DNA from: Clostridia bacterium
GTDB lineage: Bacteria > Bacillota > Clostridia > Oscillospirales > CAG-272
DNA length: 50,864 nt
NCBI GenBank assembly: GCA_017453205.1
Contig: JAFTKO010000027.1
Coordinates: 1-50,864 of the forward strand
Reading direction: 5' to 3'
The notes beneath the pieces are model-generated. The model saw nothing but the letters and a program-made list of their open reading frames with translations, did no database searches and had not been told where the DNA came from. A program made the translations under genes and the position numbers. This document shows positions 1-50,864 of this stretch, piece by piece (within the stretch, counting starts at the first letter, position 1; each line of letters starts with the position of its first letter).

Positions 1-25
1 AAATACTTGTGTCTGACCGCGCGCC

Positions 26-76
26 GCTTTTGCAGTCTCCACTCGGGGCTCCGCCCCTCCTTCCGCCTGCAAAAGC
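26..76. repeat. GC-rich nested hairpin in intergenic 1-292
   Basis: Outer arms GCTTTTGCAG (26-35) and CTGCAAAAGC (67-76) pair perfectly and enclose a second hairpin, GGGGCTCCGCCCC (45-57). The rest of 1-292 shows no convincing gene. It is the region downstream of the minus-strand exporter operon. The inner GGAGGGGCGGAGCCCC pattern, read on the minus strand, resembles the hairpin at 30508-30526, so it may be one of the GC-rich intergenic elements scattered in this genome. A role as terminator is possible, but no clear T-run follows. Confidence 0.55.
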
Positions 77-292
77 ATTTTACTTAACTCGTTACTTTTA
101 TTTTTACTTTTTTCGTCTCACATCATTGACAAAACTACAAATCGTTTGGGAACTCTATACAATTTTTATTGTTTGCGGTAAGAATAGAATGGCGTTGGCG
201 TAAAAGAGGGGTGGTTGTATATTCTCTTCTGTTAAAAATAAAAAATATGCCAACCAAGGTTATATACAAAAAGCTTCCCTCTATGTTCTCGC

Positions 293-1024
293 TTACTGCC
301 GCTTCATTTGGCGGAGGAAGAACAGGACGGCGATGGCTGTGGTCACTGCGGCGTAGCCGAGTACCCATGCAAGATGTACTCCAATGTCGGAAAAGCGACC
401 GTCGAGAACCGCGCGCTCCAGCTCCACGGCATGGACGAAAGGCAATAGATTGGCGACCGTTTGAAAGGCGCCGCCCACCAATTCCAAATCAAACCATATT
501 CCCGAGAGCCATGCGGAGAGGTTGGTCAAGAGTGCACCGCAAATACCGCCCACTTGTTTTACGCCCATCACACTGCCACACAGCAGTCCGAGAGAGATGT
601 AAAAGAGCGCCACGGGGAGAATGAACAGGACTGCAAAAACGATCGTCACGGTCACCTCGAGCCCCAATATGATGGCAACCAAATAGCAGATGACACATTG
701 TGCCAAAGCGATGGGGAGGATGGGCAGGATGTAGCCTAAAATAAAGTCGAGTGCGGTCAGCGGGGTCGTGTAAAGTCGTTGCAGAAGCGCGCTTTCACGG
801 TCTTTTGCAATCAGCGACGCCGAAAACAGCGTCATAAATGATAATCCAAATACCGTGATGCCGGGTGTGAGATTTGCAATCTCAAACAAAGATACGGGGA
901 TGTTTGCTTGTATGGCGGACAGCAACAGCAGGAGAATCACGGGAAATCCCAAGCCGAACGCGAGGTTGAGCGGATCGCGCAAAATCTCCTTTGCCGTGCG
1001 TCCCGAAAAGGTTAAGAGCTTCAT
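293..1024 (-). CDS. ABC-2 type exporter permease
   Basis: Membrane subunit of an ABC-2 exporter, 243 residues, with about six hydrophobic segments. The first lies at residues 21-40, and further ones fall near 52-72, 90-115, 123-150, 160-180 and 215-236. The conserved cytoplasmic stretch after the second helix (SLIAKDRESALLQRLYTTPL) is the family's usual coupling region, in which an E-x-G/A-T/L-x-x-L-x-x-T-P pattern is normal. The start ATG overlaps the stop of the upstream ATPase gene by four bases (ATGA), so the two are translationally coupled and probably form one transporter. Substrate is not predictable; with an adjacent TetR regulator, drug or toxic-metabolite export is a reasonable guess. 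Confidence 0.88.
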   Translation of the reverse strand: MKLLTFSGRTAKEILRDPLNLAFGLGFPVILLLLLSAIQANIPVSLFEIANLTPGITVFGLSFMTLFSASLIAKDRESALLQRLYTTPLTALDFILGYILPILPIALAQCVICYLVAIILGLEVTVTIVFAVLFILPVALFYISLGLLCGSVMGVKQVGGICGALLTNLSAWLSGIWFDLELVGGAFQTVANLLPFVHAVELERAVLDGRFSDIGVHLAWVLGYAAVTTAIAVLFFLRQMKRQ

Positions 1025-1749
1025 TTTGTTTCTCCCTTTACAATGGCGACAAACGCGTCCTCAAAGCGTTCTTTGCCGGCTTTTTCCTTGATCTCGGCAG
1101 GTGTACCTACAAACAACAGCCGTCCGTCCTTCATAATGCCGACACGATCGGAGAGCGCTTCTGCCTCCTCCATGTAGTGTGTGGTGAGGACAACCGTGGT
1201 CTTGCCCTTCAGCGCACGCACCGTGTCCCACAGCTCGCTCCGCGCAAGCACGTCCAAGCCGAGGGTGGGCTCGTCAAGGAACAGGATCTTTGGCTCGGAG
1301 ACCAGCGCCATGGCAATGCTCAGCCGCCTTTGCCACCCGCCCGAAAGCTTGGATGCTTTTTTGCCGAGGATCGCGGAAAGTGCAAAGCGTTTGGTCAGCT
1401 CGGCAATCTTTTGCGCGGTCAGCTCTTTGTTGAGCCCATGTACCCCGCACATCAATGCGAGATTTTCCCGCACACTGAGATTCGGGGCGACCGCCGTCTC
1501 TTGCGGGGAGACACCGATCAGCGCCTTGACCTCTGCGGGTTCGGTAACGATACTTTTGCCATCGAGCCATGCATTCCCGCTGTCGGGGCGTGTCAGGCAG
1601 GAAAGCATTTTCACCGTGGTGGTCTTTCCCGCGCCGTTTACGCCGAGCAGAGCAAACAGCTCTCCCGTTTCTACTGTAAGATCGAGTGCATCCACCGCGA
1701 CAAGCTCTTGATAGCGTTTTGTCAGTGCTTGGGTCTTAATTGCTGCCAT
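1021..1749 (-). CDS. ABC transporter ATP-binding protein (DrrA/CcmA type)
   Basis: Cytoplasmic ATPase that would power the adjacent ABC-2 permease. It is 242 residues, a normal single-domain length. Walker A GVNGAGKTTT lies near residues 37-46, the Q-loop reads SPQE, the signature is LSGGWQRRLSIAMAL (a variant of LSGGQ with W in place of Q), Walker B is ILFLDEPTLGLD and the H-loop is LTTHYMEEAE. The AGKTTTVK and MEEAE details are typical of the drug/ABC-2 export subfamily. The first 14 bases overlap the end of the TetR gene, and AAAGGAG precedes the ATG. Probable operon order on the minus strand is tetR, ATPase, permease. Confidence 0.93.
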   Translation of the reverse strand: MAAIKTQALTKRYQELVAVDALDLTVETGELFALLGVNGAGKTTTVKMLSCLTRPDSGNAWLDGKSIVTEPAEVKALIGVSPQETAVAPNLSVRENLALMCGVHGLNKELTAQKIAELTKRFALSAILGKKASKLSGGWQRRLSIAMALVSEPKILFLDEPTLGLDVLARSELWDTVRALKGKTTVVLTTHYMEEAEALSDRVGIMKDGRLLFVGTPAEIKEKAGKERFEDAFVAIVKGETK

Positions 1750-2338
1750 CTTGTTTCTCCTTTCGGTTCTCTTGTTCTTTTTGCTGTCCGTAACGGTAAC
1801 GCAAGCCCTCGTAGGCGTCAGTCAGCATACGGCTTGCCAGCGTGCTGTCCAATTCAAGATAGTCGGTCGCCGTCATGGCGGCGATGCCATGAACATAAGT
1901 CCACATTTCCAGGTGGAACAGCCGTGCCTCGTCATCGCTCAAGCCGTTGTTCTTGCGGAGCAGAGCGATCAAAGCAAGGTATTCCGGGCTTTCCGTCGGC
2001 GGATCCTCTTGGGTGCGGTCGCGCATAAAGAGCAGTTTAAAAAGCTCTTTTTCCTCTTTGGCAAAGCGGATGTAAGCCATACCGCTTGCCTTGTAGGGCG
2101 GGTAGGCACCACTTGCTATGTCCTGTGCTACATAGCTTTGATACAGGGCGTCAGCTTTTTGAACGAGCGCGGCTTTCAGTTCCTCCATGTTAGCAAACGA
2201 TAGGTAAATGGGCTGTGTCGAGCATCCCATCCGCCGTGCTACCTCACGGGCATTTACGGTTCCCATCCCGTTCTTACGGATCAGTTCAAACGCCGCGTCC
2301 AGGATCGCTTGTCGTGTGATCTGCTTTTTTGCGGGCAT
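1736..2338 (-). CDS. TetR/AcrR family transcriptional regulator
   Basis: A 200-residue one-component regulator. The N-terminal DNA-binding helix-turn-helix spans about residues 8-50 (TRQAILDAAFELI, then AREVARRMGCSTQPIYLSF), the classic TetR signature, with serine and glutamine replacing the more usual G-x-x-T. The C-terminal helical ligand-binding domain runs from about 55 to 180, and the tail is very polar (QQKEQENRKEKQ). As first gene of the operon it probably represses itself and the exporter: a 36-bp perfect palindrome lies directly after its -10 box. The ligand is unknown. Confidence 0.92.
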   Translation of the reverse strand: MPAKKQITRQAILDAAFELIRKNGMGTVNAREVARRMGCSTQPIYLSFANMEELKAALVQKADALYQSYVAQDIASGAYPPYKASGMAYIRFAKEEKELFKLLFMRDRTQEDPPTESPEYLALIALLRKNNGLSDDEARLFHLEMWTYVHGIAAMTATDYLELDSTLASRMLTDAYEGLRYRYGQQKEQENRKEKQDGSN

Positions 2339-2357
2339 TTACAATTCTCTCTTTCTA

Positions 2358-2393
2358 AAAATAACAATCGTTATTAATAACAAGTGTTATTTT
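2358..2393. promoter_or_regulatory. Nested palindromic operator for the TetR gene
   Basis: Perfect 36-bp dyad: AAAATAACA, three bases, GTTATTAATAAC, three bases, TGTTATTTT, all sharing one centre (2375.5). It overlaps the -10 hexamer and lies between promoter and start codon, the normal place for an autorepressor operator. The binding of the local TetR protein is inferred. Confidence 0.75.
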
Positions 2394-2417
2394 AACATAA
2401 AAAAGCGCATTTGTCAA
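2389..2417 (-). promoter_or_regulatory. Promoter of the tetR-exporter operon
   Basis: On the minus strand, TTGACA (2412-2417), a 17-bp spacer and TAAAAT (2389-2394). The palindrome at 2358-2393 overlaps the -10. Confidence 0.75.
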
Positions 2418-2429
2418 TAGAAAAACAAA

Positions 2430-2464
2430 AAAAGATCGTGCTCACATCGGAACACGACCTTTTT
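2430..2464 (-). terminator. Terminator of the 2474-3139 gene
   Basis: On the minus strand GGTCGTGTTC pairs (with one G-T type mismatch) with GAGCACGATC and a run of T residues follows. It sits ten bases after the membrane-protein stop codon. Confidence 0.75.
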
Positions 2465-2473
2465 CAAAATTAA

Positions 2474-3139
2474 TCAAATGCTTTCGCCGCGGTATCTGTT
2501 GGAGGCATACTGTACCAGTACATATACCAATGCCACAGCCATTGCAATGGTCATGGGCAACCAACCGGAACCGAGCTGAAGCGCCTCGACCTTGGGCAGG
2601 ATCATGGAAAGGAAGCTGACGGACAGGATGCCGCAAGCAAATCCCGAGCCGAAGATGCAGACGGTACGGGGCAACAGCGCAGTGAGCAGTGCAACCACGA
2701 ATGCCGCGCCGATACCTACCATTCTGCTGGGCAGATAAAAGCTCATGATCACGTATCCCAAAAGCCCTGCGTACAGCGCAAGTGCGGGCGTGGGCTTTGC
2801 AAGGGTGAGACAAATGAAGATGGCGGCAAGAACGATGCAGAAGATGTAGCAGAGCCACTCGGGCATCCACTCGGCCTTGCTCCACAGGGCATAGAACAGC
2901 GCCGCACCAACCATCATGCCGAAGAACCCGCTTGTAACCACCAATGCGGGTTTGATGAGCTTAAAGCACGCCAAGCCGATCACGACCGCCGCGGCAATGC
3001 CCACAATGTAAAACACCATTGCAGGGATATTCCATTTGTCCGCCAAGTAGACCAAACCGCCCTCCAAGTCGTTCAACAGTCCGAACACATCTTTCGAGGG
3101 AATACTTCTCAAGTATGACAAAACATCAGCAAAAGTCAT
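2474..3139 (-). CDS. Multi-pass membrane protein of unknown function
   Basis: A 221-residue protein with a soluble N-terminus of about 38 residues and then seven or so hydrophobic segments separated by very short loops (for example FYIVGIAAAVVIGLACF, FGMMVGAALFYAL, WLCYIFCIVLAAIFICL). The pattern, including a Gly-rich second helix pair (VVTSGFFGMMVGAALF), resembles the DUF4203/TMEM198-like group, but this is an impression from layout, not a match I can prove. AAGGAGAG lies before the ATG, a strong promoter lies upstream and a terminator downstream, so it is a monocistronic gene. No catalytic motif is visible. Confidence 0.8.
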   Translation of the reverse strand: MTFADVLSYLRSIPSKDVFGLLNDLEGGLVYLADKWNIPAMVFYIVGIAAAVVIGLACFKLIKPALVVTSGFFGMMVGAALFYALWSKAEWMPEWLCYIFCIVLAAIFICLTLAKPTPALALYAGLLGYVIMSFYLPSRMVGIGAAFVVALLTALLPRTVCIFGSGFACGILSVSFLSMILPKVEALQLGSGWLPMTIAMAVALVYVLVQYASNRYRGESI

Positions 3140-3186
3140 AAAAACACTCTCCTTATAATGATTATGGGGTAAACCTTGCTGATTAT

Positions 3187-3215
3187 ATTATACCGCTATC
3201 GGCAAAACTTGTCAA
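3187..3215 (-). promoter_or_regulatory. Promoter of the membrane-protein gene
   Basis: Consensus-like minus-strand promoter: TTGACA (3210-3215), 17-bp spacer, TATAAT (3187-3192). Confidence 0.85.
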
Positions 3216-3306
3216 GAGAAAGTGCGATTTTTTTCAAAAAGTTCTTAAAATATTTTATAAAAAGAGGATAAAAACGGGATTTTTTCAAAAAAAATTAAAA
3301 CAACTC

Positions 3307-3335
3307 TTTACTTTTTCAAACAATCATGATAAAAT
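3307..3335 (+). promoter_or_regulatory. Promoter of the yerC-methyltransferase-hslO operon
   Basis: TTTACT (3307-3312), 17 bp, TAAAAT (3330-3335). The leader then contains a short stem (TCGGGC / GCCCGA, about 3349-3371) just before the ribosome site GGAGG at 3385-3389. Confidence 0.6.
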
Positions 3336-3394
3336 AATAGAGAATGGTCGGGCGCGGAAACCGGCCCGATTGAATGAAAACTATGGAGGTTTTT

Positions 3395-3700
3395 ATGCCG
3401 GAACGCAAATCCGATCCGTTGTTGGAGTATCTGATTCGCGGATTTATGACACTCGAGAGTGCCGATGAATGCCGCAACTTTTTATATGATCTTTGTACCG
3501 AGTCTGAGATGCAGGAAATGTCGCGGCGCTTGCAGGCGGCAAAAATGCTCAAAAACGGACGTATCTACGCCGATATCGCTGAGGAGACCGGGCTTTCCAC
3601 CGCTACCATCAGCCGTGTGAACCGTTGTCTCAAATATGGCATGAGCAGCGGCTACATCACCGTGCTTGAGCGTCTTGACAGGGAGGATCGCCGCAGATGA
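3395..3700 (+). CDS. YerC/YecD family TrpR-like DNA-binding protein
   Basis: Small regulator of 101 residues, the usual length of the YerC/YecD branch of the TrpR superfamily. The helix-turn-helix is at about residues 55-80 (YADIAEETGLSTATISRVNR); the preceding SEMQEMSRRLQAAKML segment is the conserved dimer-forming part. The start was placed at the ATG six bases after GGAGG; an in-frame ATG seven codons earlier has no ribosome site. The stop overlaps the next start (ATGA). The family binds DNA, but its effector and targets are poorly known; tryptophan control should not be assumed from the name. Confidence 0.9.
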   Translation: MPERKSDPLLEYLIRGFMTLESADECRNFLYDLCTESEMQEMSRRLQAAKMLKNGRIYADIAEETGLSTATISRVNRCLKYGMSSGYITVLERLDREDRRR

Positions 3701-4494
3701 GCGATTGTGAGGGATATTCTGCCATTGCACGTGTCTATGACCGCCTCAATGCCGAGATCGACTACGCCGCATGGGCGGATTTTGTGGAGGCTTGCTTTGA
3801 CCGATTTTTGCCGAAACGCCCCGAGCTGGTGTTGGATCTTGCCTGTGGCACGGGAAGTATGACCTTACAGCTTGCCGCGCGCGGATACGACATGATCGGT
3901 GTGGACGGCAGTGCGGACATGCTTTCCGAGGCTTACAGCCGTGCTTTGGGACAGCCGCGCATCCTCTTTTTACAGCAGGATATGCGTGCTTTTGAGCTTT
4001 ACGGCACTGTGGGAGCGGTCACCTGTTGCCTTGACAGCTTGAATTATTTGCTCGCGCTCGATGACCTTGCGCGTTGCTTTTCCTGTGTACACAATTACCT
4101 TGATCCCGACGGGCTGTTTCTGTTCGATATGAACACGCCCTATAAATTCCGTGAGGTGTACGGGAACAATGCTTATGTCCTTGAGGACGAATTAATTTGG
4201 GACGAGGGGGAGGAGACCGAGGAGCGTGCCGCCGTGTATTGCGGTTGGCAAAACACCTTCCACCCCGACACGGGGCTTTGCGAGTTTGATCTTTCCTTAT
4301 TTGAAGAACTACCCGACGGCAATTACCGACGCTCCGACGAGCATCAGACCGAGCGTTGTTACTCCATGGAGGAGATCCGGACCGCGCTTTCGGGGGCGAG
4401 GATGGAGCTTCTCGGCGTGTGGTCGGATTACGCCTTTTCCGTGCCCGATCGGACGACCGAACGCTGGTATTTCGCGGCACGGGCGAAAAAGTAA
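3697..4494 (+). CDS. Class I SAM-dependent methyltransferase
   Basis: Cytoplasmic methyltransferase of 265 residues. Motif I ([15 protein letters not shown], about 47-61) forms the SAM-binding loop, the acidic end of strand 2 is GVDGS, and motif II/III regions follow ([17 protein letters not shown]). The N-terminus ([23 protein letters not shown]) is typical of the Methyltransf_25/11 small-molecule group. The C-terminal half carries a beta-rich substrate cap containing the [15 protein letters not shown] stretch. It is coupled to the yerC-like gene by an ATGA overlap and followed 25 bp later by hslO. The substrate is unknown. Confidence 0.88.
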
Positions 4495-4519
4495 AGAGTT
4501 TGCGAAAGGATATTTTACC

Positions 4520-5404
4520 ATGTCATCAACCATTTTGCGTGCCATGACCGCTGACGGCAGTGCGCGCATCCACGTGATCAATTCCACCGAGATCGTCAAT
4601 GAGGCGATCCGTTTACACAAAACCACACCGACCGCAAGCGCCACATTGGGGCGGCTTTTGACCGTGACCTCCATGATGGGATGTATGCTTGGAGAAAAGA
4701 CCGACACCATCACGGTCGCACTGAACGGCAACGGACCCGCGGGACACGTGCTGGCTGTCTCCGACTATATCGGCAATGTACGCGGGTATATCAACAATCC
4801 CGCGGTCGATCTGCCTCTCAAAGCCAACGGTAAGCTCGATGTGGGCGGTGCCGTCGGACGCGGATTGCTCAATATTATCCGCGATATGGGCGAGGGGGAG
4901 CCTTACAATGGCTCGGTGCCTCTGGTCAGCGGAGAGATCGCCGAGGATATTGCCGCCTACTATGCGCAAAGTGAGCAGGTTCCCACCGTGTGCGCGCTCG
5001 GCGTGCTGATCGACACCGATTGTACTTGCCGCGCGGCGGGCGGTGTTTTGGTTCAGCTCCTTCCGTTTGCCGCTTCCGAGACTGTTGACTTGATTGAGCG
5101 CAATACCAAGGATATTGCCAATGTCTCGCGTCTCTTTGACGCCGGCATGACCAATGAGCAGATTGCTCAAATCGCACTCCGCGATATCCCATTTGACGTT
5201 TTTGACGAGCTTGACGTAGAGTACCGTTGCAATTGCAGCCGTGAGCGCACTACCCGTGCACTCGTGACACTCGGAAAAGCCGATCTTTTAAAGCTTCTTG
5301 ATGAGCAGATTGCCGAGGGGAAGCCTGCCCGCCTAGAGATCAACTGCCGCTTTTGCGACAAAAAACAGTACTACAACCGCGACGACATCGAAAAAATGTT
5401 TTGA
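4520..5404 (+). CDS. hslO: Redox-regulated chaperone Hsp33
   Basis: Hsp33 is a cytoplasmic holdase that is activated when oxidation releases zinc from its four cysteines. This copy has 294 residues, the normal length. The N-terminal chaperone domain carries [33 protein letters not shown] and the [19 protein letters not shown] stretch that marks the family. The C-terminal redox switch has the CxC (YRCNCS) and CxxC (CRFC) pairs. The start follows GAAAGGA by nine bases and gives the standard [16 protein letters not shown] beginning. It probably shares the promoter at 3307 with the two genes before it and ends at a strong terminator. Confidence 0.97.
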
Positions 5405-5413
5405 CGGAAACGA

Positions 5414-5460
5414 AAAGACTTGCGATACACACGTGAAGCGCGTGTCGCAAGTCTTTTTTT
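5414..5460 (+). terminator. Terminator after hslO
   Basis: AAGACTTGCGA with inner ACAC pairs with GTGT plus CGCAAGTCTT, followed by seven T. It lies between convergent genes (hslO and the minus-strand AraC gene) and can serve both. Confidence 0.9.
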
Positions 5461-5477
5461 ACACGATCCTGCTTGTG

Positions 5478-6266
5478 CTAATATACAGCGCTTTGGCGGT
5501 ACTCTCTGGGGGATGTACGAAACGCTTTGCGAAAGAGTCTGCTGAAATAAAGCGGATCCTGGAAACCGACTTCCTCGGCGATCCGCGTGATGGGTAGATC
5601 GGTCTGTTTTAATAGGTCTGAGGCAATGGTCAGTCTGTAGTGGTTGAGATAAGCGATGGGGGAGATGCCAAACTGTTTTTTAAAGCAGCTGTATAAATAG
5701 GATTCCGACATATGCGCGACCTTGGCAAGCTCGGCAACCGAGATCGGATACGCGTAACGGTCGTGTAAAAAATCGATCACTTTTAAAAGCTCACTGTTGC
5801 CAACCTCTTTTTTTGGAATTGCCACGAGCAATAACAGCTTTACAATGCGGTAATACAAGCTCATGCGTTCGCAAAGATCGTCGGCGTTCTCAAATAATGC
5901 ATCAAAAAGGCGGTTCATGGCGGTGTTTTCCGCGGGTGGTAGAATGGTGGGAAACTCGAACAGATGATCCAAACGGTATTTTTGATTGACGGTCACGTCC
6001 AAAAAAATCCATCGGTTGTACATTTTCTTAGTCAAAGGGTCACAATGATGCGTGATGCGTTGCGTGACCTGCGATGCCGCAATAAAAAATCCGCCCGTGC
6101 CCGTGTGATAGGTTGGTCCGTCATCTATCTGAATGTCGTAGCTACCTTCCACGGATTGTACCACCGATAGCCAAGGAAGTGATTTAACGTGGTGGATGCC
6201 TTCAAAATTTCCTCTTCCGGAAAGGGTGCATCTTTCAAATTTGATCTCGAGCTTTTCAATTTTCAT
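5478..6266 (-). CDS. AraC family transcriptional regulator (glycyl-radical locus)
   Basis: A 262-residue regulator. The N-terminal cupin-like ligand-binding domain covers roughly 1-150 (for example GRGNFEGIHHVKSLPWLSVV and the DDGPTYHTGTGGFFIAA turn), and two helix-turn-helices occupy about 165-258: YPISVAELAKVAHMSESYLY and LPITRIAEEVGFQDPLYFSR, ending in the family signature FRKAFRTSPREYR. It is transcribed divergently from the glycyl-radical enzyme gene and is its obvious candidate activator, responding to a substrate that cannot be named from sequence. Its own promoter is a perfect TTGACA/17/TATAAT. Confidence 0.93.
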   Translation of the reverse strand: MKIEKLEIKFERCTLSGRGNFEGIHHVKSLPWLSVVQSVEGSYDIQIDDGPTYHTGTGGFFIAASQVTQRITHHCDPLTKKMYNRWIFLDVTVNQKYRLDHLFEFPTILPPAENTAMNRLFDALFENADDLCERMSLYYRIVKLLLLVAIPKKEVGNSELLKVIDFLHDRYAYPISVAELAKVAHMSESYLYSCFKKQFGISPIAYLNHYRLTIASDLLKQTDLPITRIAEEVGFQDPLYFSRLFRKAFRTSPREYRQSAVY

Positions 6267-6282
6267 TTCGTCACCTCAATAG

Positions 6283-6342
6283 TATTATACATGTTTTTGA
6301 TAGGAATGTCAATGGATTTTTATAGAATTATCATGTATAATA
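6283..6342. promoter_or_regulatory. Face-to-face promoters with symmetric -10 boxes
   Basis: The 108-bp gap between the AraC gene and the radical-enzyme gene holds an 11-bp perfect inverted repeat, TATTATACATG (6283-6293) and CATGTATAATA (6332-6342), whose arms contain the two -10 elements. Minus: TATAAT (6284-6289), 17 bp, TTGACA (6307-6312). Plus: TATAAT (6336-6341) with only a weak TGGATT (6313-6318) at -35, as expected for an activator-dependent promoter. Confidence 0.75.
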
Positions 6343-6373
6343 AAAACGTCAAATAAATTTGGAGGCGATTGAC

Positions 6374-8503
6374 ATGACTTTTTATGCACCAAACAATTAC
6401 AACAGACCGATCAGACTTTCCAAGTCCACGCGGCAGTTTGCCCATGATTCATTGGATCACAAATACGGTCTTGATACCCGCAAGACGCTCGGCGTGTGCT
6501 TGGACGGGCTTGCGAATTTTGAGCAAATGACGCCGTTGGAGCAGTACGACACCGCCATTGAAAGGATCGCACGTGAGGCACCGATCCGTATTTGCAAGGA
6601 CGAGAAGATCAGCGGTGCGGCAACATTGGGGCTTGCTATTGGTCATTACGTCCCCGCAACCTATCGCGAAAAGCCGATCTACAGCTCGGTCAGCCATTTG
6701 ACCGTCGATTTTGAAACGGTGGTAAGGCATGGGATTCTCCATATCCGCAAAAACGCGGAGCGGTCGCTTGAGAGATATCGCGGTACCGAGCGGGAAGCCT
6801 TTTTGCAGAGCTGTCTGCATTGCTTGGACGCTTTTGACGTTTGGCATCGGCGCTATCTGGACGCACTTCGGGAGATGCCCGCATACGAAAGCAATTACAA
6901 AAATCTGCAACGCGTTCCGCAAAAGCCCGCAGCCAATTTCTACGAAGCCGTGCAAAGCATTTGGTTTACCTTTGCTTTTCTTCGTCTGTGCGGAAATTGG
7001 CCCGGCATCGGACGCATCGATTACTTGTTGGGCGACTATCTGAAAAAGGATCTTGCCAATGGAACGCTCACGCTTGACGAAGCACGTGAGATCTTGGCAC
7101 ATTTTTTCATCAAGGGTTGTGAGTGGGTCTCTGGCGGAAATTACGGCAGCGGAGATGCGCAGCACTACCAAAACATTTTGCTTTGCGGTGTGGACGAAAA
7201 CGGGGAAGAGGTGACCAATGAGGTCACGTTCCTTGTGCTTGACATTTTGGAGGAGCTTGGGATCAGCGATTTTCCCACGTCGGTCAGACTGAACCGAAAC
7301 ACCGATGAAAAGCTTTTACGCCGCGTTGCTGAGGTCATGCGCTACGGCGGGGGTATCCTTGCGGTCTACAATGAGGATCTCGTCATTGAAGCGCTCGTAC
7401 GCGATGGTTATGACCTGCGTGAGGCACGCAAATTTGCAAACGATGGGTGCTGGGAGGTTCAGATACCCGGAAAGACGTTTTTTACATATTTTCCCTTTGA
7501 TTCGCTGCAAACATTTCAAAAAAAGACCTTGCAAGATTATCAAGGTGACGTAGCCTTTGACAACTTCAAAGCGCTTTACCGCCAATATATCAAGGATCTT
7601 GAAGTCGAGCTCTTGCAGATCTTTCAAAACATACAAAAAAAGTTTATCACTGCGGGTGCCCCCACCAAGGATTGGAAATGGCTGCCACAAACGCCTTGCA
7701 CGGTAGTTTCCTTGTTTGAGCAGGGATGTATCGAAAAGGGGCTTTCTTATTTCGAGGGTGGTCCCGTATATAACGTAACTTCTCCTCACATCGGGGGGCT
7801 TGCCGACGTTGCAAACAGCCTTTACGCCATCCAAAAGCTGGTGTATGAAGAAAAAAAGTTGACCCTAAACGAGCTTTTGACGATCCTCAAAAATAATTGG
7901 GAAGACAATGAACCCTTGCGGCAGTATGCGTTGCATCACTACGCCTATTATGGAAACGACAACGACGAGGTCGATCTGCTCGTTACGCGGATCCTAAACG
8001 ATTTTTCAAACACCTGCAACAGCTTTAACGGAAAATGCGGTTACCGTTTTCCCGCGGGTGTCAGTACGTTTGGGCGTCAGCTGGAATGGGCACCGTATCG
8101 CGGTGCAACGCCCTACGGCAAGCGCGCCGAGGAGGTCCTTGCCGCCAATTGCTCTCCGACGCCGGGGACCGATACAAGCGGCGCTACCGCTATCATCTGC
8201 TCCTACTGCAAGGCAGAGCTTGTGCGGCTGTCCTGCGGCGCGGCATTGGATCTCAAGCTTCTCCCTACAAGCGTGTTGGGAGAGGACGGCTTGCAGGCGC
8301 TGATGGGGTTGATGCGTGGCTTCGTGGAGCTTGGCGGCTTCTTTATGCAGCCTGATGTCGCAGACCCCGACATTCTGCGTCAAGCGCAGAAAGATCCGGA
8401 AAATTATCAGACGCTTTCTATTCGCGTTTCCGGTTGGAACGCACGCTTCGTGACGTTGAATAAAGTCTGGCAGGATATGGTGATCGAGCAAAATGAACAC
8501 TAA
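6374..8503 (+). CDS. Glycyl-radical enzyme, PFL-like superfamily, substrate unknown
   Basis: Oxygen-sensitive glycyl-radical enzyme of 709 residues; well-known family members are usually about 760-850. The radical glycine is Gly687 in RVSGWNARF near the C-terminus (families usually show RVxGYxAxF; here Trp replaces Tyr). The thiyl cysteine is Cys359 in NDGCWE, followed at +2 by Glu361. A G-C-x-E motif marks eliminases and decarboxylases (glycerol/diol dehydratase, choline lyase, hydroxyproline dehydratase, isethionate lyase), while pyruvate formate-lyase has two adjacent cysteines. It is therefore unlikely to be a true pyruvate formate-lyase. The start follows GGAGG by eight bases. The activase gene overlaps its end by 11 bases. 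No microcompartment genes are near. Confidence 0.9.
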   Translation: MTFYAPNNYNRPIRLSKSTRQFAHDSLDHKYGLDTRKTLGVCLDGLANFEQMTPLEQYDTAIERIAREAPIRICKDEKISGAATLGLAIGHYVPATYREKPIYSSVSHLTVDFETVVRHGILHIRKNAERSLERYRGTEREAFLQSCLHCLDAFDVWHRRYLDALREMPAYESNYKNLQRVPQKPAANFYEAVQSIWFTFAFLRLCGNWPGIGRIDYLLGDYLKKDLANGTLTLDEAREILAHFFIKGCEWVSGGNYGSGDAQHYQNILLCGVDENGEEVTNEVTFLVLDILEELGISDFPTSVRLNRNTDEKLLRRVAEVMRYGGGILAVYNEDLVIEALVRDGYDLREARKFANDGCWEVQIPGKTFFTYFPFDSLQTFQKKTLQDYQGDVAFDNFKALYRQYIKDLEVELLQIFQNIQKKFITAGAPTKDWKWLPQTPCTVVSLFEQGCIEKGLSYFEGGPVYNVTSPHIGGLADVANSLYAIQKLVYEEKKLTLNELLTILKNNWEDNEPLRQYALHHYAYYGNDNDEVDLLVTRILNDFSNTCNSFNGKCGYRFPAGVSTFGRQLEWAPYRGATPYGKRAEEVLAANCSPTPGTDTSGATAIICSYCKAELVRLSCGAALDLKLLPTSVLGEDGLQALMGLMRGFVELGGFFMQPDVADPDILRQAQKDPENYQTLSIRVSGWNARFVTLNKVWQDMVIEQNEH

Positions 8504-9398
8504 CGATCAGATCAAACTAAACGTTACCGAGATCCAACGCTTTTGTATGCATGACGGACCGGGGATCCGAACCACCGTCTTTCTCAAGGGCTGTCCTCTG
8601 CGTTGCGCGTGGTGCCACAATCCCGAAACACAAAAAGCGGCGGGGGAATTACTTTTTAATCCCAAAAGGTGTATTGGTTGCCGCGCGTGTGAGGTAGCTT
8701 GCGAGAACGGGGTACACGGCGGTTCCGAGCATCATACCGTAACGCGTGCGCTGTGCCGTGTCTGCGGTGCTTGTGTCGCCGCCTGCCCTACGGGGGCGTT
8801 GGAGCTTTGTGGCAGGGAAATGAGTGTCGAGCAGATCTTTGCCGAGGTCGAAAAGGATCGTGCCTTTTACGGTGTGACGGGGGGCTTGACGCTTTCAGGT
8901 GGAGAACCATTTTCACAGGGGAGGGCGGCGATATCGCTTTTGAGGCTTTGTAAGGAACGTGAACTTGCCACCGCAGTTGAGACCTGTGGATATTTTGACG
9001 GTGCGTTGCTTGCCGATGCGGTCGACTTTACCGATCTCTTTCTTTGGGACGTTAAGGATACCGACGGCGAGCGGCACAAACGCTATACGGGTGTGTCAAA
9101 TGAACGGATACTGAACAATCTTGCTCTTGCGGACACCTTGGGCGCAAGGATCCGACTGCGATGTATCTTGGTGCGTGGCGTCAACACCGAGGGGGAGCAT
9201 TATCGGCGCATTGCCAAGCTTGCCGGATCTCTTTCGAGGCTTGACGGCGTGGAACTGCTCCCGTATCATGCGTACGGTGGAAGCAAAGCAACTCTTCTAG
9301 GGTTTGCCGACAACGGTCGGGTCGAATGGATCCCAACCGCCGAGCAGATCGAGGATGCCAAAAGGTGTATTGCCGATCACGGCGTAAAGATTTTATAA
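8493..9398 (+). CDS. Glycyl-radical enzyme activating enzyme (radical SAM)
   Basis: Radical-SAM activase, 301 residues, that would install the radical on Gly687 of the upstream enzyme. The SAM cluster motif CPLRCAWC supplies Cys34, Cys38 and Cys41. An inserted ferredoxin domain carries two more 4Fe-4S motifs, CIGCRACEVAC (Cys60, 63, 66, 70) and CRVCGACVAACP (Cys88, 91, 94, 98). That insert is absent from the PFL activase and normal for activases of dehydratase or decarboxylase-type enzymes, which agrees with the GCWE motif of the partner. GGLTLSGGEPFSQ is the SAM-binding GGE region. It overlaps the enzyme gene by 11 bases, and a terminator follows. Confidence 0.95.
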   Translation: MNTNDQIKLNVTEIQRFCMHDGPGIRTTVFLKGCPLRCAWCHNPETQKAAGELLFNPKRCIGCRACEVACENGVHGGSEHHTVTRALCRVCGACVAACPTGALELCGREMSVEQIFAEVEKDRAFYGVTGGLTLSGGEPFSQGRAAISLLRLCKERELATAVETCGYFDGALLADAVDFTDLFLWDVKDTDGERHKRYTGVSNERILNNLALADTLGARIRLRCILVRGVNTEGEHYRRIAKLAGSLSRLDGVELLPYHAYGGSKATLLGFADNGRVEWIPTAEQIEDAKRCIADHGVKIL

Positions 9399-9405
9399 AA
9401 CGAGA

Positions 9406-9443
9406 AAAGAACCGTCATCGGTTGATCGATGGTGGTTCTTTTT
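9406..9443. terminator. Terminator between activase and amino-acid ABC operon
   Basis: AAAGAACCGTCATCG pairs with CGATGGTGGTTCTTT with internal G-T type mismatches; T-rich on the plus side and A-rich on the other, so it can end both converging transcripts. Confidence 0.8.
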
Positions 9444-9455
9444 AAATTAGATACC

Positions 9456-10286
9456 TTATAATACCTTGCTCAAAAACTCCTTGGTACGGGGATTTTTGGG
9501 GTTGTTAAAGAGCTCTTGCGGGGGAGCGTCCTCGGAGATGACACCGCCGTCCATAAAGAGGACACGGTCGGCGATCTCGCGGGCAAAGCCCATTTCATGT
9601 GTGACGATGACCATGGTCATACCCTCTGCGGCAAGCTCCTTGATCAGGTCCAGCACCTCGCCCACCATTTCGGGGTCAAGCGCGGAGGTCGGTTCGTCAA
9701 ACAGCATGACCTTGGGGTTCATGGCAAGGGCGCGGACGATGGCAATTCTCTGCTTCTGACCGCCCGAGAGCGTGGAGGGATAAACATTTGCCTTTTCCTC
9801 CAGTCCGATGCGGCGGAGCAGGTTCATGGCGGTCTCCTCGGCTTCTTTTTTGATCTGTTTTTTGACTGCGGCTTTGGCAAAGATGCCGCCTGCTTTCTTG
9901 GTTTTTAGGTACACGGGGGCAAGCATGATGTTTTGCAATACGGTTTTGTTGTTGAACAGGTTGAACTGCTGAAAGACCATGCCGATATTTTCGCGGTGCT
10001 TGTTGATGTCCACATGGATGTCGGCTATGTCTTCACCGTCAAAATAGATCGAACCGCTTGTGGGATCCTCCATACAGTTGAGGCAACGCAAAAAAGTGCT
10101 TTTGCCACTGCCCGAGGGACCGATGATCGCAATTTTTTCATTTTTATGGATCACATAATCAATGTTTTTCAACACATTCAGCGTTTTTTTGCCGATATGA
10201 AAGGATTTACACAGCCCCTTGATCACGATGATCTCATCGTCTTTGATCTCGGGAACCGTTTTGATTTGGTTTTCTTTGTTACTCAT
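9456..10286 (-). CDS. Polar amino-acid ABC importer, ATP-binding protein
   Basis: ATPase of a polar amino-acid importer (PAAT/GlnQ type), 276 residues, about 30 more than GlnQ. The extra length comes from a 20-residue polar N-terminus and a Lys/Ala-rich insert of about 15 residues ([18 protein letters not shown]) between the Q-loop and the signature. Walker A is [16 protein letters not shown]-loop MVFQQFNLF, signature [15 protein letters not shown], Walker [15 protein letters not shown] and H-loop [12 protein letters not shown](N)[13 protein letters not shown] is characteristic of the amino-acid subfamily. It is the last gene of a minus-strand operon whose order is binding protein, permease, ATPase. 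Confidence 0.95.
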
Positions 10287-10301
10287 TGCAAAACTCCTTT
10301 C

Positions 10302-11009
10302 TTAGGCGCGTTCGCCGCGCTTCATTCTTTTTTCCAAAAGCTTGAAGAGCAGTGTGATCATCATGATCAAAACAATGTAGATCAATGCCATCATCAAATA
10401 GGGTGCCAAATATTCATAGTTCACATTTCCCATTTCGGTAAATACCTTGTAAAGGTCGACCGCCGCAACGAAGCTGACGACTGAGGTGTCCTTGATCAAT
10501 GCGATAAATTCATTGCCAAGCGTAGGGAGAATGTTTTTGACCGCTTGAGGGACCACAATCTTCAGCATTGTCGGATAAAATCCAAGTCCCAAGGCACGTC
10601 CCGCCTCCATCTGACCGCTGTCTACCGACTGAATGCCCGCACGCATGATCTCGGAAACATAGGCGCCGCTGTTGAGACCGAAAATCAAGATACAGGTGTT
10701 TAAAGAACCGATGGAAATGCCCATCAAGGGGAAGAGGACATAATAGGCAAGCAACAATTGGACAACAATCGGTGTTCCGCGAAAGAAGCTGACGTAAATG
10801 TTACAAACGGCATTGAGAACACGGGGGAGTGTTTTGTATTTTGGCATGACCTTGACCGCGGCGATCAGCGTACCGATGACGATACCGATGACAAGACCTA
10901 AAATCGCAATGATAAGGGTATTTTTCAAACCCTCAGAAAAGACTCTTTTGTATCCGCCGTTGGTGTAAAAAAGTCTCCAAAAGGCGGACCACTCTTCTGC
11001 AAAATTCAT
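10302..11009 (-). CDS. Polar amino-acid ABC importer, permease
   Basis: Membrane subunit, 235 residues from the chosen ATG; AAAGGAT lies ten bases upstream, and an earlier in-frame ATG at 11030 would place that site inside the coding region. About five membrane helices are visible (TLIIAILGLVIGIVIGTLIA, VVQLLLAYYVLFPLMG, the CILIFGLNSGAYVSEI region, SFVAAVDLYKV and YLMMALIYIVLIMMITLLF). The EAA coupling loop is QMEAGRALGLGFYPTMLKIV, and FRGTPIVVQL is diagnostic of His/Glu/Gln/Arg-type permeases. It pairs with the ATPase gene 15 bp downstream. A strong hairpin separates it from the binding-protein gene. Confidence 0.94.
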   Translation of the reverse strand: MNFAEEWSAFWRLFYTNGGYKRVFSEGLKNTLIIAILGLVIGIVIGTLIAAVKVMPKYKTLPRVLNAVCNIYVSFFRGTPIVVQLLLAYYVLFPLMGISIGSLNTCILIFGLNSGAYVSEIMRAGIQSVDSGQMEAGRALGLGFYPTMLKIVVPQAVKNILPTLGNEFIALIKDTSVVSFVAAVDLYKVFTEMGNVNYEYLAPYLMMALIYIVLIMMITLLFKLLEKRMKRGERA

Positions 11010-11053
11010 TTGGTAAACTATCCTTTCCAAAAATAATCGGTTCTTTTTACAAA

Positions 11054-11083
11054 ACAGGGCTACCGAGCGATCGGTAGCCCTGT
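11054..11083 (-). terminator. Hairpin between binding-protein and permease genes
   Basis: Perfect 13-bp stem ACAGGGCTACCGA / TCGGTAGCCCTGT with a 4-base loop, followed on the minus strand by TTTTG. It follows the binding-protein gene by 19 bp. Probably a partial terminator or RNA-stabilising stem giving more binding protein than membrane subunits. Confidence 0.7.
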
Positions 11084-11102
11084 CTTGCTCATTCTTGATA
11101 GA

Positions 11103-11966
11103 TTATTTGTTTACGCTTTTTGCAATCGCATCCGCGGGAGCGTTGTCGAGGATCACATAGTTGATCTCGCCGTTGCGCATTGCGGTGACAGCAAGTGCCG
11201 CGTAGTCATAGCCCATCTTGGTTACGGGCAGTCCCTTAAAGCCGTAGCCGTCAGGGTTGTCGAGGTCGCCTACGATGTAGGTCTCGCCTGTGGTGCCGGT
11301 CTGGCAACCGATCTTTACATCCTTGCTCATGGCGTCAAGAAGGGCAACCACATCGTCAGCGGTTTTGCAGCTGTCAAAAGTCGTATCATCCTCTTTTACG
11401 ATCAGAACTTGAGAAGCGTTGTAATAGGAGTTGCTGAAAGTGACCATTTCTTGGCGGGCGGGGGTAACGGTAAGACCTGCCATGCCGATGTCGGCGGTTC
11501 CGGTTTGGACCGAGGTTACAACGGACGCAAACTGCATGTCGAGGATGACCAGCTCCTTGCCGAGGTACTCTGCAAGACCTTTGGCGATCTCAAGGTCGAT
11601 GCCGTAGTATTTTCCGTTTTCGTCAACCATTTCAAAGGGCGCGAAACCTGTGCTGGTGGCAACAACAAGCTGATCCTTGTTGGGGTCTGCCGTGGTGGCG
11701 GCATCGAATTTTACGGGGGTGCCTTCACCGAAGTATCTGTCACAGATCGCATCAAACGTACCGTCGTTTTGGATCTTGGTAAGATACTCGTTGACGCTGT
11801 TGAGAAGGGTCGTGTCGTCCTTTGCCACAGCAAACGCATATTCCTCCACAGAGAGCGGGATATCGATTACCTTGACGCCGACTTTTCCTTGATTACAGGA
11901 AGCAAAGGAAAGCACGCCGCAAACGAGCAACGCGGACACGAGAAGAATGCTAATCAATTTTTTCAT
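11103..11966 (-). CDS. Amino-acid binding lipoprotein, apparently circularly permuted
   Basis: Extracellular solute-binding lipoprotein, 287 residues, with a signal peptide and lipid cysteine Cys24 (LSFASC). The order of its parts is unusual. Residues 29-82 (VIDIPLSVEEYAFAV, then VNEYLTKIQNDGTFDAICD and RYFG) are what normally ends an SBP_bac_3 protein. Only after a linker does the canonical beginning appear (DQLVVATSTGFAPFEM, 98-113), followed by the usual order: YYGIDLEIAKGLAEYLGKE, TADIGMAGLTVTPAR, IGCQTGTTGE. The chain stops at NYVILDNAPADAIAKSVNK, exactly where the displaced segment would normally follow. Lobe 1 therefore becomes contiguous and lobe 2 terminal. It is first in the importer operon. 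A degenerate fusion is the alternative. Confidence 0.9.
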   Translation of the reverse strand: MKKLISILLVSALLVCGVLSFASCNQGKVGVKVIDIPLSVEEYAFAVAKDDTTLLNSVNEYLTKIQNDGTFDAICDRYFGEGTPVKFDAATTADPNKDQLVVATSTGFAPFEMVDENGKYYGIDLEIAKGLAEYLGKELVILDMQFASVVTSVQTGTADIGMAGLTVTPARQEMVTFSNSYYNASQVLIVKEDDTTFDSCKTADDVVALLDAMSKDVKIGCQTGTTGETYIVGDLDNPDGYGFKGLPVTKMGYDYAALAVTAMRNGEINYVILDNAPADAIAKSVNK

Positions 11967-12011
11967 TTTTCTTTTCCTCCAATTGTATAATTTGAATTGA
12001 TTACATTAGAT

Positions 12012-12040
12012 ATTATAGCGCATAAATATACATTTGTCAA
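12012..12040 (-). promoter_or_regulatory. Promoter of the amino-acid ABC operon
   Basis: Minus strand: TTGACA (12035-12040), 17 bp, TATAAT (12012-12017); consensus at both hexamers. Confidence 0.85.
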
Positions 12041-12142
12041 GAGTATTTATAAATTTCTTCACGGTAACAGCATTTACATTTTTTAAAGGATGAGGTTGGG
12101 ATCAAATGTAACCTTGTGGAGCATTTTGGGTGGTGGTAACCG

Positions 12143-12161
12143 CCTTCTCCCCTGGAGAAGG
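12143..12161. repeat. CCTTCTCC/GGAGAAGG hairpin
   Basis: Perfect 8-bp stem with a 3-base loop, flanked by TAACC and GGTTA that can extend it. It lies in the gene-free stretch 11967-12400, which otherwise holds the importer promoter and repeat copy A at 12204-12391. Confidence 0.6.
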
Positions 12162-12203
12162 TGTAATGGTTAGCGGGAGCTATTGCTTGGAATAGCGAAT
12201 AGA

Positions 12204-12391
12204 CATTCCCATACCGTCAGAAAACTGTCGAAAGTGGCACAGCCATTCCCGTGATAAAATATAAAGTGCGTTGAAAGTTTTGAGGGGTGTGGGGGAAGCG
12301 GCTTTGCCGCTTCTAACACGGCGTATACGACGTGTTTTCTTTTAGTCAAAAGTCCCGCACCAAAAATCAAAAAGAAAATGCTGTTGCCGTG
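12204..12391 (+). repeat. Modular intergenic repeat, copy A
   Basis: Shares with copy B (19600-19756) a left block beginning CATTCCCATACCGTCAGAAA, a middle block with TGCGTTGAAAGTTTT and GGGGTGTGGGG, and a right block AAATGCT-TT-CCGTG. The hairpin inserted between middle and right blocks differs: here GAAGCGGCTTTGCCGCTTC (12295-12313) plus an AACACG/CGTGTT stem. There is no coding capacity, and it lies downstream of the U32 gene. Confidence 0.75.
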
Positions 12392-12400
12392 TAAATTTTT

Positions 12401-14416
12401 TCATACATTGATCCTTCTCACCTGTCCTTGCAACGGTTGGTTTGCCGCAAAGGCTTTGATGACGGTGTCAATAACAGCGGGAGACTCGGTGGTGAACAGG
12501 AAGTGCTGAGCCGAGATGCCGGCGCGGCGGAGCTGATCTTGGCGGTCAGACATATTGGTGGGGAGGCTGTTACAGATGACATTGCGGTGCTCCCATTCGC
12601 GCAGGATGGGGAAGGAGATGCCGCGGCGGTCGGAGAAAGTGACGCCGTCGGTGGCGCATTTTTTACAGTCGGCAAGCTCACGGATCGCACATTTTTCCAA
12701 CGTCATGAGAGGCAGTCTGCCATAAACGATTACCGAGGTGTTGCCGCCAATGTCGCGGATCTGCGGTAGTGTCAGCTCGGGAGAAAGGATCAGCGAGGAG
12801 ACACCGAGGGCTTCCCATGCGCACACGCTTTCGGCGTTGGTCACGTTCAGTCGAAAGTCTCCCACGGAAATCAGTCCCGCGCGGCGGGCAAGCTCCAAAT
12901 GTCCGAGATTGCCGACCAAAGCGTATTTGGCACCGCCGAGGGCAGCGGTTTGCAGCATTTGTTTCACTTTTTGGGTATCTCCGTCAAAGATGACGGGCGG
13001 CAGAACCACGCCGTTTGCGTCGGAGGTGAATTTGTGTAAGGGGAGATAAATCACGTCAAAATATTCTTTTGCAAGCGGCGTGATTTGCGCGGGCTTGTAA
13101 AAGCGTGCCGTGCGCTGAGGTCGGCGCTTTCCTTGCGGTATACACGGGGAAAAAGGCTTCATTTCAAGTGAGGCCGCAACAGACTGCTCGTCCAAGGCTT
13201 GCAGAGCGCGGCGGCGCAGATCGTTCAAACGCGAGACGGGGAGCATCAAATTTTCCCCCAACTCCAAGGAGAACGAACCGACATGGTAAAGGGTTCCGCC
13301 GAATTTGGAGAGGTTGCGTTCCACGACCTCATGCGTCAGAGGCGCATGGATGGCGGGCATAGGGATGTCTCCTGTCACGGTCACGCTTTTGATGTCATTC
13401 GAAAGCGTCAGAAGTGCGGGCGCATCGGCAGTCAGCTTTGCAGAAACCTCCAACGGGATGCGGCGCGTCAACCCCGTAAATGGCTTCAACGCGCGGGTAT
13501 TGGACTTGTCGGTGTCCGAGCGGATCCCGAGCATACAGCGGTCAATGTGCTCCGTATAGTAACCGTCGGTAAACCCACCGCGGGAGAAGGCATCGGCAAG
13601 CGCTTGCATTTCCGCGGGCGTGGCCGCACGGTTTTCATCCAACAGCTTGCGCCAAATGCGCGCCGTGTCGCGGACATATTCGGGGGCTTTCATGCGTCCC
13701 TCGATTTTTAGCGAGGAAACGCCGATGTCGATGAGTTCCGGAACGTGCGCGGCAAGCGAAAGATCTTTGAGTGACAGCGGGTAAGTATTCTTGCTCTTGC
13801 AGTCGGCACAGGAATAGGGCAAACGGCAGGGCTGGGCGCATTCCCCGCGGTTACCGCTTCTGCCACCCACGATCGAGGAAAACAGGCATTGCCCCGAGTG
13901 ACTGACGCAGAGCGCGCCGTGAATAAACATTTCGATCTCGATCGGTGCGCTCGTTACCAGTGTACGGAGATCTTTTTCGGAGATCTCACGCGCGACGACC
14001 ATGCGGGTAAAACCCAACTCCTTGAGCCGGGTTGCCATCGCGAGATTGTGTCCCGACATTTGCGTGCTGGCGTGTAGCTCGGCTCCGGGGAGCGCGCGGC
14101 GGATCGCCATGGCACCGCCGAGATCGGCGACGATCAAGGCGTCCACACCCGCGCGGAGCGCGTCTTTTGCGGTGTCGACGAACGCCGAGAGCTCGCGGTC
14201 GGTGGCAAGTGTGTTGAGCGTGAGATAGACCTTGACGCCGAATGTATGTGCGCGCAAAACGGCGGAGCGCAAAGCGTCTCCGCCGAAATTTTTTGCGTTC
14301 ATGCGTGCGTTAAAAGCCGCACCGCCAAGATAGACGGCATCCGCTCCGCCTTCGATTGCCGCGTCAAGCGCCTCGGGGGAACCTGCGGGACAGAGCAGTT
14401 CGGGTAATCGTTTCAT
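12401..14416 (-). CDS. U32 family protein, RlhA/YdcP-like
   Basis: A 671-residue member of the U32 family, named peptidases but now known mainly as iron-sulfur RNA hydroxylases (RlhA on 23S rRNA, TrhP on tRNA). The N-terminal TIM barrel starts LLCPAGSPEALDAAIEGGAD and carries YLGGAAFNAR. Four conserved cysteines sit in FIHGALCVSHSGQCLFSS, GECAQPC and neighbouring residues, the expected cluster ligands. A downstream TKDLSLAAHV-like segment (here SLKDLSLAAHVPEL, then SLKIEGRMKAPEYV) is also canonical. The length, with a C-terminal DUF3656-like half, fits the RlhA branch. The ZapA gene lies four bases upstream, so they are cotranscribed. Confidence 0.9.
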   Translation of the reverse strand: MKRLPELLCPAGSPEALDAAIEGGADAVYLGGAAFNARMNAKNFGGDALRSAVLRAHTFGVKVYLTLNTLATDRELSAFVDTAKDALRAGVDALIVADLGGAMAIRRALPGAELHASTQMSGHNLAMATRLKELGFTRMVVAREISEKDLRTLVTSAPIEIEMFIHGALCVSHSGQCLFSSIVGGRSGNRGECAQPCRLPYSCADCKSKNTYPLSLKDLSLAAHVPELIDIGVSSLKIEGRMKAPEYVRDTARIWRKLLDENRAATPAEMQALADAFSRGGFTDGYYTEHIDRCMLGIRSDTDKSNTRALKPFTGLTRRIPLEVSAKLTADAPALLTLSNDIKSVTVTGDIPMPAIHAPLTHEVVERNLSKFGGTLYHVGSFSLELGENLMLPVSRLNDLRRRALQALDEQSVAASLEMKPFSPCIPQGKRRPQRTARFYKPAQITPLAKEYFDVIYLPLHKFTSDANGVVLPPVIFDGDTQKVKQMLQTAALGGAKYALVGNLGHLELARRAGLISVGDFRLNVTNAESVCAWEALGVSSLILSPELTLPQIRDIGGNTSVIVYGRLPLMTLEKCAIRELADCKKCATDGVTFSDRRGISFPILREWEHRNVICNSLPTNMSDRQDQLRRAGISAQHFLFTTESPAVIDTVIKAFAANQPLQGQVRRINV

Positions 14417-14420
14417 GAAA

Positions 14421-15071
14421 TCAGACGTCGCTGAAGGTCAACAGGTCAAACATACTGCCCACACGGTTTTTGTTGGCGGGCTTTTGTGCCTTTTTGACAG
14501 TGTTGTTTGCCGCGGGAGCCTCCTCTTTTGCGGGTGTGGAAGCGGCAACTGCGGGCTCCTGTGCGGGTACCGCGGGAGGCACGGGAGCGGTGGGCTGTTC
14601 GGGAACGTTGTCAAATGCCGAAAGCTGTTGAGGTGCCGCGGGTTCCTCCTCTTCCTTTTTCGCAAAGGGCTTGGGGATGTACTTGGGCTTTTCTTGAGCG
14701 GCAGGCTGAGGTGTTGCCGTCAGCGCGGCGCGGTCAAGGATCGAGCGCATCACAGCGGCATCCTTGCGCAGGTTGTCCAATTCCTCCTGCATGCTTTCAA
14801 TGGTCTTTTTGAGCTTTTCGTTTTCACCCGCAAAACGGAAAGCGTCTTTTTCCACTTTCTTAAATGCCTCCTGCATGGCAATGCGCTCGGAGCAGTAGGA
14901 AAGCGCGCAAAGAACAGCCGCCTCGTTCTTGGTGCAACGGGGGCTTTTGAGGTTGATGTCTCTCATGCGGCGGTCGAGAATGCCGACAATGTTTTCGACT
15001 TCGTCGGGGGATGCATCACTGATGATATTCAGCTCCATGTCCGCGACGGTAATGGTGTACTTTTGTTTCAT
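14421..15071 (-). CDS. zapA: Cell division protein ZapA with long disordered tail
   Basis: ZapA promotes bundling of FtsZ at midcell. The family core is residues 1-100 here: KQKYTITVADMELNIISDAS, the VENIVGILDRRMRDI helix, then NEAAVLCALSYCSERIAMQE and a coiled coil up to about 105 (VEKDAFRFAGENEKLKKTIE, EELDNLRKD). Typical ZapA proteins end near 85-130; this one continues for about 100 residues of Pro/Ala/Glu/Lys-rich, probably disordered sequence and finishes with a conserved-looking GSMFDLLTFSDV. The start is the ATG beginning MKQKYT; AAAGGAG lies a long 14 bases away, so the start is less certain than others. It precedes the U32 gene in one transcript. Confidence 0.87.
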   Translation of the reverse strand: MKQKYTITVADMELNIISDASPDEVENIVGILDRRMRDINLKSPRCTKNEAAVLCALSYCSERIAMQEAFKKVEKDAFRFAGENEKLKKTIESMQEELDNLRKDAAVMRSILDRAALTATPQPAAQEKPKYIPKPFAKKEEEEPAAPQQLSAFDNVPEQPTAPVPPAVPAQEPAVAASTPAKEEAPAANNTVKKAQKPANKNRVGSMFDLLTFSDV

Positions 15072-15120
15072 GGCTTTGACAATGACTCCTTTCGTTCGCC
15101 CTTGACAATAATTCATTATT

Positions 15121-15126
15121 ATTATA
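15121..15126 (-). promoter_or_regulatory. -10 element for zapA-U32
   Basis: TATAAT on the minus strand 50 bp before zapA; the -35 region (TTTTCA, 17 bp away) is poor. Confidence 0.5.
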
Positions 15127-15180
15127 CTATAAAAAAATGCAATTGAAAAGGGCTTTTCCTAAAATTTTTCAAAAAAAATT

Positions 15181-15300
15181 CAAAAAAAATGCCGCCATCG
15201 GACAAAAATCCCTTTTTTGTGTCTTTTCGGCTCTCAAAAATCCGAGAAAATGAGAGGATACGGGAGGAAAGCGGAGCAAAGCGCCGTTTTTTGTCGGATA
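15181..15300. other. Inverted-repeat rich spacer between zapA and potA
   Basis: The 472-bp gap holds an outer near-match pair (GGACAAAAA near 15200-15208 and TTTTTTGTC at 15287-15295) and an inner pair CTCTCA / TGAGAG. It lies upstream of both divergent promoters. A structured or regulatory role is possible, but nothing specific is recognised. Confidence 0.3.
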
Positions 15301-15372
15301 AATCCAAACAGTTTTGTTTCATCGCGGGTAATTATGAATAATGACGAATTTTGAAATTTTTTCATAAATGTA

Positions 15373-15401
15373 TTGCAATTTGCCTGTATATCTGTTACAA
15401 T
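15373..15401 (+). promoter_or_regulatory. Promoter of potABCD
   Basis: TTGCAA (15373-15378), 17 bp, TACAAT (15396-15401). The 140-base leader contains TGTCAAAA (15426-15433) pairing with TTTTGACA (15474-15481), and a small CGGGCGCAAGCCCG hairpin right after it, so leader-RNA control is conceivable. Confidence 0.65.
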
Positions 15402-15543
15402 ATAGAATGCGATTTATGGCCATAATGTCAAAATGCGAGTTTTTTCGAGTTTTTCAGCCGTTTGAGAAAACCGTTTTGACAGCGGGCGCAAGCCCGTGTA
15501 GTTCCATGAATATTTTTTCTTTTTAAAGGAGTATTTATGCGGA

Positions 15544-16671
15544 ATGAACAAGGATGTATTGATCAGGCTGAACGGAATCTCTAAGGCGTTTGACGGAGAA
15601 ACCGTTCTGGACAACATGAGTCTGGAAATCCACGACAAGGAATTTATCACTCTGCTCGGACCCTCCGGTTGCGGCAAAACGACCACGTTGCGCATTATCG
15701 GCGGCTTTGAAACACCCGACGCGGGCGATGTCTTTTTTGACGGGAAACGGATCAACGATCTGCCGCCGTACAAACGGCAGGTCAACACGGTGTTTCAGCG
15801 TTACGCGCTGTTCCCGCATCTGAATGTGTTTGACAATATCGCATTTGGACTTCGCTTACACAAATGTCCCGATGCCGAGATCAAGACCAAGGTCAAGGAG
15901 ATGCTCTCTCTGGTCAATCTTAAGGGCTTTGAGCGCCGCCGCGTCAGTACGCTTTCGGGCGGACAGCAGCAGCGTGTTGCCATCGCGCGCGCATTGGTCA
16001 ATCAACCCAAGGTGTTGCTCCTTGACGAGCCGCTTTCGGCACTCGATCTCAAATTGCGCAAGGATATGCAAAACGAGCTCAAAAATATCCAGCACCAAAC
16101 CGGCATTACCTTTATTTATGTCACCCATGACCAAGAGGAGGCGCTTTCGATGTCCGACACCGTGGTCGTCATGGAGAACGGACATGTCCAGCAGATCGGC
16201 TCTCCCACCGATATCTACAACGAGCCCGTCAATGCCTTTGTTGCCGACTTTATCGGGGAATCCAATATTGTGGACGGCGTGATGCTGGAGGACCGCCGTG
16301 CGAAGTTTGCGGGCCATGTTTTTGATTGCGTGGACGGCGGCTTTGACCGTAACGAGCCTGTGGACGTTGTGATCCGTCCCGAGGATGTGGATGTGGTTGC
16401 ACCCGACAAGGGTATGCTGTGCGGTCTTGTGACCGGCGTGACCTTCCGCGGGGTGCATTACGAGATTATTGTGGACGTGGCGGGCTTTAAATGGATGATA
16501 CAGACCACCGATTATGTGGCAGAGGGGGAGACCATCGGTCTTTCCATCGATCCCGATGCGATCCATATCATGAGGAAATCCGAATTTTCCGGAATGTTTG
16601 GAGACTACTCCTCGTTTAGCGATGAGCTGGACAAGCTTTCCGATGTTACGGAGGAAGTCGAAGAGGAATGA
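15544..16671 (+). CDS. potA: Spermidine/putrescine ABC importer ATPase PotA
   Basis: ATPase of the polyamine importer, 375 residues, normal for PotA. The nucleotide domain (1-240) has Walker [18 protein letters not shown]-loop [12 protein letters not shown], signature [15 protein letters not shown], Walker [13 protein letters not shown] and H-loop [11 protein letters not shown]. The C-terminal TOBE domain (about 280-350) includes [11 protein letters not shown]. The ATG lies 12 bases after AAAGGAG. A 15-codon out-of-frame ATG-stop ORF begins at 15537 and overlaps this start; it is probably chance. potB starts within its stop codon (ATGA). Confidence 0.96.
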
Positions 16672-17489
16672 AAAAACGTTCTGTATTCGAGCGGATCGCC
16701 GCAGCACCGCACCTATTGTGGTCTGCCATCTTTATCATCGCTCCGCTCCTTTTTGTGGTTTATTTTGCGTTTACCGACCGAGAGGGGAATTTTACATTTG
16801 AGAACATTTTGTCCCTTTCGTCCTATTCGCACACCTTTTTGATGTCGATTGGCTTTTCGCTGATTGCCACCGCAGTCTGTTTTCTGATCGGCTATCCTTT
16901 GGCGTACTGCATGGCGCGGATGTCCGAAAAAACGCGGAATATTCTGATGATCATGCTCATGCTCCCGATGTGGATCAGCCTTTTGATCCGTACCTATTCG
17001 CTCATGGCGTTGCTTGACAACGGCGGTATCATCAGCACCTTTCTGACAAGTCTCGGCTTTGAAAAGCTGACCTTTATCGGCACCGACGCGGCGGTTATTT
17101 TGGGTATGATCTACGATTTTCTACCCTATATGGTGCTTCCCATCTACACCACCATGACCAAGCTCGACCGCAAATATCTCGAGGCGGCGGCGGACCTTGG
17201 CTGTAACAACCGTCAAACGCTCTTTCGCGTGATCCTTCCGCTGAGCATGCCGGGAGTGATCTCGGGAGTGACGATGGTGTTTGTTCCCTCTATCAGCACT
17301 TTTTACATTTCGCAAAAGCTGGGCGGCGGCTCGTTCGACCTCCTCGGCGATACCATCGAGCGCCAGTTCAAAAACGCCATTACCTATCACACAGGTGCGG
17401 CGATCTCGTTGGTAATGATGATCTTGATCCTCATCTCCCTTGCAGTGATGAACAAATTCTCCGACAGTGAGGAGGATATCATCGTATGA
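16668..17489 (+). CDS. potB: Spermidine/putrescine ABC importer permease PotB
   Basis: First membrane subunit of the polyamine importer, 273 residues with six predicted helices, starting with [20 protein letters not shown]. The EAA cytoplasmic loop, which docks to PotA, is [20 protein letters not shown] followed by [11 protein letters not shown], and the ILPLSMPG sequence is diagnostic. It overlaps potA and potC by four bases each, so expression is tightly coupled. Confidence 0.96.
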
Positions 17490-18316
17490 AATTTTTATCC
17501 AAATTTTACATCGGTCTTATCTTTTTGATCCTTTACGCACCGATCTTGGTCGTGATCATCTTTTCCTTTAACTCGTCGGGCAGCTTGAGCAGCTTTTCCG
17601 GTTTTTCGCTTTACTGGTACCGCGAGCTGTTCCGTGACGGCGAAGCCTTGAAGGCACTGAAAAACTCACTCTTTTTGGCGGTGACATCGTCGGTATTGGC
17701 AACGCTCATCGGTACTTTGGCGGCGTTTTCCATCTCGCGCTCCAAAAACAAGTATTACAAACGTCTTGCCGAGGGGGTCTCCAATATTCCCATGATGAAC
17801 CCCGATATTGTCACAGGTGTGTCGATGATGCTTTTGTTTGTCGGTGTCGGCACCATCATAGGTGTCAGTGACACGTTGGGAATGTGGACGATGCTGATGG
17901 CACATACCACCTTTAACCTGCCGTATGCGATTTTGCAGATTCTGCCGCGGTTCCGCCAAATGGACAAGAGCTTGACCGAGGCGGCGCTCGATCTCGGCTG
18001 TACGCCCGCGCAGACCTTTTTCCGCGTGGAGCTGCCGTATATCATGCCGGGAGTGATCTCGGGATTGATGATGGGCTTTACGCTCTCGCTCGATGACTTT
18101 GTCATCAGCCATTTTGTCAGCTCTCCCGACTTCAAAACACTTCCGCTCTATATCTACAATCAGACCGCACATGAGGTCAAATTCAGTATGTACGCGCTTT
18201 GTACACTCATGATCGTTGTCATCCTCATTCTGCTGATTGCCGTCAATGTGGCAGGCTCCGCGGGAGAAAGCAGACAGCGGAAAAAGGAGAAAAAAACAAC
18301 GGGGGTGAGCAAGTAA
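17486..18316 (+). CDS. potC: Spermidine/putrescine ABC importer permease PotC
   Basis: Second membrane subunit, 276 residues with six helices. The EAA loop is LTEAALDLGCTPAQTFFRVE followed by LPYIMPGVISG, and GFTLSLDDFVISHFVSS is a strong PotC marker. It starts inside the potB stop (ATGA) and ends one base before potD. The C-terminal tail is very basic (RQRKKEKKTTG). This potC is not fused to the binding protein, unlike in some Firmicutes. Confidence 0.96.
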   Translation: MKFLSKFYIGLIFLILYAPILVVIIFSFNSSGSLSSFSGFSLYWYRELFRDGEALKALKNSLFLAVTSSVLATLIGTLAAFSISRSKNKYYKRLAEGVSNIPMMNPDIVTGVSMMLLFVGVGTIIGVSDTLGMWTMLMAHTTFNLPYAILQILPRFRQMDKSLTEAALDLGCTPAQTFFRVELPYIMPGVISGLMMGFTLSLDDFVISHFVSSPDFKTLPLYIYNQTAHEVKFSMYALCTLMIVVILILLIAVNVAGSAGESRQRKKEKKTTGVSK

Positions 18317-18317
18317 G

Positions 18318-19559
18318 ATGAAACGTGTGGTTTGTCTGTACACTCTTTTGCTGGTGCTTTTGACCGCGCTTTGCATCACGCTTTCCTCCTGCGGGAGTGA
18401 GAATGCGCGAACTCTGTATGTGTACAACTGGGGCGAGTATATTTCCGACGGCTCCGAGGGGACATTGGACGTCAACGCGGCGTTTGAGGAGTATTATTAC
18501 GAGAAATACGGCAAGGAAGTGGTTGTCAATTACTCCACATTCTCAAGCAATGAGGATATGTATGCAAAAATCAACAGCGGCGCTTCCACCTACGATGTGA
18601 TCGTGCCGTCGGATTATATGATCCAACGCATGGTGGAGGAGGATCTTTTGGCTCCGCTCGATCTTTCCAAGATCCCCAACTACGCCAATATCGACGATGA
18701 TTTTAAAGGTGAGAACGTCTACTACGAGGATGACACCGACAATATCTATTCGGTTCCGTACTTTTACGGTATGGTGGGCGTGATCTACAACAGCTCGATT
18801 GTTGCCGAGGACGATGAACAGATCGGCAGTTGGGGGCTGATGTGGGATGCCGATTACACCGGTGACATCCTGCAATTCAACAACAACCGCGACGCTTTCG
18901 GAACGGCGCTTTACTATCTTGGCTACGATGTCAATGAGGCGACCGAGGAGCAATGGCGTGAGGCTTTGGAGCTACTCAAGTCGCAAAAGGATTTGGTGCA
19001 GGGCTACGTCATGGACGAGATCTTCAACAAAATGAAAAGCGGTTCGGCGGCGGTGGCGTCTTACTATGCGGGCGATTTTCTTGCCATGCACGAGGATAAT
19101 GAAGATCTTTCTTTCTTCTATCCAAAGGAGGGGACCAACATTTATGTGGATGCTATGTGCATTCCCAAAAACTCCAAAAACTACGATCTCGCGCTCGAAT
19201 ACATCAACTTTATGTGCAGTGAAGAGGTCGGTGTTGCCAACGCACTTTATACCTATTACGCTTCTCCCTTGACTGCGGTCGTGGAGAACGCCGAGTATCA
19301 AGAGACAATGGCAGAGGTTCATGAGGACGCGATGGAGATCCTTTACGGTGACATGGCGGCATCTGTGCCCACCCAAGCGTACCTCAATCTGACGCCCGAG
19401 CGCTTGACCGTGCTCAACTCCCTTTGGGAGGAGCTGAAAGTCGAAAGCAGTATCGGCATAGGTATTTACGTTTGTTGCGCGGTGATCCTTGGGGCTTTGA
19501 TCCTGTTGGTGGTATACAACGTGGTCAAAAAACGCCGTTGGGCAAAGCTTTATGATTAA
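18318..19559 (+). CDS. potD: Spermidine/putrescine-binding lipoprotein PotD with C-terminal helix
   Basis: Extracellular polyamine-binding protein, 413 residues (typical PotD about 350). The signal peptide ends in a lipobox with Cys25 (ITLSSC). The mature part begins with LYVYNWGEYISDG, the PotD/PotF hallmark, and continues with STFSSNEDMYAKINSGAS, YDVIVPSDYMIQRM, NYANIDDDF and VPYFYGMVGVIYN. Its aspartates, glutamates and aromatic residues are of the sort that bind polyamines. The odd part is the end: residues about 380-401 form a clear membrane helix (IGIYVCCAVILGALILLVVY) followed by KKRRW, so the protein would be anchored at both ends. Confidence 0.94.
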   Translation: MKRVVCLYTLLLVLLTALCITLSSCGSENARTLYVYNWGEYISDGSEGTLDVNAAFEEYYYEKYGKEVVVNYSTFSSNEDMYAKINSGASTYDVIVPSDYMIQRMVEEDLLAPLDLSKIPNYANIDDDFKGENVYYEDDTDNIYSVPYFYGMVGVIYNSSIVAEDDEQIGSWGLMWDADYTGDILQFNNNRDAFGTALYYLGYDVNEATEEQWREALELLKSQKDLVQGYVMDEIFNKMKSGSAAVASYYAGDFLAMHEDNEDLSFFYPKEGTNIYVDAMCIPKNSKNYDLALEYINFMCSEEVGVANALYTYYASPLTAVVENAEYQETMAEVHEDAMEILYGDMAASVPTQAYLNLTPERLTVLNSLWEELKVESSIGIGIYVCCAVILGALILLVVYNVVKKRRWAKLYD

Positions 19560-19563
19560 AACG

Positions 19564-19595
19564 ATCGGTCGTTGCGAGTCAACGACCGATTTTTA
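19564..19595 (+). terminator. Terminator of potABCD
   Basis: ATCGGTCGTTG / CAACGACCGAT, 11-bp perfect stem with a 5-base loop, then TTTTT. Confidence 0.9.
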
Positions 19596-19599
19596 TGTT

Positions 19600-19756
19600 C
19601 ATTCCCATACCGTCAGAAAACTACCGAACGAGGCACTGACATTCCCATGATGCCAAGATATAAAATGCGTTGAAAGTTTTTAAAAGGGGTGTGGGGAAAA
19701 CTTTTTTCAAAAAGTTTTCCCCACAAAAAACTCCAAAAGTAAATGCTATTACCGTG
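19600..19756 (+). repeat. Modular intergenic repeat, copy B
   Basis: Same flanking blocks as copy A at 12204-12391, but the core hairpin is different: GTGGGGAAAACTTTTT pairs with AAAAAGTTTTCCCCAC (19691-19724). It lies between the potABCD terminator and the recG promoter. Confidence 0.75.
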
Positions 19757-19775
19757 GACAGCGAAAGAGGATGTC

Positions 19776-19804
19776 TTGACAAATCTTTTCAAAAGAGGTA
19801 TAAT
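19776..19804 (+). promoter_or_regulatory. Promoter of recG
   Basis: TTGACA (19776-19781), 17 bp, TATAAT (19799-19804): full consensus, directly after repeat copy B. GGAGG at 19822-19826 lies nine bases before the start codon. Confidence 0.88.
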
Positions 19805-19835
19805 AATAGCAGTGAAAAAAAGGAGGTGTCGGATA

Positions 19836-21980
19836 ATGGACTGTATCAATGAGTATTCTCCGGTAACAGTACTGGCGGGTGTTGGAAAGGCGCGTGCGGC
19901 GAGCTATGCGAAGCTTGGTATTGAGACCTTGGGGGATCTGATTCGCCACTATCCGCGCGCTTATGAGAACCGCGGGGATGTTTGTTTGCTTGCCGACGCG
20001 CGCATCGACGGAAAGAGCGCGGTGATCCTTACGGTTGCCACCGAGCCAAAAAGCGTGCGTTTGCGCAGTCACAAATCTTTTCTCAAATTTCGCGCGTTTG
20101 ACGACAGCGGGAGCTGTGAGATCGTTTATTTTAATCAAGATTATCTCAAAAATCAGTTTCCCGTGGGATCGGTATTCCGCTTTTTCGGCAAGGTGGAACG
20201 AAACGGAAAGCGATTTTCCATGTCCTCGCCCGTAGCCGAAGCATGGACCGAGACTGCCTACCTGCCGCCCCTGTGGGCGGTGTACCGCATGACCGAGGGG
20301 CTTTCCCCAAAGCAGATCACAAAGGATATTGCGGCGGCGCTGGCACTGCTGTCTGTCGAGAAGGATGATCCTCTTCCGCTTGCACTGCGGGAACGCCGTT
20401 CGCTTTGTATGCTTGCCTATGCCGAGCGGAATATTCATCGTCCCGACAGTTGGCAGTCTCTTGCCATTGCACGGCGGCGGTTGGTGTACGATGAGTTTTT
20501 CTGTTTTGCGTTGGGCGCGGCAATGACACATGCGGTTTCCAAACGGCATGGTGCACCGATCTGCGCCAACGGAGACGTGAAAGAGCTGACCGCGATGTTG
20601 CCGTACCGTCTGACGAACGCGCAAGAACGTGCCATCGCCGATATCCGACGCGACATGGCACAGGACGTGCCGATGAGCCGCATTGTGGTCGGTGACGTGG
20701 GGTGCGGTAAGACGGTCTGTGCCGCGGCGGCACTGCTGATCGCCGTCAAAAACGGGCGGCAAGCCGCACTGATGGCACCTACTGAGATTTTAGCCCGTCA
20801 GCATTATGCCGATCTCGCGCCGATCTTTACCTCGCTCGGCATCTCCTGTGCGCTTTTGATCGGGGCAACATCGGCGGCGGAAAAAAGAAGGATCAAAGCC
20901 GCATTGAATGCCGCCGATCCCGACGCACGGCTTTCGGTAGTGATCGGTACCCACGCACTCCTGTCGGACGGTGTTTCCTTTGCCGCACCGGGATTGGTTG
21001 TGACCGACGAACAGCATCGCTTCGGTGCGCGTCAGCGGGCGTTGCTTTCCGAAAAAAACGCACATGCCCACCTGTTGGTGATGAGCGCCACGCCCATCCC
21101 GCGTTCGCTTGCGTTGGTGCTGTACGGCGATCTTGACCTTTCCAAAATCGACGAAATGCCCCCCGGCAGACAGCGGGTGGATACATTTGTTGTGGACGAA
21201 TCCTACCGTACCCGCCTCAACGGGTTTATCCGCAAGCAAGCCGAAGCGGGTGGACAGGTGTACGTGGTCTGTCCCGCCGTGGAAGAACGGGAGACCGCCT
21301 CGGACGAGCTGGAGCTTTGTGATATTTTACCAGACGGAACGCGAAAGGAGGAACAGCCGCCGCTCAAAGCCGCAGTCAAATATGCGGAGGAGCTGCAAGC
21401 CGTCTTTCCCGAGTACCGCGTGGGATTTTTGCACGGTAAGATGAAAAGCGCCGAAAAGGATGCGGTGATGCAAGCCTTTTCGGCTGGAAAAATGCAAATT
21501 TTGGTTTCCACTACGGTCATTGAGGTCGGTGTCAATGTCCCGAATGCCTGTCTGATGATCGTTGAGAACGCCGAGCGTTTCGGTCTTTCTCAGTTGCATC
21601 AGCTCCGCGGACGTGTGGGACGCGGAACACGAAAATCCTACTGTGTGCTTGTCACGGGCGGTACGGGGGAGGTCAGTGAGCGATCCCGCGCACGGCTCGA
21701 TACCATGCGCACGACTTATGACGGTTACGCAATCGCGGAACAGGATCTGATCCAACGCGGTCCCGGTGACTTTCTCGGTTCTTCTGCCGACGGTGCCGTG
21801 CGGCAGAGCGGCGGGTTGACTTTTCGGCTTGCCGACGCGGGCGAGGACAGCTCGATCCTTACCGATGCCACTGCCGACGCCCGTGCTCTTCTTGCCTCCG
21901 ATCCCACGCTTGCCGCCTACCCATCCCTTGCCTCCCGTGTCAGTGCTATGTTTGATATCAACGAGGGATTGATCAGTTAG
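19836..21980 (+). CDS. recG: ATP-dependent DNA helicase RecG
   Basis: RecG remodels stalled replication forks and Holliday junctions. It has 714 residues from the chosen ATG, near the usual 680-700. The wedge/OB domain occupies about 1-240 (VLAGVGKARAASYAKLGIET; RAYENRGDV). The helicase core has Walker A GDVGCGKTVCAAAALL, a DEQH box (VVTDEQHRFGARQ) where the family also shows DEQH, motif III MSATPIPRSLALVLYGDLD, and motifs V-VI STTVIEVGVNVPNA and QLRGRVGRG. The TRG region near PGDFLGSSADG completes the family. An in-frame ATG at 19743 lies upstream of the promoter and was discarded. Confidence 0.97.
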   Translation: MDCINEYSPVTVLAGVGKARAASYAKLGIETLGDLIRHYPRAYENRGDVCLLADARIDGKSAVILTVATEPKSVRLRSHKSFLKFRAFDDSGSCEIVYFNQDYLKNQFPVGSVFRFFGKVERNGKRFSMSSPVAEAWTETAYLPPLWAVYRMTEGLSPKQITKDIAAALALLSVEKDDPLPLALRERRSLCMLAYAERNIHRPDSWQSLAIARRRLVYDEFFCFALGAAMTHAVSKRHGAPICANGDVKELTAMLPYRLTNAQERAIADIRRDMAQDVPMSRIVVGDVGCGKTVCAAAALLIAVKNGRQAALMAPTEILARQHYADLAPIFTSLGISCALLIGATSAAEKRRIKAALNAADPDARLSVVIGTHALLSDGVSFAAPGLVVTDEQHRFGARQRALLSEKNAHAHLLVMSATPIPRSLALVLYGDLDLSKIDEMPPGRQRVDTFVVDESYRTRLNGFIRKQAEAGGQVYVVCPAVEERETASDELELCDILPDGTRKEEQPPLKAAVKYAEELQAVFPEYRVGFLHGKMKSAEKDAVMQAFSAGKMQILVSTTVIEVGVNVPNACLMIVENAERFGLSQLHQLRGRVGRGTRKSYCVLVTGGTGEVSERSRARLDTMRTTYDGYAIAEQDLIQRGPGDFLGSSADGAVRQSGGLTFRLADAGEDSSILTDATADARALLASDPTLAAYPSLASRVSAMFDINEGLIS

Positions 21981-22048
21981 GATGTGGGAATGCGTGCCTC
22001 CGGCGGCTTAAGAATCCTCAAAACCTTTACTGATTTTGAGTTATCCAT

Positions 22049-22086
22049 AAAAAAGGAGCTGTGATGAGACCACAGCTCCTTTTTTA
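22049..22086. terminator. Bidirectional terminator between recG and the 22100-22558 gene
   Basis: AAAAAAGGAGCTGTG pairs with CACAGCTCCTTTTTT around a short loop; A and T runs on both sides suit both convergent transcripts. Confidence 0.9.
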
Positions 22087-22099
22087 TACAGTGAAAATC

Positions 22100-22558
22100 T
22101 TATTTTCCGAACAGTTTTTTTACAATGCACTCGGCAGTGCACATGAGGGCAAACGCGGCAGTACCGACGATGGCGAGGGTACGGACCGAGCAGGTTTTGA
22201 TCTTTTCGGTATAGAAAGTATCCACGGGAGTCTCATCATCGGGATTTTTATAGATGTCGAGGCGACAGGTCATGGTTTGCTTGATATAGGGCTTGCCGTC
22301 GGTCTTTTTCCAGTCTTCCATCAAACGGTCGGCGGTGGAGCGGCAAGCATCCTTGACTTCACGGCATTTGCGGGTAAGCATATCCTTGGGGGATTCCTCC
22401 GCGGCTTCGCTCACGGTGTCAATGGCTTCCACGCCGGTGTCATCAGCTTGGTAAACGGTTGCTTGTTCCGTGTTCTCGCAATTGCAGACCGAAACCTCCT
22501 CGGTCGCGTCGCAGATGGCTTCCTCGGTCTCCAATAAGTTCTTGTTTTCGTTTTCCAT
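22100..22558 (-). CDS. Hypothetical tail-anchored acidic protein
   Basis: A 152-residue protein I do not recognise. The first 60 residues are acidic and low in complexity (NENKNLLETEEAICDATEEV), with a cysteine pair in VCNCEN. A middle basic/helical section (DMLTRKCREVKDACRSTADR) follows, then a KPYIKQTMTCRLDIYKNPDD segment. One hydrophobic helix near the C-terminus (TLAIVGTAAFALMCTAECIV) could anchor it, with only a few residues after it. GGAGG precedes the ATG by seven bases, and the base composition is like its neighbours, so it is probably a real gene. It lies 49 bp after the VanY-like gene and may be cotranscribed. Confidence 0.7.
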   Translation of the reverse strand: MENENKNLLETEEAICDATEEVSVCNCENTEQATVYQADDTGVEAIDTVSEAAEESPKDMLTRKCREVKDACRSTADRLMEDWKKTDGKPYIKQTMTCRLDIYKNPDDETPVDTFYTEKIKTCSVRTLAIVGTAAFALMCTAECIVKKLFGK

Positions 22559-22607
22559 GGTTCATTCCTCCGTTAATTATTGATAGAATATGCAAAAAAC
22601 GTATGTT

Positions 22608-23624
22608 TTATTCGTTGGTCGGCTGATCGAGATTGACCGTAATGATAAATCCGCCGATGTTATCCCCCGAGATGGTATACGTGCGGTTTTTGGGAACTTG
22701 AAGCGTGGTTACTTCGCCACTGCCGGCAGGGACATAGTAGACCTCGTAGTTGTTGCCGTCGGTACCTGTGATCTTGAGGTGGTTGGATGACGTGTAGGTG
22801 TTTTTGAGTAGCTCCACATATTCTTCCATACACAGGTTGTTTTGGTTCATATAGGTCGCATGTGCCACACCAACATAGCGGATGCAGTATTCGTAGCCGC
22901 TTACCCCCGTGATCGCGCTCTTGGAGTCGGGGTAACGAATGATAAAGCCGTATTTGTGACAGTTTTGATAGATCCAGTGATCGTCCTCAAGATAGGTCCC
23001 GTCATTTGGTCTCAATGCGATGCACAAGCCCGTGTGGTGGTCGGAGTAGCCCGCGGGAGTAGAGGAGGTCGTGCTGCTTGCTTGATCCTCATAACTGCGG
23101 TATGCCGAGGAAATCTTGATACTGCCATCCTCAAACAGCTCAAAATATTTGAGCATCATGCTGTTAAAGGCATCCAGTGCGGCAGATTGAAGCTTCCAGC
23201 CGGTGTTGCCCACCATATATGTATTGGAGATGTCTTGGTATTTGACGCGGTTGTCGTATATGTTTTTCAATCCGGTCGTGGTGGTAGGGAAGTGATATTC
23301 GTGATTCGCATTGACGACTACCAATTCACCCGTATATACAGCGGTGTTTGCCTGTGTGGTGGACTGATAGGAGATCTCTTGTGTTGGGTTGTTTTCACCG
23401 CCTGTTTCGGTTCCGTTTTCTTTATCCTTGGGCGGATTGTTGGCTTTTATGACGTCCACGAGAGAACAGACCAAAAAGATCGCCAGTGTCAGCAGAATGG
23501 CAATGACCACCGTAAAGATGGAAAGCAGTACCACCCGTTCCTGTTTGCGCCGTTTGATGCGTTGGTCGCGGTTACTGTGCTTTAAGGTATTGAAGCTGCG
23601 TGGGGGAGTTGCGCGGTTGCCCAT
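22608..23624 (-). CDS. VanY-like (M15) membrane protein with altered metal-site residues
   Basis: A 338-residue membrane-anchored protein: basic cytoplasmic N-terminus, one helix (about 31-54), a low-complexity linker and a VanY-type D-Ala-D-Ala carboxypeptidase fold from about 130 to 275 (SAYRSYEDQ; YGFIIRYP; RYVGVAHATYM). Metal-site residues are changed. The usual S-x-H-x-x-G-x-x-x-D reads SDHHTGLCIA, with His196 kept but Ala203 replacing the zinc Asp. The usual E-P-W-H before RYVG reads YEYC (244-247), so the catalytic Glu and the zinc His are displaced or replaced, with Cys247 at the His position. The fold is recognisable but activity is doubtful. A C-terminal extension (280-338) has beta-like repeats. 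Confidence 0.85.
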   Translation of the reverse strand: MGNRATPPRSFNTLKHSNRDQRIKRRKQERVVLLSIFTVVIAILLTLAIFLVCSLVDVIKANNPPKDKENGTETGGENNPTQEISYQSTTQANTAVYTGELVVVNANHEYHFPTTTTGLKNIYDNRVKYQDISNTYMVGNTGWKLQSAALDAFNSMMLKYFELFEDGSIKISSAYRSYEDQASSTTSSTPAGYSDHHTGLCIALRPNDGTYLEDDHWIYQNCHKYGFIIRYPDSKSAITGVSGYEYCIRYVGVAHATYMNQNNLCMEEYVELLKNTYTSSNHLKITGTDGNNYEVYYVPAGSGEVTTLQVPKNRTYTISGDNIGGFIITVNLDQPTNE

Positions 23625-23656
23625 GCTTGATGATCATTCCTTCCTTTGTTAAAATA

Positions 23657-23694
23657 ACGTCCTGCGGGATGCCCAACGGCAAGCCGCAGGACGT
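23657..23694 (-). terminator. Terminator after pnp
   Basis: ACGTCCTGCGG pairs with CCGCAGGACGT around a 16-base loop; on the minus strand TTATTTTAAC follows. It separates pnp from the VanY-like gene. Confidence 0.75.
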
Positions 23695-23708
23695 TTGCTG
23701 TTTGAAAA

Positions 23709-25829
23709 TCAGACTTCGAGTGCGTCCTTGATGGAGAAGTCCATACGGCCCTTTTTGTCCAGACCGATATACTTCACTTTTACAACGTCGCCGAGCTTGA
23801 GAACATCCTCGACCTTGTCGATACGGCGGGGTGCGATCTTGGAGATGTGCACCATGCCCTCCTTGCCGGGCGCGTATTCGACAAAGCAACCGAACTCTTT
23901 GATGCCGGTAACGGTTCCGGTGTAAACGGCGCCGACCACGGGCTCAAATACAATGGCGTCGATGCAAGCCTTGGCTGCCTCTGCCTGTTCACCGTTGACT
24001 GCGGCAATGTGGATGGTTCCGTCGTCTTCAATATCGATCTTGGCACCCGTGTCGGCAACGATCTTTTGGATCACGGAGCCGCCCTTGCCGATGACCTCGC
24101 GGATCTTGTCGGGATCGATCTTCATGGTGGTCATCTTGGGTGCATACTTGGAGACCTCTGCGCGGGGCGCGGGAATCGCCTTGAGGAGCACTTCGTCAAT
24201 GATATAGTCACGGCCGATGTGCGTCATTTCGAGCGCCTTTTTGATGATTTCGGGTGTCAGACCGTCGATCTTGAGGTCCATTTGAATAGAGGTGATACCT
24301 GCATGCGTACCGGCAACCTTAAAGTCCATGTCGCCGTAGAAGTCCTCAAGCCCTTGGATGTCGAGCATGGTGTCCCAAGAGCCGTCGTCGGCGGTAATCA
24401 GACCGCAGGAGATACCTGCAACGGGCGCCTTGATCGGAACACCTGCGTCCATCAGTGCCAGAGTGGAGCCGCAAACAGAGCCTTGAGAGGTCGAACCGTT
24501 GGAGGAAACGACATCGGAGACCAAACGGATGGCATAAGGAAATTCATCCTCGGAGGGGAGCACGGGAACGAGCGAACGCTCAGCGAGTGCGCCGTGGCCG
24601 ATCTCGCGGCGTCCGGGGCTTCTGACCGGCTTTGCCTCACCCGTGGAGAAGCCGGGCATGTTGTAGTGGTGCATATATCTCTTGGAGGTCTCGGAATCGA
24701 TACCGTCCAACATCTGCGCTTCGGAGAGCGTGCCCAAGGTGGCAACCGTCAAAACCTGTGTCTGACCGCGGGTAAAGAGTCCGGAGCCGTGGGTACGGGG
24801 AAGAACACCGACCTCACTTGCAAGAGGTCTGATCTGATCCATGCGTCTGCCGTCCACACGCTTTTTGTCAACGAGCAACCAACGGCGGACGATCTTCTTT
24901 TGAATTTTGTAGACCAACTCGTCCATCATCGTGGGCAGAGCGGGATATTTTTCGGAGAACTTTTCAAGGATCGCGTCTTTCACGGGAACCATCTTGGCAT
25001 CGCGGACATTCTTGTCGTCGGTATCAAGTGCTTCCATGACGTCCTTTTCGCAGAACGCAAAGATCTCGTCAAACATGTCGTGGTCGAGCTCACAAGAGGG
25101 ATAGTCGAACTTGGGCTTGCCCACCTCGTCGATGATCGCATTGATGAAGCCGAGCAGATCCTTGATCTCGGCGTGTGCCTGCATGATGGCGTTGTACATG
25201 GTTTCGTCATCCACTTGGTTTGCGCCTGCCTCGATCATCACGACCTTGTTCATGGAGGCAGCAACGGTCAATTGGAGATCGCTCTTCTTTTGTTGCTCGT
25301 AGGTGGGGTTGACGATGATCTTGCCGTCAACCAGTCCCATGAACGCACCGCCGATCGGACCGTTCCACGGAATATCGGAGATAGACAGGGCGATGGATGC
25401 ACCGATCATTGCGGTGATCTCGGGAGAGCAGTCGGGATCGACAGACATCACGGTCAAGGTCAAAGCCACGTCGTTGCGCAGATCCTTGGGGAAGAGCGGA
25501 CGGATGGGGCGGTCGATGACACGGGAGGTGAGCACTGCCTTTTCGGAGGGCTTACCCTCTCTCTTGAGGTAACCGCCGGGGATCTTACCTGCGGCGTACA
25601 TACGCTCGTCAAAGTCGACCGAAAGGGGCAAAAAGTCGATGCCGTCGCGCGGCTTTTCGGAAGCGGTGGCACAGCAGAGCACCACGGTGTCTCCATAGCG
25701 GCAGAGAACCGAGCCGTTGGCAAGTCCTGCCATTTTACCGGTCTCGATCACCAAAGGTCTGCCGGCGTAGGTGTACTTGAATACTTTGTAGTTTTTAAAC
25801 TCCATAGGGGAGCTTACGGGATTGGACAT
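23709..25829 (-). CDS. pnp: Polyribonucleotide nucleotidyltransferase (PNPase)
   Basis: Phosphorolytic 3'-5' exoribonuclease of the RNA-decay machinery, 706 residues, full length. Two RNase PH domains are visible: LPLSVDFDERMYAAGKIPGG in the first, then an all-helical linker, and in the second RTHGSGLFTRGQTQVL, the FSTGEAKPVRSPGRREIGHG stretch and MDFKVAGTHAGITSIQMDLK. The C-terminal KH domain (IREVIGKGGSVIQKIVADTG) and S1 domain (VYTGTVTGIKEFGCFVEYAP) bind RNA. It lies downstream of rpsO, the standard order. The leader carries a long stem (25872-25948) reminiscent of autoregulated pnp leaders. Confidence 0.98.
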   Translation of the reverse strand: MSNPVSSPMEFKNYKVFKYTYAGRPLVIETGKMAGLANGSVLCRYGDTVVLCCATASEKPRDGIDFLPLSVDFDERMYAAGKIPGGYLKREGKPSEKAVLTSRVIDRPIRPLFPKDLRNDVALTLTVMSVDPDCSPEITAMIGASIALSISDIPWNGPIGGAFMGLVDGKIIVNPTYEQQKKSDLQLTVAASMNKVVMIEAGANQVDDETMYNAIMQAHAEIKDLLGFINAIIDEVGKPKFDYPSCELDHDMFDEIFAFCEKDVMEALDTDDKNVRDAKMVPVKDAILEKFSEKYPALPTMMDELVYKIQKKIVRRWLLVDKKRVDGRRMDQIRPLASEVGVLPRTHGSGLFTRGQTQVLTVATLGTLSEAQMLDGIDSETSKRYMHHYNMPGFSTGEAKPVRSPGRREIGHGALAERSLVPVLPSEDEFPYAIRLVSDVVSSNGSTSQGSVCGSTLALMDAGVPIKAPVAGISCGLITADDGSWDTMLDIQGLEDFYGDMDFKVAGTHAGITSIQMDLKIDGLTPEIIKKALEMTHIGRDYIIDEVLLKAIPAPRAEVSKYAPKMTTMKIDPDKIREVIGKGGSVIQKIVADTGAKIDIEDDGTIHIAAVNGEQAEAAKACIDAIVFEPVVGAVYTGTVTGIKEFGCFVEYAPGKEGMVHISKIAPRRIDKVEDVLKLGDVVKVKYIGLDKKGRMDFSIKDALEV

Positions 25830-25871
25830 GATTTTTTTCCTCCATTTTTAAATTCTTGTTGTTTTGAATTT

Positions 25872-25948
25872 CTTACGGAGGTTTAGCACTTAACCACAAG
25901 CCCGAGGGATGCTTCGGACGTATGGTTAAATGCTGATCCAACCGTAAG
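25872..25948 (-). promoter_or_regulatory. Long leader hairpin upstream of pnp
   Basis: On the minus strand CTTACGG (25942-25948) pairs with CCGTAAG (25872-25878), and within it AGCATTTAACCA pairs with TGGTTAAGTGCT. In enteric bacteria pnp mRNA has an RNase III-cleaved leader stem that PNPase uses for autocontrol; the same role here is an inference from position and shape. Confidence 0.6.
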
Positions 25949-25963
25949 ACTGCGGGTGGCGGA

Positions 25964-26019
25964 CCGAAAAAGAGACAGGGAGCGAGGGCAGTGACGTGTG
26001 CCGCTGCTCTCCGCTCCCT
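25964..26019 (-). terminator. Terminator after rpsO
   Basis: AGGGAGCG (minus strand, 26012-26019) pairs with CGCTCCCT (25977-25984); an inner GC-rich portion and the following CTCTTTTTC support termination, with pnp reached by read-through or its own promoter. Confidence 0.7.
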
Positions 26020-26028
26020 ATGCAAGTC

Positions 26029-26292
26029 TTATTTTCTGAGTCCGAGCTTGCTGACGATCGCACGGTAACGCTCGATGTCTACCTTTTGCAGATAGTTGAG
26101 CAGGCTTCTTCTCTGACCGATCATCTTTTGAAGACCGCGGCGGCTGTGGAAGTCCTTTTTGTTGGCTTTCAAGTGCGTGGTCAAGTTGTTGATACGGGAA
26201 GTCAGAATGGCGATCTGAACTTCGGGAGAGCCTGTGTCTCCTTCATGGGTAGCGTACTGTTCGATGAGGCTGAGCTTTTCTTCTTTTTGCAT
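26029..26292 (-). CDS. rpsO: 30S ribosomal protein S15
   Basis: Primary 16S rRNA-binding protein of the small subunit, 87 residues. Conserved segments are [35 protein letters not shown] and the C-terminal [16 protein letters not shown]. The ATG chosen (MQKEEKLSL) stands eight bases after AAAGGTG; a GTG four codons earlier is inside that ribosome site and was rejected. A full promoter and a structured leader lie upstream, and a terminator plus pnp lie downstream. Confidence 0.98.
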
Positions 26293-26343
26293 TGGTTTAT
26301 TCACCTTTCTTTTATTTTTGGCGTTTCACACAGCAATCGGTGG

Positions 26344-26389
26344 GTGAACAGCCGTCTGTAACGGCCTCGTATCCGATAACCGAGTTCAC
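26344..26389 (-). promoter_or_regulatory. Structured leader of rpsO
   Basis: Within the transcribed leader GTGAAC pairs with GTTCAC and an inner GCCGT pairs with ACGGC. S15 commonly represses its own translation through leader RNA structures that differ between phyla; this is a candidate. Confidence 0.45.
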
Positions 26390-26402
26390 GTCATACACTT
26401 AT

Positions 26403-26431
26403 ATTATACCACATCTTTTTTGTTTTGTAAA
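26403..26431 (-). promoter_or_regulatory. Promoter of rpsO
   Basis: Minus strand: TTTACA (26426-26431), 17 bp, TATAAT (26403-26408). The remainder of 26293-26633 holds the rpsO leader, this promoter and the lactate dehydrogenase upstream region; no other gene is seen. Confidence 0.8.
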
Positions 26432-26567
26432 TAGTTTTTTGAATTTTTACCGAGTTTTTTCAAGTATTTTTTCGACGTTTTTCCTTTTTCATATGTAAAA
26501 ACAGCCAATACGATGCGGAATGTATCAAATTGCGCCGATGATGGCAGAATAGAAAACGAAAAAAGCT

Positions 26568-26600
26568 GATATCATGACAAACTCACCTTTTCATGATATC
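26568..26600 (+). repeat. Perfect 10-bp inverted repeat before the lactate dehydrogenase gene
   Basis: GATATCATGA (26568-26577) and TCATGATATC (26591-26600) with a 13-base spacer. It could be a leader hairpin or an operator; it is not a Rex-type TTGTGA/TCACAA site. Confidence 0.65.
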
Positions 26601-26633
26601 AATATCCATCATAAAGAAAACGGAGAAGCACCG

Positions 26634-27620
26634 ATGAAGATCGCATTTTTTGACGCAAAAAGCTATGACAAGCCCTCCTTTGAAAAATACGGCAAGGAGA
26701 ACGGGATCGCCTTTAAATATTTTGAGACAAAGCTCAATGAGGACACCGCGGAGCTGACACACGGATTTGACGGTGTGTGTGCATTTGTCAACGATACGGT
26801 AAACGCCGCCGTCATTGACCGCTTGGCTGACAACGGGATCCGCCTTGTGGCTTTGCGGTGTGCGGGCTTTAACAATGTGGATCTCCGTCACGCACGGGAA
26901 CGCGGTGTGCATGTTCTGCGCGTTCCCGCGTACTCGCCCTACGCCGTCGCGGAGCACGCCGTGGCAATGCTTCTTACCTCGATCCGCCGTATTCACAAGG
27001 CATATATCCGTACCAAGGATTTTAATTTCAGCCTCAATGGACTGACGGGCTTTGATCTGCACGGCAAGACGGTGGGCGTCATCGGTACGGGAAAGATCGG
27101 GCGGGTGTTCATCGATATTTGCCGCGGCTTTGGGATGAGGGTCATTGCCTATGACAAATATCCCGCCGAGAACAGCGACATTTGCTATGTTTCACCCGAG
27201 CGCCTGTTTGCAGAGAGTGATATTATTTCGCTTCACTGTCCGCTGACAGACGAGACCTACCATATCATCAATGCCGAGACGATTGCCATGATGAAAAAGG
27301 GTGTGGCGCTGATCAACACCTCACGCGGTGCTTTGATCGACGCCGATGCGCTCCTGGAGGGGATCAAATCACGCAAAGTGGGTGCGGCGTGCCTCGATGT
27401 TTACGAGGAGGAGTCGGATCTGTTTTTTGAGGACTTTTCGGGACACATCGTGGAGGACGATACGTTGGCACGCTTGATCTCGATGCCGAACGTGATTGTG
27501 ACCTCGCACCAAGCCTTTTTGACCGAGGAAGCGTTGGATAATATCGCGGAAACCACGGTGCGTAATATCAAAACCTTTGCCGCAACGAACGCTTGCGAGA
27601 ATGAGTTGAGCTATCACTGA
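26634..27620 (+). CDS. D-lactate dehydrogenase-like 2-hydroxyacid dehydrogenase
   Basis: NAD-dependent D-2-hydroxyacid dehydrogenase, 328 residues, close to fermentative D-lactate dehydrogenases such as LdhA. The Rossmann motif is GVIGTGKIGRVFIDICRGFG with the NAD-selecting aspartate in VIAYDKYP. The catalytic triad is visible as Arg in NTSRGALIDADAL, Glu in CLDVYEEE and His in TSHQAFLTEEAL. RCAGFNNVDL and AYSPYAVAEHAVAM are typical of the D-LDH subgroup. The ATG used follows CGGAGAAG; an upstream in-frame ATG falls in the inverted repeat. Its end overlaps the convergent AraC gene by seven bases. It would reduce pyruvate and recycle NADH. Confidence 0.92.
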   Translation: MKIAFFDAKSYDKPSFEKYGKENGIAFKYFETKLNEDTAELTHGFDGVCAFVNDTVNAAVIDRLADNGIRLVALRCAGFNNVDLRHARERGVHVLRVPAYSPYAVAEHAVAMLLTSIRRIHKAYIRTKDFNFSLNGLTGFDLHGKTVGVIGTGKIGRVFIDICRGFGMRVIAYDKYPAENSDICYVSPERLFAESDIISLHCPLTDETYHIINAETIAMMKKGVALINTSRGALIDADALLEGIKSRKVGAACLDVYEEESDLFFEDFSGHIVEDDTLARLISMPNVIVTSHQAFLTEEALDNIAETTVRNIKTFAATNACENELSYH

Positions 27621-28378
27621 TAAAGCTTTTGCTTCCATTCTCTCGGAGATATCCCGGTTGACTTGCGGAAGGAGCGGTAAAACGCAGAAAAATCGCGGTA
27701 ACCCACCGAGTCGGCAACCTGCTCGACCGAAAGTCCCGTGTTATCGAGCAACCATTGCGCGTGCTCCATACGCACCTGTATCTGATATTGGTGCGGCGTG
27801 ATGCCGTATTGTTTTTTAAAGATTCGCGTCAGATAGTCGCCCGCATATCCGAAACGGTGCGCTAGCTCCTCGGTGGTCACCGTTTCCGCGTAACGTGAGC
27901 GCAGATCGTTGCGGATCAGGCGCGTAATGTGCGCTTGCTCGTCATGGTGCGAGGCTTCCGTCCACAGCTCGCTGAACACACGGTTCATGTAGGCGTTGAG
28001 CAAAAAGGGACTGCCGTTGTGAGACTGAAAGAGCTGTTCAAATATGCCAAGCAGAGGCTCCAAGGTCTTTGCTTGAAACCGCCCGCGCAAAGGAAGCCGT
28101 TCTTCCTCACTGTAAGACCCGCAAAATTCGATATAAAAATAGGTCGGCGGTTTTTCCAAGGGGACACCTTCCTGTAACAAATTGTCACGCTGAATGTAGT
28201 ATTCTCCCGCGCAGAGTTCAATGATTTTTCCGTCCTCCCGAAAACGAAGAACTCCGTCTCTCATAAGGATCAGTACGCTTTTTTGGGTACAAACGCGCGT
28301 GACGTGTATCTCGCCCGGCTCAAATACCTTGGTGGAACAGGCAAGGAACTCGGGCGGCGGTGAAAAATCGAGCGTCAT
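27614..28378 (-). CDS. AraC family transcriptional regulator (GH127 locus)
   Basis: A 254-residue regulator. The cupin-like sensor domain is about 1-140 (FEPGEIHVTRVCTQKSVLIL; ELCAGEYYIQRDN), and the two-helix-turn-helix domain about 155-250 (TTEELAHRFGYAGDYLTRIF; LSVEQVADSVGYRDFSAFYR; FRKSTGISPREW). The start is the ATG nine bases after GGAGG, 32 codons inside a longer open frame. It is divergent from the GH127 gene and is its likely sugar-responsive regulator. Promoter TTGACA/17/TATAAT is present. Confidence 0.92.
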   Translation of the reverse strand: MTLDFSPPPEFLACSTKVFEPGEIHVTRVCTQKSVLILMRDGVLRFREDGKIIELCAGEYYIQRDNLLQEGVPLEKPPTYFYIEFCGSYSEEERLPLRGRFQAKTLEPLLGIFEQLFQSHNGSPFLLNAYMNRVFSELWTEASHHDEQAHITRLIRNDLRSRYAETVTTEELAHRFGYAGDYLTRIFKKQYGITPHQYQIQVRMEHAQWLLDNTGLSVEQVADSVGYRDFSAFYRSFRKSTGISPREWKQKLYQ

Positions 28379-28462
28379 ATCATAGAGCCTCCATAAAGTC
28401 GGTTTTTGCAATCTTTTTTTCGGATACGGCAATTGCATTTCCGTTGCGGTTTTGATATCATA

Positions 28463-28491
28463 ATTATACAGCACAAAAAAACAAATGTCAA
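28463..28491 (-). promoter_or_regulatory. Promoter of the second AraC gene
   Basis: Minus strand: TTGACA (28486-28491), 17 bp, TATAAT (28463-28468), full consensus. Confidence 0.85.
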
Positions 28492-28526
28492 GAAATTCAA
28501 TCGGATTTTTCGGAAAGGATCAAAAA

Positions 28527-30380
28527 ATGAAAGCATCTGCGTATCGGTTTTTTACAAGTCAAGAAATTTCACCGCGCGGCTGGCTCAAACGTCAGCTGGA
28601 GCTCGAAGCCGAGGGACTTTGCGGAAATTTGGACAAGGTGTGGCCCGATGTCCGCGACAGCAAGTGGATCGGCGGCGACCGCGAGGGATGGGAGCGTGTC
28701 CCGTATTGGCTCGACGGTTTTATCCCGCTGGCATACCTTTTGGACAATGATGATATGAAGGCGCGCGCAAAGCATTACATCGACCGTATTCTTTCGTCTC
28801 AGTGTGAGGACGGTTGGATCTGTCCCAACGGGGAGACGCCGCGGGAAGAATACGACATCTGGGCAATTCACTTGATCTCCAAGGTGTTGGTGGTCTGGCA
28901 TGATTGCACGGGGGACCAACGTATCCCCGAGGTGCTTTACCGCATGATGAAGAATTTTTACGAGCTGATTCTCGCTGACGGTGTCAAGATTTTCAACTGG
29001 GGACAGTACCGTTGGTTCGAGGGCTTTATCGCGCTCAATTTTCTCAAGGAGCGCTATCCCGATGAGGCTTGGATCACCGAGCTTGCCAAGCTCCTCAAAA
29101 AGACGGGCACCGACTATGGTGCGGTTTTGGAAACATGGAAGCGCCCCTTGAACAAATGGACCTATTACACCCATGTGGTCAACCTTGCCATGATGCTTAA
29201 ATCCGAGGCGGTTTCCAATGCGCTTTTGGGAGAGGAATACACCGATATCGCAGAGCATTTTTACCGTACACTGATGGAATACAACGGTATGGCGGCGGGG
29301 ACCTTTACAGGGGACGAGTGTCTTGCGGGGGTCAGCCCCATCCAAGGCACCGAGCTTTGCGGTGTGGTGGAGCTGATGTACTCCTTTGAGTGGCTTTATG
29401 CTTGCACGGGCGACGCAAAATGGGCGGAGAGATTGGAGCGTGTCGCATTTAACGCACTGCCTGCAACGATCTCCGACGATATGTGGACACATCAATATGT
29501 GCAAATGACCAATCAAATCAATTGTACCACCATTCCCGGCAAGCCGATCTTCCGTACCAACGGCAGTGACGCACACGTATTCGGATTAGAGCCGAACTAC
29601 GGTTGCTGTACCGCCAATTTCGGTCAAGGCTGGCCCAAGCTGGCGCTCTCCGCGTTCATGAAAGCCGATGACGGATTGGTCAATGCCGTGGCGATCCCTA
29701 CCGAGGTCAACACCGCGTGGAACGGAGTTCCCGTCAAGGTGACGCTGGACACCTCCTATCCTTTCCGCAACTGCTTTACCTACAAGGTTTATGCCGAGAA
29801 AAAGACCTCCATGAAATTGCGCGTGCGCGTACCTTCCTTTGCAAAGAACGTCACTGTCAACGGCAAGCCCACGGCAAAGCGTGCGCAGCTGGTCTTTGGC
29901 GGCTTTGAAGCGGGGGAGACTGTGATTGAGATCTCTTATGAGACCGCGCCCGTGCTCACCGCGCGTCCCAACCGCTTGTATACCGTCAATTGCGGTTCTT
30001 TGCTCTTCGCACTTCCTGTGGAAAGCGAGTGCGAAATGCGTGAGTATATCAAACAGAATGTAGAACGCAAATTCCCGTACTGCGATTACGAGATCTGCGG
30101 GATTTCGGATTGGAATTTTGCATTTGCCTCCCGAGATTTGCAGGTCGAGGAACGCGAGATGCCAAGTGATTACCCGTTTTCTTCACAAAACCCGCCTGTG
30201 GTGGTTCACGCCGCGCTTTGCCATATCGATTGGGGCTTTGAGGATGGCTACGATACGGTTTGCGCCAAAGTTCCCAACCGGCGCAAGGCACTGGACGCCC
30301 CTCAAAAGCTGACGCTTTATCCCTACGGCTGTGCAAAGCTCCGTATGACCGAAATGCCTTTGGTCAAAAGTAGGGAATAG
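28527..30380 (+). CDS. GH127-family beta-L-arabinofuranosidase-like hydrolase
   Basis: A 617-residue protein of the GH127/DUF1680 group, whose characterised members release beta-L-arabinofuranose from plant hydroxyproline-rich or pectic arabinan side chains. The (alpha/alpha)6 barrel covers about 1-430: W-rich start (WLKRQLELEAEGL; VPYWLDGFIPLAYLL). The metal and nucleophile residues typical of the family are present: Glu276-x-Cys278 in GTELCGVVELM and the Cys360-Cys361 pair in YGCCTANFGQG. A beta-sandwich follows. No signal peptide is seen, so it acts in the cytoplasm on imported oligosaccharides. The start is seven bases after AAAGGAT. The exact substrate is not predictable. Confidence 0.88.
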   Translation: MKASAYRFFTSQEISPRGWLKRQLELEAEGLCGNLDKVWPDVRDSKWIGGDREGWERVPYWLDGFIPLAYLLDNDDMKARAKHYIDRILSSQCEDGWICPNGETPREEYDIWAIHLISKVLVVWHDCTGDQRIPEVLYRMMKNFYELILADGVKIFNWGQYRWFEGFIALNFLKERYPDEAWITELAKLLKKTGTDYGAVLETWKRPLNKWTYYTHVVNLAMMLKSEAVSNALLGEEYTDIAEHFYRTLMEYNGMAAGTFTGDECLAGVSPIQGTELCGVVELMYSFEWLYACTGDAKWAERLERVAFNALPATISDDMWTHQYVQMTNQINCTTIPGKPIFRTNGSDAHVFGLEPNYGCCTANFGQGWPKLALSAFMKADDGLVNAVAIPTEVNTAWNGVPVKVTLDTSYPFRNCFTYKVYAEKKTSMKLRVRVPSFAKNVTVNGKPTAKRAQLVFGGFEAGETVIEISYETAPVLTARPNRLYTVNCGSLLFALPVESECEMREYIKQNVERKFPYCDYEICGISDWNFAFASRDLQVEEREMPSDYPFSSQNPPVVVHAALCHIDWGFEDGYDTVCAKVPNRRKALDAPQKLTLYPYGCAKLRMTEMPLVKSRE

Positions 30381-30398
30381 ATTTGTTTTTTTAAAAGA

Positions 30399-30432
30399 AA
30401 AACGGGGAACCGCAAGGACAGCGGTTTCCCGA
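30399..30432 (+). terminator. Hairpin after the GH127 gene
   Basis: GGGGAACCGC pairs with GCGGTTTCCC around a short loop, 20 bp after the stop; the T-run is weak. Confidence 0.55.
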
Positions 30433-30482
30433 GACTGTAGGCAAAACGAACGAGTTTCGTCAGTTTGCTGAAAGGTTTGGTC

Positions 30483-30648
30483 GAGCTTTTTCAAAAGCTC
30501 GCGCAGTGGAGGGCGCGGAGCCCTCCTCGCGCTCCGCAGAGCGCGAAATTCCTCTTTCGGCGCTGTGCCCACTTGTGGGCATCGGTCGCTTGCGACCTTT
30601 TCTTCTTTGCAAGCTTTTTCTTTGCGCCTATATGGTCAAAGAAAAAGC
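30483..30648. repeat. Row of six consecutive hairpins in a gene-free stretch
   Basis: In the 369-bp gap before the NUDIX gene: GAGCTTTT/AAAAGCTC (30483-30500), GGAGGG/CCCTCC (30508-30526), CGCGCTC/GAGCGCG (30528-30545), TGCCCAC/GTGGGCA (30566-30581), GGTCGC/GCGACC (30584-30597) and GCTTTTTCTTTG/CAAAGAAAAAGC (30613-30648). All stems are perfect. No gene is seen. Confidence 0.7.
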
Positions 30649-30749
30649 GACTAAAGATTTTTTGCAATTTGATATTTTTTGTACCTTTGGCCTATACTCT
30701 AGGGAACCCATAAGGATTTTTTGTATGAGGGAAAGAGAAAAAAACAAAA

Positions 30750-31220
30750 TTATGCTTCGATCTGTTTTCCGTTGAGAACTGCCGCGGTCAGCGTTTCTCC
30801 TTGGTAGACAAGCTTGAGCGAGAAAAACGGTTCATTGGTGTCGAGAAGACGCAGGAAGATGCGGTCGCCCTCCCAAAGAGTAAGGTCAAAGAGGTGCCTT
30901 TTATCGATCCATGCAAGCTCACCTTCGTCGCATTCTTTCAGCTCCCCCGTCCAATCGGTGCAGGTGAACAGGTGCATGTATTCGGTGGGGTAGAGGTCGG
31001 AGACGAACGTGACGATACCGCGGTAACGCAAATCTTGTGCGTTCAGTCCCGTTTCTTCCAGCATTTCGCGGCGGACGCAGTCCTCGGGGCTTTCCTTGTC
31101 CTCAAATTTTCCGCCCACCCCGATCCATTTGTCACGGTTTTCGTCATTGACCTTTTTGACGCGGTGGAGCATCAGATATTTCCCGTCGCGTTCGGGGTAG
31201 CATAGCGTTGTCATTTTCAT
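30750..31220 (-). CDS. NUDIX hydrolase (MutT/8-oxo-dGTPase-like)
   Basis: A 156-residue NUDIX protein. The catalytic box is complete: GGKFEDKESPEDCVRREM continuing LEETGL at about 37-60, with the metal-binding R-E-x-x-E-E pattern. The N-terminus (TTLCYPERDGKYLMLHRVKK) and the downstream CDEGELAWIDKRHLFDLTLW match the mutator-type and human MTH1-like subgroup that hydrolyses oxidised purine nucleotides. The start ATG overlaps the stop of the AlkD gene (ATGA). With AlkD it forms a small DNA-maintenance operon. The exact nucleotide substrate is uncertain. Confidence 0.92.
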   Translation of the reverse strand: MKMTTLCYPERDGKYLMLHRVKKVNDENRDKWIGVGGKFEDKESPEDCVRREMLEETGLNAQDLRYRGIVTFVSDLYPTEYMHLFTCTDWTGELKECDEGELAWIDKRHLFDLTLWEGDRIFLRLLDTNEPFFSLKLVYQGETLTAAVLNGKQIEA

Positions 31221-31927
31221 GCGTTGCCTCTTTCCTGCCGCTTCAGCGTTTTGAGATGTTTTTTGGTTTCGGCGGGGACGCGGAAGCTTTCCACCGCTTT
31301 TTGGATCGCTTTGTTGTGCACCCACGGTGTCAACTTTTCCTGTATCAAATAGGGGAGCGCGGCGTCGTATTGCTTGACCAGCGCGATGCTGAACAGCCAA
31401 GCCTGTGCCATGCGGACATAGTAATCGTCATGCTTGACACGTGCGGCGGCGTCGAGCACCTCGGGAGAAAACAACGGTGCATCGAGATACCACGAGGTTA
31501 GGCGCACCAAGCCGTAGCGGATGGTATACACCTTGTCCGAGGCGAGCCACACCAAAATGCGTTCCCATAGGCGTTCGGGCTCCTTTCGGAGCACCTTGGG
31601 ACAGAACATATCGCAGGTTGCCCAATTGTCGATATAGGGGAGAAAGATCTCCACGCCCGCGATCGCTTGGTCAAAATCCCGGATGCGGTCAAGGAGCGCG
31701 CCGTGGAGATTATTTTCATCATAATAGTCGTGCGGCAACGATAACAGGAACGCTTTTGCCGCCTCACTTCCCGCAAGCCTTCTTGCATAAGCACGCAGTG
31801 CGGGGGTGCGGACACCGATGAGGCGTTCTGCGGGAACGGTTGGCATCAGCTTGCCTTGAAAGGCGGCATAACTCTGATCCCCCAAGGCAAACAGGTCGGC
31901 TTGTATTTGGTTTTTATAGGAGCTCAT
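31217..31927 (-). CDS. AlkD-like DNA glycosylase (HEAT-like repeats)
   Basis: A 236-residue all-helical protein of the AlkD/DNA_alkylation family, which excises bulky or positively charged N3/N7-alkylpurines. The entry RLIGVRTPALRAYARRLAGS, then YYDENNLHGALLDRI, FLPYIDNWATCDMFCPKVLR and ESFRVPAETKKHLKTLKRQ line up with the HEAT-like array; the DNWATCD segment includes the conserved Trp and Asp near the lesion site. GGAGGTGAG precedes the ATG; a TTG just upstream is less likely. The NUDIX gene begins in its stop codon. Promoter TTGCAA/17/TATAAT lies just upstream. Confidence 0.9.
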   Translation of the reverse strand: MSSYKNQIQADLFALGDQSYAAFQGKLMPTVPAERLIGVRTPALRAYARRLAGSEAAKAFLLSLPHDYYDENNLHGALLDRIRDFDQAIAGVEIFLPYIDNWATCDMFCPKVLRKEPERLWERILVWLASDKVYTIRYGLVRLTSWYLDAPLFSPEVLDAAARVKHDDYYVRMAQAWLFSIALVKQYDAALPYLIQEKLTPWVHNKAIQKAVESFRVPAETKKHLKTLKRQERGNA

Positions 31928-31950
31928 CAACTCACCTCCGCTCGTCTATT

Positions 31951-31979
31951 ATTATAGCAGAAGTTCAAAGGGATTGCAA
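31951..31979 (-). promoter_or_regulatory. Promoter of the alkD-NUDIX operon
   Basis: Minus strand: TTGCAA (31974-31979), 17 bp, TATAAT (31951-31956). Confidence 0.75.
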
Positions 31980-32112
31980 GTCGGTTTTCTCTGTTTTCGC
32001 CCAGAATCCGAAAAAAAGTAGTACGGGACCCTAAAAAAACCGGCTTTTTTAAAAAAATTTATATTTTGCTAAAAAATTAACAATTTTTTTGAGAAAAAAT
32101 TTTCATAACATC

Positions 32113-32141
32113 TTGATTTTCCGAAAAGAATATATTACAAT
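32113..32141 (+). promoter_or_regulatory. Promoter of pfkA
   Basis: TTGATT (32113-32118), 17 bp, TACAAT (32136-32141) in an AT-rich region. Confidence 0.65.
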
Positions 32142-32209
32142 ATATTAGGAATAGAAAAAAGCAGTATCCCCCTGTCCGAAAATTGGGGAAGAGGAGAGGT
32201 CGTTCAAGT

Positions 32210-33286
32210 ATGGCAGTATTCAGAAAAATCGGAATTTTAACATCCGGCGGTGATGCCCCCGGAATGAATTCCTGCGTGAAAGCAGTGGTTAACAAGGCAC
32301 TTTCAATGGGCATCGAAGTGGTTGGCGTTGTTGGCGGCTACGCGGGCTTGATCAAGGGTGAGTTGATTAACTTGACTCACAACAGTGTAAACAATGTTGT
32401 GGGTATGGGCGGAACCTTTTTGTACTCCAGCCGGTGCCCCGAGTTCGTGACCGAGGAGGGGATGCGTATTGCAGTGGACACCTGCAAGAAAAATCACATC
32501 GACGCTTTGGTTTGTGTCGGCGGTGACGGAACTTTCCGCGGGGCTACCGATATGACTTTCCATGGGATCCCTTCCATCGGATTGCCCGGAACCATTGATA
32601 ACGACATTACCGCAACCGACTATACCATCGGTCTCGACACGTCGATCAATACCACCGTACAGCTCATCGACAATCTGCGTGACACCTGTGAGTCTCACGC
32701 GCGTTTGAACGTGGTGGAGGTCATGGGACGTGGCTGCGGTCAGATCGCTCTCTATGCGGCGATCGCATCCGGTGCGGTTGCAGTGGCGATTCCCGAGGTC
32801 CCGTTTGATGAGGCTGCGGCATTTGAAAAGATTCGCAAGCTCCGTGACAACGGCAAACGCAGTATGATCGTTGTCGTCTCCGAGGGTGTGTTCAATCCCG
32901 ACGGCACTCCGTACTCCGAGACGTTGGCAAAGAAGATCCAAAAGGAGACCGGCGTGGAGACCAAGTTTATGCGCACGGCTCATGTCGTTCGCGGCGGCAG
33001 ACCTACTATGAAGGACCGTACCACCGCCACGGAAATGGCTGTGAAAGCGGTTGAGATGTTGGTGGAAGGTAAGAGCAACGTGGTGATGTGCGAGCTGGAC
33101 GGCGAGATCGTTGCGCTCGATATCGCGTTTGCGCTCATTGCCGATCGTATGTATAAAAATAAGCTGAAGCCCGGCGACCTTGACAAATTTACGCCCGAGC
33201 AGATCGAGGAAATGAAAGCCCTCACCGCAAAGCGTACCGCCGAGCTGCAAAGACTTTACAAGATCGCGTCCGACGTCAGCTTCTGA
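32210..33286 (+). CDS. pfkA: 6-phosphofructokinase
   Basis: Glycolytic phosphofructokinase, 358 residues (ATP-type enzymes are about 320; the extra length is mainly at the C-terminus, after PGDLDKFTPEQIEEMKALTA). GILTSGGDAPGMNSCVKAVV is the phosphate-binding start. CVGGDGTFRGA has Gly after GGD, which favours ATP over pyrophosphate as donor (pyrophosphate enzymes usually have GGDD). PGTIDNDI carries the catalytic aspartates, and VVEVMGRGCGQIALYA is the substrate loop. The start was placed about ten bases after GAGGAGAGG. Monocistronic, ended by hairpins. Confidence 0.95.
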   Translation: MAVFRKIGILTSGGDAPGMNSCVKAVVNKALSMGIEVVGVVGGYAGLIKGELINLTHNSVNNVVGMGGTFLYSSRCPEFVTEEGMRIAVDTCKKNHIDALVCVGGDGTFRGATDMTFHGIPSIGLPGTIDNDITATDYTIGLDTSINTTVQLIDNLRDTCESHARLNVVEVMGRGCGQIALYAAIASGAVAVAIPEVPFDEAAAFEKIRKLRDNGKRSMIVVVSEGVFNPDGTPYSETLAKKIQKETGVETKFMRTAHVVRGGRPTMKDRTTATEMAVKAVEMLVEGKSNVVMCELDGEIVALDIAFALIADRMYKNKLKPGDLDKFTPEQIEEMKALTAKRTAELQRLYKIASDVSF

Positions 33287-33301
33287 TATAAGAAAATACT
33301 T

Positions 33302-33333
33302 GGGGTGTTGCAAATTCCTTTGCGGCACCCCGT
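33302..33333 (+). terminator. Hairpin just after pfkA
   Basis: GGGGTG plus GCAAA pairs with TTTGC plus CACCCC. No T-run; it may protect the mRNA end ahead of the main terminator. Confidence 0.55.
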
Positions 33334-33364
33334 GTTTGGCGTTATATTACCAAAAGGATGGATA

Positions 33365-33410
33365 AAAAACCGTTCCCCACTTTGTAACACACAGTGGGGA
33401 ACGGTTTTTT
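33365..33410. terminator. Bidirectional terminator between pfkA and the esterase gene
   Basis: AAAACCGTTCCCCACT pairs with AGTGGGGAACGGTTTT, 16-bp perfect stem, with A and T runs on either side. Confidence 0.92.
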
Positions 33411-33415
33411 TGCAA

Positions 33416-34375
33416 TTACAGTTGCGACATAAAATGAAATACGATGTCATCATGTCCTTTGAGATTTTCATGTCCAAAGTCGGGGTAGATTACAACCTCT
33501 TTCTCGGATGTAATTTTGTTGTACGCCGCAAACTGTGTTGAGGGAGGGCAAGTGGTGTCCATCAAGCCCGTACCCATCAAAACCTTGGCACGGATTCGCG
33601 GTGCGAGATGCTGAATATCGATGTAGCCCAGCTTTTCAAAAATCTCATCCTCATACTCGTGTCTGGGATCGCAGTTGCGGAAGTAGTAACGCAGACCCTC
33701 ATATGCGCCCTTTGCAAGATCCATTTCCCATACGCGTTTGTAATCCGAAAGATAAGGGTAGGTGGGCGCACAAAGCTTAATGGAGGGGACCAGTGCGGCA
33801 CAGGCGATTGAGAGTGCGCCGCCCTGTGAGCCGCCGTAAACACCCACACGGTTTTCGTCCACGTAGTCGAGACTCATCACAATGCGTGCGAGCATTGCGG
33901 TGTCAAGGAAGAGATCACGGCAGAGAAGCTCCTCGGGGGCACCGTCAAGACCGCGCGAGAAAGGCGTGGAAAAGGTCGTGCCGGCTTGTCCGCCCACATC
34001 CTGTGAGATGCCGCCCTGTCCGCGGCAATCGAGCGACGCGATGCAAAAGCCTTGCGAGGCATAGGAAAGCATTGACTGCCAAGAGGTACTGCAACCCGAA
34101 AGCCCATGGAAATGCAAAACTGCGGGAATTTTGCCGTCAATTGCTTTCGGACGAACAAATTTTGCATATACGATCGCTCCCTTGGTGGAGTGAAAGCGCA
34201 GTTCAAAGCAATCGGCAATTTTAGACGAATAAGAGTAGGGGGTAAATTCCGCTTGCGGATCAATGGCATTCATCTCTGCCAGCGAACGGTGCCAAAACTC
34301 GTCAAAGTCAGCGGGACGCGGGTTTCTTCCTTGATAAACTCTCAATTTATCAAGCGACATATCTACAATCGGCAT
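33416..34375 (-). CDS. CE7-family acetyl xylan esterase / cephalosporin-C deacetylase
   Basis: A 319-residue alpha/beta hydrolase of the AXE1 family, cytoplasmic (no signal peptide), which removes acetyl groups from short xylo-oligosaccharides and other small esters. The N-terminus PADFDEFWHRSL is typical. The RGQG of SLDCRGQGGISQD is the family marker, the nucleophile elbow is GVYGGSQGGALS, the acid is in MGTGLMDTTCPPST and the catalytic histidine is in PDFGHENLKGHDD. The start is eight bases after GGAGGAT, inside a longer open frame. It has its own promoter, and fits the plant-polysaccharide theme of the flanking genes. Confidence 0.94.
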   Translation of the reverse strand: MPIVDMSLDKLRVYQGRNPRPADFDEFWHRSLAEMNAIDPQAEFTPYSYSSKIADCFELRFHSTKGAIVYAKFVRPKAIDGKIPAVLHFHGLSGCSTSWQSMLSYASQGFCIASLDCRGQGGISQDVGGQAGTTFSTPFSRGLDGAPEELLCRDLFLDTAMLARIVMSLDYVDENRVGVYGGSQGGALSIACAALVPSIKLCAPTYPYLSDYKRVWEMDLAKGAYEGLRYYFRNCDPRHEYEDEIFEKLGYIDIQHLAPRIRAKVLMGTGLMDTTCPPSTQFAAYNKITSEKEVVIYPDFGHENLKGHDDIVFHFMSQL

Positions 34376-34409
34376 GGTGATCCTCCGTACTACTGAAAAA
34401 GTTGAACAC

Positions 34410-34438
34410 ATTATAGCACAAAAGCTTTTCAAAGTCAA
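34410..34438 (-). promoter_or_regulatory. Promoter of the acetyl esterase gene
   Basis: Minus strand: TTGACT (34433-34438), 17 bp, TATAAT (34410-34415). Confidence 0.8.
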
Positions 34439-34560
34439 CTGATTTTTGAAAAAAGTATTTATGTTGGGATCATGAAAAGCTGTTTTTTTATTTGCTGCCG
34501 TTTGCCAAGGTGCTCGGATGGTTGTTTGTTTATGCAGTGCGTAGGGTTTGCATGCGTTGT

Positions 34561-35397
34561 TTACGCATTTGTCTCACGCCGATGCGCGGGGGCTTTTCCG
34601 GTTTGTTTACAGTAGGCACGGTAAAAGGAGGAATAATTCCGAAATCCGACTTGGTACGCCACCGAGGTAGCTGGTTCGCCGCTCAGCAAAAGCCGCTGTG
34701 CCATGGCAATGCGTTTTACGGTCAGATAGGCAAAGATCGAGGTTCCGTTTTGCTCGCGGAACGCGTGGCAGAGGTAATATTTGCTCACAAAAAAGAGTTG
34801 TGCAATCTTGTCCAGCGAAAAGTTGTCGGTCAAGTGCAAATCAAGGTATTCGGTCACTCGTGTAATCACGTTTTCCTCATATTCCGCTCCCTCGGTACGG
34901 TCGGCAAGCGAAAGCAACAGCAGTACACGTGTCAGCGCGGTACGGATCATGGTCTCCTCCATGGCGGCGCGGTTGGCTTTCTCGGCAAAAAGCTTGCGTG
35001 CTTCGTCCATTCCGTAAAATTCGGCGCGGATCTGTGCGGTCAGATGTTCCTCGGAAAAGTATACTCCGTGCTTTTTTTGTGTGTCGTTTTGCAGGATCGA
35101 AAGCTCTGCCGCGGCACCGATGAGGATGTTTCCGTCAAAATTGATCACGTACCGTTCATATGTGCAGTTTTTGTCGGGGCAGACATAATGAAATTCGTAA
35201 GGACGGATTAGGATGAGGGTGTGCGGCTTTAAGGGGTATTCCGCGCCCTCCACCACATATTTACCGTTGCCGCGCAGGACATAAAGCATCTCGTAATTGG
35301 CGTGGCAATGACGCTCAAATTGCGCGGGATCTGCCTTTTCGGTGTAGGTGTGACCGAAAAGCAGGTGCGAATAACCGTTATTTTGCGCGCGTGGCAT
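34561..35397 (-). CDS. AraC family transcriptional regulator (uronate locus)
   Basis: A 278-residue regulator. The cupin sensor domain holds FERHCHANYEMLYVLRGNGK and EYPLKPHTLILIRPYEFHYV (about 25-75). The C-terminal double helix-turn-helix has NFSLDKIAQLFFVSKYYLCH, FREQNGTSIFAYL and PATSVAYQVGFRNYSSFYRA, with the YCKQTGKAPAHRR tail. It is divergent from the nine-gene uronate operon and is the natural candidate for its activator. Promoter: TTGCAA/17/TAAAAT. Confidence 0.93.
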   Translation of the reverse strand: MPRAQNNGYSHLLFGHTYTEKADPAQFERHCHANYEMLYVLRGNGKYVVEGAEYPLKPHTLILIRPYEFHYVCPDKNCTYERYVINFDGNILIGAAAELSILQNDTQKKHGVYFSEEHLTAQIRAEFYGMDEARKLFAEKANRAAMEETMIRTALTRVLLLLSLADRTEGAEYEENVITRVTEYLDLHLTDNFSLDKIAQLFFVSKYYLCHAFREQNGTSIFAYLTVKRIAMAQRLLLSGEPATSVAYQVGFRNYSSFYRAYCKQTGKAPAHRRETNA

Positions 35398-35432
35398 ACT
35401 TGTTTTCTCCTATCCGAAATGGTCTTGCTTTT

Positions 35433-35461
35433 ATTTTATCATATCACAGCAATATTTGCAA
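35433..35461 (-). promoter_or_regulatory. Promoter of the uronate-locus AraC gene
   Basis: Minus strand: TTGCAA (35456-35461), 17 bp, TAAAAT (35433-35438). Confidence 0.6.
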
Positions 35462-35478
35462 TATATTTTGCAAGATTC

Positions 35479-35510
35479 TCAATGGATTTTTCAAAAAAAT
35501 TCTGTATAAT
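35479..35510 (+). promoter_or_regulatory. Promoter of the uronate operon with a shared upstream box
   Basis: TATAAT (35505-35510) with only a poor -35 (TGGATT, 35483-35488, 16 bp away), as expected for an activated promoter. The 13-mer TCAATGGATTTTT (35479-35491) occurs identically at 6309-6321, at nearly the same distance from the -10 of the glycyl-radical enzyme gene. Confidence 0.6.
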
Positions 35511-35553
35511 TATCTGTACAACCAAAATAAAAAAGAGAAGAGAGGAATGGATG

Positions 35554-36315
35554 ATGAAGCTTGGTGCACAGTTGTTTTCCGTGCGGACCTTTTTACAAAA
35601 TGAAGAAGATCTTTGTAAAACCTTTGAAAGGATGAAAAAAATCGGATACGAGAATGTACAGCTTTCGGGTGCCGCATGCTTTCCCGCAGAGGCGATTCGT
35701 GACGTTTCTAAGCAGTGCGGTCTCCCCATCGTATGTACGCACGTTGCATTCGATCGTATTGTTCATGACACCGACAGCGTGATCCGCGAGCACAAAATTT
35801 TCGACTGTCCCGTCATCGGACTTGGCATGATGCCAAAGGAGTATCACGGCAGCCGCGAGGGCTTGGAAGCCTTTCTTTCCGTGATGGAAGAACCGGTAAA
35901 AAAAATTCGGGATGCGGGGCTGTTCTTCGGTTACCATAACCACGCGTTTGAGTTAAAGCCTTTCCGCGAAAGCGGGGACAACGGATACGATTTGATGCTG
36001 GAGCGGTTGCCCCGCTGGCATTTTATCATGGACACCTACTGGGTGGAATACGCGGGAAAGAGCGCCGTGGACTACATCGAAAGGATCGGCTCGGAACGGT
36101 TGGTCAACATCCATTTTAAGGACATGGCAAAGGATGCCGAACGCAGTATTTGTCCATGCGGCAAGGGAGTGTTGGATTTTCAAAGGATTTTTGAGGTATG
36201 CCAAAAGGTCGGGGTTCAAAATGTTTTGGTGGAACAGGATAACGCTGTCAATTCTCCCGATGCGTTTGCCGATATGGAAACCAGCTTTACACATCTGCGT
36301 CCCATTGTCAGTTGA
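35554..36315 (+). CDS. TIM-barrel sugar isomerase/epimerase-type protein 1
   Basis: A 253-residue AP-endonuclease-2-type TIM barrel (sugar phosphate isomerase/epimerase superfamily), a metal-dependent fold used by epimerases, IolE/IolI dehydratases and lyases acting on 3-keto-glycosides. It starts MKLGAQLFSVRTFL. Likely metal ligands are in FGYHNHAFELKP, FIMDTYWVEYAG, VNIHFKDMA and VLVEQDNA. Two adjacent ATGs are possible; the second has better spacing from GAGAGG. First gene of the operon, 21 bp before the next barrel. No function more specific than metal-dependent isomerase, epimerase or keto-sugar lyase can be given. Confidence 0.85.
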   Translation: MKLGAQLFSVRTFLQNEEDLCKTFERMKKIGYENVQLSGAACFPAEAIRDVSKQCGLPIVCTHVAFDRIVHDTDSVIREHKIFDCPVIGLGMMPKEYHGSREGLEAFLSVMEEPVKKIRDAGLFFGYHNHAFELKPFRESGDNGYDLMLERLPRWHFIMDTYWVEYAGKSAVDYIERIGSERLVNIHFKDMAKDAERSICPCGKGVLDFQRIFEVCQKVGVQNVLVEQDNAVNSPDAFADMETSFTHLRPIVS

Positions 36316-36336
36316 ATTTTTTTGGAGGGAAAGAGT

Positions 36337-37215
36337 ATGGCACAATTTTTGATTTCGGCGTTTGCCGACGAAACCTCGGACGATCTCGAACATCAGATCG
36401 AAGCCTTGCGGCGTAACGGTCTGCGTTGCATGGAGCCGCGTAATGTAAACGGCAATCTCATTCGCAAATCCGACGAAGAATTGCAGATGATTGCCGACCG
36501 TCTCAAGGCGGCGGACATTACGGTCTCGTCGTTGGGTTCACCTATCGGGAAATTCAAAATCGAAGAGGACTTTGAAATTCATCTTGCCGACTTTCGGCGC
36601 GCTCTGCGTGCCTGCAAGATCTTTGGCACCAAGTATATGCGGATGTTCAGCTTTTTCGTTCCGCAAGAGCGGCTTGTCGAATACCGTGACGAGGTATTGC
36701 GCCGTATGCGGATCATGCTGGAGGAAGCGAACAAGGCGGGCATCACGCTCTGTCACGAGAACGAATCCAAAATCTACGGGCAAAATCCCGCGGAGGTGCG
36801 TGACCTGCTTACAAGTTTGCCGGAGCTGCGTGGGGTTTTTGATGCGGCAAATTATATCATGCACAACTGTGATGTGATCGAGGGGATTGAAGCGACGCTC
36901 CCCTCACTGGCTTATCTGCATATCAAAGATGCGATCGCGGGCGAAAAGGCGATCGTTCCTTGCGGAATGGGGAATGGACGCTATGATGAGATCCTGCGCC
37001 GCGTGGACGCCGCCACCGATGAAGTGATCTACCTTACGGTGGAGCCGCATTTGCATATTTTTCAAGCTTACCAACGGATCGACAGCAAAAAGCTGAAGAC
37101 CGGAATGGAATTTACCAACTCGGACGATGCGTTTGACTGTGCTGTGACAAAACTAAAAGAAATGCTGATCTCTCTCGGCTATCATGAGGAGGAAAACAAG
37201 CTATGGAGAAAGTAA
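36337..37215 (+). CDS. TIM-barrel sugar isomerase/epimerase-type protein 2
   Basis: A 292-residue TIM barrel of the same superfamily as the preceding protein but clearly divergent. Candidate ligands are in ITLCHENESKIYG (Glu), GVFDAANYIMH (Asp), LAYLHIKDAIAG (His) and YLTVEPHLHIF (Glu). ISAFADETSDDLEHQIEALR begins the chain. The start is nine bases after GGAGGG. Its end overlaps the first Gfo/Idh gene by 13 bases. Having two such barrels next to two Gfo/Idh dehydrogenases suggests they act on an oxidised (keto) intermediate; that role is inferred. Confidence 0.85.
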   Translation: MAQFLISAFADETSDDLEHQIEALRRNGLRCMEPRNVNGNLIRKSDEELQMIADRLKAADITVSSLGSPIGKFKIEEDFEIHLADFRRALRACKIFGTKYMRMFSFFVPQERLVEYRDEVLRRMRIMLEEANKAGITLCHENESKIYGQNPAEVRDLLTSLPELRGVFDAANYIMHNCDVIEGIEATLPSLAYLHIKDAIAGEKAIVPCGMGNGRYDEILRRVDAATDEVIYLTVEPHLHIFQAYQRIDSKKLKTGMEFTNSDDAFDCAVTKLKEMLISLGYHEEENKLWRK

Positions 37216-38399
37216 GATTTGGAATCATCGGCGTGGGGAACATGGGTTCCTCCCATGCAAAAACCTTTTTACGCGGCAAAGTGGAAAACGGCGTTTTGAC
37301 TGCAATTTGTGATATCAAGCCCGCTAAGACCGACGCTGTCCGCGCATTGGAGCTCGACGGGGCGTCGGAGCTTGCCGTATTTTCCGACTACAAGGAAATG
37401 CTTGCAAGCGGGCTTTGCGACGCGGTCATTGTTGCAGTGCCGCACTACGATCACCCGCGCTTAACCATGGATGCGCTCAACGCGGGATTGCACGTCATTT
37501 GCGAAAAGCCCGCGGGCGTTTACACCAAGCAGGTCAAGGAGATGAACGAGGTCGCCGCCAAGTCGGACAAGCTTTTTACCATGATGTTCAATCAGCGTAC
37601 CAACTGTGTCTACCGCAAAATGCGTGAGCTGATCCAAGCGGGCGAGCTGGGCGAGATCAAGCGCGTCAATTGGATCATCACCACATGGTACCGTTCGCAA
37701 AGCTATTACGATTCGGGCGATTGGCGTGCCACATGGCACGGCGAGGGAGGCGGTGTGCTGTTTAATCAGTGTCCCCATCAGCTCGATCTGCTCCAATGGG
37801 TGACGGGGATGATGCCAGCACGCGTGCATTCGTTCTGTCATTTCGGCAAATGGCATGACATTGAGGTCGAGGACGATGTGACTGCGTATCTGGAATACGA
37901 AAACGGTGCCACGGGTGTCTTTATCACCTCTACCGCCGATACGCCCGGTACCAACCGCTTTGAGATCCTCGGCAACAAGGGAAAGCTTGTTTGCGAGGAA
38001 GTGAGCGGAGCGGACGGTAAAAGCAAGGACGTGCTGACGTTTGAACGCTTGGAGACTCCCGAACGTGAGTTCAACTCCACCTACAAGGGCGGCTTCGGTC
38101 AGCCCAAAAAGGAGACCGTCAATGTGGAGACCGACGGTCAAAATCCGCAGCATGCGGGAATTATCAATAACTTTGCCAATACGATCCTCGGCATCGAGCC
38201 GCTGTTTGTCGACGGCAAGGAGGGCATCCGCGGTGTTGAATTGATGGATTCGATGTTGCTCTCCACTTGGCTCGGCAAGACCGTGTCTCTCCCCATTGAT
38301 GATGATCTTTATTTAGCCGAACTGAACAAGCGGATTGCCACGGGACGCAAAAAAGAAGGTGCGGGGATCGTTCTCGACACCGAAGGAACCTATTCATAA
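37203..38399 (+). CDS. Gfo/Idh/MocA family oxidoreductase 1
   Basis: NAD(P)-dependent oxidoreductase, 398 residues. The Rossmann start is FGIIGVGNMGSSH and the catalytic lysine sits in VICEKPAGVY. The C-terminal catalytic domain contains EGGGVLFNQCPHQLDLLQW, where the H-x-x-D pair is characteristic of glycoside or sugar-acid 3-dehydrogenases. The enzyme probably oxidises a ring hydroxyl of a sugar acid or glycoside, or reduces the corresponding keto form. The ATG overlaps the previous gene by 13 bases. No Tat signal is present, so it is cytoplasmic. Confidence 0.92.
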   Translation: MEKVRFGIIGVGNMGSSHAKTFLRGKVENGVLTAICDIKPAKTDAVRALELDGASELAVFSDYKEMLASGLCDAVIVAVPHYDHPRLTMDALNAGLHVICEKPAGVYTKQVKEMNEVAAKSDKLFTMMFNQRTNCVYRKMRELIQAGELGEIKRVNWIITTWYRSQSYYDSGDWRATWHGEGGGVLFNQCPHQLDLLQWVTGMMPARVHSFCHFGKWHDIEVEDDVTAYLEYENGATGVFITSTADTPGTNRFEILGNKGKLVCEEVSGADGKSKDVLTFERLETPEREFNSTYKGGFGQPKKETVNVETDGQNPQHAGIINNFANTILGIEPLFVDGKEGIRGVELMDSMLLSTWLGKTVSLPIDDDLYLAELNKRIATGRKKEGAGIVLDTEGTYS

Positions 38400-38420
38400 A
38401 ACTGCAAAGGAGGTTGTTTT

Positions 38421-39422
38421 ATGAGCGCTTTATTTCGTGTGGCTGTGGTGGGATGCGGTGCCATTTGCGGCAATCACATTACAGCAATTTCAGAGGCAGG
38501 TCAAACTCTTTGCGCACTTTGTGACATTGAGCACGAGCAGGCGCAAAGGGTGGCTGTCAAATTCGGGCTTGGAAATATTCCGATCTATACCGATTATCAA
38601 ACGCTCCTCGATACGGAGCACCCCGATGCGGTACATATTTGTACACCGCACGATCTCCATGCACCGATGACGGTCATGGCATTGGAGCAAAATATCCATG
38701 TACTTTGCGAAAAACCGCTTTGTATCTCACTCGAACAGCTCCATGCACTGCATGTTGCGGTCAACAACAGCAAGGCACAGCTTGGAGTATGCCATCAGAA
38801 CCGATATGAGCCGAATATGCTCCGCCTTAGAGAGATGGCGGCGGGAAATGTCAAAGCCGCGTTCGGCTCGGTGGTATGGCATCGAGATGCCGCATATTAC
38901 CGTTCGGCGGCATGGCGGGGAACATGGGAGCGGGAGGGCGGTGGAGTGATGATCAACCAAGCGCTCCACACGTTGGATCTGATGCAATGGATCTGCGGGT
39001 GTCCCTCCTACGTCACTGCGCACGTGTTCAATGACAGCCTTCAGGATGTGATCGAGGTGGAGGATACGGCAAGCGCCTGTTTTGAGTGCGACAACGGGAT
39101 TCGGTTTCACTTTTTTGCCACCAATGCCGCAATCGACAACCTACCCGTACAGATTAGAGTACAACTACGGTCGGGAGACTTGATCGAAGCGCAGAATCAA
39201 CAGCTTTGTTTCAACCATAAAGAGGTTTCTTCCTACGATCATATTCCTACCGTAGGAAAAGCGGTTTGGGGAAAAGGGCACCGGTCGCTGATCCGAGATT
39301 TTTACAGCTGTTTGGAAGAGGGCATGCACTTTCCCATCGATCTTGCAGAGGGCGAAAAGGTGATCCGCTTGATCCTTGCCATGTATATGTCAAACGGGAA
39401 ACGCGTTGCCGTTCCCAAATGA
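38421..39422 (+). CDS. Gfo/Idh/MocA family oxidoreductase 2
   Basis: NAD(P)-dependent oxidoreductase, 333 residues. The Rossmann start is VAVVGCGAICGNH, the catalytic lysine is in VLCEKPLCIS, and EGGGVMINQALHTLDLMQW is the active-site helix, very similar to oxidoreductase 1. It lacks the 60-residue C-terminal extension of that protein. GGAGG precedes the ATG by nine bases. Two dehydrogenases of this family in one operon are what an oxidise-eliminate-reduce cycle on a sugar would need; one might also act on the released moiety. Confidence 0.92.
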   Translation: MSALFRVAVVGCGAICGNHITAISEAGQTLCALCDIEHEQAQRVAVKFGLGNIPIYTDYQTLLDTEHPDAVHICTPHDLHAPMTVMALEQNIHVLCEKPLCISLEQLHALHVAVNNSKAQLGVCHQNRYEPNMLRLREMAAGNVKAAFGSVVWHRDAAYYRSAAWRGTWEREGGGVMINQALHTLDLMQWICGCPSYVTAHVFNDSLQDVIEVEDTASACFECDNGIRFHFFATNAAIDNLPVQIRVQLRSGDLIEAQNQQLCFNHKEVSSYDHIPTVGKAVWGKGHRSLIRDFYSCLEEGMHFPIDLAEGEKVIRLILAMYMSNGKRVAVPK

Positions 39423-39437
39423 AAGGATATCGTTGTT

Positions 39438-40769
39438 ATGAAAGACTTTTTCGGAGACCGACTTCTGCTTTCCACTCCCGAGGCGGAAGAACTTTATCTT
39501 ACGGTTCGCGATCTTCCCATCGTGGACTATCATTGTCACTTGGATGAGTGGGCGATCCGTGATCAACACGGCTTTTCGGATCTTGGAGAGTTGTGGCTTG
39601 CGGGTGACCACTACAAGTGGCGCGCCATGCGGCTGTGCGGGGTGGATGAAAAATACATCACGGGGGATGCAAGCTATGCGGAAAAGTTTCGCAAATACGC
39701 CGAGATCTTCCCAAAGCTTTGCGGCAATCCTCTCTATTATTGGACGCAGATGGAACTGAAAATGTTGTTTGGGATCACCGAGCCGTTGTCTCTCGAGAGT
39801 GCCGATCGCATCTATGCCGCCGCCAATGAAAAACTGAAAAAAATGACGGTTGCCGATATTTTGAAGCGCTTCAAGGTCGAATATATTGCTACCACTGATG
39901 CCGCATCCGCAACCCTTGCGGCGCACGGTACCTACGGCGGTACCTGCGTATCTCCCACTTTCCGTCCCGACAGTGTTCTCAATATGGATACCGATGACAT
40001 CACCGACTTGGAGAAGGTCACGGGGCGCACCTTGACCACCTTGGATGCGTTGAAAGCCGCGTTGGAAGAACGCTTGTTGTTCTTTGTTTCCAAGGGCTGT
40101 TGCATTGCCGATCACGGTATGGATTTTCTGCCTGTTGCGGATTGCAGCCACAGCACTGCGTCGACGCTTTACGCGCGCAGAAACGAGTTGAACCATGAGG
40201 AAAAACAAGCCTTGTTTTCGCATTTGCTCTATTTTCTCGCCGCCCTTTATCAAAAGCACGGCATGGCGATGCAATTGCATTTTGCAACCTACCGCAATGT
40301 TAACACCGCAATGTTTCCCGCCATGGGGCGCGATGCGGGCTTTGATGTCATGCGCGGGAACGTGGACACCGACCGATTGGTGTGCTTTCTTGATACTCTG
40401 CAACGCCGCGGCGCATTGCCCAAAACCATCCTGTATTCGCTCAATCCTGCGTGTGTTCCCGCGCTTGCCACGCTTTCGGGTGCTTTCCCCAATGTGCGCA
40501 TCGGTGCCGCGTGGTGGTTCAGTGACACCGTGCTCGGTATTCGCAAACAACTCGAAACGGTTGCCGAATACGCTGTGCTTGGCACCAATCTCGGTATGCT
40601 GACCGACAGCCGCTCGTTTGCAAGCTACGCGCGCTTTGATTTCTTCCGTCGCATCCTTGCCGATGTGGTAGGCGGCTATGTTGCAAGAGGCGAGTACGAC
40701 GCAGAGCAAGCAAAAAAACTGATGTACGACGTTTGCTACGGCAACGTGAAAGAATTTTTGAAGATTTGA
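39438..40769 (+). CDS. uxaC: Glucuronate (uronate) isomerase
   Basis: Isomerises D-glucuronate to D-fructuronate, or galacturonate to tagaturonate, the entry step of the isomerase pathway. It has 443 residues, slightly below the usual 466-470. Family features are IVDYHCHLDEWAI near the N-terminus (metal-site histidines), the LGELWLAGDHYKWRAMR stretch, EYIATTDAASATLAAH, and the C-terminal AAWWFSDTVLGIR plus LGMLTDSRSFASYARFDFFR. It is followed by uxuA, the SDR, eda and kdgK. A mannonate branch (uxuA) and no tagaturonate/altronate genes point to glucuronate as the main substrate. Confidence 0.95.
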   Translation: MKDFFGDRLLLSTPEAEELYLTVRDLPIVDYHCHLDEWAIRDQHGFSDLGELWLAGDHYKWRAMRLCGVDEKYITGDASYAEKFRKYAEIFPKLCGNPLYYWTQMELKMLFGITEPLSLESADRIYAAANEKLKKMTVADILKRFKVEYIATTDAASATLAAHGTYGGTCVSPTFRPDSVLNMDTDDITDLEKVTGRTLTTLDALKAALEERLLFFVSKGCCIADHGMDFLPVADCSHSTASTLYARRNELNHEEKQALFSHLLYFLAALYQKHGMAMQLHFATYRNVNTAMFPAMGRDAGFDVMRGNVDTDRLVCFLDTLQRRGALPKTILYSLNPACVPALATLSGAFPNVRIGAAWWFSDTVLGIRKQLETVAEYAVLGTNLGMLTDSRSFASYARFDFFRRILADVVGGYVARGEYDAEQAKKLMYDVCYGNVKEFLKI

Positions 40770-40781
40770 TATATGTTACAT

Positions 40782-40868
40782 TGGGGCGCCGCCCCAAACC
40801 CCGCTCAGAAAACTTTTTTCAAAAAGTTTTCTGAGAACTTTCAAAAACTTTAAACGCATTTTATGATG
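40782..40868 (-). repeat. Modular intergenic repeat, copy C
   Basis: Read on the minus strand it has ATAAAATGCGTTTAAAGTTT as in copies A and B, then a hairpin CTCAGAAAACTTTTT / AAAAAGTTTTCTGAG (40804-40835), then GGGGCGGCGCCCC. It lies between uxaC and uxuA. Confidence 0.65.
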
Positions 40869-40940
40869 GCTTTTCCGTTAAAAGTTTTTATAGAGTCCAT
40901 GGGGAGGCAAGACTTTGCAAAAAAGAAAGGTGTTACAACA

Positions 40941-41969
40941 ATGAAAATGACATTTCGTTGGTACGGAGAGGGGGACAGTATCCCGCTTTCGTACATTCGA
41001 CAGATCCCGGGTATGAGCGGAGTGGTGACCGCGGTCTATGACATTCCCGTTGGGGAGGCATGGTCGATGGATCGCATTGCGTACCTCAAATCGCTTTGCG
41101 ATGCCGAGGGGTTGGAAATGGAGGTCATCGAGAGCGTTCCCGTGCACGAGGACATCAAGCTCGGACGCCCCGCGCGTGACCGCTATATTGCGAATTATGC
41201 CGAGACCATCCGCAATCTCGGACGTGTGGGTGTCAAGTGCATTTGCTACAACTTTATGCCGGTGTTCGATTGGCTCCGTACCAATCTGCACACGCTTGCC
41301 GATGATGGTTCAAATTCGCTTTCCTACAATCACGAGGAACTGATGGCGCTCGATCCTCACGACCTGCACTTACCCGGGTGGGACGAAAGCTACACTCCGG
41401 GCGAATTGAAAGGGTTGCTTGACGCTTACAAGAGAATGACACACGAACAACTGTTTGACAATTTGGTATACTTCTTAAAGGGTATTATGCCCGCTTGTGA
41501 CGAGGCGGGGATCAATATGGCGATCCATCCGGACGATCCGCCATGGGATATGTTTGGGTTGCCCCGCATCATTACGGGACAGGAGAGCTACCGCAAGCTC
41601 TTTGCGGCGGTTCCAAATCCCCACAACGGTATCACTTTTTGCACAGGCTCGCTTGGTGCGGGACGTGAAAACGATCTTGTATCCATGGTGAGCGAGCTTT
41701 GCCCCCGCATCTATTTTGCACATCTGCGGCAAATTCGTTTTTCGGGAGAACGTGATTTCTGCGAATGCGGACACCTCACCGAAAGGGGGGATCTTGATAT
41801 GTACGGCATCGTCAAAGCGCTTGTGGACGGCGGATTTAACGGTTATGTGCGCCCCGACCATGGACGCAACATTTGGGGTGAGGACGGAAAGCCCGGTTAC
41901 GGTTTGTATGACCGTGCGCTTGGGGCTTGCTATCTTTACGGTCTGTTTGAGGCTATTGAGAAAGCATGA
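40941..41969 (+). CDS. uxuA: Mannonate dehydratase
   Basis: Dehydrates D-mannonate to 2-keto-3-deoxygluconate. It has 342 residues, near the B. subtilis-type length (about 359). Typical features are MTFRWYGEGDSIPLSYIRQI with the IPGMSGVVTAVYDIPVGEAW start, CYNFMPVFDWLRTNL, NMAIHPDDPPWDMFGLPRI and the C-terminal VRPDHGRNIWGEDGKPGYGL; the His and Asp/Glu ligands lie in these. The ATG was chosen after AAGAAAGG; a longer frame would begin inside repeat copy C. Good fit between uxaC and the fructuronate reductase. Confidence 0.95.
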   Translation: MKMTFRWYGEGDSIPLSYIRQIPGMSGVVTAVYDIPVGEAWSMDRIAYLKSLCDAEGLEMEVIESVPVHEDIKLGRPARDRYIANYAETIRNLGRVGVKCICYNFMPVFDWLRTNLHTLADDGSNSLSYNHEELMALDPHDLHLPGWDESYTPGELKGLLDAYKRMTHEQLFDNLVYFLKGIMPACDEAGINMAIHPDDPPWDMFGLPRIITGQESYRKLFAAVPNPHNGITFCTGSLGAGRENDLVSMVSELCPRIYFAHLRQIRFSGERDFCECGHLTERGDLDMYGIVKALVDGGFNGYVRPDHGRNIWGEDGKPGYGLYDRALGACYLYGLFEAIEKA

Positions 41970-42050
41970 TAAAATATGGGGCATCGCCACAAACACCCCT
42001 AATCTCCAAAGACTTTTCATGTATATGAAATGTCAAATAGAAAATATTTC

Positions 42051-42115
42051 GGGGAAGTTTTTGAAAGGTGTCGGAAAACTTTTTTCAAAAAGTTTTTCGA
42101 CGAAAAATATTGAAA
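42051..42115 (+). repeat. Modular intergenic repeat, copy D (partial)
   Basis: Contains AGTTTTTGAAAGGTGTCG followed by a GTCG/CGAC-bounded AAAACTTTTT/AAAAAGTTTT hairpin, related to the middle block and core of copies B and C. It lies in the uxuA-SDR spacer. Confidence 0.55.
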
Positions 42116-42128
42116 GTGAGAAACAAAA

Positions 42129-42962
42129 ATGAAATTACCGTTTGAAACAAATCTTTGCGACAAGGTCGCCGTGATCACGGGCGCGGGCGGTGTACTGATG
42201 AGCGCATTTGCAAGGGCACTGGCAAAATGCGGTGCCAAGGTCGCATTGTTGGATATCAACGCCGAGGCGGTGGAAAGCATTGCGGCAGAGATTGGGGACG
42301 GTGCAATTGCCGTTCCTTGCAACTGCTTGGATAAGAACGCCATTTTTGCCGCACGGGAGACGGTTCGCCAAAAGCTTGGCAAGGTCAGCCTCCTCATCAA
42401 CGGCGCGGGCGGGAACAATCCCCGTGCCACCTGTGACAACGAGACGATGTCGCCCGATACCTCCGACGAGATCAAATCCTTTTTCCGCTTGGAGGAACAG
42501 GGGCTGAAATTTGTGTTTGATCTGAACATCACCTCGGCATTTTTGGTGACACAGGTGTTTGCCGAGGATATGGTCAAGACGGGTGGGAGCATCATCAATA
42601 TCTCGTCGATGAACGCATTCCGACCTTTAACTAAAATTCCCGCGTATAGCGCGGCGAAGGCGGGAATCTCCAACTTTACCCAATGGCTGGCGGTCCACTT
42701 TGCCCCTTGTAACATTCGCGTCAATGCCATTGCCCCCGGATTTTTTGTGACTAATCAAAACCGCGGATTGCTGTTTGACGCCGACGGCAATCCCACCGCA
42801 CGTACCGAAAAGATTCTTGCCGCAACTCCGCAAAAGCGCTTTGGCGAGGTCGATGATCTCATTGGTACGCTCCTGTGGCTCGCATCCGACGAAGCAAGCG
42901 GTTTTGTTACGGGCGTTATCGTGCCTGTGGATGGCGGCTTTCATGCTTATAGTGGGGTTTGA
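42129..42962 (+). CDS. SDR-type D-mannonate oxidoreductase (fructuronate reductase)
   Basis: Short-chain dehydrogenase, 277 residues. Its place between uxuA and eda marks it as the SDR-type enzyme that reduces D-fructuronate to D-mannonate, functional analogue of the long-chain UxuB. The cofactor loop ITGAGGVLMSAFARAL has Met where most SDRs have the third Gly, with a GAGG pair kept. The catalytic residues are Ser in NISSMNAF, Tyr and Lys in AYSAAKAG, and NGAGGNNP near residue 90. The C-terminus RFGEVDDLIGTLLWLASDEA and VIVPVDGGF are typical. Confidence 0.9.
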   Translation: MKLPFETNLCDKVAVITGAGGVLMSAFARALAKCGAKVALLDINAEAVESIAAEIGDGAIAVPCNCLDKNAIFAARETVRQKLGKVSLLINGAGGNNPRATCDNETMSPDTSDEIKSFFRLEEQGLKFVFDLNITSAFLVTQVFAEDMVKTGGSIINISSMNAFRPLTKIPAYSAAKAGISNFTQWLAVHFAPCNIRVNAIAPGFFVTNQNRGLLFDADGNPTARTEKILAATPQKRFGEVDDLIGTLLWLASDEASGFVTGVIVPVDGGFHAYSGV

Positions 42963-42968
42963 AAAATA

Positions 42969-43565
42969 ATGAAAACAGATTTTTTGAATAAGATTCGCGT
43001 TGTCCCCGTAGTGGTGATCAAGGAACTTGATGATACGATCCCCACACTCTCGGCTTTGTGCGAGGGCGGACTTCCAGTAGCCGAAATCACATTCCGCACA
43101 CCTTGTGCCGCCGAAGCGATCGCACTGGGTGTCAAGGAATTTCCAAATATGCACATCGGTGCCGGTACCGTTATCAACGCCGCACAGGCAAAACGCGCTG
43201 TTGACGCGGGCGCAAGCTTTATCGTTTCGCCCGGACTTTCGGCAGAGGTTGCCAAGGTCTGCAAAAACGCGGACATTCCGTATTTTCCCGGTTGTGCAAC
43301 CCCTGCCGAAATCATGCAGGCCATCGGTTTGGGAATCACCACCGTCAAGTTCTTTCCCGCCAACATCTACGGCGGTTTCAATGCTATCAAGGCACTTTCC
43401 GCTCCGTTCCCGCAGGTCAAGTTTTTGCCCACGGGTGGGGTCGATCTTTCCAACATCTGTGAATTTCTCGCCTTTGATCAGATCGTCGCGGTCGGCGGCA
43501 GCTTTATGATGAAAGGCGATATCAAGGAAAATTGCAAAAAGCTTTTGGAGGTTATCTCAAAATGA
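42969..43565 (+). CDS. eda: KDPG aldolase
   Basis: Cleaves 2-keto-3-deoxy-6-phosphogluconate to pyruvate and glyceraldehyde 3-phosphate. It has 198 residues, standard. The chain holds VVPVVVIKELDDTIPTLSAL, LPVAEITFRTPCAAEAI (with the general-base Glu), GAGTVINAAQAKRAVDAGA and ITTVKFFPANIYGG (Schiff-base Lys), and LPTGGVDLSNI as phosphate site. Its last codon overlaps the kdgK start (ATGA), a common pairing. Confidence 0.97.
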   Translation: MKTDFLNKIRVVPVVVIKELDDTIPTLSALCEGGLPVAEITFRTPCAAEAIALGVKEFPNMHIGAGTVINAAQAKRAVDAGASFIVSPGLSAEVAKVCKNADIPYFPGCATPAEIMQAIGLGITTVKFFPANIYGGFNAIKALSAPFPQVKFLPTGGVDLSNICEFLAFDQIVAVGGSFMMKGDIKENCKKLLEVISK

Positions 43566-44587
43566 AAGTGGTGACCTTTGGAGAACTTATGCTCCGTCTT
43601 GCTCCCAACGGCTATTACCGTTTTTTCCAAAATGATCAGATGCAAGCCACCTTTGGGGGAGGCGAAGCCAATGTCGCCGTCTCCCTTGCGGGCTTCGGTC
43701 TTGACAGCACCTATGTTACCAAGCTTCCCACGCATGCCATCGGACAGGCGGCGGTCGATTCGCTCCGTGCTTTTGGGGTGGATACCTCCAAGGTCATCCG
43801 TGGCGGCGACCGTGTGGGTATTTATTTCCTTGAAAAGGGCTATTCTCAAAGAGCGTCGGTCTGTATCTATGACCGCGCGCATTCGGCAATCGCGCAAGCG
43901 AATCCCGAGGACTTTGATTGGAACCGTATTTTCGACGGAGCCGATTGGTTCCACTTTGCGGGGATCACTCCCGCGTTGGGCGGAGCGCTTTTGGAGATCT
44001 GTCTCGATGCTTGCAAGGCGGCAAAGGAGAAGGGCGTCAAGATCTCTTTTGATCCCAACTACCGTGCCAAGCTTTGGAGCCTTGAGCATGCCTCGGAGGC
44101 GATGCGAAAGTTGCTCCCTTATGTCGATCTGTTGATCGTCAACGAGCAACAGGCACAGGAGCTGTTTGGCGTGTCGATACCTGCCAGTGAGCGAAATGAT
44201 GCTACCGACGAGACCACGGACGAGGGCTACCGCGTTCTATGCGAGACATTCAGAACGCGGTATGCGATCCCCAAGATCGCACTGACCGAGCGCCGCACCT
44301 TTTCGGCGGAGGAAAATCGCATTTGCGGAAAGCTTTACGACGGAACAACGCTTTACACATCAAAACAATATCGTGTCCATATCATCGACCGTGTGGGAGG
44401 CGGTGATGCCTTTGACGCCGGTTTGATCTATGCACTTCTGATCGGAAAGGAGCCTCAACAGGCGATCGAATTTGCGGTTGCGGCATCGGCGCTCAAGCAC
44501 TCGGTAGAGGGCGACTACAACCGCGTGTCGGTCAATGAGGTCGAAAAGCTCGCGGGCGGTGATGATAGCAGCAGAGTGCAGAGATAA
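43562..44587 (+). CDS. kdgK: 2-Keto-3-deoxygluconate kinase
   Basis: PfkB-family sugar kinase, 341 residues, that phosphorylates KDG to KDPG. It begins MKVVTFGELMLRLAPNGYYR, the KdgK style, with FGGGEANVAVSLAGFGLDS for substrate binding. The anion-hole and catalytic base region is DRVGGGDAFDAGLIYALL, and ISFDPNYRAKLW also fits. The ATG is inside the eda stop codon, 10 bases after GGAGG. Last gene of the uronate operon; a hairpin at 44633-44678 follows. Confidence 0.95.
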   Translation: MKVVTFGELMLRLAPNGYYRFFQNDQMQATFGGGEANVAVSLAGFGLDSTYVTKLPTHAIGQAAVDSLRAFGVDTSKVIRGGDRVGIYFLEKGYSQRASVCIYDRAHSAIAQANPEDFDWNRIFDGADWFHFAGITPALGGALLEICLDACKAAKEKGVKISFDPNYRAKLWSLEHASEAMRKLLPYVDLLIVNEQQAQELFGVSIPASERNDATDETTDEGYRVLCETFRTRYAIPKIALTERRTFSAEENRICGKLYDGTTLYTSKQYRVHIIDRVGGGDAFDAGLIYALLIGKEPQQAIEFAVAASALKHSVEGDYNRVSVNEVEKLAGGDDSSRVQR

Positions 44588-44632
44588 GAAAATGATGATG
44601 CTTGGCAGATAGTCGCACAGAAGAAAGGATAA

Positions 44633-44716
44633 AACAAATCCGAACCAATTTCGATTTACGAAATAGTTCGGTTTTGTTACTATTGGTAAGCTAAGGTCAA
44701 AGTAAATCGAACTTTT
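44633..44716 (+). repeat. Island-flanking element, left copy
   Basis: Hairpin (AACAAA-T-CCGAA ... TTCGG-TTTTGTT, 44633-44678, with an inner ATTTCG/CGAAAT stem) followed by TTGGTAAGCTAA (44683-44694), nine variable bases and AAATCGAACTTTT (44704-44716). The tail matches the right copy at 48549-48582: 10 of 12 in the first block and 13 of 13 in the second. The hairpin may also terminate the kdgK transcript. The AT-rich cassette lies between the two copies. Confidence 0.7.
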
Positions 44717-44738
44717 TAAGTGAATTTTAAGTTTTCTA

Positions 44739-44767
44739 TTTACAAATGCTATAAAAAGTGTTATAAT
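44739..44767 (+). promoter_or_regulatory. Promoter of the restriction-modification cassette
   Basis: TTTACA (44739-44744), 17 bp, TATAAT (44762-44767), ahead of the HTH gene. Confidence 0.8.
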
Positions 44768-44798
44768 AGTTTTAATATTACATAAAACCGAGGTTCAT

Positions 44799-45002
44799 AT
44801 GACTTTTGCTGAAAACGTAAAGCATGTTAGAATACAATTGAATTTAACCCAAGAAGATCTTGCGCACGAACTCGGAGTTAGTTTTGCAACAGTTAATCGT
44901 TGGGAAAATGGTAGTTATAATCCGAGCAGACTTGCAAAGAAAACATTTGAAAATTTTTGTAAGTTAAACAATATCACAAGCGGTGAGAATGATGAGCAAT
45001 AA
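44799..45002 (+). CDS. Small XRE-type HTH regulator (controller-like)
   Basis: A 67-residue single-domain helix-turn-helix protein: VRIQLNLTQEDLAHELGVSF and ATVNRWENGSYNPSRLAKKT make a textbook XRE fold. GAGG precedes the ATG by six bases. It overlaps the first methyltransferase gene by 11 bases. Its size, place and company match controller (C) proteins of restriction-modification systems, which delay nuclease expression, though here the nuclease is last in the same apparent transcript. Very AT-rich codon use, unlike the upstream operon. Confidence 0.88.
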   Translation: MTFAENVKHVRIQLNLTQEDLAHELGVSFATVNRWENGSYNPSRLAKKTFENFCKLNNITSGENDEQ

Positions 45003-46119
45003 CTTTGTTGATTTATTTGCAGGGTGCGGTGGATTAAGTTTGGGAATGGAAAAGGCTGGCTTTCAAGTTGTATTTGCAAGCGATATAGACCCTATCTGCT
45101 CTCAAACATATATAGCAAACAGAACATTAGATAGAGAAAAAATATTTGTAGGAGATATAACAGACTTAAATCGTAGATATTCTGAATTTGCAGAAAACTT
45201 TACGGATGTATCTTTAGTTTGTGGCGGACCTCCTTGCCAAGGGTTTTCTATGGCAAATAGACAACACCTAATAAATGACCCAAGAAACAATTTGTATAAG
45301 GAATATTTGATCTTTTTGCAAAAATCCCGCCCTAAATTTTTCGTTATGGAAAATGTCAAGGGAATGCTGAACAAAATAGATGAAATATTGATTGATATAA
45401 AAGACTATCTTGGAGAGGAATATGATGTTTTTTACGATGTGTTTAATGCTAAAAATTTTGGTGTTCCTCAAAATCGTGAAAGACTTATTTTAATTGGTAA
45501 TCGAATTGGCGTTTCATCAAAGCACATTATGAAAGAAATACACAATAGAGAAAGCACTATGCCAAGATTTACATTATGTGACGCCATAGCCGATTTGCCA
45601 CAATTAGAGCCAAATAGGATAAAAAATAACAACAAAATTGAATGTGCTGAAACAGGATATACCTGCATCGAATATTCATATGTAACTACCCCATTTTATT
45701 CTTTTATCAATGGCGAAAAAAAGATTGATTTTTTACATAATCACAAGAACAGGTACAATAATGACAGAGATATAGAAATCTTTTCTCGCCTACCGCAAGG
45801 GGCTAATTCATTACACGAAAGTATAGCTGATATTATGCCATATAAATCGCGCAATGGTATATTCAAAGACAAATATTATAAGTTGCGTTATGATGACATG
45901 TGTAAGACGATTACCTCACATATGAAATTTGATTGCAATATGTATATTCATCCAACACAAGCAAGAGGATTGTCTCCGCGTGAAGCTGCAAGGATACAGA
46001 CATTCCCCGATGATTTTGTTTTTTACGGGCCTCAAAATAGTTGGTATAAACAAATCGGCAATGCTGTTCCTGTTAAATTAGCGCAGGTTATCGGAGAGGA
46101 GGTTATTAAATACCTATGA
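44992..46119 (+). CDS. DNA (cytosine-5) methyltransferase 1
   Basis: C5-cytosine DNA methyltransferase, 375 residues, complete. Motif I FVDLFAGCGGLSLGMEKAGF, motif IV GGPPCQGFSMANR with catalytic Cys82, motif VI VMENVKGM, motif VIII QNRERLILIG and motif X GNAVPVKLAQVIGEEV are all present. The target-recognition region lies around 215-310, between motifs VIII and IX (ARGLSPREAARIQTFPDDF). The start used is the ATG five bases after GGTGA; another ATG is one codon earlier. Its stop overlaps the start of methyltransferase 2 (ATGA). Rich in ATA, AGA and TTA codons. Confidence 0.96.
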   Translation: MSNNFVDLFAGCGGLSLGMEKAGFQVVFASDIDPICSQTYIANRTLDREKIFVGDITDLNRRYSEFAENFTDVSLVCGGPPCQGFSMANRQHLINDPRNNLYKEYLIFLQKSRPKFFVMENVKGMLNKIDEILIDIKDYLGEEYDVFYDVFNAKNFGVPQNRERLILIGNRIGVSSKHIMKEIHNRESTMPRFTLCDAIADLPQLEPNRIKNNNKIECAETGYTCIEYSYVTTPFYSFINGEKKIDFLHNHKNRYNNDRDIEIFSRLPQGANSLHESIADIMPYKSRNGIFKDKYYKLRYDDMCKTITSHMKFDCNMYIHPTQARGLSPREAARIQTFPDDFVFYGPQNSWYKQIGNAVPVKLAQVIGEEVIKYL

Positions 46120-47183
46120 ACCATTTAGAACTATTCGCAGGTATAGGTGGATTTAGACAGGCATTGACCTTGCTAAGCAATGATTTCAATATTACCCAAA
46201 AAACAATTGCTTTTTCTGAAATTGACGCAAGTGCAGTAAAATCATACAAAGCCATATATAACACCGAAAATGAGCTTGAGATGGGTGATATAGTTGCATT
46301 TAATCAAGATGTGCAAAATATACTTTCTCTTCCAAATGTCGATTTGTTAACCGGTGGATTTCCTTGTCAAGCATTCAGTATGATGGGCAAGCAAAAAGGT
46401 TTTGACGATATGAGAGGCAATGTATTCTTTCAAATTCTTGAAATACTAAAGTACAAAAAGCCTAAATACGTGCTCTTGGAAAATGTACGAAATTTGAAAT
46501 CTCATAATAACGGACAGACATTTACTTACATTTTAGAATCGTTAAAAAAATGCGGATATGAAAATATATATTTCGATATTTTTAATACCGAAGATTTTGG
46601 ATTGGCACAAAAAAGAAACCGAGTGTTCGTTTTTGCAACAACTGAGAAGATTGAAAACTTTGACTTTACAAGTAAAACGGTAAAAAACATTTTTTCAAAA
46701 GTGATGAAAAGCTCCTCGCTTTTGATACAACAATCCACGCACGATATTTTGGAAAAGGCAGTGGATGAAAAATTTTATCTTTCCGATACCATTAAGCCCA
46801 CAATTTTATCAAATGGCACAAAGACCTATCGTTCTAAATCCGAGATAAATCCTCTTATTGCAAAACCGCTAACTGCTACTATGGTAAAAATGCATAGGGC
46901 GTGCCAAGATAATTATTTTAGTGATGGTTATATTCAAGCGGTTGATCCTATTGCATATTTGAAAACTACATACACGAAAGAAGAACTCTACAAACAACGT
47001 ATTCGCAAAATTACTCCTAAGGAAGCGTTTTTACTGCAAGGCTTTTCAACGGAATGTTTTGAAAAAGCCGCTTCCGCAGGGGTAAGTAATGCTCAGCTTT
47101 ACAAACAAGCAGGAAATGCGGTTAGCGTGAATACAGTATACGCCATTATGTATTATCTATTTGTTTATTTGAATTTGAGGTGA
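46116..47183 (+). CDS. DNA (cytosine-5) methyltransferase 2
   Basis: Second C5-cytosine methyltransferase, 355 residues, also complete but clearly different from the first. Motif I LELFAGIGGFRQAL, motif IV GGFPCQAFSMMGKQ with catalytic Cys84, motif VI LLENVRNL, motif VIII QKRNRVFVFA, motif IX ITPKEAFLLQGFS and motif X QAGNAVSVNTVYAIMYYL. Its recognition region is about 195-290. ATGA overlap with the first enzyme; the nuclease gene follows six bases after. Two C5 enzymes in one cassette usually mean one per strand of an asymmetric target. Confidence 0.96.
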   Translation: MNHLELFAGIGGFRQALTLLSNDFNITQKTIAFSEIDASAVKSYKAIYNTENELEMGDIVAFNQDVQNILSLPNVDLLTGGFPCQAFSMMGKQKGFDDMRGNVFFQILEILKYKKPKYVLLENVRNLKSHNNGQTFTYILESLKKCGYENIYFDIFNTEDFGLAQKRNRVFVFATTEKIENFDFTSKTVKNIFSKVMKSSSLLIQQSTHDILEKAVDEKFYLSDTIKPTILSNGTKTYRSKSEINPLIAKPLTATMVKMHRACQDNYFSDGYIQAVDPIAYLKTTYTKEELYKQRIRKITPKEAFLLQGFSTECFEKAASAGVSNAQLYKQAGNAVSVNTVYAIMYYLFVYLNLR

Positions 47184-47189
47184 CAATCA

Positions 47190-48266
47190 ATGTTTTTTGA
47201 ACTTCACAATGAAAAAAGAATTGCATATAAGCAGTTAACCGATGCAGACTTAGGCAGACGCAAGACTTCCAATCAAACGCACATAGGATTGTTTGGTGAT
47301 GTTTTTACATATCTGCCCAACAGTTTTGAAGTAGAAGACAGCATGCTCATTTATAACAACGCTGTTGAGTTTCTGTCATTGAATTTTGACAGAATTGAAA
47401 ACCCCGATGGTACGTTTAGAAGTCCGAAGATTAGAAAAGGCGAAAAGAACGAAGTCAGCGTTGTAACTTTTATTAGAGATAGAGCTAAAGAATGTGACGA
47501 TAATGTTAGATGGTATCTCTTTTGGTTTGGATTGAAAGGTGGACAGCCCGTTTTCTTCCTTTTTAACGAAAAATCTCATACATATCAAGAAATGACATTA
47601 TTAGGGATAGAATTACGAGAAGGTATTAAAAATCGACTAACAGAGCAAACTCCACAATTCAATTCTTTGCTAAAATATTTAGAAAAAATTCTAAATGAAA
47701 CAGGCGTGGAAATCGCAGAAGAATTAGAAGTAATCGCACAAACCACCTCTGTTGCTCCTGAAAAATATCGTGAATATGATATGAATAAAGCGCGTGAAAT
47801 TTTTGTAAAAATAGGTAAAGAAGGGGAGTTTCTTGTCGAACGCTATTTTGCCAAGTTAAAAGAAACAGGCGAAATTATAAACTATAAATGGTTAAATGAA
47901 GAAAAAGAAAGTGGATTGCCCTATGATTTTTACCTTGAAACAAAAGTGGGTGAAATAATTTATCTTGATGTGAAAACTACCAACTACAAGTTTGCTCAAA
48001 AAATGATTTTTAGTAGTCAAGAAATCAACTTTGCGATTTCTACAGATAGCAAATATTATATTTATCGCGTGTATGTTAACGAAAATGGTGAAAGATGTGT
48101 TAAGATCTGTACCAATGCTAAAGAGTTATTTATGAACATACACAATAAAACGGTTGATTATGAAAGCACTTTATTAAATGTTGCAAAATTAGAATCTGTT
48201 AAATTAGCCATTTTGCCAACACAAGAAACTTTGAAATTTGGGCAACAGATCGTTCTTCCTGCGTAA
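47190..48266 (+). CDS. Putative type II restriction endonuclease (DUF3883-like nuclease)
   Basis: A 358-residue protein. The C-terminal half looks like a PD-(D/E)xK nuclease of the DUF3883 kind: KEGEFLVERYF (Glu213 and Glu217), LPYDFYLET (Asp246) and YLDVKTT (Asp260-Val-Lys262), followed by a beta strand and helix ending in SQEINFAISTDSKYYIYRVY. The N-terminal half (YKQLTDADLGRRKTSNQTHI and on) may be a separate DNA-recognition domain, but I cannot name its family. No other nuclease lies in the cassette, so this is the likely cleavage subunit partnered with the two methyltransferases. AT-rich. GAGGTGA precedes the ATG. Confidence 0.78.
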   Translation: MFFELHNEKRIAYKQLTDADLGRRKTSNQTHIGLFGDVFTYLPNSFEVEDSMLIYNNAVEFLSLNFDRIENPDGTFRSPKIRKGEKNEVSVVTFIRDRAKECDDNVRWYLFWFGLKGGQPVFFLFNEKSHTYQEMTLLGIELREGIKNRLTEQTPQFNSLLKYLEKILNETGVEIAEELEVIAQTTSVAPEKYREYDMNKAREIFVKIGKEGEFLVERYFAKLKETGEIINYKWLNEEKESGLPYDFYLETKVGEIIYLDVKTTNYKFAQKMIFSSQEINFAISTDSKYYIYRVYVNENGERCVKICTNAKELFMNIHNKTVDYESTLLNVAKLESVKLAILPTQETLKFGQQIVLPA

Positions 48267-48295
48267 ACTTGTAAAAGAATCATTTCCACATGACA

Positions 48296-48333
48296 CCGTG
48301 GCGTGGGCTCTCCGAGCCAAGCACACGCCACGG
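48296..48333. other. GC-rich hairpin in a gene-poor patch (48267-48586)
   Basis: CCGTGGCGTG pairs with CACGCCACGG around GGCTC/GAGCC. The patch 48280-48420 is GC-rich inside an AT-rich cassette and shows an ordinary-looking short minus-strand frame, but no ribosome site or recognisable product. The rest of the 320-bp gap contains the right island element. Confidence 0.5.
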
Positions 48334-48500
48334 ACAACCAAACGAAAAAGAAAATCCAAAGTCGAGCGATGCGGATCTGTTCGCCGAGCTGCTTGGTCGA
48401 TTTGTTTTTCGTCCCCCAAAAATAAATGCAGACAGATAGCCTATACTCAAATCGTTACATATGGAGGATGGATTGTAAAGTTGATCGCTTTAAAGTCGTT

Positions 48501-48582
48501 AACAAACAAAAAAAGCAGTACCGCTACGCAATACTGCTTTTTTGTTTGTTGGTGAGCCAATCATAAGCTAAATCGAACTTTT
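48501..48582 (+). repeat. Island-flanking element, right copy
   Basis: Hairpin AACAAACAAAAAAAGCAGTA / TACTGCTTTTTTGTTTGTT (48501-48550, one bulge), then TTGGTGAGCCAA (48549-48560), nine bases and AAATCGAACTTTT (48570-48582). It has the same design as the left copy (44633-44716) but a different hairpin core. The hairpin is also a good bidirectional terminator. Confidence 0.7.
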
Positions 48583-48586
48583 GCGA

Positions 48587-49303
48587 TTATGTACATTTAT
48601 CCATACAACCTTTTTCAAAAACAGTTTTGCCTTTATGCTTACTTGAAACCTTTTCAATTAAAGAAATAAATTCTGCATATTCAGTATTTTCAATTTGAAA
48701 TATTACTTTCAAATATTGTATTAGTTCATTAGTAGAATATTTACTATTCATCTTCTCTAATTTGTACATTACATTGTTTTTTTGGTTATACGCAAAATCG
48801 CAATACTGCAAGGATGTATTTACTTTCGCTAACATTATAAAAAGTCGATGTGCATTTAGATTGTTTGAATTTTTACGGAATATGGGATAAAAGCCATCAA
48901 CAGAATATAGCCGTTCGCTGTGAATTGCACACAATTTTTTGACCACCTCGTGAGTAGAAGCATCATTTTCAATTTGATTTATTATAGAATCCCAATTTAC
49001 CTTGCAATGTCCATCTTCGGAAATTGGTAATACCATCGGTATAAAGTGTGCTAATTCTTCTATATACGTTCCGCAATAGTGGATAAGCAATCCGATTGTC
49101 CTTTTCTTCTCAATTAGGTATGCTCCTATATATGTTACTAATACGACAAATGCACTTGCAAAGACACCCAACAAAATATTTTCTATAGTGCTGTCCATTG
49201 CTACATTCCAGAAGACAGAACAAACAACATTACATAAAAGTGCTATAAATGTGCCACCGCATAAAATTGAACAAATAAAAATGCCATTTCTATATATTCT
49301 CAT
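48587..49303 (-). CDS. Two-helix membrane protein of unknown function
   Basis: A 238-residue protein I do not recognise. Two membrane helices near the N-terminus (IFICSILCGGTFIALLCNVV; ILLGVFASAFVVLVTYIGAY, about 8-27 and 43-63) are followed by a cytoplasmic, mostly helical domain of about 170 residues rich in Asn, Glu and Lys (SIINQIENDASTHEVVKKLC; NELIQYLKVIFQIENTEYAE). GAGAGGAT precedes the ATG by eight bases. It begins 27 bp after the Schlafen-type gene and is probably cotranscribed. The layout (short membrane anchor plus helical effector-like domain) is seen in several defence partner proteins, but nothing in the sequence proves that. Confidence 0.72.
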   Translation of the reverse strand: MRIYRNGIFICSILCGGTFIALLCNVVCSVFWNVAMDSTIENILLGVFASAFVVLVTYIGAYLIEKKRTIGLLIHYCGTYIEELAHFIPMVLPISEDGHCKVNWDSIINQIENDASTHEVVKKLCAIHSERLYSVDGFYPIFRKNSNNLNAHRLFIMLAKVNTSLQYCDFAYNQKNNVMYKLEKMNSKYSTNELIQYLKVIFQIENTEYAEFISLIEKVSSKHKGKTVFEKGCMDKCT

Positions 49304-49330
49304 ATTGCAATATCCTCTCTTGCTATAGCA

Positions 49331-50614
49331 TCATTTGCCAAGGGTATAAAAAATTCCTTTTCCGTTACCGTGGCGTTCAATCTTGCCTGCTTGCTCCAAC
49401 TGCAACAGGATATTTCTTGTTTTCGTCAGCTTGAAGCCCAATTCTTCTTGCACCTCTGCGCGAGTTGCTCTGCCGCACTTAGCAATGAAATCATAGACAA
49501 ACTCTTTATCAGTACGGATTTTCTTGGTTTCTTCCATAGATGCTTTGTTAGGCAGAACCAAAAGGAATCCGTTATCTGACACCTCAAAGCGTGGCTCAAG
49601 TCCCGTGTGCTCATAGTCGCCTTGTATTTTTTCAATGCCGGTGCCGTATGCTTCAACGTATTTGAGCTTAAAAAATACGTTTGCAAGCTTTTCGTTTCTT
49701 GAACGCGAAACTCCGAGCATCATATCCTCATAGGTCATTCCCGATACCAAGCCACCGATAGACACGTATTCGATACGGTTTTTATAGATACTAATAAGGA
49801 TGCTGCCGTTAAGCGAGTAATCTCTGTGAATGATAGCGTTCAGAAGTCCTTCACGAAGCACGAGTTGATTGTATTCTGTCTTGTCCTCTCGGAGCAATCC
49901 GTTATATTCGCCGCGAGTTTTATTATTCAAATTAAGGTACTCATAGACTTCATCGGCTTGACGGATGAGTGCACCTTCGAACTCTTTGCGATCCAAAAAT
50001 CTACTCTTATCGTCACTATCAAAAACCGCAGCTTTGATAGAAAAAGGGCATTGATCTGACAAAAGCAAAGCAAGATTGGTATAGCTTCCGTTTGCATCTA
50101 TCAATCCAAGCGTTTTTTGTTTCAGTTCGATTTTTGCACGTTTGAAAACGCTTTCAAGATAATCAAAAGTAAGATCTTGTTCGACACTTGGCAAAGTCTC
50201 AAACGACTTATCCTCGCTTGCGACAATCATTTGCTTGATAGCGTACTCAGATGCTTGCTGCGATGTATTATTAATACGGAGATATACACCACTCGGCTTC
50301 AACCCTTTTTCATAAATGTAATACGGCTTCTTTACACCTCTTCCAATAGCAACCTTTACAATGTTTTTTCCATCTTCTTCATATTCTCCCGCACTGCAAA
50401 TTAGCGAAGCATCAGGCTTTATCGCTTCGTGTATCATAAGAGAAATACGTTCTATAATGTCTTTTGCATTCTCAACTCCGATAACCTTGCCGTTATCATC
50501 AACACCGATAATCAAAGTTCCACCATCACTATTCAAAAACGCAACGATTTCTTTTTTGATTTCGGTTGTATATTGTACCTTTAATTCTAATTTTTCAGAC
50601 TCAATATATGCCAT
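49331..50614 (-). CDS. AlbA_2/Schlafen-type ATP-binding protein with winged helix
   Basis: A 427-residue protein. The N-terminal AlbA_2 (Schlafen AAA_4) domain is about 1-125: ESEKLELKVQYTTEIKKEIV, AFLNSDGGTLIIGVDDNGKV and VKKPYYIYEKGLKPSGVYLR. A GHKL-like C-terminal ATPase region about 220-350 contains REGLLNAIIHRDYSLNGSIL and ISIYKNRIEYVSIGGLVSGM, then YVEAYGTGIEKIQ. A winged helix ends the chain (RATRAEVQEELGFKLTKTRN). Such proteins are often misnamed RecG-like and occur as regulators and in phage-defence neighbourhoods. AAGGATGATG precedes the ATG. Promoter TTGACA/17/TAGAAT. Confidence 0.9.
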   Translation of the reverse strand: MAYIESEKLELKVQYTTEIKKEIVAFLNSDGGTLIIGVDDNGKVIGVENAKDIIERISLMIHEAIKPDASLICSAGEYEEDGKNIVKVAIGRGVKKPYYIYEKGLKPSGVYLRINNTSQQASEYAIKQMIVASEDKSFETLPSVEQDLTFDYLESVFKRAKIELKQKTLGLIDANGSYTNLALLLSDQCPFSIKAAVFDSDDKSRFLDRKEFEGALIRQADEVYEYLNLNNKTRGEYNGLLREDKTEYNQLVLREGLLNAIIHRDYSLNGSILISIYKNRIEYVSIGGLVSGMTYEDMMLGVSRSRNEKLANVFFKLKYVEAYGTGIEKIQGDYEHTGLEPRFEVSDNGFLLVLPNKASMEETKKIRTDKEFVYDFIAKCGRATRAEVQEELGFKLTKTRNILLQLEQAGKIERHGNGKGIFYTLGK

Positions 50615-50655
50615 ATCATCATCCTTTCTATTGTGCTTCTATTTCTTTCTATTAC

Positions 50656-50684
50656 ATTCTATCACAATCTATTTGCTTTGTCAA
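50656..50684 (-). promoter_or_regulatory. Promoter of the Schlafen-type operon
   Basis: Minus strand: TTGACA (50679-50684), 17 bp, TAGAAT (50656-50661). Confidence 0.75.
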
Positions 50685-50717
50685 TAGCAAAGCTGTAAAT
50701 TGATTCAATTATTAAAA

Positions 50718-50766
50718 AAGCAAAGCCGCTATCTCGGCGTGGCGATCACGCTTTGATAGCGGCTTT
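50718..50766 (-). terminator. Terminator of the gene entering from the right
   Basis: AAAGCCGCTATC pairs with GATAGCGGCTTT around a 22-base loop; on the minus strand GCTTTTTT follows. It lies just downstream of the partial gene at 50781-50864. Confidence 0.85.
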
Positions 50767-50780
50767 ATGTCATTCATTAG

Positions 50781-50864
50781 TCAATTTGTCGGGAGATTAT
50801 CAATATCTATGCTCAACCAACCCAGATCAATAGTACCGTCATCGCTCCATATATGGAATTGCAA
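50781..50864 (-). CDS. C-terminal end of a gene cut by the window edge
   Basis: The minus strand is open for 27 codons from the window edge to a TGA at 50781-50783, ending IDLGWLSIDIDNLPTN. The strong terminator 15 bp further on supports a real coding end. Too short to assign a family. Confidence 0.45.
   Translation of the reverse strand: MQFHIWSDDGTIDLGWLSIDIDNLPTN

Follow-up and report, generated by a model that had tools for sequence, protein, structure and literature searches.

Natural circular permutation has often been inferred between distant proteins. One structure-based report describes it among glycine-betaine binding proteins, molybdate binding proteins, and CysB, at less than 24% identity (CPSARST, PMC2395249). 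Further cases, named in another report, include DNA methyltransferases and saposin/swaposin, with duplication intermediates documented for the methyltransferases and with duplication, fusion, and trimming described as a standard model of permutation (PMC3320104). In the SBP_bac_3 family of amino-acid-binding proteins, the canonical order comprises the N-terminal part of lobe 1, lobe 2, and the C-terminal part of lobe 1. In TmArgBP, lobe I consists of residues 23-110 and 210-231 and lobe II of residues 116-203, with the connectors at 111-115 and 204-209 (limits from PMC4022495). For this family, the only permutants that we encountered were engineered ones, in the title of a reference, and no natural permutation was found among the papers listed in the literature searches, which covered titles and the beginnings of abstracts, with most subscription journals and bioRxiv falling outside.

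The protein described here, P0002, departs from this order, with the lobe 1 C-terminal part preceding the N-terminal part. It is encoded on the minus strand, from 11966 to 11103, of a 50,864-nucleotide stretch of DNA from a Clostridia bacterium, referred to below as the window. The gene (11103..11966; recognized as an open reading frame and by Pfam and profile matches) starts with ATG and specifies 287 amino acids. A GGAGG motif (11976-11980) lies nine bases ahead of the start codon, and a sigma-70-type promoter-like site, TTGACA-17-TATAAT, is found farther upstream on the same strand (12040-12012). This site is a consensus match only, albeit the only one with all 12 of 12 positions among the seven promoter-like sites in the region, where 4.0 would be expected. 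The product begins with a signal peptide and a lipobox ending in FASC (Cys24; 11895..11966, from reading the sequence), and this cysteine is unchanged across the 32 rows of alignment A1. Right after the lipid anchor come residues 29-37 (11856..11882), placed by homology and alignment with 6svf and 4zv1 as the last strand of lobe 2, and residues 38-43 (11838..11855), the homology-inferred second interlobe connector. These are followed by residues 44-82 (11721..11837), the canonical C-terminal part of lobe 1, shifted to the front according to alignment and profile, and by residues 83-96 (11679..11720), a profile-defined linker from the canonical C terminus to the canonical N terminus. The canonical N-terminal part of lobe 1 (residues 97-180; 11427..11678; Pfam and alignment), the homology-inferred first connector (residues 181-185; 11412..11426), and the remainder of lobe 2 (residues 186-287; 11106..11411; alignment and published lobe limits), which here is C-terminal, complete the chain, all on the minus strand. 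The first-pass annotation of this DNA had recognized in residues 29-82 the canonical closing segment, placed ahead of the canonical start, and both the alignments, in which that start lies around residue 97, and a profile built exclusively from canonical sequences confirm that reading. The canonical start that it named, LVVATSTGFAPFE, at residue 100, and the protein end, VILDNAPADAIAKSVNK, were likewise found in the translation.

The Pfam SBP_bac_3 model (PF00497) matches P0002 in two stretches, with 115.9 bits (cut-off, 26.4), and is matched at E 0.001 by all 32 rows of alignment A1. Because Pfam displays merely an SBP_bac_3 match in two stretches, the rotation is readily overlooked in annotation. 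When the source genome, which is about 73% complete, was searched with PF00497 at E 0.001, the two matches obtained were both within the P0002 gene. The canonical-only profile locates the C-terminal part at q30-79 (q, residue of P0002) with 61.4 bits, compared with a best score of 5.8 bits among 2,000 shuffled versions of P0002. The best single-domain score is 182.5 bits for the native chain and 230.7 bits after rotation, and it stays level for rotated starts at about q80-95, in the linker. Both the match to the moved segment and the rotation gain are far beyond chance. The same operation raises the score of one relative from each of the four permuted forms described below (A, B, C, and D) and does not raise that of a canonical relative, L175. 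A doubled profile shows that the domain span of P0002 is a clean single copy. In alignments with solved relatives, q97-194 falls at the beginning of the relative's chain and q38-81 at its end (residues 9-106 and 186-229, respectively, of the TmArgBP chain 6svf). P0002 is thus predicted to adopt the SBP_bac_3 fold in rotated order. Circular permutation, which had been proposed as the explanation, is by sequence the best one, considering the rotation gain, the many homologs with the same order, the retention of the ligand residues, and the existence of a canonical relative 77% identical to another protein of the P0002 type.

Homologs with the same segment order proved to be abundant. The P0002 order was observed as one colinear match in 18 of 59 further relatives, in at least 25 of the 294 additional genomes examined from the order (in one of these, G232, in two pieces around an insert), and in at least 35 of the 390 examined from the class. 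E-value and length limits shortened the order and class lists, and the searches overlap in some genomes. Outside the class, no match with this order was among those listed at E 1e-16 for a phylum sample of 299 genomes. To compare the segment orders, we assembled the top matches together with chosen canonical and partial ones, a set that is not a random sample, and assigned the cut phase of each open reading frame with a doubled (circular) profile. After removal of four tandem arrays, one chance match (L024_3), and six duplicates, the set included 77 distinct rows of the P0002 type (cut A, P0002 included), 10 of cut B, 36 of cut C, 4 of cut D, and 68 canonical rows. With a frame of 219 aa beginning at q120 and no lipobox, L195, here included among the canonical rows, was taken to be truncated. 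As placed by homology, cut A, with the chain ending at about q283-287 and starting at about q29, falls ahead of the last strand of lobe 2; cut B (q209-214) lies past the first lobe 2 helix; cut C (end at q190-196) past the first lobe 2 strand; and cut D (end at q232-234, start at q243-247) past the next lobe 2 helix. None of the 127 distinct permuted rows is cut in lobe 1, a post hoc count obtained with a single query and partly hand-picked rows. Canonical (G001), cut-A, and cut-B forms occur within one genus, in the same kind of operon, and the cut-A protein L098 and canonical L175 are 77% identical over the rotated columns. Five cut-A proteins (L012, L013, L016, L017, and L018) carry about 16 to 17 additional lobe 1 residues at about q155.

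When P0002 was mapped by sequence onto TmArgBP, with the lobe limits published in PMC4022495, the connectors of the latter aligned with q181-185 and q38-43. The first-pass annotation had anticipated altered hinge crossings. This expectation does not hold, because cut A sits inside lobe 2, ahead of its last strand (29-37) and the connector (38-43), so that both crossings remain. Its other expectation, that the lipid anchor would meet the lobes differently, is borne out by the mapping: in P0002, the anchor enters lobe 2. With all four new cuts located in lobe 2, the anchor would shift from lobe 1 to lobe 2 each time. The old ends are joined by 14 to 29 residues across all four permuted forms, and, in the 77 cut-A rows, the linker between q79 and q97 has a median length of 16 residues.

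The P0002 gene heads a binding protein-permease-ATPase operon, in which it is followed by genes for an ABC permease (BPD_transp_1; 10302..11030) and an ABC ATPase (ABC_tran; 9456..10286), both on the minus strand and identified by domain matches, so that the rest of the importer looks as standard as had been noted earlier. With duplicates included, a permease gene resembling that of the window was detected downstream, within short flanks, in 77 of 82 cut-A, 10 of 10 cut-B, 32 of 37 cut-C, 4 of 4 cut-D, and 56 of 68 canonical rows; because the flanks examined are short, the missing permeases may be real absences or may lie out of view. The permease is fused to the binding protein in one cut-A row and four cut-C rows. 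Arg at q171 is present in all 201 rows and Asp at q274 in 200 (duplicates included; the loss is in 1 of 82 cut-A rows), and P0002 has both of these residues, which we take to be those that hold the backbone groups of the bound amino acid. By pattern search, 116 of 127 permuted rows have a lipobox ahead of the domain (11 are without one), as do 64 of 68 canonical rows. The dN/dS ratios are low, 0.064 to 0.126 between P0002 and four relatives, and 0.02 to 0.19 over the 12 pairs that yielded a value, a 13th being saturated (whole open frames were compared, so that a few codons ahead of the start are counted), which indicates purifying selection. The kept ligand residues, the permease partners, and the low dN/dS are the pattern expected of working importer parts. 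Elsewhere in the window, a Peptidase U32/DUF3656 protein (12401-14416) adjoins the importer; a PFL-like glycyl radical enzyme is paired with a radical SAM protein, its likely activase (6359-9398); and genes on the plus strand (15544-19559) specify a second ABC importer, whose binding protein is of the SBP_bac_8 type and whose ATPase contains a TOBE domain.

The segment order was then mapped on two trees. A quick tree of 168 rows, built from rotated sequences with the linker columns removed and five duplicates left out, needs 11 or more transitions between the five states, and so does a careful tree of 103 hand-picked rows, from which long-branched ones, such as L032 and L145 (cut A), L118 (cut C), and L040, L156, and L030 (canonical), were left out; these counts do not tell gains from reversals. 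In the careful tree, the main A+B group (support 100/100), B within it (98/97), and D (100/99) are recovered, further cut-A rows are interspersed among canonical ones, cut-C rows occupy separate places, and canonical L175 sits within a cut-A group. A single clade was rejected for all permuted forms (p 0.0003), for A+B (p 0.017), and for all cut-C rows (p 0.0004), and was not rejected for C without L185 (p 0.23). Thus, the permuted state, as well as A+B, each needs more than one gain or reversal. In the tree's reading, B would be derived from A, yet a clade of the 23 main cut-A rows without B was not rejected (p 0.27). Similarly, a clade of 12 outlying cut-A rows (p 0.076), one of nine of them (p 0.24), and one of seven cut-A rows without L175 (p 0.41) were not rejected; hence, the number of events is uncertain, and separate origins, from one another, of the cut-A groups outside the main clade are unsupported. 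Chimerism between the halves was considered and dismissed, given that, in a tree of the N-terminal part as well as in one of lobe 2 plus the C-terminal part (at least 13 and 12 changes, respectively), the main A+B group and the group of seven cut-A rows with L175 each remain together on one side of a branch.

We estimate with a probability of about 0.9, from sequence comparison, that P0002 functions as the polar-amino-acid binding lipoprotein of an ordinary SBP-permease-ATPase importer and that its SBP_bac_3 fold is a naturally occurring circular permutant. The linker of about 16 residues would bridge the former chain ends, and the new ends would lie in lobe 2, between its final helix and its final strand. 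As both lobes and the two hinge crossings would be made up of the same parts as before, P0002 should still shut like a flytrap on its amino acid, with the lipid anchor now attached to lobe 2 instead of lobe 1. Several such permutations, at four loops, all in lobe 2, would have taken place in SBP_bac_3, most likely through tandem binding domains that were duplicated, fused, and trimmed. Tandem arrays fused to a permease do exist, in the form of canonical doubles (L134 and L135) and of long arrays in the cut-C register (L137, G038:C5, and L136, G677:C48), which run from lobe 2 to the N-terminal part of lobe 1 ahead of the permease. At L060 (G300), cut-A and cut-B genes lie side by side on the minus strand (585-1415 and 1498-2358), with a permease gene 7 bases past the cut-B gene. 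Single permuted domains with an ABC permease fused at their C terminus are encoded as well, by L130, L131, L132, and L133 (cut C) and by L062 (cut A).

That the order is a sequence artefact, produced by a misread gene start or by the assembly joining of two binding-protein genes, against which the first-pass annotation had cautioned, has a negligible probability. Most of the relatives are draft genomes, but recurrence already refutes an assembly error, the same order being shared by 77 distinct rows, some of them in one-contig genomes (G517, G545, G664, and G278), and the promoter-like site, GGAGG, and lipobox stand at the expected places ahead of a frame with low dN/dS. A domain-swapped assembly, in which residues 29-82 complete lobe 1 of a neighboring molecule, giving dimers or chains, is improbable in our estimate, even though TmArgBP, the closest natural single-domain chain among the matches listed, dimerizes through a swap of its C-terminal helix, according to PMC4022495; the linker, in all four forms, looks fit to span the old ends within one chain. 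More weight, although still on the unlikely side, is given to a history in which a single ancient permutation, or an ancestor that was already permuted, was followed by returns to the canonical order rather than by repeated gains. The blindness of the change counts to gain versus loss, the position of L175 within a cut-A group, and the several single-clade tests that were not rejected would all accommodate such a history, but a single clade is rejected for all permuted forms, for A+B, and, unless L185 is left out, for cut C, and four distinct cuts require several events regardless.

As for why the chain was re-cut repeatedly, there is close to an even chance that rotation is neutral and frequent because tandem domains abound and the loops of lobe 2 tolerate cuts, the new place of the anchor being inconsequential. 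The co-occurrence of canonical, cut-A, and cut-B forms in one genus and one kind of operon fits neutrality, against which the complete lack of lobe 1 cuts can be set, with the caveat that this pattern was noticed post hoc. Tentatively, and with somewhat less confidence, we suggest that re-cutting at four lobe 2 loops, and never in lobe 1, may have been selected because the shifted anchor would alter how the lobes of this phylum's binding lipoproteins are presented to the permease. The four cut sites, the close pairs (77%) with different segment orders, and the intermediate-like tandem arrays make the evolution of permutation directly testable. The SBP_bac_3 permutants are natural experiments on which anchored lobe matters in ABC importers. 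They also supply naturally rotated versions of a fold that serves in amino-acid biosensors.

P0002 shares all parts, the ligand residues, the lipoprotein anchoring, and the operon partners with the SBP_bac_3 (type II) binders GlnH, HisJ, and TmArgBP; compared with these, its order is rotated, with new ends in lobe 2, and the canonical ends are joined by a linker (14 to 29 residues in the permuted forms). In GlnPQ-type tandem domains (6h30), the C-terminal part of one domain followed by the N-terminal part of the next reproduces the P0002 order across the junction, but these proteins contain two or more domains and are fused to the permease, whereas P0002 is a single copy of 287 aa with a separate permease gene. 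Among the solved sequences listed at E 1e-20 (49 and 38 distinct, best stretch of each), only the two-domain 6h30 spans the rotated junction, and no single-domain solved chain in permuted order was among the matches listed at that threshold. A tblastn search of plasmids returned 82 records, one of which, a binding protein/permease fusion by its annotation, covers at least 80% of the query; of the 12 rows listed, the remaining 11 cover only the canonical N-terminal part and lobe 2. The OpuAC-type glycine-betaine profile is absent among the three Pfam families listed for P0002 up to E 1. The folds of DNA methyltransferases and saposin/swaposin differ from that of SBP_bac_3, and we know of no lipid anchor relocated by permutation in those proteins. 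The glycine-betaine, molybdate, and CysB case, as presented in PMC2395249, is closer, being a natural permutation within the same broad fold, but, compared with those distant proteins, the SBP_bac_3 relatives are up to 77% identical, have four cut sites, and belong to one Pfam family. Natural permutation as such is thus already known; what is new here is that, in the rows examined, it affects multiple sites, more than once, within one amino-acid-binding family, and always carries the anchor to lobe 2.
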